This document shows positions 1-21,891 of a stretch of 21,891 bases of DNA, piece by piece. The translations under genes and the position numbers were made by a program. Within the stretch, counting starts at the first letter, position 1, and each line of letters starts with the position of its first letter. The stretch covers positions 1-21,891 of IMG/VR virus record IMGVR_UViG_3300021478_000118; one strand, 5' to 3'. This DNA comes from a virus. Under the pieces are notes generated by a model. The model saw only the letters and a program-made list of their open reading frames with translations, searched no databases and was not told the DNA's origin.

Positions 1-41
1 ATGTCGGGCTTGCCCTTCCCAAAAAATCGACCCCCCGGTTT
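1..41. other. Left-end non-coding segment, possible cos-proximal region
   Basis: This is the short stretch left of the HNH stop codon. It contains an A6 run (21-26) followed by a C6 run (31-36). If the window ends are joined, it forms with 21834-21891 a non-coding gap of about 100 bases between the HNH gene and the small terminase gene, which is where cos lies in many HK97-like phages. I see no gene here. The cos assignment rests on gene order only; the cut site itself cannot be recognised. Confidence 0.35.
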
Positions 42-329
42 TCACATCCGGGTCAAGCTGTCGGCCAGCGTCGTCTGGTAGCGGGCCTGGCGGCGCAGGT
101 TGGTGTGTTGGGCTCCTCCCCGGCTGTTGCAACTGCGGCAGGCGGCCCGCAGATTCGTCGGCTGCCAGCAGTCGCCGCCGTCAGCACGGGCGACGATGTG
201 ATCAACGCAGACCGCGTAGCGGGTGCAACCATCCGCCCTGATCTGGCATAGGCCGAGGTCGCGGTCGAGGATCAGCCGTCTGAGCCGGCGCCACTCGGGT
301 GTGCCCAGGCGCGGATCGCGGCCGGCCAT
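42..329 (-). CDS. HNH endonuclease, phage packaging-associated type
   Basis: This is a 95-residue HNH nuclease. Zinc-binding cysteines appear as C28/C35 and C64-x2-C67, the catalytic histidine is in the VDHI segment (D43-H44), and the closing CNSRGG block (from C67) completes the beta-beta-alpha metal fold. In HK97-like phages such small HNH proteins are coded next to the terminase genes and help terminase cut concatemers at cos. Here the gene is the last of the leftward operon. Its ATG overlaps the stop of the upstream gene by one base (TGATG), so it is probably translationally coupled. The small terminase would be the next gene if the window ends were joined, which supports a packaging role over a homing role. 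The family call is secure; the packaging role is inferred. Confidence 0.9.
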   Translation of the reverse strand: MAGRDPRLGTPEWRRLRRLILDRDLGLCQIRADGCTRYAVCVDHIVARADGGDCWQPTNLRAACRSCNSRGGAQHTNLRRQARYQTTLADSLTRM

Positions 330-631
330 CAGCGGCCCTTGTGATGCCTGGTGGTGATCGACGGGTACAGCCGGTTGACCTTGCGTTCGATGGTGGCGTA
401 CGAGCCGCCAGTGTTGCGCTGGGCGGCGCGGGCCAGAGCGTTACGGGCGCGGGCTTTGGTGTCCAGCGGGTAGGCGTTACGGCCCTTGCCGCCCACCCTC
501 GAGCCCTTGCCATAACCCACCCTGGACGCCGGCAGGATCTGACGTCTGGCGTTGCTGATAGCCACCCGGATCACCTCGAGCATCAGAATACGGCGCGTGG
601 GGGTCGCCGGCGGGTAGCTGTTCGACGTCAC
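329..631 (-). CDS. Small basic hypothetical protein
   Basis: This frame codes for 100 residues if it starts at GTG 631, or 84 if it starts at ATG 583. The C-terminal half is Arg/Lys-rich and ends in a compact block of the form RNAYPLD...RARNALARAAQ...IERKVNRLYPSI, which resembles small unassigned proteins seen in actinobacteriophage genomes. No function is known to me. It ends one base into the HNH start (TGATG). Its first 155 bases overlap the frame of the preceding Cys-rich protein. Codons are G/C-ending on this frame from about 590 downward, so the body of the gene is real. The start is uncertain because neither candidate has a good Shine-Dalgarno sequence, and a +1 shift from the upstream frame is an alternative explanation. 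Confidence 0.6.
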   Translation of the reverse strand: MTSNSYPPATPTRRILMLEVIRVAISNARRQILPASRVGYGKGSRVGGKGRNAYPLDTKARARNALARAAQRNTGGSYATIERKVNRLYPSITTRHHKGR

Positions 632-731
632 CGCGCGCTGCGCCGTGCATCAGACCACGGCAGCGGCAGTTGCAGCGTTTGCCGACGGCGTTCTCGCACA
701 TCGACGCCTGACGGGAGGTGAGGCGTCTCAC
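477..731 (-). CDS. Cys-rich small protein, C-terminal end uncertain
   Basis: The start is well supported: a GTG at 731 forms a 4-base GTGA overlap with the upstream stop, and AGGAGG lies just upstream (about 738-745). The N-terminus carries a cysteine cluster, MCENAVGKRCNCRCRG (C12, C19, C21, C23), followed by HGAARG. It looks like a small zinc-binding motif shared by unassigned actinobacterial phage proteins. After roughly residue 45 the codons lose their G/C-ending bias (TAT TCT GAT GCT and so on), while the +1 frame keeps it. The true protein may therefore be short, may overlap the next gene extensively, or may be joined to it by a frameshift. Function is unknown. Confidence 0.5.
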   Translation of the reverse strand: MRRLTSRQASMCENAVGKRCNCRCRGLMHGAARGDVEQLPAGDPHAPYSDARGDPGGYQQRQTSDPAGVQGGLWQGLEGGRQGP

Positions 732-940
732 GATGGTTCCTCCTGGGCTGTCGCCTGGCGGCGCTGGTTGCGTTCGTGGTTGCGGCGGGCTATCGCCTCG
801 TCCAGAGCTTTCCGGCAGACCGCCAACATCACCTGGTTCATGTCCCGCTTCGACGGCGGGTCGCGGTGCGGTCGTTCGGAGTCGCGAGGATCGGCCGACC
901 GGATCGGCGGCGGCGTGGTGGCGCGCTTCCAGGTTGACAT
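728..940 (-). CDS. Small hypothetical protein
   Basis: This is a 70-residue charged protein rich in Arg and Asp, with a predicted helix around MNQVMLAVCRKALDEAIARRNHERN-like sequence in its second half. I do not recognise a family. The start lies in a GTGATG at 943-938. ATG 940 is preferred because GGAGGA sits four bases before it, whereas GTG 943 is too close. The gene overlaps the stop of the helix-turn-helix gene and ends in a GTGA overlap with the Cys-rich gene, so it is a coupled member of the leftward operon. Confidence 0.6.
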   Translation of the reverse strand: MSTWKRATTPPPIRSADPRDSERPHRDPPSKRDMNQVMLAVCRKALDEAIARRNHERNQRRQATAQEEPS

Positions 941-1458
941 CACTCCTCCAGGCGTTTGACGAAACTGAGATCGATCACCGGCGCCGCCGGCCGGTCTTTC
1001 GTCCAGTCCGCGAACCGCGAATAATCCACAGCACCCTTCCGCGCGTGACGCCCGCTGTTCCCATTGGGAGACGCCGCCGCAACGCTGCGGCGTGCGGCGT
1101 CTCCCTGTTCAGTCTCTTTAGAGACTGTTCGGGTCGCACCATGCGCGCGCTTTCGCGACACCATGCGCGCGCCTGGGGTCGCACCAGGCGCGCGCTCCAA
1201 CAGTGCCGCTAGATCGAAGACCGACGCCCGGCTTGGCTTGTGGACAACCGACACGCCTGTGGATTCCACGACCTCTTTCAGCAGCCGCAACACGCTCGAC
1301 CGGTGCAGCCCGGTGATCTCGGCGATCGTCGCCGCCGACGGCCACGCCTTGCCTTCCCTGGTGGAATGGAAGGCCAACACCTGCAACACGTGCCGGCCGC
1401 CCGGCGACAAGCCGGGCGCCTCCACCCGCATCGCCGCCCGGATGTGCTGCCAGCTCAC
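940..1458 (-). CDS. Helix-turn-helix protein, probable replication initiator
   Basis: This 172-residue protein has an N-terminal winged-helix domain. Residues 20-63 read GRHVLQVLAFHS...KAWPSAATIAEITG...SSVLRLLKEVV, the pattern of HTH_36/DnaD-like phage replication proteins, in which WPS precedes the first helix. The middle (about 85-135) is low complexity and Arg/Ala-rich, and its DNA contains direct repeats. The C-terminus ends SRFADWTKDRP...IDLSFVKRLEE. The start is a GTG in a 4-base GTGA overlap with the 70-residue gene. Such proteins in small temperate phages often bind an origin lying in their own coding sequence, and the repeats at 1020-1270 fit that. A transcriptional regulator remains possible because no catalytic or loader motif is visible. 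Confidence 0.7.
   Translation of the reverse strand: MSWQHIRAAMRVEAPGLSPGGRHVLQVLAFHSTREGKAWPSAATIAEITGLHRSSVLRLLKEVVESTGVSVVHKPSRASVFDLAALLERAPGATPGARMVSRKRAHGATRTVSKETEQGDAARRSVAAASPNGNSGRHARKGAVDYSRFADWTKDRPAAPVIDLSFVKRLEE
1020..1270. other. Candidate replication origin: DnaA boxes, iterons and inverted repeat inside the helix-turn-helix gene
   Basis: Three kinds of origin signal cluster here. DnaA-box-like 9-mers: TAATCCACA at 1022-1030 on the plus strand, TTGTCCACA at 1247-1239 on the minus strand (the actinobacterial consensus), and GAATCCACA at 1267-1259 on the minus strand. Three direct repeats: CACCATGCGCGCGC at 1137-1150 and 1159-1172, and CACCAGGCGCGCGC at 1182-1195. They are spaced 22 and 23 bases apart, about two helix turns, and these spacings are not multiples of three, so protein repeats do not explain them. 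A 7-bp inverted repeat, CAGTCTC-TTTA-GAGACTG, lies at 1110-1127 beside the iterons. Its AT loop is a small melting-prone spot. Confidence 0.55.
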
Positions 1459-1667
1459 ACGCTGCCACCCAGCTTGCGAGAAACGTCCAGATAGTGGCGG
1501 CGCAACCCCTTCACCGCCGGGCGCAGCTCGCCGATCGTGATCCGCAACGCCAACAGCATCGGCAGCCGGGTCGGCACCCCCAGCCGGACCAGCTCGTCGT
1601 TGTAGGTCTTCACCTCGTCGAGCAGCTCCCGGCGTTCGTCGGTGATCTCGTCATCCGCCACCACCAC
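1455..1667 (-). CDS. Small acidic-to-basic helical hypothetical protein
   Basis: This protein is 70 residues from the first GTG. It starts at one of three tandem GTG codons (1667, 1664, 1661). GGGGAGG ends just before them, and spacing favours the last one. The sequence is largely helical (DEITDERRELLDEVKTYNDELVRLG, then a basic second half) and I do not recognise it. It ends in a GTGA overlap with the replication-type gene, so it probably heads the distal part of the early operon, immediately downstream of the 1733-1763 hairpin. Confidence 0.6.
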   Translation of the reverse strand: MVVADDEITDERRELLDEVKTYNDELVRLGVPTRLPMLLALRITIGELRPAVKGLRRHYLDVSRKLGGSV

Positions 1668-1732
1668 CTCCCCGGTTCAGTACCATCCGCGACGGCACAC
1701 AGGACTCCCAAGGCCGTGCCGCCACAACCACC

Positions 1733-1763
1733 GCCGGCCCTGGCCTAGAACACCAGGGCCGGC
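1733..1763. terminator. Strong GC-rich stem-loop, candidate terminator or processing site
   Basis: A perfect 11-bp stem, GCCGGCCCTGG (1733-1743) pairing with CCAGGGCCGGC (1753-1763), encloses a 9-base loop. It sits in the 108-base gap between two minus-strand genes (ends 1776, restarts 1667), the largest gap in the early operon. There is no T-tract, as is common for high-GC terminators. It may partly terminate early transcription or protect an mRNA end. Confidence 0.5.
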
Positions 1764-1775
1764 ACCGCGCCACCG

Positions 1776-1970
1776 TCACGGCCCCGCCCCCAAACTGTCG
1801 TTAGGGGGCGCTGAATAACGGAGGATCAACCTGTGCAGCGCCTCGTACACCTCAGCGCAGGCAAGGCAGAACCCTTCCCTATGAAGGCGAGTTGCGTTAT
1901 TGGCGTGCTGCTCATCGCAGACAGGAGTGATGAGCGAACTGAGCGCATAGTCGGCGTTCGGGGTCACCAT
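1776..1970 (-). CDS. Small hypothetical protein with spaced cysteines
   Basis: This is a 64-residue protein with one C, a 16-residue gap, then C-x2-C (PVCDEQH...GFCLACAEVYEALHRLI), which may bind metal. I do not recognise the family. The ATG at 1970 overlaps the end of the upstream gene by 7 bases. Base composition is clearly lower in GC than the phage average (about 57% in the sampled line). This gene and its two upstream neighbours form a compositionally distinct block, which suggests separate acquisition. Confidence 0.55.
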   Translation of the reverse strand: MVTPNADYALSSLITPVCDEQHANNATRLHREGFCLACAEVYEALHRLILRYSAPPNDSLGAGP

Positions 1971-2311
1971 CCGAGCACCGCTCGCGCTTCATAAATCAGG
2001 CGGCGCCAGCCCCGCGGTAATGGCCTGGTCGGGCCGTAGCCGTAGTTCTCCATCCACGTGATTAGCTCCAGGTCGGGGTTGTACGGCGGCGCCTCAGAGT
2101 GTCCCCTTATATTGGCGTTAGGTGACGTCATGCGTCCTGCCCATAATGCTGGATTATCGGTAGCAGCGTCGGCATGCCGCTTAGGCCACTGCTCGTAAAG
2201 GACCCACATCACCGTCTCCGGTTCCTCTTTGAGCATCAGCGTCAGGTCTGCGGCCTCGTCATCGTCCAGCACAGAGCGCAGGGCTATCTCGATACGCTCG
2301 TAGTCGCTCAT
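1964..2311 (-). CDS. Hypothetical protein in a low-GC block
   Basis: This 115-residue acidic protein begins SDYERIEIALRSVLDDDEAADLTLML and has a Trp/Pro-rich second half ending GPTRPLPRGWRRLIYEARAVLGW. I know no family for it. The ATG at 2311 overlaps the upstream stop in an ATGA (4 bases), so it is translationally coupled. One sampled 60-base line is about 52% GC against about 73% in a structural-gene line, so this is a probable accessory gene. Membership of the leftward early operon is clear from spacing and strand. Confidence 0.6.
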   Translation of the reverse strand: MSDYERIEIALRSVLDDDEAADLTLMLKEEPETVMWVLYEQWPKRHADAATDNPALWAGRMTSPNANIRGHSEAPPYNPDLELITWMENYGYGPTRPLPRGWRRLIYEARAVLGW

Positions 2312-2559
2312 GGTGTTTCCTGCTGCTGATAACGGTCCCCGATGGAGCCGTCACTGAGTAGCCAGAACCGGCCACGAACCCCAGGGTCGTCGTCGTCCCA
2401 TCGCATTCCGCAATCGAACAGCGATCCGTCTAGGCGCTCTTGCAACGGATGAGCGATGATCCAGCCGTTGTCACCAAACTGGATGATGTGGTCGTGCTCC
2501 TCCAGTAGTTCTAAGAGGCGAGTGAGCTGCCATTGGCGGTGCTTATCGGGATTAGACAC
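2308..2559 (-). CDS. DUF6085-like small protein
   Basis: The protein has 83 residues when started at GTG 2559. The frame is open further upstream, but that part lies inside the methyltransferase gene and is Ser-rich nonsense. AGGCGG upstream gives a modest ribosome site, and the 8-base overlap with the methyltransferase end is normal for this operon. The core reads LLELLEEHDHIIQFGDNGWIIAHPLQERLDGSLFDCGM. The pattern GW-x-I-HPL...LFDC is what I recall for DUF6085-type proteins of actinobacteria and their phages. The function of that family is not known. The assignment is from memory of the motif, without a search. Confidence 0.6.
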   Translation of the reverse strand: MSNPDKHRQWQLTRLLELLEEHDHIIQFGDNGWIIAHPLQERLDGSLFDCGMRWDDDDPGVRGRFWLLSDGSIGDRYQQQETP

Positions 2560-3085
2560 TGAGCCGCCTTTGAGCGAGCACGCGCCCCATGATCCCAGTG
2601 CCGGGGAATAGGTCAGTGAGCTCATCGCCATCGACGTAGCCGAGCAGGTCGAGCACCCAGCGGCAGAAGGCGGCTGGCTTGGCGCCGACCAGGCCACGCT
2701 CGAGCGTGATCGGCTCGGCCAGATGATCCCGGCCTACTGGCGCGCCGTCAGCGGATCGGTCCCGGCCCGGCGCGAAGATGAGCGGCTCCCAGGTGTAGGC
2801 GATCCGAACGTTGCGCTTGTAGGCCGCGAACGGTTTGACCCATGCCGCTACTCGAGCTCGAGGCGGCGCAAGCGGTAGGAGCTCACGCAGCGATGGCGTC
2901 GAGCACGACAGCGCCCACCCGTCGTAACGGTCCTCACACCAGACCATCAGGGCGCGATGCGCTTCGGGGTCATCCCAGCGGGCCGCGTCGATGTGGTCGT
3001 AGAACCGTGAGCAGCCCAGGTACGGCGGGTCGGCGTAGGCCAGTCTCACGATTCGTTGTCCCGATAAGTGCTGGTTATCGGTCAC
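2552..3085 (-). CDS. Orphan DNA methyltransferase (N6-adenine or N4-cytosine type)
   Basis: This 177-residue methyltransferase has catalytic motif IV DPPY at 19-22 (LAYADPPYLG) and SAM-binding motif I, DLFPGTG, at about 158-164. That is the beta-class order, with the catalytic motif first and the SAM site last. The middle contains VKPFAAYKRNVRIAYTWEPLIF, typical of phage methyltransferases of this size. It is short, and no target-recognition domain is obvious. No restriction endonuclease of a matching system is nearby, so it most likely protects phage DNA from host restriction or marks it for regulation. The start is GTG 3085 in a GTGA overlap. The base modified cannot be told from DPPY alone. 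Confidence 0.88.
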   Translation of the reverse strand: MTDNQHLSGQRIVRLAYADPPYLGCSRFYDHIDAARWDDPEAHRALMVWCEDRYDGWALSCSTPSLRELLPLAPPRARVAAWVKPFAAYKRNVRIAYTWEPLIFAPGRDRSADGAPVGRDHLAEPITLERGLVGAKPAAFCRWVLDLLGYVDGDELTDLFPGTGIMGRVLAQRRLSV

Positions 3086-3261
3086 GGTTTCATCAGGTCG
3101 ACCCGAGACCAGTTCTGTTCGGCCCGCTCCAGGCGGTACCGGTTCGCCGGTGACGGCCAGCGCCGGTAGTCGATCTCAGCCCAGAACCGTCGGCTGCGCG
3201 CCCGGAGGTGCCGCCACAGCCATCCCAGATAGGTGGGGTTACGGGCGGTGGGGGTTGGCAT
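3082..3261 (-). CDS. Small Arg/Trp-rich hypothetical protein
   Basis: This is a 59-residue basic protein from ATG 3261 with the core YLGWLWRHLRARSRRFWAEI followed by a Trp/Arg-rich tail. The frame stays open upstream for 26 more codons, but that part is Pro/Thr/Ser-rich and lies inside the RecT gene, so the later start is preferred. The resulting overlap is 23 bases, and no good Shine-Dalgarno is seen, so translation is probably coupled. The charge suggests nucleic-acid contact, but I do not recognise the protein. It ends in a GTGA overlap with the methyltransferase. Confidence 0.5.
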   Translation of the reverse strand: MPTPTARNPTYLGWLWRHLRARSRRFWAEIDYRRWPSPANRYRLERAEQNWSRVDLMKP

Positions 3262-4018
3262 AGCTGGTGGGTTGGAGGTCGGGGTCGTAGCCGCGGGCTT
3301 CGGGGAGGCTGTCGTACAGCTCGGCGGGCGGCTGGTCACCCGGGCCGGCGGGCGCGGCTACGGCGGGTGGCAGCGGCGCGCCATGGGCGGCGGTTCCCTG
3401 CGCCGGCCCGGGGATCTGTACGGCCTGGAGGGGCCGGTCTTCGTCTTTGACGGCCTGCTCGACCTCGCGGAACGCCCGGCGCAACGCCAGGCTTTCAGCG
3501 CGCAGGCCGAGCATGTGCGAAGGGTATTTTTTCCAGAACGGGCCGAGCTTGGTGTGGTCGGCATCGAGCCAGACGGCGAACTCGGACCATTTGACGGTGC
3601 CGTTGGCGGGCGCCTTCCAGTCTGCGGGCCACACGAAACACCTGGCGGCGTAGGGAGTCTCATTGTCGTCGTCCCACAGGTCGACCCAGTCGAGGGGGAG
3701 TTTGTGTCCGTCGGCGTCGTATTGGCGGGGCCCGCACCAGTAGGGGCCGTCGATGCCCCGGAGGCGGCCGGTGCGCTGGGCGATGGTGCGGCGGCCTTCG
3801 AGGGTCACCTCGTAATGCCAGCTGGTCTCGCCGTCCTTGTTTTTGCGGGGTACCAGGGTGATCTCGCCGGCCCACGGGTCCAGGCCGCGATGGTCGGCGA
3901 CGCGCAGGAAGTAGGCGACGATCTCGTCGGGGGCGTCTTTGGCGAAGTCCCGTTTGACGGCGTCGACTACCGACGCCCGGGCCAGGCCGGCCCCTACCGG
4001 TGCTGGGCTTCCATCCAT
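3239..4018 (-). CDS. recT: RecT/Bet-family single-strand annealing protein
   Basis: This 259-residue recombinase of the RecT/Bet group would anneal complementary single strands during phage recombination and replication. Diagnostic segments are YFLRVADHRGLDPWAGEI near residues 35-53, the VTLEGRRTIAQRTGRL block near 71-86 with a following GPYW, and the C-terminal core blocks WKKYPSHML and ALRRAFREVEQA. The last 60 residues are Pro/Ala-rich and disordered. ATG 4018 overlaps the excisionase end by 25 bases, and no better start codon exists further in. The usual partner exonuclease (RecE, lambda Exo or a Cas4-like nuclease) is not seen in the window, so it may work with host nucleases. It is the second gene of the early operon. 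Confidence 0.88.
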   Translation of the reverse strand: MDGSPAPVGAGLARASVVDAVKRDFAKDAPDEIVAYFLRVADHRGLDPWAGEITLVPRKNKDGETSWHYEVTLEGRRTIAQRTGRLRGIDGPYWCGPRQYDADGHKLPLDWVDLWDDDNETPYAARCFVWPADWKAPANGTVKWSEFAVWLDADHTKLGPFWKKYPSHMLGLRAESLALRRAFREVEQAVKDEDRPLQAVQIPGPAQGTAAHGAPLPPAVAAPAGPGDQPPAELYDSLPEARGYDPDLQPTSYANPHRP

Positions 4019-4185
4019 GCGTCCATCTCGGCCCGGTCGAAGCGGACGAGGTGACCGATCTTGAGTGATGGCGGCCCGTCGGGTTTGCGGGCCATCCGGC
4101 GCAGGTACTCGGCGCTCGGGAAGCCGTATTCGGCGGCGGCTTCTTCGGGGCTCAAGTAACGGGACTGCTGGTTCGTGGCAGCCAT
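3994..4185 (-). CDS. xis: Excisionase-like helix-turn-helix protein
   Basis: This 63-residue winged-helix protein of the MerR/excisionase type reads YLSPEEAAAEYGFPSAEYLRRMARKPDGPPSLKIGHLVRFDRAEMDAWMEA, covering helix-turn-helix, wing and the conserved RFD...DAW ending. Such proteins bind beside attachment sites and steer integrase toward excision. It is the first gene of the leftward early operon, so it would be made on induction. The integrase is about 700 bases away on the other strand. The start is ATG 4185, with GGAG about 10 bases upstream. A small transcription factor (Cro-like) is the alternative, since position directly after the regulated promoter would suit either role. Confidence 0.75.
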   Translation of the reverse strand: MAATNQQSRYLSPEEAAAEYGFPSAEYLRRMARKPDGPPSLKIGHLVRFDRAEMDAWMEAQHR

Positions 4186-4210
4186 TTAGGACATTCTCCG
4201 CTCGCTCACC

Positions 4211-4234
4211 CAGCGGGCCCGTTCAACCCCGCTG
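4211..4234 (-). promoter_or_regulatory. Stem-loop in the early mRNA leader
   Basis: A 7-bp perfect stem (CAGCGGG at 4211-4217 with CCCGCTG at 4228-4234) has a 10-base loop. It lies between the predicted leftward start site and the excisionase start, so it would form near the 5' end of the early transcript. It could serve in attenuation, antitermination or mRNA stability. No T-tract follows. Confidence 0.35.
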
Positions 4235-4246
4235 CGTAGTGCCTTC

Positions 4247-4276
4247 GTTGTACTTCGCTGTGCATAACTGTGTCAA
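4247..4276 (-). promoter_or_regulatory. Leftward early promoter candidate
   Basis: On the minus strand a perfect -35 box TTGACA (4276-4271) is followed after 18 bases by TACAAC (4252-4247), a 4/6 match to TATAAT. It points at the excisionase gene about 60 bases downstream and would drive the whole early operon. The 12-bp repeat at 4259-4270 fills most of the spacer, so a protein bound there would block polymerase. This is inferred from sequence only. Confidence 0.6.
4259..4270. promoter_or_regulatory. Operator candidate O1 (TGTGCATAACTG)
   Basis: This is the first copy of a 12-bp direct repeat, located between the -35 and -10 boxes of the leftward promoter. It is the likely main binding site of the plus-strand XRE repressor. 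Its complement contains TTATGCACA, which also fits the E. coli-type DnaA box TTATNCACA, so a DnaA role is the alternative. Confidence 0.55.
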
Positions 4277-4298
4277 GGGGGCCGTAGCAGCCCATAGA

Positions 4299-4310
4299 TG
4301 TGCATAACTG
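4299..4310. promoter_or_regulatory. Operator candidate O2 (TGTGCATAACTG)
   Basis: This is an exact second copy of the 12-mer, 40 bases from the first, which is about four helix turns and so on the same DNA face. It lies upstream of the leftward promoter, where it could support cooperative repressor binding. Confidence 0.55.
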
Positions 4311-4348
4311 GACTACGGTTGTTCCCTAGGGGTGTGTGGAAGTGCACA

Positions 4349-4360
4349 GAGTTAGCCACA
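4349..4360. promoter_or_regulatory. Degenerate inverted operator candidate O3
   Basis: The complement, TGTGGCTAACTC, matches 9 of 12 positions of the repeat and keeps TGTG and TAACT. It lies just upstream of the repressor start in the opposite orientation, as a weaker autoregulatory site might. Confidence 0.35.
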
Positions 4361-4373
4361 GGTTGTTCCTGTG
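4357..4373. promoter_or_regulatory. Palindrome upstream of the repressor gene
   Basis: CACAGG (4357-4362) and CCTGTG (4368-4373) form a perfect 6-bp inverted repeat with a 5-base centre, overlapping O3 and lying about 28 bases before the chosen repressor ATG. It could be an operator dyad or a leader hairpin. It includes a GTG (4371) that would be an alternative start of the repressor frame. Confidence 0.35.
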
Positions 4374-4400
4374 ACTAGCCGCCGGGGGGAAACTTTGTGG

Positions 4401-4775
4401 ATGACGAGTGCGGGCGAGGTGCTGAAAAGATTTCGGCGCGCCCGCAACCTGACTCTGGGCGACCTCTCCGAGTTGACGCGCCAGCGCGGCCCGCGGGTGT
4501 CGACCAGCCAGATCGGCAAGGTGGAGCGGGGCGAACGCAAACTCACCGACAGCGTGTTTTCCGCTTTGGCAGCAGCCATGGAGCTAACCGAAGCCGAACG
4601 CCAGCAGGTCCAGGCGGCCCGGGCCGGAACCGGGGCGGTCGATGTGGTCAGCGCGGTGGCGGACCTGGAAGCGAAGATGATCTCGGAGCTGGCCCTGTTG
4701 CGGGGCGAGCTGCGGGCCTCGTTGAACGCGGTCATGGACGCCCTCGACCGGCTGCGGGACCAGCTGCGCCCTTAG
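4401..4775 (+). CDS. XRE-family repressor, probable immunity repressor
   Basis: This 124-residue protein has an N-terminal helix-turn-helix of the Cro/C1 type at residues 4-60 (GEVLKRFRRARNLTLGDLSELT...VSTSQIGKVERGERKLTDSVFSALAAAM). The C-terminal helix (about 85-122: DLEAKMISELALLRGELRASLNAVMDALDRLRDQL) looks like a coiled coil for dimerisation. There is no LexA-like peptidase domain, so RecA-driven self-cleavage is not expected and induction must work another way. ATG 4401 is preferred because GGGGGGAA lies about 9 bases before it; GTG 4371 in the same frame would add 10 residues. It is divergent from the early operon and upstream of integrase, a standard immunity position. Confidence 0.8.
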   Translation: MTSAGEVLKRFRRARNLTLGDLSELTRQRGPRVSTSQIGKVERGERKLTDSVFSALAAAMELTEAERQQVQAARAGTGAVDVVSAVADLEAKMISELALLRGELRASLNAVMDALDRLRDQLRP

Positions 4776-4796
4776 CCTGTACCGTCTGACACAAGA

Positions 4797-4825
4797 GCCC
4801 CGGCGCCGATGGTGCGGCCCGGGGC
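4797..4825 (+). terminator. Stem-loop between repressor and integrase
   Basis: GCCCCGG (4797-4803) pairs with CCGGGGC (4819-4825), and after one bulged base GCCG (4805-4808) pairs with CGGC (4815-4818). This gives an 11-bp stem with a 6-base loop, starting 22 bases after the repressor stop. It may end repressor transcripts so that integrase is expressed separately. No T-tract follows. Confidence 0.5.
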
Positions 4826-4854
4826 GTGGCCACAACCTGCGAGGAGGATGTGAC

Positions 4855-5979
4855 ATGGCCAGCGTAAAGCGCGAAGAGACCAGCCGGGGGCCAAGGTGGC
4901 GGGTCCGTTACCGCCGTCCGGACGGTACCGAGACGTCACAAAGGTTCGACCGGCGGCAGGCCGCCGATGATTTCGCTATCAGGGTGGAGCACGACCGGCG
5001 TAGCGGCCTGTATGTGGATCCGGCCGGGCCGCGTACCCCGCTGGCCGAGGTCGTGGAGCGTTGGAAGGTGGGGACTCGGCATGGGCCGGCGACGGTGGCG
5101 AGCCGGGATGCCGACCTGCGGAACTGGGTCCTGCCCCAGTTGGGCCGCTACCGGGTGGGCCAGGTCGGCGAACCGGAGCTGGTGGGCTTCATCCATACCC
5201 TCGAGGCCAGGTTGGCGCCGGCCACGGTGGAGCGGGTGTGGGCCTGGGTGACGGGCGTGTTCGGGGCGGCGATCCGGTTGCGGCTGTTGGCAGTCAACCC
5301 GACGGTCGGCCTGGCGCCCAAGCCGGCGCCTCGTCCGTTGCTGGTCCCGCTGGAGGGCGACCAGGTGGAGGCGGTGATCGCCGAGCTGCCGGGCTGGTAT
5401 CAGGCGCCGGCCTTGCTGGCCGCCGACGCCGGGCTGCGCGGCGGCGAGGCGTTCGGGGTGACGGCCAGCCGGGTCGACCTGCGGACGTTGCGGTCCAGGG
5501 TGCTGCACGTGGAACGCCAGCTGGTCACTCTGGCCGGCCAGCCGTCCCATTTGAAGCTGCCTAAGGGCGAGAAGGTGCGGGCGGTGCCGATCCCCGATCA
5601 GATGGTCGAGGTGCTGGCCGGGCACATGGCCCGGTTCCCGGCTCGGCCGGTCGTCGAGGATCGCATCAGCAGGGTTCGAGCCGAGCTGATCTTCGCGACC
5701 AGCGCGGGGGCGGCGGTGCGGCGCAACACCTTCGACACCGGTTGGGCTCGAGCTGTTCGCCGGGCCGGGCTGCCCGCCGGTACCCGGTTCCACGACCTGC
5801 GCCACTACTACGCCGCGGTGCTGATCGACGCCGGCCTGCCCGAACGGGAAATCGGCGCCCGGCTGGGCCACTCCTCGGCCGAGGTGACGGCCCGCTACGG
5901 GCACCTGTTCAAAGCCGCCGACGAACGCACCCGCCAGGCCGTCGAGGCCTCGGTGGCGGCCCGGCGTGCGGCCCGATGA
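4855..5979 (+). CDS. int: Tyrosine site-specific integrase
   Basis: This 374-residue tyrosine recombinase would integrate the phage at a host attB. Residues 1-60 (GPRWRVRYRRPDGTETSQRFDRR...) form the small beta-sheet arm-binding domain, 60-155 the helical core-binding domain, and 170-365 the catalytic domain. The active-site set is complete: R195 in AGLRGGE, a lysine near K237 in LPKGEKVR, H313 and R316 in FHDLRH, H339 in LGHSS, and nucleophile Y348 in ARYGHLF. A strong GAGGAGG lies 7 bases before ATG 4855. The arm-binding domain predicts paired arm-type sites, and such sites lie directly downstream at 6035-6289. Confidence 0.96.
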   Translation: MASVKREETSRGPRWRVRYRRPDGTETSQRFDRRQAADDFAIRVEHDRRSGLYVDPAGPRTPLAEVVERWKVGTRHGPATVASRDADLRNWVLPQLGRYRVGQVGEPELVGFIHTLEARLAPATVERVWAWVTGVFGAAIRLRLLAVNPTVGLAPKPAPRPLLVPLEGDQVEAVIAELPGWYQAPALLAADAGLRGGEAFGVTASRVDLRTLRSRVLHVERQLVTLAGQPSHLKLPKGEKVRAVPIPDQMVEVLAGHMARFPARPVVEDRISRVRAELIFATSAGAAVRRNTFDTGWARAVRRAGLPAGTRFHDLRHYYAAVLIDAGLPEREIGARLGHSSAEVTARYGHLFKAADERTRQAVEASVAARRAAR

Positions 5980-6034
5980 ACCTGCCGGCCGGGAATCGCA
6001 AAATAACCTTTCGTCCTTTTAGGTATATAGCGGT

Positions 6035-6055
6035 TCGCGTCCATGTCGCGTCCAC
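6035..6055 (+). repeat. Arm-type integrase site pair, left
   Basis: Two direct copies of TCGCGTCCA (6035-6043 and 6046-6054) sit 11 bases apart, about one helix turn. This is the arrangement that lambda-like and L5-like integrases bind with their N-terminal arm domain. Confidence 0.6.
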
Positions 6056-6268
6056 GGCGCCAGTTTGGGACCCCGAGTTATCAGGAACTAGCAGGTCAGA
6101 GGGGGTGGATGGCGGTGAGTCGGTCTGTAGGCGGGATACATACACCCGGGTTTTTCGTACAGGCGGCCTGACCAGCAAAAACATGCTCCGACCTGCGGAA
6201 ACACCCCAAACCGGGTTAGCCCGACACACACCTTGATACACCAGGATGTACCCTTAGCTCACTATGGC

Positions 6269-6289
6269 TCGCGTCCATATCGCGTCCAC
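6269..6289 (+). repeat. Arm-type integrase site pair, right
   Basis: This is a second copy of the tandem TCGCGTCCA pair (6269-6277 and 6280-6288), identical to the left copy except for one spacer base and in the same orientation, 234 bases away. Confidence 0.6.
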
Positions 6290-6312
6290 CAACCAACAGA
6301 AGGGGCAACTCA

Positions 6313-6546
6313 ATGCATCATCTCCACGGCTTCCAGATAGCCGCGCTCGCCGTCCTCGGCGTGTGCGTCTGGGCGTTCATGTTCATCGTCTGGTGGGCGC
6401 TGGTCGGCTGGGGCGTGTCCATCGCGGCGCGGGTCTACTTCTGGGCTATGCGCAACCACCAGCCCTATGAGCCGTACCGGCCTGCCCGCCGATCATGGTT
6501 CACGCCGCCGGTTGGTGCCGATGTAGGCGCCGAGGAGGCCGGTTAG
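6313..6546 (+). CDS. Small aromatic-rich membrane protein at the attP edge
   Basis: This 77-residue protein has one long hydrophobic stretch at about residues 8-45 (IAALAVLGVCVWAFMFIVWWALVGWGVSIAARVYFW), long enough for one or two membrane passes, then a polar tail rich in Pro/Arg. AAGGGG lies 8 bases before the ATG, and almost every codon ends in G or C, so I regard it as real. The last 54 bases overlap the 3' end of the holin gene on the other strand. It is the only plus-strand gene beyond attP. After integration it would lie at a prophage end, next to host DNA, where lysogen-expressed genes such as superinfection exclusion are often found. The function is not known; a second holin is also possible. 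Confidence 0.65.
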   Translation: MHHLHGFQIAALAVLGVCVWAFMFIVWWALVGWGVSIAARVYFWAMRNHQPYEPYRPARRSWFTPPVGADVGAEEAG

Positions 6547-6768
6547 CCCGCCGGTGCCGGCGACGAGGACCTGGGTGGCGTTCTCGGACAGCTGCACCTG
6601 CGGCAAGCTGGAATTCACAATCTGGATCATGGTGGCGACCAGAATGAGGACGACGAGCAGCCCGAGCGAGCAGGCGAGGACCAGGGCGACGTCGTCGACG
6701 GGGCCGCGCCGTCTAGGTGACCGGGGCGGTCCAGGCGGCGGCCCAGGTGTCGGGTCCGACGATGCCAT
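6493..6768 (-). CDS. Holin-like membrane protein
   Basis: This is a 91-residue protein if started at ATG 6768. One strong transmembrane segment (about 26-50: DDVALVLACSLGLLVVLILVATMIQIV) is followed by an amphipathic stretch, a Gly-rich weakly hydrophobic segment (VLVAGTGGLTGLLGAYIG) and a basic tail NRRREP. Position directly after the endolysin, size and tail all fit phage holins. The ATG overlaps the endolysin end by 56 bases and makes a Pro-rich N-terminus. A later non-ATG start just after the endolysin stop is possible, since no good ribosome site marks ATG 6768. It would form lesions in the cytoplasmic membrane to release or activate the endolysin. Confidence 0.7.
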   Translation of the reverse strand: MASSDPTPGPPPGPPRSPRRRGPVDDVALVLACSLGLLVVLILVATMIQIVNSSLPQVQLSENATQVLVAGTGGLTGLLGAYIGTNRRREP

Positions 6769-7519
6769 CGACGGTGAGCCCTTTCTCGCGCTGGAACTCG
6801 GCGCAGACCTCCTCGGACTGCGGACCGTACTGGCCGTCGGCGGTGAGCGGCCAGCCCCGGGCGGCCATCTGGACTTGCCAGGTGTGGACGTCGCTGCCTT
6901 GCATGATCGGCGGCCAGGCCAGGTAACGGCCGGGCCAGGGCGGCGCCGAGCTGCTCGGCGTGGCCGGCGGCGCGGGCGCCGGCCCAGGAGGTGGCAAGAG
7001 GGGCGCCGCGCCGCCGGCCATCTGTAGCACCTCGTCCATGGGGAAGCCGTTGCCGCAGTCGACGTGACCGCCGCCCCAGGCGCCCAGGTCGATGTGCTGG
7101 CACACGCCGGCCGCCCCCGACTGGGCCTGGTCGGCGCTGAGCCGCTTGATCGGGATACCGAAGGCGGCGGCCTCTTCGGCGATCCAGCGGGCGCAGTTGT
7201 CGAGCATGTTCGAATGGCGGTGCCATTCGGCGTTGTCCCAGGCGGCGAAGGCGCACAGCTCGAGGCTGACCGCCGACGGGTTGGCGTTGCCTTGGGTCCA
7301 GGCTTTGTCCTCGCGGTGCACATAGACGCCGATGGTGGCGGCCTGGTCGTCGGCGCCGGCGTGGGAGCTGACCTGGTTGGCCTCGTTGGCGAAAAAGGAC
7401 CCGAGGCTCTCGATGGTGCGAGCGCCTTCGGCGGTATGGAGGACGATGAGCCGGCAGCCGGCGCCGCCGCGTGACGAGTAGCACGGCGACGGGTACGGGA
7501 CTCGGGTTAGCGCAGCCAC
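6713..7519 (-). CDS. lysA: Endolysin: N-acetylmuramoyl-L-alanine amidase with peptidoglycan-binding domain
   Basis: This 268-residue endolysin starts at GTG 7519, with GAGGAAG about 9 bases upstream; the longer frame only adds an Arg/Pro-rich stretch that overlaps the preceding gene. The amidase_2 domain spans roughly residues 5-165. Probable zinc ligands are H28 (VLHTAEG), H142 (CQHIDLG) and D154 in the HVDCGNGFP block that replaces the usual HxDPGxxFP. A Pro/Ala linker (about 170-200) leads to a C-terminal PG_binding_1 domain (VHTWQVQMAARGWPLTADGQYGPQSEEVCAEFQREKGL). It cuts between muramic acid and the stem peptide. It lacks a signal peptide, so it needs the holin. It overlaps the upstream small gene by 13 bases. 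Confidence 0.92.
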   Translation of the reverse strand: MAALTRVPYPSPCYSSRGGAGCRLIVLHTAEGARTIESLGSFFANEANQVSSHAGADDQAATIGVYVHREDKAWTQGNANPSAVSLELCAFAAWDNAEWHRHSNMLDNCARWIAEEAAAFGIPIKRLSADQAQSGAAGVCQHIDLGAWGGGHVDCGNGFPMDEVLQMAGGAAPLLPPPGPAPAPPATPSSSAPPWPGRYLAWPPIMQGSDVHTWQVQMAARGWPLTADGQYGPQSEEVCAEFQREKGLTVDGIVGPDTWAAAWTAPVT

Positions 7520-7662
7520 CGGCGGTCTTCCTCGTCGTCGAGCGGGGTGAGCTCGGGGTGGACGGGCTCGCGGTCGGGTTCGGGTACCGGCAGCGGCCAT
7601 TCGATCTCGCGGTCGAACATCTCGCGGTCGGGGTCGTGGGCGCGGTCGCGCGCAGCGGTCAT
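7507..7662 (-). CDS. Small acidic hypothetical protein
   Basis: This is a 51-residue protein, MTAARDRAHDPDREM..., rich in Asp/Glu/Arg/Pro with no hydrophobic segment. ATG 7662 is chosen because AGGAG sits 6 bases before it and it leaves a short gap after the tail gene; an ATG 11 codons earlier would overlap that gene. It lies between the last tail gene and the endolysin, a slot often holding small tail or lysis accessory proteins. I do not recognise it. Confidence 0.6.
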   Translation of the reverse strand: MTAARDRAHDPDREMFDREIEWPLPVPEPDREPVHPELTPLDDEEDRRWLR

Positions 7663-7669
7663 GGTGCTC

Positions 7670-10042
7670 CTATCTGCGGGTGAGGGCTTTGGCATCTTGC
7701 TCGGCCTTGAGAAAAGATTTGAACAGCTCTTGGGCCGGGCGGCTGACGACCAACGCGACGTCTTCTTGGCCGTCGTCGCCGATGGTGTAGGTGATGCCGA
7801 GCACCCGGACGGTGGTGTTGATGTTGAGTCGCCCGCTCTGCACGATCAACGGCACGACGTCGCCCATGTGCGGATTCCCCCAGGTGTAGGCGTCGGGTCT
7901 CATGTTGAGGGTGTAATGCGGGACGAGCAGGGCGTCGAGGTTGAGATCGCCCTGGACTCTTTCGTCGAGACTGCTTTGTACCGTGTCAGACGCGCCGGAG
8001 TTGTCGTCGAGCATCCACAGGCCGACCGGTACCGGGGTGATGGCCTGGGCGCTGGCCGTCCACGCCTCCGAGAAGAGCTGCGGTGCCGGGTTGGCGCTGG
8101 AATTGTTGCCGAGGGCTCTCACATAGTTGGCGTACTGTGACGAGTCGACCGAGCGGGTCAGGCTGCTGACCGTCGACCCGTATTGGAGGGCGACGTCGCT
8201 GCGGGTGGTGCCTTGTTGTGGGTAGAAGATGCGCAGCAGGTCGCTGGTGTCGACCGCCGAGGGCGTGACGTCGTAATCGAAGCCGCCGACGACTTTCGCC
8301 AGCTCGTCGAGGGCGACGCCCACGTTCTGGCTGCCGTAGTAGGTGCGGTTTCGCAGCGTCGCCGACAGTCCTCGCAGACTGCCATCCGGGGAGGCGGTGA
8401 AGAGGCTGAGGGGCAGGTACGACGCCGGGGCGAGAGATGTACCCGAAGACGTTCGGGCCGCCACCGCCGCCGCCAGCAGGTCGCCGACGATCAGGTCCTG
8501 GTCGTGGGCGACGACGGTGTAGGTGTTGGTGAGCAGACGTCGCTGGAGCATGGCCCCGTAGTCGTGGCAGGTGTAGGTGACCACGTGGCTTTGTTCGGTG
8601 AGCTGATCTTGTGACTGGCTGATCGGGCCGCGGAAGACGACCTGCTCGAGGCCGGTCTGGTCGTCCCACCGCCAGGCGACGACGTCGTGGAGCAGCTCGG
8701 CGATCAACGCCGCCGTCTGCGAGTGCCCGTCGAGGGTGAACGTCAGCGTGGCGGCGGTGTTCCACGCCTGGACGAGCTGGCGGCCTCGGGCGTCGGACAG
8801 CTCGGCGATGATGGTGCTGGCGAGTGTGGCCGGGGCGAAACTGCGGGTGTGCAGGGTGAGACGCCAGCGGCCTCGGTAGCCGGGGACGGGATGACGTTTC
8901 GGGCCGAAGGTGCCGCTGACTACCGCGACCACCAGCGGCCCGAGCGGCACGGTGGCAGTGGCGGTCTTGGTCTCGTAGGTGCTCTCGACGGTGACGGTCA
9001 GCGGGCCGATGTTGAGCACGCCGCTGCCAGTGACCGTGCCCGGCCCGGTCGGCGTCCCGCTGACGGTGCCGCCCGCGGCCAGCGCGAAGCCGAGGGCGAC
9101 GGCGACGACGCCGGTGATGCTGGCGGGCGGCGCCCCGGCCGCCGGGGCGCGGATGGCGACCGAAGTACAGATGGCGCCGACGTTTACCGCGAACCCGGCC
9201 ACGTGCGTCGTGGTGGGGATCGGCACCACCTGGCCCCCATCATGGTCGGCTGCCCATACGATTGCCCCGTCGGGCGTGATGGCGATCTCTAGGGCGGTGG
9301 CCACAAAGATCGTGTCGGTCACGTGCATGGTCGACGTGTCGATGACCTTGACTCCGCCGGCGGGATCGCTGTTGCATGCGACCCATAGCGTCGACCCGTC
9401 GGGGGAAAGGCACATGCCGGCCGGATTTGCCAGCCCGGTTATGGTGGTGGTGATCGTGCCGCTGGCAATATCGATCTGATAAACGGTGCCTGTCCGTCGG
9501 TTGTCCGACAGGTACAGCGTCCGGTCGTCCGGAGATATGCACAGGCCATACGTCGACAAGAAACCGGTATATGTCGCTGTGACCGCCCCGGTAGCGGTAT
9601 TGAGTTGTTTGACGCCTACAGAGGGGTACCCGCAGGTGACGTACAACTTGGTGCCGTCCGATGAGGTAACCAGATGTCCGGCCCCGGCGGCGCTACAAAC
9701 CCAAGAAGGGGGCAGCGAGCCGACGCCCGTGGGGTTGACTCTTTGTATGAGCCCGGAGGCACCCGAGACGGCCACGTAGATCACAGAGCTGTCGGGTGCC
9801 CACGCCATATACTGCGTGCTGGTTTCCGGCAGCGTGATCACGTTCAGGGCGTTGGTGGCCGTCGTGATCACTTCGATAGCCGGGATGATGTTGGTCCCGA
9901 CCGCCACGTAGACACCGTTGGGGGAGGCGAAGGCGTTTAGCGCGTCGATGGTCAGCGACAAGCTGGCCGATATGGTCCCGCTTACCGAGTCGAAGACAAC
10001 AACATTGCGGCTGCCGTCAGTGGCGTAGACGTTGAGGCTCAC
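7670..10042 (-). CDS. Tail protein with N-terminal beta-propeller, probable receptor-binding tip protein
   Basis: This 790-residue protein has three parts. Residues 1 to about 285 hold about seven repeats of roughly 40 residues with the YVTN-type pattern (for example GLCISPDDRTLYLSDNRR, then VYQIDIASGTI; GMCLSPDGSTLWVACNS, then VKVIDTSTMHV), a predicted seven-bladed propeller. About 286-378 is a Gly/Ala/Thr-rich linker with LGPL-type strands. About 379-790 is a tail-protein core of the kind that follows Dit in actinobacteriophages (the siphovirus ReqiPepy6 Gp37-like group), ending in TVRVLGITYTIGDDGQEDVALVVSR. The start is GTG 10042, 7 bases after the Dit-like gene. The core probably forms the tail tip hub, and the propeller is probably an exposed host-binding module. 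The fusion is unusual as far as I know. Confidence 0.75.
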   Translation of the reverse strand: MSLNVYATDGSRNVVVFDSVSGTISASLSLTIDALNAFASPNGVYVAVGTNIIPAIEVITTATNALNVITLPETSTQYMAWAPDSSVIYVAVSGASGLIQRVNPTGVGSLPPSWVCSAAGAGHLVTSSDGTKLYVTCGYPSVGVKQLNTATGAVTATYTGFLSTYGLCISPDDRTLYLSDNRRTGTVYQIDIASGTITTTITGLANPAGMCLSPDGSTLWVACNSDPAGGVKVIDTSTMHVTDTIFVATALEIAITPDGAIVWAADHDGGQVVPIPTTTHVAGFAVNVGAICTSVAIRAPAAGAPPASITGVVAVALGFALAAGGTVSGTPTGPGTVTGSGVLNIGPLTVTVESTYETKTATATVPLGPLVVAVVSGTFGPKRHPVPGYRGRWRLTLHTRSFAPATLASTIIAELSDARGRQLVQAWNTAATLTFTLDGHSQTAALIAELLHDVVAWRWDDQTGLEQVVFRGPISQSQDQLTEQSHVVTYTCHDYGAMLQRRLLTNTYTVVAHDQDLIVGDLLAAAVAARTSSGTSLAPASYLPLSLFTASPDGSLRGLSATLRNRTYYGSQNVGVALDELAKVVGGFDYDVTPSAVDTSDLLRIFYPQQGTTRSDVALQYGSTVSSLTRSVDSSQYANYVRALGNNSSANPAPQLFSEAWTASAQAITPVPVGLWMLDDNSGASDTVQSSLDERVQGDLNLDALLVPHYTLNMRPDAYTWGNPHMGDVVPLIVQSGRLNINTTVRVLGITYTIGDDGQEDVALVVSRPAQELFKSFLKAEQDAKALTRR

Positions 10043-10049
10043 GGGCTGT

Positions 10050-11546
10050 TCACGTCAGGTAGCCGTCCTGCCAGCTGGCCGTAACCTGGGTGGCGCCGGT
10101 CGTCCCCGTCCCCGTTAGCGCCATAGTCGAGGTGGCCGGGGCCACGGGTAGCCACTGCCAGGAGCTGACCGTCCAGTCCAAAGAGGCCAGACGCGGCTGG
10201 GCGGGGTCGCCGTCGAGATAGACGGTGCGCGCCGCGGTGTCGATCGCCACAAAGTGTCCCGCCGCCACCGCGAACGATGAGAGGAAGGCGAGCCTCCACA
10301 CGGCACCGGTCGTGGGTGTCAACGTGATCGCGGGCGCCGTGATCGGCCCGGTAATGCGAAACACCGGGCGCGGCGGGACGTCGCCCGGCGAGAGAATGAC
10401 GGCCGTCGCCGCCGGGGTGGCCGTCGTCGTCTGGACGGCCGGGTCGCGGGCGATCGGGTCGGCGGCCACCCACTGCAAGTGGATGTCCCGCTGGCTGGGC
10501 CCGGCGATCGGCCACGACGAGGCCAGACCGCGTAAACCCAAAACCCGCTCGGGGCTGCCCGGCCGGTCGAGCACGTAGTGGAGGACCGGCCGGGCTGAGG
10601 GCTGCATGTAGGGAGCGAACGAGGCGGCCACGGCGTCGATGCGGGCGCCGGCGCCGGCCAGGGCGGTGATGTTGGCCGTCACCACCCGCGAGCCCATGTA
10701 CTGGGTGCGGTCGTCGGCGCCGTCTTGGTCGGGCCGGTTGTTGACAACATCGCGGCTTTGCGGGTAGCCGAGGTCGAGTGACTGGCAGAAGTAGCCGGCC
10801 GATTGGTCTTCGAGCGGTATGGTCAGCGGGCCGAGCGTCAGCCAGGCGCCGCGGCTGCAGCCGCCGGCCGCGGCGGCGTGGGCGGCGACGGTCAGCGGAC
10901 CGAGCGCGACGGTGGCGGTACCGTTGACGGTGACCACAGACGGGGCCAGCAGCAGCGACCAGCCCGTGTATGCCTTCGACGCACTTTGGGTGGACGACGC
11001 CGCCCCGGTCGCCCCCGACGCCGACAAAATCTGGTAGAACCCGTAGATACTGCAGTTCAGGTCCGAGAAGGCGTTAGGCCCGGCCGACATTCCCGCCGGG
11101 GTAGTAAACGTTTTTCCGCCGTCGCTGCCGAAGGCGACAATCAGCCCGTCGCCGGTTTGGGCGGCGGTGACACTGGGGGCGGTACACGCGGTGGTGGCGC
11201 TGGCTACCGCATTGTACGTCACGCTGCCGTCCAGGGCTATCGTCCCCGAAAACTGCATGATAGCCCCGCATATAAACCCGGTGCCGGTGAACGTGTAAGA
11301 GCCGGGTTCGCTGCTGGTGGCGGTTTTGGTGGCGACCGCCGATTCTCCGGCGTTGGTGCCTGCCATGTTGGACGACAGGATCGTCCAGCCACCAGGAGCA
11401 CCAAAAGCGGTAGTGCTGCTGTTGGCCGCATACAGTAAAGCGACCAGCAGGTTGCCGGCCACGATAGAGGCCGGGGCAGGTATCACAACAGAAGTGGAGC
11501 CCGTTCCCGGTGCCGTCGCCGCCCCGGAAACAAACGCGATAGCCAC
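10050..11546 (-). CDS. Dit-like distal tail protein with N-terminal lectin-like extension
   Basis: This is a 498-residue protein. Residues 1 to about 205 form a beta-rich Ser/Thr/Gly/Ala domain (GNLLVALLYAANSSTTAFGAPGGWTIL ... GSYTFTGTGFICGAIMQFSG ... GWSLLLAP), the pattern of jelly-roll adhesion domains in tail fibres and cell-surface proteins. A linker (about 206-245) contains two LGPLT strands. The rest resembles a distal tail protein: GYPQSRDVVNNRPDQDGADDRTQYMGSRVV is the typical N-terminal Dit segment, followed by a galectin-like part. It connects the tail tube to the tip. The start is GTG 11546, three bases after the previous stop and without an obvious ribosome site, so translation is probably coupled. 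The domain split is by eye. Confidence 0.7.
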   Translation of the reverse strand: MAIAFVSGAATAPGTGSTSVVIPAPASIVAGNLLVALLYAANSSTTAFGAPGGWTILSSNMAGTNAGESAVATKTATSSEPGSYTFTGTGFICGAIMQFSGTIALDGSVTYNAVASATTACTAPSVTAAQTGDGLIVAFGSDGGKTFTTPAGMSAGPNAFSDLNCSIYGFYQILSASGATGAASSTQSASKAYTGWSLLLAPSVVTVNGTATVALGPLTVAAHAAAAGGCSRGAWLTLGPLTIPLEDQSAGYFCQSLDLGYPQSRDVVNNRPDQDGADDRTQYMGSRVVTANITALAGAGARIDAVAASFAPYMQPSARPVLHYVLDRPGSPERVLGLRGLASSWPIAGPSQRDIHLQWVAADPIARDPAVQTTTATPAATAVILSPGDVPPRPVFRITGPITAPAITLTPTTGAVWRLAFLSSFAVAAGHFVAIDTAARTVYLDGDPAQPRLASLDWTVSSWQWLPVAPATSTMALTGTGTTGATQVTASWQDGYLT

Positions 11547-11549
11547 GGG

Positions 11550-11939
11550 TCAGGAAGCGACAGGTAGGGTAACGCTCATGCCGCCGGCGGGGATCGTGAA
11601 GTTCTGCCCGACGAGGATCGCCCCGGCGGTGAGCGCCCCGCTGGCGATGAACGTGCCGCCCGAGCTGGCCGACCACAGCGAGACGTGCGTGTAGGTCTCG
11701 GACGTCGACACGCTCGTCCAGTTGACCGCCCCGCTGTTGCTGGTGGTCCCCCCTGACGGGGTCGCGAACGCGCCCGCCGCCTGGCGGGTGCTGTTGCCGG
11801 CGACGTTGGCCGTGCCGGCCGCCCCGGGCGCGCCGATGTGCAGTTGCGCGTAGGTCGCCGCGAACCCGGCGAAGGCCGTGCCGTTGAGCAGTAGGGCGAG
11901 CACGCTGTTGGCTACCCCGCTGGCGATGTTGTCGGCCAT
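11550..11939 (-). CDS. Tail fibre-like minor tail protein
   Basis: This is a 129-residue beta-rich protein. The sequence pattern YAQLHIGAPGAAGTANVAGNSTRQ ... AVNWTSVSTSETYTHVSLWSASSGGTFIASGAL ... VGQNFTIPAGGMSV is that of small tail fibre-like proteins in actinobacteriophages. The ATG at 11939 has AAAGGAA 7 bases upstream. It sits between the tape measure and Dit-like genes, so it is probably a tail-tip or side-fibre component. Its low-complexity Ala/Gly/Ser/Thr composition is shared with the N-terminal domain of the next gene, which suggests a related surface role. Confidence 0.7.
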   Translation of the reverse strand: MADNIASGVANSVLALLLNGTAFAGFAATYAQLHIGAPGAAGTANVAGNSTRQAAGAFATPSGGTTSNSGAVNWTSVSTSETYTHVSLWSASSGGTFIASGALTAGAILVGQNFTIPAGGMSVTLPVAS

Positions 11940-11954
11940 GTAAAGGTTCCTTTC

Positions 11955-13541
11955 TCAGATCCTCTGCGTCTGGATCATCCAGGCCGTTTTGCGCATGAAG
12001 CTTTCGACGTCGACCTCGGTGGAGAAGGTGACGTGCTCCATGTTGACGGCCGGGCCTCGGAGGGCGGACGCCGGGGCGGGGGTTATGGCCTCGCCGGCGT
12101 GGGCGTAGACCAGCCCGGACTGGGTGATGAGCCCGCCTTGGGCCAGGTGCGGGATGTGGGGGACGCCGATGGTCTCGCCGCCGATATGAACGCCGAGAAT
12201 GTCGACCTTCGGCAGCGTGAAATGCAGCTGGTTCCACAGGTCGATGATGGCGTTGAGCACCGTTCTGAAGGCGCCGACGATCGAATCCCACATGTGCGCC
12301 GCCACCGAGGCGATACGGCCGGGCAGGGCGGTGAAAAACCCGACGAAACCGTCCCAGTGGCGGGTGATCTCTAGCACGGCGACGGCGAACGGGCCGAGGA
12401 GGATGGCCAGCAGCAGCGGCCAGTTGTTTTTGATCCAATCCCACACGTCCACGACGATCCGTTTCATGTTCGTCCAGATGGTGTTCCAGTTGCGGTAGAC
12501 GACGTAGGCGACGGCGCCCAACGCGGCGACGGCCAGGACGATCAGGCCGACGGTGGCGATCAGCGGCAGCGAGGCGGCGTCGGCGGTCACCGCGGCGGCG
12601 GCCTCGCCCTCGAGGGCGACCGATTGGGCTTCGGTGGCGACCGTCTGGGCGGCGGTGGCGGCGGTGGCCACCTCGGTGGTGGTCCTGAACGTACTCATCA
12701 CCGCGCCAGCCGTTTCGGTGAGCCCGCCGAGCAGGGTGGTGGCCGCCCCGGCGGCGGTGATAGCCGGCCCGTATTTCTGGCCGAACGACGCCGCGCTGTC
12801 CTCCACCGAGGTGGTCAGCGCCTTGATTTTGCCGCTGAAGGTGTCGGCCGCCGCCGACGCCTGGCCGGCGGTCACCTTCGCCAGGGCTTCGGTGGCGGTC
12901 TGGCCGGCGGCAGTCAGATGGGTGTGCTTGTCGACGACGATCCCGTACTCCTTGAGGAGTTTGGTGTTGCCGTTGTAGACCCGGCCCAGCTGGGTGGCCG
13001 CCGACGTCAGGTCTTCGTGTTTGGCGGCGGCCACGTTCGTAGCCGTGGACAGCAGGTCCAAAGCTTTGGTCGGGTCGTGGGTGGCCTGCGTCAGGACCCG
13101 GAGGGCGTCCTGGGTTTGGTTGGCGGTATCTCCGAACCGCTCCTGGTGTTTGATGGCCTCCTCGACCCGTTTCGAGTAGTCGTCGTAGCTGGCGCCGGTG
13201 GCGGCCACCGCCGCTTGTAGCTGCTGGTGGGCGGCCTGGTCTTTCGAGCCGAGGGCCTGTAACCCCAGGCCGACGCCGGCCACCGCACCGCCCACGCCGA
13301 GCATGACAGTGCCGATGGTCCGGCCGTGCTCGGCGATTTTGCCCATGGCCGCGTCGACGGAGGCCAACGAGTCGCCGAACGGGCCGAGCACCCCGGACTG
13401 GTTGAGGGTGCCGAGCACCGACGAGAAGGCGCCGTGCATGCGCGCTGCCGCGCTCTCGGCCGTTTTCGAGCTGGCAGTAAAGGCGGCGCCGAGCGCTTTG
13501 GCGTCGCCCAGGATACGGACGACTATCGACGGGCCGGCCAT
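11955..13541 (-). CDS. Tail tape measure protein
   Basis: This 528-residue tape measure protein sets tail length and helps DNA entry. The N-terminal third is helical (AAFTASSKTAESAAARMHGAF ... LTQATHDPTKALDLLSTATNVAAAKHEDLTSAATQLGRVYNG), typical of this family. Hydrophobic segments lie near 77-100 (VMLGVGGAVAGVGLGLQAL), 325-350 (LIATVGLIVLAVAALGAVAYVVY) and 372-392 (WPLLLAILLGPFAVAVLEI). The LAQGGLITQSGLVYAHAGEAITP block near the end is a common tape-measure C-terminal motif. At about 0.15 nm per residue the tail should be near 80 nm, short for a siphovirus and in keeping with the small genome. The gene follows the frameshifted chaperone genes by 4 bases, with AGGA before the ATG. Confidence 0.93.
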   Translation of the reverse strand: MAGPSIVVRILGDAKALGAAFTASSKTAESAAARMHGAFSSVLGTLNQSGVLGPFGDSLASVDAAMGKIAEHGRTIGTVMLGVGGAVAGVGLGLQALGSKDQAAHQQLQAAVAATGASYDDYSKRVEEAIKHQERFGDTANQTQDALRVLTQATHDPTKALDLLSTATNVAAAKHEDLTSAATQLGRVYNGNTKLLKEYGIVVDKHTHLTAAGQTATEALAKVTAGQASAAADTFSGKIKALTTSVEDSAASFGQKYGPAITAAGAATTLLGGLTETAGAVMSTFRTTTEVATAATAAQTVATEAQSVALEGEAAAAVTADAASLPLIATVGLIVLAVAALGAVAYVVYRNWNTIWTNMKRIVVDVWDWIKNNWPLLLAILLGPFAVAVLEITRHWDGFVGFFTALPGRIASVAAHMWDSIVGAFRTVLNAIIDLWNQLHFTLPKVDILGVHIGGETIGVPHIPHLAQGGLITQSGLVYAHAGEAITPAPASALRGPAVNMEHVTFSTEVDVESFMRKTAWMIQTQRI

Positions 13542-13545
13542 GGTC

Positions 13546-13961
13546 CTACCGCCGCGACCGGTTGGCCTGGTTTATGGCCTCAGCCTGGGCTTGCATGTGG
13601 CAGACCATGGCGTCGAAGGTTTCGTCATCCAGGGCGTCCATCTCGGCCGGGGTTATCCGGAAGTACCCGCAAAAGGCGGCGACGCCGTCGGCGAGCTGCC
13701 GGCGGTAGGGTCCACCTCGGCGACGTCCACCTCCACGTCGTAGGCGTGCAACCACAGGCTGGTCGTGTCATAAGCCGGAAAGTCGCGCAACAGCGCCCGG
13801 AAGGCAATCACCCGGAACGGCTGGGTTTCCATGACGTCTTTGAACAACATGGCCGGCTCGGCGTGGGCGATCAGGTCGCACAGCCGCTGGCTGGGCATCC
13901 GCCGGGTGAACGCCCCCGACACGGTCATGGTCGACGGGAGCGCCCCGTTGGTCTCAGTCAT
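13546..13961 (-). CDS. Tail assembly chaperone GT fusion, by predicted -1 frameshift
   Basis: The second chaperone has no credible start of its own. Its frame (open from about 13755 to the stop at 13546) overlaps the end of the first chaperone and lies in the -1 frame. Its conserved part reads FCGYFRITPAEMDALDDETFDAMVCHMQAQAEAINQANR. A -1 slip gives a product of 138 residues. Two slip candidates keep base pairing: C-CCT at 13710-13707 (inside GGACCCT) and T-TTT at 13674-13671 (CCTTTTG). Neither is a perfect XXXYYYZ heptamer. The fusion protein guides tube subunits onto the tape measure, which is coded 4 bases downstream. The arrangement matches the lambda G/GT system. Confidence 0.75.
13653..13961 (-). 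CDS. Tail assembly chaperone G
   Basis: This is a 102-residue protein between the tail-tube genes and the tape measure gene: GAFTRRMPSQRLCDLIAHAEPAMLFKDVMETQPFRVIAFRALLRDFPAYD, then an acidic VEVDVAEVD segment. The last 20 residues (PTAGSSPTASPPFAGTSG) are low complexity, as expected beyond a frameshift point. ATG 13961 overlaps the preceding stop by 8 bases. With the T frame it makes the usual pair of chaperones for tail tube assembly; neither is normally found in the finished virion. Confidence 0.82.
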   Translation of the reverse strand: MTETNGALPSTMTVSGAFTRRMPSQRLCDLIAHAEPAMLFKDVMETQPFRVIAFRALLRDFPAYDTTSLWLHAYDVEVDVAEVDPTAGSSPTASPPFAGTSG

Positions 13962-14412
13962 GGACGGCGGCCGGGTCGGAGGTGGTGTTGGTCCATACCC
14001 GCCCAGAGCCGAACATCTCGTCGAGGGCGCGGGTGTAGGCGGCGGCGGCGGCGGGGGAAAGGTCGGCGGCGGCCGGGAACAGGTACCGACCCGACCGGAT
14101 GTACGGGCGGTTCGAGTCGTGCGGTCGGCGGCGGGTGCCGCCGAACTCGACCCAGCCGGCGTACGGCACCGATTTGGAACCCATGCGCACCGCGGCGCCC
14201 GACTTGTAGGCCGACGCCCGCAGCGACCCGGCCAGCCGGCCCGACCCTCCGGTTGGCAGCCGGGCTCGGGTGGCCGGCACGACCGGCTCGACGGCGGCGT
14301 ACCCGGCCCGTTTCATGGCGTTGAACAGCGGTCCGGACTCGTCGGCGGCCAGCCGGTTAAGATCCCGTTTCAGCGCGGCCAGGCCGCCGATGACGACCAG
14401 GTTTTGGGCCAT
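13954..14412 (-). CDS. HK97 gp10-like neck or tail-completion protein
   Basis: This is a 152-residue basic protein: GLAALKRDLNRLAADESGPLFNAMKRAGYAAVEPVVPATRARLPTGGSGRLAGSLRASAYKSGAAVRMGSKSVPYAGWVEFGG, the typical gp10-like pattern (P-x-GRLAGSLR ... VPYAGWVEFGG). Such proteins sit at the head-tail interface. ATG 14412 overlaps the upstream stop by one base (TGATG). The frame extends 7 codons further, but those lie inside the major tail gene. In this phage the gene follows the major tail protein; in many relatives it precedes it. Confidence 0.8.
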   Translation of the reverse strand: MAQNLVVIGGLAALKRDLNRLAADESGPLFNAMKRAGYAAVEPVVPATRARLPTGGSGRLAGSLRASAYKSGAAVRMGSKSVPYAGWVEFGGTRRRPHDSNRPYIRSGRYLFPAAADLSPAAAAAYTRALDEMFGSGRVWTNTTSDPAAVHD

Positions 14413-15107
14413 CAGGCTTTGCCGGCCGCCCACGCCGACGACGTCCAGTGGGCGGCGAGCAGATCAGCGGTGATTACATACTGGCCGGTCGCCCACGCCG
14501 TCGACGGTGACGCGGTGATGCCGGTGAGGGCGGCCAGGTTGGCGGGCACGTTTGCCCCCGACGGGGTGTAATAGCCGGGCGCCCCCGAGGTGGCGCCGGT
14601 GGCGGCCACGGCGCCGGTGTCAATGTTCGGCGGGGCGGTCAGGTTCCAGTCGATGGCCACCTCGGCGGCGGTGCCGGCGTCACCGACGATCAGCTCGAAC
14701 GGCTGGGGGATGGCGTACCCGGAGATGACCGGGTTGGTGGCCGACTGCGCCCTCGACGAATATGGGCGGGCCTTCCAGACGGCCGGCTGCCCGCTGGCCA
14801 CATAGGCGTTATAGGCGGCGTTCAACGTCTGATATACCGCGCCCGAATCGAAGCTTTGATAGAACGTGACCCGCAAATGCCATTTGGTCACCCCCGGATA
14901 GTCGGTCTCCGAGCAGAACGTGGTAACGGTCACCGGCTTATTCTCCGGGAACGCCGCCTCCAGATGTTTGACCAGGCAGCGCAGATTGACGCCGGTCAAC
15001 TCGAAATAGCAGTCGTTGAGGATCAGCGGCGACGCCACCGGGGCGACCGGGTCGCCGGTAAAGAACGGGGTGACCTCCTCGGGCGGGTCGATGGTGGTGT
15101 TAGCCAT
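14412..15107 (-). CDS. Major tail tube protein
   Basis: This is a 231-residue protein. The order (terminator-like gene, this gene, chaperones, tape measure) and a strong GAAGGAG 7 bases before the ATG, suited to a highly made protein, point to the tail tube subunit. The body (DCYFELTGVNLRCLVKHLEAAFPENKPVTVTTFCSETDYPGVTKWHLRVTFYQSF) fits a beta-sandwich tube fold. The last 50 residues (GYYTPSGANVPANLAALTGITASPSTAWATGQYVITADL...HWTSSAWAAG) are a small separable module seen at the ends of several actinophage structural proteins, perhaps surface-exposed on the tube. Confidence 0.8.
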   Translation of the reverse strand: MANTTIDPPEEVTPFFTGDPVAPVASPLILNDCYFELTGVNLRCLVKHLEAAFPENKPVTVTTFCSETDYPGVTKWHLRVTFYQSFDSGAVYQTLNAAYNAYVASGQPAVWKARPYSSRAQSATNPVISGYAIPQPFELIVGDAGTAAEVAIDWNLTAPPNIDTGAVAATGATSGAPGYYTPSGANVPANLAALTGITASPSTAWATGQYVITADLLAAHWTSSAWAAGKA

Positions 15108-15122
15108 GGGCGGGTCTCCTTC

Positions 15123-15518
15123 TTACATTCGGATTTCGAGGATCAGATCGGCGGTCAGGTAGTCGGCGCCGGCCACGTTGATCACCCGCCAGTTTCTTTG
15201 TTCGGTGGCGTCGATGTTCTGGATCACGCCGCCCAACGTCGGGTCGGCGGGCAGGCTGTCGGAGGCCAGGTCGAGAAGCTGGTCGACGGTGTCGACGTCT
15301 TCCATCCCGGCCGCGCAGATCAGCGGGACAGTGGCCAGGTCGATCCCGAACGCCGGCCCGCCGTAGACGACGGTTTGGGGGTGGGCGACGATGTAGGCGG
15401 GCACGTTGAACGTGGCCGGCGGCCGGTCGAAGATCGACGGCGACGGGCTATCAGCCGCGGTCGCCGCGGTGAGAGTGTTGACGATCGCCGTCGCGGCGGC
15501 AGCGCGATCCCAGCTCAC
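15123..15518 (-). CDS. Probable tail terminator protein
   Basis: This is a 131-residue protein located between the connector and the tube gene, where HK97-like phages code for the tail terminator. It begins with helical AAAATAIVNTLTAATAA, has a beta-rich middle (NVPAYIVAHPQTVVYGG...TVPLICAAG), then DVDTVDQLLDLASDSLPADPTLGGVIQNIDATEQRNWRVINVAGADYLTADLILEIRM. The final strand, A-x-LILEI, is usual for the family. The start is GTG 15518 in a GTGA overlap. The call rests on position plus pattern. Confidence 0.65.
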   Translation of the reverse strand: MSWDRAAAATAIVNTLTAATAADSPSPSIFDRPPATFNVPAYIVAHPQTVVYGGPAFGIDLATVPLICAAGMEDVDTVDQLLDLASDSLPADPTLGGVIQNIDATEQRNWRVINVAGADYLTADLILEIRM

Positions 15519-15883
15519 CCGAACACCAGCCGCGAGCAGGCCGCGTAGAGGGCTTCGACGTCGGCGTCGGTGCGGCCGACCCGGATGGCGCCCATGTCCC
15601 CGAACCCGATAGTGCCGTCGATGGAATCACGCCGGCGGTACAGGCGGGCGGCGTGAATCAGCGCGGCTTCGTGGGCGGCGTCCGGCAGGATCGTCGTGTC
15701 CGGCGGGTACACCGGAACGTAAGTGAGGCTGCCGTCCGGGTTGGTGGTGATGGTGAACCCGACCCGGCGGGTGCCGTAGTCGACCGCGGCGGCCAGCGCG
15801 GTCTGGATGACGGCGTCCTCGGTCGCGTCGGGCTGCAAACGCAAAAGTTTTCGGACCTCGGCCAGATTCGGCCAGGACGCCAT
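15515..15883 (-). CDS. Head-tail connector (adaptor, gp6-like)
   Basis: This is a 122-residue protein: WPNLAEVRKLLRLQPDATEDAVIQTALAAAVDYGTRRVGF ... PDAAHEAALIHAARLYRRRDSIDGTIGFGDMGAIRVGRTDADVEALYAACSRLVFG. The RLYRRRDSIDG-x-x-GF-x-DMGAIRVGR core is characteristic of actinobacteriophage head-to-tail connectors that dock under the portal. The ATG overlaps the stop of the 29-residue microprotein by one base (TGATG), and its end overlaps the terminator gene in GTGA, so the neck genes are a coupled string. Confidence 0.82.
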   Translation of the reverse strand: MASWPNLAEVRKLLRLQPDATEDAVIQTALAAAVDYGTRRVGFTITTNPDGSLTYVPVYPPDTTILPDAAHEAALIHAARLYRRRDSIDGTIGFGDMGAIRVGRTDADVEALYAACSRLVFG

Positions 15884-15972
15884 CAGCCGCGCTGCCCCAG
15901 GATCCGCAACAACGCGGCGAGGGCGATAACCCCGACCTCTATCAGCAGCACTATCGACTGGGTGTTATCCAT
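15883..15972 (-). CDS. 29-residue single-pass membrane microprotein
   Basis: This short gene codes for a polar start MDNTQS, a hydrophobic helix IVLLIEVGVIALAALLRILG and a short basic end. It has AAAGG 8 bases before the ATG and ends in TGATG, sharing a base with the connector start, so it fits the operon precisely. Its role is unknown; a small membrane or virion-associated peptide is plausible. It is below the usual length cut-off and easily missed. Confidence 0.55.
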   Translation of the reverse strand: MDNTQSIVLLIEVGVIALAALLRILGQRG

Positions 15973-15982
15973 TAGCTGGCCT

Positions 15983-16402
15983 TTACGTGAACGTGAACGG
16001 CAAGGCGCCCGAGGTGCCGCCGTCGCCTTGCACTCGGATCTGGACCGTCGACGCCGACGTCTCGAGGTCGGGCCGAGACGTGTACTGCAGGTGGGTGGCG
16101 TCGAGATAGAACGTCGCCCGGGGTGTGGCGTCGGCGTAGATGGTGCAGCTGGTGTCGAACCCGGAGCCGGCCACGTCGATAGTGGTGGGGGTGCTCCCGG
16201 CCGCCAGGCTGTTCGGCGTGATCGAGGCGAGAACCGGCGCCGAGCCGGCCGGTGGTGTGACCACCCGCCGGCACATCACCACGGCGTTGTTGCCCTGGCG
16301 GGCGAGGGTGCTGATCGGCTCCCAGCCGGCCGGGATGATCACCGGGTCGTCGGGCAGGATCGGCAGCAGTACCTGGTGGGCCATGATCTCGTAGTTAGAC
16401 AT
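15983..16402 (-). CDS. IPT/TIG Ig-like domain protein, probable capsid decoration protein (second copy)
   Basis: This 139-residue protein starts at ATG 16402 (MSNYEIMAHQVLLPILPDD). The N-terminal 50 residues are a separate small segment (AGWEPISTLARQGNNAVVMCRRVV). From about residue 68 there is an Ig-like fold: PVLASITPNSLAAGSTPTTIDVAGSGFDTSCTIYAD ... VQIRVQGDGGTSGALPFTF, the IPT/TIG signature (P-x-S-x-x-AG-x-x-x-T-x-x-x-x-GSGF). Such domains on phage heads and tails contact cell-surface sugars or stabilise the shell. It follows a second IPT/TIG protein with an 8-base overlap; the two look like diverged relatives. Confidence 0.65.
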   Translation of the reverse strand: MSNYEIMAHQVLLPILPDDPVIIPAGWEPISTLARQGNNAVVMCRRVVTPPAGSAPVLASITPNSLAAGSTPTTIDVAGSGFDTSCTIYADATPRATFYLDATHLQYTSRPDLETSASTVQIRVQGDGGTSGALPFTFT

Positions 16403-16808
16403 AGGCGTAGCCGTTGGTGACGGTGACGTTGCCGCGGGGATTGAGCACAACCACATTCACCGGGCCGGCGCTCTTAGCCGGGGTGAGACAGGTGAGCACC
16501 GAATCGGAGTTGACCAGGAACCCGGTGGCGGCCGTGCCGCCGAACGTGACGCCGGTCGAGCCGATCAGCCCGGACCCGTTGATCGTCACGCCGGTGGAAC
16601 CGGCGGTGGTCCCCGAGGTGGGGGTGATGTTGTCCACCTCGGGGAGTGCCAGCAGGCTGGCCCACTGGTCTTTGCGGACCAGCAGGGTGTTCGAGCCAGG
16701 GTGGTACCCCCACGACCCTGGCTTGGCCAGGGCGGCGGCGAGCTCGGTGCCCGGGGAGGTGGTGGTCGCCACTCCCCAGGAGCCGGCTGGTTTGATCGAC
16801 CAGGCCAC
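16395..16808 (-). CDS. IPT/TIG Ig-like domain protein, probable capsid decoration protein (first copy)
   Basis: This is a 137-residue protein from GTG 16808, five bases after the capsid stop. The N-terminal part reads SWGVATTTSPGTELAAALAKPGSWGYHPGSNTLLVRKDQW, a binding or anchoring segment. From about residue 58 an Ig-like IPT/TIG domain follows: DNITPTSGTTAGSTGVTINGSGLIGSTGVTFGGTAATGFLVNSDSVLTCLTPAKSAGPVNVVVLNPRGNVTVTNGYAY. Position immediately behind the major capsid gene suggests a shell decoration protein. The frame stays open far upstream, but only as antisense-like Arg-rich noise inside the capsid gene. Confidence 0.65.
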   Translation of the reverse strand: MAWSIKPAGSWGVATTTSPGTELAAALAKPGSWGYHPGSNTLLVRKDQWASLLALPEVDNITPTSGTTAGSTGVTINGSGLIGSTGVTFGGTAATGFLVNSDSVLTCLTPAKSAGPVNVVVLNPRGNVTVTNGYAYV

Positions 16809-16813
16809 CGGAC

Positions 16814-18136
16814 CTACTTGCCGGCCTTCGGTTTGTCGTTCGCTTCCTCTTCCAAGTTGGCGTCGACCGGCGGCAGATCCAACGCGGTAGGCATGCCGGC
16901 GGGGGCGGTCAGCCCGACGATGCCGGTGGCGGACAGGGTGCCGAAGGCGACGTAGCCGCCGTAGGCCACCTGCACGCCCAGGATCGACGGTTCGATCACC
17001 GACAGCAGCCCGATGATCTCCTCGTACACCTCGTACAGGCTGGAATTGCCGACGAAACAGGTACCGGCCGCGAAGGTGGGCACGACGATGCGGGGCACGC
17101 CGAGCAGGTCGCCGCGGAAAGAGGCCAGCTCGGAGGTGCCGGGGGCGCCCATCTCGGCGGTGGTGTCCTGGGGTAGCACGATGCGGGCCACGTCGACCAG
17201 CGACCCGAGGGCGGCCCACACGTCGAGGGAACACCAGATCCGGTCGGGCATCATGAACGACGCCTGGTAGGCGTGCATGGCCGCGGTGTAGAGGGCCAGC
17301 GTCCAGCCTTTGAGGTCGTTGGTGGCGACCACCACGGCGGTGGCGGTGGAGGCGGCTTTGAAGGCGGCGGCCACCGCGGTCTCGGTTTGCACCGCGTACA
17401 CGTTGGCCAGGTCCCGGATGAGGATGTCCCACGCCCCCGGCGAGGTCCAGTCGATGTCCTGGCGGGAGATGTCGACGGTGCCGCCGTAGGTGGCCTTCGT
17501 GAAGGACACCGGGCTAATCGTCATCTTCTGCGACGACAGCTGCGTTTTCTCGCCCGACTGGACGCCAACGGTGGTGTGCTGGGTGATCTTCGGGCGAGAA
17601 AACGTAGAACCGGGGATACCGGCCAAAGGTTTGGCGCCCAGGCTCGAGATCAGCGGTCGGTTGGCGTCGATGAGGTTGACGACCTGGCCGACGATCGGGG
17701 TGGGCAGGATGCCGGTGGTGTCGGTGGTTTTCTGGTCGGCGACGACGCGCATCTGGGTGATGCGGGCCAGGGCGGCCGGGTCGGGGTCGGAGTGGATGCC
17801 GCGGGCTTTGATCAGGTCGACCACGTACTCGCCGGCCGAGCGGTACTGCGGGGTCTGGTCGTTGCCGCCGACCTTGCGGGGCCCGGCCGCCAAACCTTGT
17901 GGGCGGGGCAGGGCGCCTACTGCGGCTTCGTGCGAGCTGCGGAGTTTTTCGAACTCCTCGAGCGGGCCGATCTGGGCGTTCAGTTCGCCGATGCGCTGGC
18001 GGGCGGCGTCCAGGTTGGCGGTTTCGGCGTCGACCAGATCCCGGCCCTCATTTTCGACGCGGTCGAGGGTCTGGTCGATGAAGGTGATCTGCTCCTGGCG
18101 TTGGACGAGCAGACGGTCGAGTACGGCGTTGGACAT
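16814..18136 (-). CDS. Major capsid protein, HK97 fold
   Basis: This is a 440-residue HK97-fold capsid protein. Residues 1 to about 75 are a charged coiled coil (LVQRQEQITFIDQTLDRVENEGRDLVDAETANLDAARQRIGELNAQI), the delta or scaffold domain removed by the protease during maturation. The fold proper follows from about residue 95: GILPTPIVGQVVNLIDANRPLISSLGAKPLAG, then the P-domain spine helix DLANVYAVQTETAVAAAFKAA and late strands DLLGVPRIVVPTFAAGTCFVGNSS. A charged C-terminal tail (LEEEANDKPKAGK) may anchor partners. GAGGTG lies about 7 bases before the ATG. The gene follows the protease after a 135-base gap. Confidence 0.93.
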   Translation of the reverse strand: MSNAVLDRLLVQRQEQITFIDQTLDRVENEGRDLVDAETANLDAARQRIGELNAQIGPLEEFEKLRSSHEAAVGALPRPQGLAAGPRKVGGNDQTPQYRSAGEYVVDLIKARGIHSDPDPAALARITQMRVVADQKTTDTTGILPTPIVGQVVNLIDANRPLISSLGAKPLAGIPGSTFSRPKITQHTTVGVQSGEKTQLSSQKMTISPVSFTKATYGGTVDISRQDIDWTSPGAWDILIRDLANVYAVQTETAVAAAFKAASTATAVVVATNDLKGWTLALYTAAMHAYQASFMMPDRIWCSLDVWAALGSLVDVARIVLPQDTTAEMGAPGTSELASFRGDLLGVPRIVVPTFAAGTCFVGNSSLYEVYEEIIGLLSVIEPSILGVQVAYGGYVAFGTLSATGIVGLTAPAGMPTALDLPPVDANLEEEANDKPKAGK

Positions 18137-18271
18137 TCGGGCACCTCGTTTCGGACGGGTTGATCCTTGGCAGACGGTGGTGCCTCGGGTGCCCCTGTCC
18201 CGTGGTGCCCAGGTGAGCCCGTGGGGGCTCGGCGTGGGTCCGGCGGCGGTGCGGCGCGGGTCCGGCGGTCC
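18137..18271 (-). promoter_or_regulatory. Protease-capsid intergenic region with stem-loop
   Basis: This is the largest gap in the structural operon. It holds a 6-bp stem with a 4-base loop (GAGCCC at 18215-18220 with GGGCTC at 18225-18230) and two direct copies of GGGTCCGGCGG (18236-18246 and 18258-18268). It may raise capsid expression by RNA processing or an internal promoter; no clear promoter boxes are seen. Confidence 0.35.
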
Positions 18272-18874
18272 TCAGCCGGGAAGGTTAGCCCGCTCGGCCT
18301 GCCACACCTGGCGATAGGCGTGCAGCCGGGACTGGGCCACCTTCCGGCGGTAGTCGCGGACCAATGTCACCTGGGCGTCCGCGTAGGCCGGGGTGGGCAC
18401 GATGCTGGTTTCGACCAGGCGGGCCTCGATGCGGGTGATGCGGTCCATGTGGTCCTCGCCCAAATCCGGGTTGTAGTCGCCGGCCAGTTCCGGCACAGAG
18501 CGGACGTCGACGAACCCGATCGACAGGAACCCGAGTTCGCCGGATTTGGCCATGGCCGCGGCCCGCTGGGCGTTCGGGCTGTCGTTCAGCTGCCAGGAGC
18601 CGTACAGGCCGTCGTCCTTCGACTGCCAGCGGGTGGCGAGCCCGATCGGCCACAGATCGTCGCGGCCGTGGAACAGCATCAGCGGCAGCGCCGCCGCCGT
18701 CTCGCGGATCGATTTGGCGAACGCCCCCGGCTTGAACTGCTCCAGGTAGGGGCCGACGTTCGCCCACGTGTTATACGGCACCGCCCGCCCTTCGAGGCGG
18801 GTGAACCGGCCGACCGACTCGACCGCGTCGTGGCGGAACTCGAACACCGACCGTTCGGTCGTGGCGGCGATCAT
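18272..18874 (-). CDS. HK97-family prohead protease
   Basis: This is a 200-residue serine protease of the HK97 gp4 (U35) family that trims the capsid delta domain during head maturation. The probable catalytic set is H69 in LMLFHGRD, S118 in GFLSIGF and a glutamate in VETSIVPTPAY (E155). Spacing is close to that of HK97 gp4. ATG 18874 overlaps the portal stop in ATGA, with AGGAGG about 10 bases upstream. Size and position between portal and capsid are standard. Confidence 0.92.
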   Translation of the reverse strand: MIAATTERSVFEFRHDAVESVGRFTRLEGRAVPYNTWANVGPYLEQFKPGAFAKSIRETAAALPLMLFHGRDDLWPIGLATRWQSKDDGLYGSWQLNDSPNAQRAAAMAKSGELGFLSIGFVDVRSVPELAGDYNPDLGEDHMDRITRIEARLVETSIVPTPAYADAQVTLVRDYRRKVAQSRLHAYRQVWQAERANLPG

Positions 18875-20085
18875 CTGGCCGGCACCTCCTGCGGGGGTTG
18901 GTTGCCCCCCGCCGCTGCCGGAACAGGCGCGACCGGCGGCGGCGGGGGTTTGGGCGGGCTGGGCGCCGGCCCGGACAGGTCCAACGGGTTACCCATCAGA
19001 TAGGAGCGGACCTCGGCGGGCGAGGCGATACCGGCGCCGACCAGGGTGGACATGGCCGTCGACGTGGTCGGCAGATCCTCGCGGAGGAGTTTGTCGCGGC
19101 CGAATTGCACGTTGGTGCCGCGGGGCAGCCAGGCGTCGGACCAGACCTGCTCGAAATCGGCCAGCACCGGCTCCAGCGACGTCAACAGCACCTGCTGGTA
19201 TTGGGGGGCGGCCGTCCGGTAGGTCATGCCCGACACCGGGGCGCCCACCCAGTAAGAGTCGATATTGAAGGCATTGGCCACATCGGTAAGGCTCATCTTG
19301 CGGGCCTCGACCAGCTGGGTGTCCGACGGCGACCACGCCAGCGGGATCACCTGGGTGCCGTTCGGCAGGATGGCCGGCAGCCGCTGGGCGCCGGCGAACT
19401 TGTCCATCCAGTCCGCTTTGGCCTGGTCGGCCACGTCCTGGGTAAACGTGGCCTGCGGGGTGATGATCGCCACGCTCGGCACCGCCGCGCCGGCCAGCGT
19501 CGACCGTTCGTACGCCTCCTCGGAGGCGACCCGGTCGAGCGTCCCCAGGAACTCTTCGACCACGCCAACGCCGCGGACGGGCAGGAACCGGTCGGCGCCG
19601 CGGCGGACGTGGATGACGTCGTCGAAGTTGAGGGGCTGGCCGAGCAAGTAATAGTCGGGGCGGGGCATGCCGATGGTCCACACGATGTACACCCAGGCGG
19701 CCGGCACCCACTGCACGCTCAGCGGCCACCCGTCGACACCCCTGCCGGTGATCAGGCTGATGGCGTTCCCTTCGAGCAGGTAGTCCTCGACGTTGACGTG
19801 CACGTACCAGGAGCGGGCCCGGGTCGGGTCGGGCCGGTCGAGCAGCCGGGGGCGGGGCAGGATGTCCGCGCCCCGCCAGGCGTCCATGTGCATCTGTTTG
19901 CACAGCCCGGAGTAGACCTGCAGGCAGCGGGCCACGGCCGGCACCCGCCGCGCGGAGCTGGCGTCGTACACGTACGGGCCGGGTACACCCGAGCCGACCA
20001 GCCCGCCGGGCGGCGGGAAGATCCCGCCCGATGCGTCGCGGACGGTCACCTGGCGGCCGACACTCCACGGGGTCGCCAACGTCAT
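18871..20085 (-). CDS. Portal protein, HK97 type
   Basis: This 404-residue portal forms the dodecameric DNA channel at the capsid vertex. Typical blocks are ARRVPAVARCLQVYSGLCKQM near the N-terminus, VNVEDYLLEGNAISLI, DDVIHVRRG, and SLTDVANAFNIDSYWVG followed by TYRTAAPQYQQVLLTSLEPVLADFEQVWSDAWLP. The last 35 residues are Pro-rich (SPPKPPPPPVAP) and disordered. ATG 20085 is preferred over GTG 20091 because the GGGGG ribosome site is too close to the latter. It lies 67 bases after the large terminase and overlaps the protease. Confidence 0.93.
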   Translation of the reverse strand: MTLATPWSVGRQVTVRDASGGIFPPPGGLVGSGVPGPYVYDASSARRVPAVARCLQVYSGLCKQMHMDAWRGADILPRPRLLDRPDPTRARSWYVHVNVEDYLLEGNAISLITGRGVDGWPLSVQWVPAAWVYIVWTIGMPRPDYYLLGQPLNFDDVIHVRRGADRFLPVRGVGVVEEFLGTLDRVASEEAYERSTLAGAAVPSVAIITPQATFTQDVADQAKADWMDKFAGAQRLPAILPNGTQVIPLAWSPSDTQLVEARKMSLTDVANAFNIDSYWVGAPVSGMTYRTAAPQYQQVLLTSLEPVLADFEQVWSDAWLPRGTNVQFGRDKLLREDLPTTSTAMSTLVGAGIASPAEVRSYLMGNPLDLSGPAPSPPKPPPPPVAPVPAAAGGNQPPQEVPAR

Positions 20086-20152
20086 GGACACTGCCCCCGG
20101 ATGCTACCCGCCGGTAGGGGTGCAGGTCAGGGACGCTGTTCCCGATAACTGG

Positions 20153-21613
20153 TCACATAATCCGGAAATCGCCGAGGGCGGCGGGGGCGTGATCGAACGC
20201 CCATACCGAGACCGTGGCCGCGGTGAGACAGGCCAGGCTGCCGGCCGACTGGCGGCGGCCCCACGCCCAGGCGTCGCCGAGCTGGCGGCGGGCGGCGTCG
20301 TTGGCGGCCGCGTCCAACGACGGGTGGGGCCGGTAGCGGACCAGGGGCGGATCCGCGACCAGGCCCTCCAGCAGACTGGCGCACGCCGCCGCGTAGTCGC
20401 GGGCGTTCAGGCCGGCCAGCTCGAGCCCGCCCCGGGTGGCGGCGTCGGCGACGTCCAACGCCGGACCGGCGGCGTCGTAGCCGACCGAGCGGGGCTGCCA
20501 CCGCTCGACCAGCTCGCCGAGCCGGCCGGGAAGCCACCCCACCCCGGGCCGGCAGTCGGCCACCTCAACATGCGCCACCCCGGCCTCGTCGCGCCAGCCG
20601 GCCACGACCGCCGCGTCCGACCGGTCGACGGCCACGTCAAAAGCCAACGACAGGCCCCCAGGGTCGGGCAGGACGGCCTCGGGGTCGGCGGCCGCCCTCC
20701 AAGCGCTCAAGGGGATGACCCGGGCGGTGGTGGACACCCAACGGTTGCCGTAGGCCCGGGCGAACTCGTCCGGTCCGAGAATGTCGAGCGCCGCCTGCAT
20801 GGCGTCGGCGCCGATCGTCAACCCGAAGGCGGGATGATACAACGGCCATGAGACCGGATCGGTTGGGTCGAGATGGTCAGGGCAGGCCCACTCGAAATAG
20901 GCGATCCCCGACGTACGACCATCTCGGGCGGCCGCCCGGCCCTGCTCGACGGTGCCCAGCCACCACGTCGACGTGGCGTCACCAGCGGTGGACACTTTCA
21001 CCACCTGGGCGTTCGGTCGGGTGGCCTGGGTCGGCACGATCGCCTGGTCGATGTCCCGGCCCCGCTGCAGATCAAAAGCCCAGCACTCGTCGACCACCAC
21101 CAGGTCACTGATTTTGGAGTGCAGGCCGTCGGGCGTCGGCGGGAACGGCCGGATCAGCCCGGACGAGCGCCGCCAGCGGATGTGCTCCGAGCCGGCCGCC
21201 CGGCGCAGCTGCACCTCCCGGCCGAACCCGGCCACGATCGGCCAGTGCTCGTTGAGCAGCCAATCGACGGCGTCCTTACCGGACTGCATCGTGAACCACA
21301 CCCGGGCGCGGGGAATGACCAGCGCTCGATGGTCCATCAGCGCCCCGTCGTAGGTTGTTTTCCCCGACTGGCGCGGGACGGTGATGATCCCGAACTTGTA
21401 GCAGTAGCGGCCGTCGGCGTCGACCTCGCCGAGCACGTCGCCGACGTAGTGCTGCCACGGCATGAACGGTTTCCCTGACGCCGCCGCCATCTTGGCGACC
21501 GCCGGCCCGAACGTCAGCCGGTCAGGGCTGCGGGGCGTTGCTAGGGCTGGCGGCGGGCCGGCCGAGGTCGGCCAGGAGTTGCTCGAACGCGTCGACGGGC
21601 TCAGGACGGTCAC
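20153..21613 (-). CDS. terL: Terminase large subunit
   Basis: This 486-residue packaging motor has an N-terminal ATPase with Walker A PRQSGKTT (80-87) and Walker B LVVVDE (171-176), followed by a C-terminal RNase H-like nuclease with an acidic strand LAFDVAVDRSD (D326) and further acids near GYDAAGPALDVAD. The start is uncertain. GTG 21613 gives a 92-base overlap with the small subunit but keeps the RLTFGPAVAKMAA segment typical of the family. ATG 21490 would lose it. A rare CTG start in between is conceivable. No nuclease or ATPase residue is missing. Confidence 0.93.
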   Translation of the reverse strand: MTVLSPSTRSSNSWPTSAGPPPALATPRSPDRLTFGPAVAKMAAASGKPFMPWQHYVGDVLGEVDADGRYCYKFGIITVPRQSGKTTYDGALMDHRALVIPRARVWFTMQSGKDAVDWLLNEHWPIVAGFGREVQLRRAAGSEHIRWRRSSGLIRPFPPTPDGLHSKISDLVVVDECWAFDLQRGRDIDQAIVPTQATRPNAQVVKVSTAGDATSTWWLGTVEQGRAAARDGRTSGIAYFEWACPDHLDPTDPVSWPLYHPAFGLTIGADAMQAALDILGPDEFARAYGNRWVSTTARVIPLSAWRAAADPEAVLPDPGGLSLAFDVAVDRSDAAVVAGWRDEAGVAHVEVADCRPGVGWLPGRLGELVERWQPRSVGYDAAGPALDVADAATRGGLELAGLNARDYAAACASLLEGLVADPPLVRYRPHPSLDAAANDAARRQLGDAWAWGRRQSAGSLACLTAATVSVWAFDHAPAALGDFRIM

Positions 21614-21833
21614 TTGTCAGCCCGTTCGCCTTGAGCATGTCCAGGTAACCGCCGTTGACGGTGTTAACCAGTTCGGGGTCGTGGGCATCCTCGGCCATGT
21701 CGAGGGCGTGGGCCTGCACCCGTAGCGCCGTCCGGGCCGCCTTGGTGATGTCCGGGCGGTCGCGCAGCGACGCCTCGAGCGCCGCTTCGGATCGGCCCAA
21801 ATGGCGGCCCGGGCGGCGGGAATCAGCGGGCAT
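21522..21833 (-). CDS. terS: Terminase small subunit
   Basis: This is a 103-residue protein: GRSEAALEASLRDRPDITKAARTALRVQAHALDMAEDAHDPELVNTVNGGYLDMLKANGLTS, then VDAFEQLLADLGRP. The LRVQA...DMAEDA...DPEL pattern and YLDMLKANGL are those of small terminase subunits of actinobacteriophages. It recognises pac or cos DNA and loads the large subunit, which is coded directly downstream with overlap. The start is ATG 21833; a ribosome site is not evident. It is the first gene of the late operon. Confidence 0.82.
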   Translation of the reverse strand: MPADSRRPGRHLGRSEAALEASLRDRPDITKAARTALRVQAHALDMAEDAHDPELVNTVNGGYLDMLKANGLTSDRPEPVDAFEQLLADLGRPAASPSNAPQP

Positions 21834-21891
21834 CGCATTTCATCGCTTCACATCACGGCTCGACCCGGCCAACCCGGACGAAAAAAACGGA
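21834..21891. other. Right-end non-coding segment, possible cos side of the terminase genes
   Basis: This is the 58 bases upstream of the small terminase. It includes an A7 run at 21884-21890 (T7 on the coding strand) and several ATGs close to the start codon. No promoter boxes or gene are recognised. Together with 1-41 it would form the non-coding space between HNH and terminase genes in a joined genome. Confidence 0.35.

Follow-up and report, generated by a model that had tools for sequence, protein, structure and literature searches.

A probable iteron-type replication origin with a DnaA box inside the helix-turn-helix gene of a small phage

Origins that carry iterons inside the initiator gene itself are classic, with lambda gene O as the well-known case, and iteron origins that include DnaA boxes are long familiar from plasmids. 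The plasmid origins of P1 (oriR), pSC101, R6K and RK2 combine a DnaA box, iterons about 20 bp apart, an AT-rich region and a Rep protein, but these origins lie beside rather than inside the rep gene and employ other Rep families. In lambda, the iterons of ori are flanked by an AT-rich tract (PMC7466680). For the RepA proteins of mycobacteriophages Miko and Rachaly, a 2020 study suspected an origin in or next to the gene and found no repeats (PMC7157519). In the literature that we searched, which most subscription papers lie outside, there is no description of an origin with a DnaA box and phage-specific iterons in a short HTH_36 initiator.

The locus described here is part of a 21,891-base virus record, all of which was analysed and is hereafter called the window. 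The minus strand carries the late genes (terminase, portal, capsid, tail and lysin) together with most early genes, and the plus strand carries the integrase and repressor genes. After these two, the gene order is excisionase-like, RecT, a possible DNA methyltransferase, an HTH_36 gene at 940-1458 and HNH. The possible early-region methyltransferase is a 177-aa gene (2552-3085) with a weak N6-adenine methyltransferase match and 46% identity to a protein of one relative (G006). Given the likeness of TerL to that of the very small actinophages Rhodococcus RRH1, Gordonia SallySpecial and Arthrobacter Prospero, the host is probably an actinobacterium. Relatives were gathered via TerL, and uncultivated phages carry TerL genes 63-87% identical to that of the window. 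Many related contigs (the ends of L005-L034) start about 280-400 bp before TerL, and this shared start point suggests that the molecule ends at a fixed, cos-like site between HNH and the small terminase. Searches of viral and genome contigs with the HTH_36 and RecT proteins returned no close relative of either, a DNA-level search of phage records gave no match, and neither an Rfam family nor a tRNA was found.

The original prediction placed a replication origin inside the HTH_36 gene and regarded its product as the initiator. The elements of this region are as follows.

940-1458, minus strand: putative initiator gene encoding 172 aa, with a winged-HTH-like domain (HTH_36) at the N-terminus and the rest apparently disordered
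1264-1410, minus strand: codons of the HTH_36 domain (residues 17-65, Pfam)
1239-1247, minus strand: perfect DnaA box TTGTCCACA, between the HTH codons and the iterons
1176-1196 (core 1182-1195), minus strand: iteron 1, repeat CACCAGGCGCGCGC
1159-1172, minus strand: iteron 2 (core), repeat CACCATGCGCGCGC
1131-1151 (core 1137-1150), minus strand: iteron 3, repeat CACCATGCGCGCGC
1100-1129, minus strand: AT-rich, purine-rich patch, a candidate DNA unwinding element, which follows the iterons immediately when read in the direction of the gene
1110-1127, no strand assigned: 7-bp inverted repeat CAGTCTC-TTTA-GAGACTG, with a TTTA loop, within the AT-rich patch
1066-1105, no strand assigned: perfect 12-bp inverted repeat (1066-1077/1094-1105) with a 16-nt loop, adjoining the AT-rich patch
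1022-1030, plus strand: one-mismatch DnaA box TAATCCACA, of doubtful significance

HTH_36 is the sole Pfam family above the cut-off for the 172-aa protein (4.3e-8), which leaves it without a match to any known iteron-plasmid Rep family or to PF04492 (Phage_rep_O). PHROG matches to replication initiation or O-like proteins cover the N-terminal ~65 residues only (1.4e-6 to 1e-4). Both kinds of match are short and modest, and the proteins of relatives score better; the assignment as a phage replication gene with N-terminal HTH_36 (phrog_391/1032/270 type) is weak but consistent. The PHROG match to phage replication-initiation proteins, weak as it is, speaks for the predicted role of the iteron-bearing gene. 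AlphaFold confidence is limited to around residues 19-67 and the model is poor outside the HTH, and the iteron-bearing part of the gene seems to encode a disordered linker. The window and 11 related records, some of them possibly incomplete contigs, yielded neither a DnaB-type helicase nor an IstB/DnaC-type loader; for the window, this agrees with the earlier statement that no helicase gene is present. Among the neighbours of the initiator gene in the window, none was recognised as P-like or DnaC-like.

The three 14-bp repeats are located, as predicted, at 1137, 1159 and 1182, with spacings of 22 and 23 bp, inside the initiator gene and 3' of the codons for its DNA-binding domain. An extended 21-mer (GGGTCGCACCAtGCGCGCGCT) is present at both 1131-1151 and 1176-1196, and two iterons together make a perfect 12-bp inverted repeat (1165-1176/1184-1195) that had not been noticed before. 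With a score of 42 out of 48, the array is the top three-fold repeat of the whole window (runner-up 34), and the same scan found the iterons of lambda gene O as a positive control (score 36, spacing 24/23). Weak repeats are plentiful in GC-rich coding DNA, and chance or repetition at the protein level might be put forward to explain the array. Such an origin of the repeats is exceedingly improbable, and is already refuted by several tests. The highest score among 45 Markov-simulated genomes is 38, and none of 300 synonymous codon resamplings, with the protein fixed and the genome's own codon usage, reaches 42 (maximum 36). The spacing is out of frame, and similar arrays recur in relatives. Of 14 comparable arrays elsewhere in these phages, 86% have both spacings in multiples of 3 and none is spaced 22-23; such in-frame spacing is expected of protein repeats, and the arrays in rep genes differ from it. 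The repeats are thus a feature of the DNA rather than of the protein, as the original prediction had argued from their spacing.

Arrays just 3' of the HTH codons are also present in seven relatives, each with its own iteron: TGACCCCGCGCG in an HTH-type gene of G005, TTAAGGGGGTCA in G007, GGTGTCCGGTCA in G008, AACCCGCGCGCC in G017, GGGGTACCTCCA in G001, CAACTGGGCCGA in G006 and ACCTATGCAA in G013. Their spacing is mostly 21-24 bp, and codon shuffling reproduces them in 0 to 1.3% of cases. The 12-mer score is unmatched elsewhere in the genome for G000, G005, G006, G007 and G008. The cases of G013 and G001, where one and three other bins, respectively, reach the array score, are weaker, and the G017 array is distinct only at a spacing of 34-35 bp. 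Three further records fetched after the pattern had been seen (L115, L116 and L117) have their top array in the gene, with spacings of 24/22, 23/23 and 21/22 bp. The expectation that relatives would conserve the repeats as DNA therefore holds for position and not for sequence: nearly all have a 22-23 bp array at the same place, but the repeat itself differs in each phage. As the iterons of different phages have unrelated sequences, this recurrence is not explained simply by common descent of the DNA. In most relatives the array lies between an upstream DnaA box and a downstream AT-rich patch, and the layout as a whole recurs with different iteron sequences, which supports the proposal of an intragenic origin.

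In the window, the perfect box TTGTCCACA is about 45 bp from the iterons and is the only TTRTCCACA (0.09 expected). It had been described as one of several DnaA-box-like 9-mers that flank the repeats, and it is where it was said to be; a second box, with one mismatch, is at 1022-1030. The perfect sequence is a high-affinity DnaA box of Mycobacterium tuberculosis and Streptomyces coelicolor (PMC4285127). Given the protein and codon usage, codon shuffling assigns P = 0.014 to the occurrence of any perfect box in the gene, and GTT, the valine codon used within the box of the window, stands for 19 of 372 valines across the genes that were counted. Across 721,654 bases of related contigs there are eight perfect TTRTCCACA sites, some of them spotted by eye before the count was made, and seven are no more than 150 bp from a 22/23-bp array, compared with 0.7% of random positions (binomial 7e-15). 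Since some boxes had been seen beforehand, the fresh test with L115-L117 mattered; two of these three have a perfect box in the gene. Two of the eight sites are outside HTH_36-type genes (G019 and G014), and the G019 gene with the box has a replication-initiation PHROG match of 1.4e-43. The G014 site, near a contig end, is in a stretch (21590-21730; L087/L088) that has GCATATGC-type palindrome repeats, an AT-rich stretch and the perfect box, and has the appearance of an origin that is not part of an HTH_36 gene.

These observations bear on whether DnaA takes part at all. In a lambda-type intragenic origin that operates without DnaA, the initiator would open the DNA, an unrecognised phage protein (for example the product of a small unassigned early gene) would recruit the helicase, and the box would be a coding coincidence. 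Five of the 12 compared records with an HTH-type gene have no perfect box in it (G005, G008, G012, G017 and L116), and thus DnaA use may not be universal. Moreover, the box overlaps a V-x-H/K-type protein motif, and in several relatives it coincides with a V-[DH]-[KN]-type motif, so that constraint on the protein could explain some of its recurrence; for the window, the codon-shuffle test reaches no more than P = 0.014. Lambda itself depends on DnaA by way of pR transcription and competition for DnaB (PMC7466680), which also fits a DnaA-free mode of opening. We nevertheless consider this alternative unlikely, if worth serious attention, given that nearly all perfect boxes in 0.72 Mb adjoin arrays, that the protein context or orientation of the box differs among G006, G007 and the window, and that no helicase or DnaC/IstB-type loader was detected.

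The patch at 1100-1129 is 57% A+T in a genome of 68% G+C, is the most AT-rich 30-mer of the gene and stands at the 99.6th percentile of the genome. By sequence composition, then, an AT-rich region flanks the iterons, and with the DnaA box next to iterons of about 22 bp the locus has the plasmid-type layout. Five of the six phages compared (G000, G005, G007, G008 and G017) have the gene's most AT-rich 30-mer immediately on the 3' side of the iterons (combined p for these five of about 4e-5), and these 30-mers are usually purine-rich on the gene strand. The corresponding position in G006 has ATAAAGATAAGAAGATAAAAAGAAAAGATA, and G012, whose HTH assignment is weak, departs from the layout.

Two perfect hairpins, at 1066-1105 and 1110-1127, are adjacent to each other and beside the iterons, and share GAGAC/GTCTC motifs. 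The smaller matches the inverted repeat with a TTTA loop that had been described previously, whereas the larger, which belongs to a set of just four perfect 12-bp inverted repeats listed for the window, had not been mentioned, nor had the AT-rich patch. Single-strand folding of 1055-1260 is strong (z -5.75). Neither hairpin is common to the relatives compared, and for this reason we do not count them as a defining part of the origin; they may take part in priming or regulation in this phage only, or be incidental.

Cumulative GC skew reaches its minimum at 2446, which is 1.25 kb away from the iterons; the measure is imprecise and only roughly compatible with an origin at the array, and in relatives the minimum has no consistent position. 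This distance would suit an arrangement in which the protein represses or handcuffs at operator or copy-control sites inside its own gene while replication starts elsewhere, and plasmid iterons do also act in autoregulation and copy control. However, the array is in the middle of the gene rather than at a promoter, the recurring AT-rich patch and DnaA box point to initiation, and the window has no better iteron array elsewhere. We regard a purely regulatory role as improbable.

Taken together, the sequence evidence favours positions 1022-1247 as the core of an iteron-bound, DnaA-assisted replication origin inside its own initiator gene, a reading to which we assign a probability of roughly 0.85. 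The 172-aa protein would bind the three iterons through its N-terminal winged-HTH-like domain, possibly as dimers because the iterons overlap inverted repeats, and host DnaA would bind the adjacent box. The two proteins would then strain and open the AT-rich patch beyond the iterons, where melting is expected to start, and host DnaB would be loaded there, probably through DnaA. Given the missing C-terminal half of the initiator and the failure to detect a helicase or loader, it is economical to suppose that host DnaA both helps to open the patch and brings DnaB. One extension of this model is a mini origin cassette carried by a group of small phages, in which a DnaA box within the coding sequence functionally replaces the lambda-O-like helicase-recruiting half and the loader gene, and phage-specific iterons co-evolve in register with the DNA-binding domain. 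Each phage, having evolved its own iteron sequence, would in such a cassette have its own replication specificity. We see the odds for this extension as about even.

If the DnaA-assisted model is right, a group of phages of about 15-27 kb that have yielded neither a helicase nor a loader gains a definite start site for replication, and experiments can ask directly whether DnaA takes the place of a phage helicase loader. The architecture is conserved without conservation of sequence, and ordinary alignment would miss such cases. The succession of HTH gene, DnaA box, 22-bp iterons and AT-rich patch offers a recipe for finding origins in other unannotated phages, and the relatives represent a natural series of initiator-iteron pairs for the study of initiator specificity and iteron co-evolution.

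Among cultured tiny phages with a similar TerL, the array scan revealed no clear cassette in RRH1, SallySpecial, EricDab, Schiebs, Prospero or Coeur, and these phages must start replication otherwise or with more degenerate sites. The initiators of larger actinophages belong to another family, and some of these phages (Blett, Dardanus and Eureka) encode a DnaB-type helicase of their own; no perfect DnaA box was seen in the gene. Among phages with this other kind of initiator, the Gordonia phages Verity (gp56; L121 1882) and Dardanus (gp47; L122 1876) have 22-23 bp arrays inside the gene, again with no perfect box.

Other phages with HTH_36 initiators offer a further comparison. The Pseudomonas phages Riah and vB_PaeS-D14E share the N-terminal HTH_36 domain, with iterons directly after it. 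Six or more ACCCCCGCAG repeats are present inside this gene (L108 2718-2830; L111 2719-2830), which is annotated as 'helix-turn-helix' or 'putative DnaA recombination protein'. They differ from the window in their longer initiators (about 250-280 aa) and in having their own iterons (CACCCCCGCAG) at other spacings. The Riah protein aligns to phrog_391 nearly end to end, and lambda O aligns to the C-terminal half of that family. In D14E, a Replication P gene follows the HTH_36 gene, and its repeats are therefore probably an O-type origin. Bradyrhizobium phage BDU-MI-1 has GTCAAC...GACA repeat units in an HTH_36 initiator-like gene (L109 2807-2990), at the position that the iterons have in the window, a candidate origin, directly upstream of a DNA primase/helicase gene.

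As in lambda ori, the iterons of the window occupy a mid-gene position, on the 3' side of the DNA-binding codons and followed by an AT-rich tract, at a spacing of 20-24 bp. The window differs in that whole-length O homology and a recognisable P-type helicase loader next to the gene are absent: the N-terminus is HTH_36 rather than PF04492, the protein lacks the C-terminal region common to lambda O and phrog_391, and no P gene is recognisable. Furthermore, the window has a DnaA box beside the iterons. The Miko and Rachaly RepA proteins are likewise actinophage HTH initiators, but belong to extrachromosomal parABS prophages, whereas the phage studied here has an integrase. With P1 oriR, pSC101, R6K and RK2, the window has in common a DnaA box, iterons, an AT-rich region and a putative initiator, and its origin would be a lambda-like intragenic one that works in the manner of an iteron plasmid.
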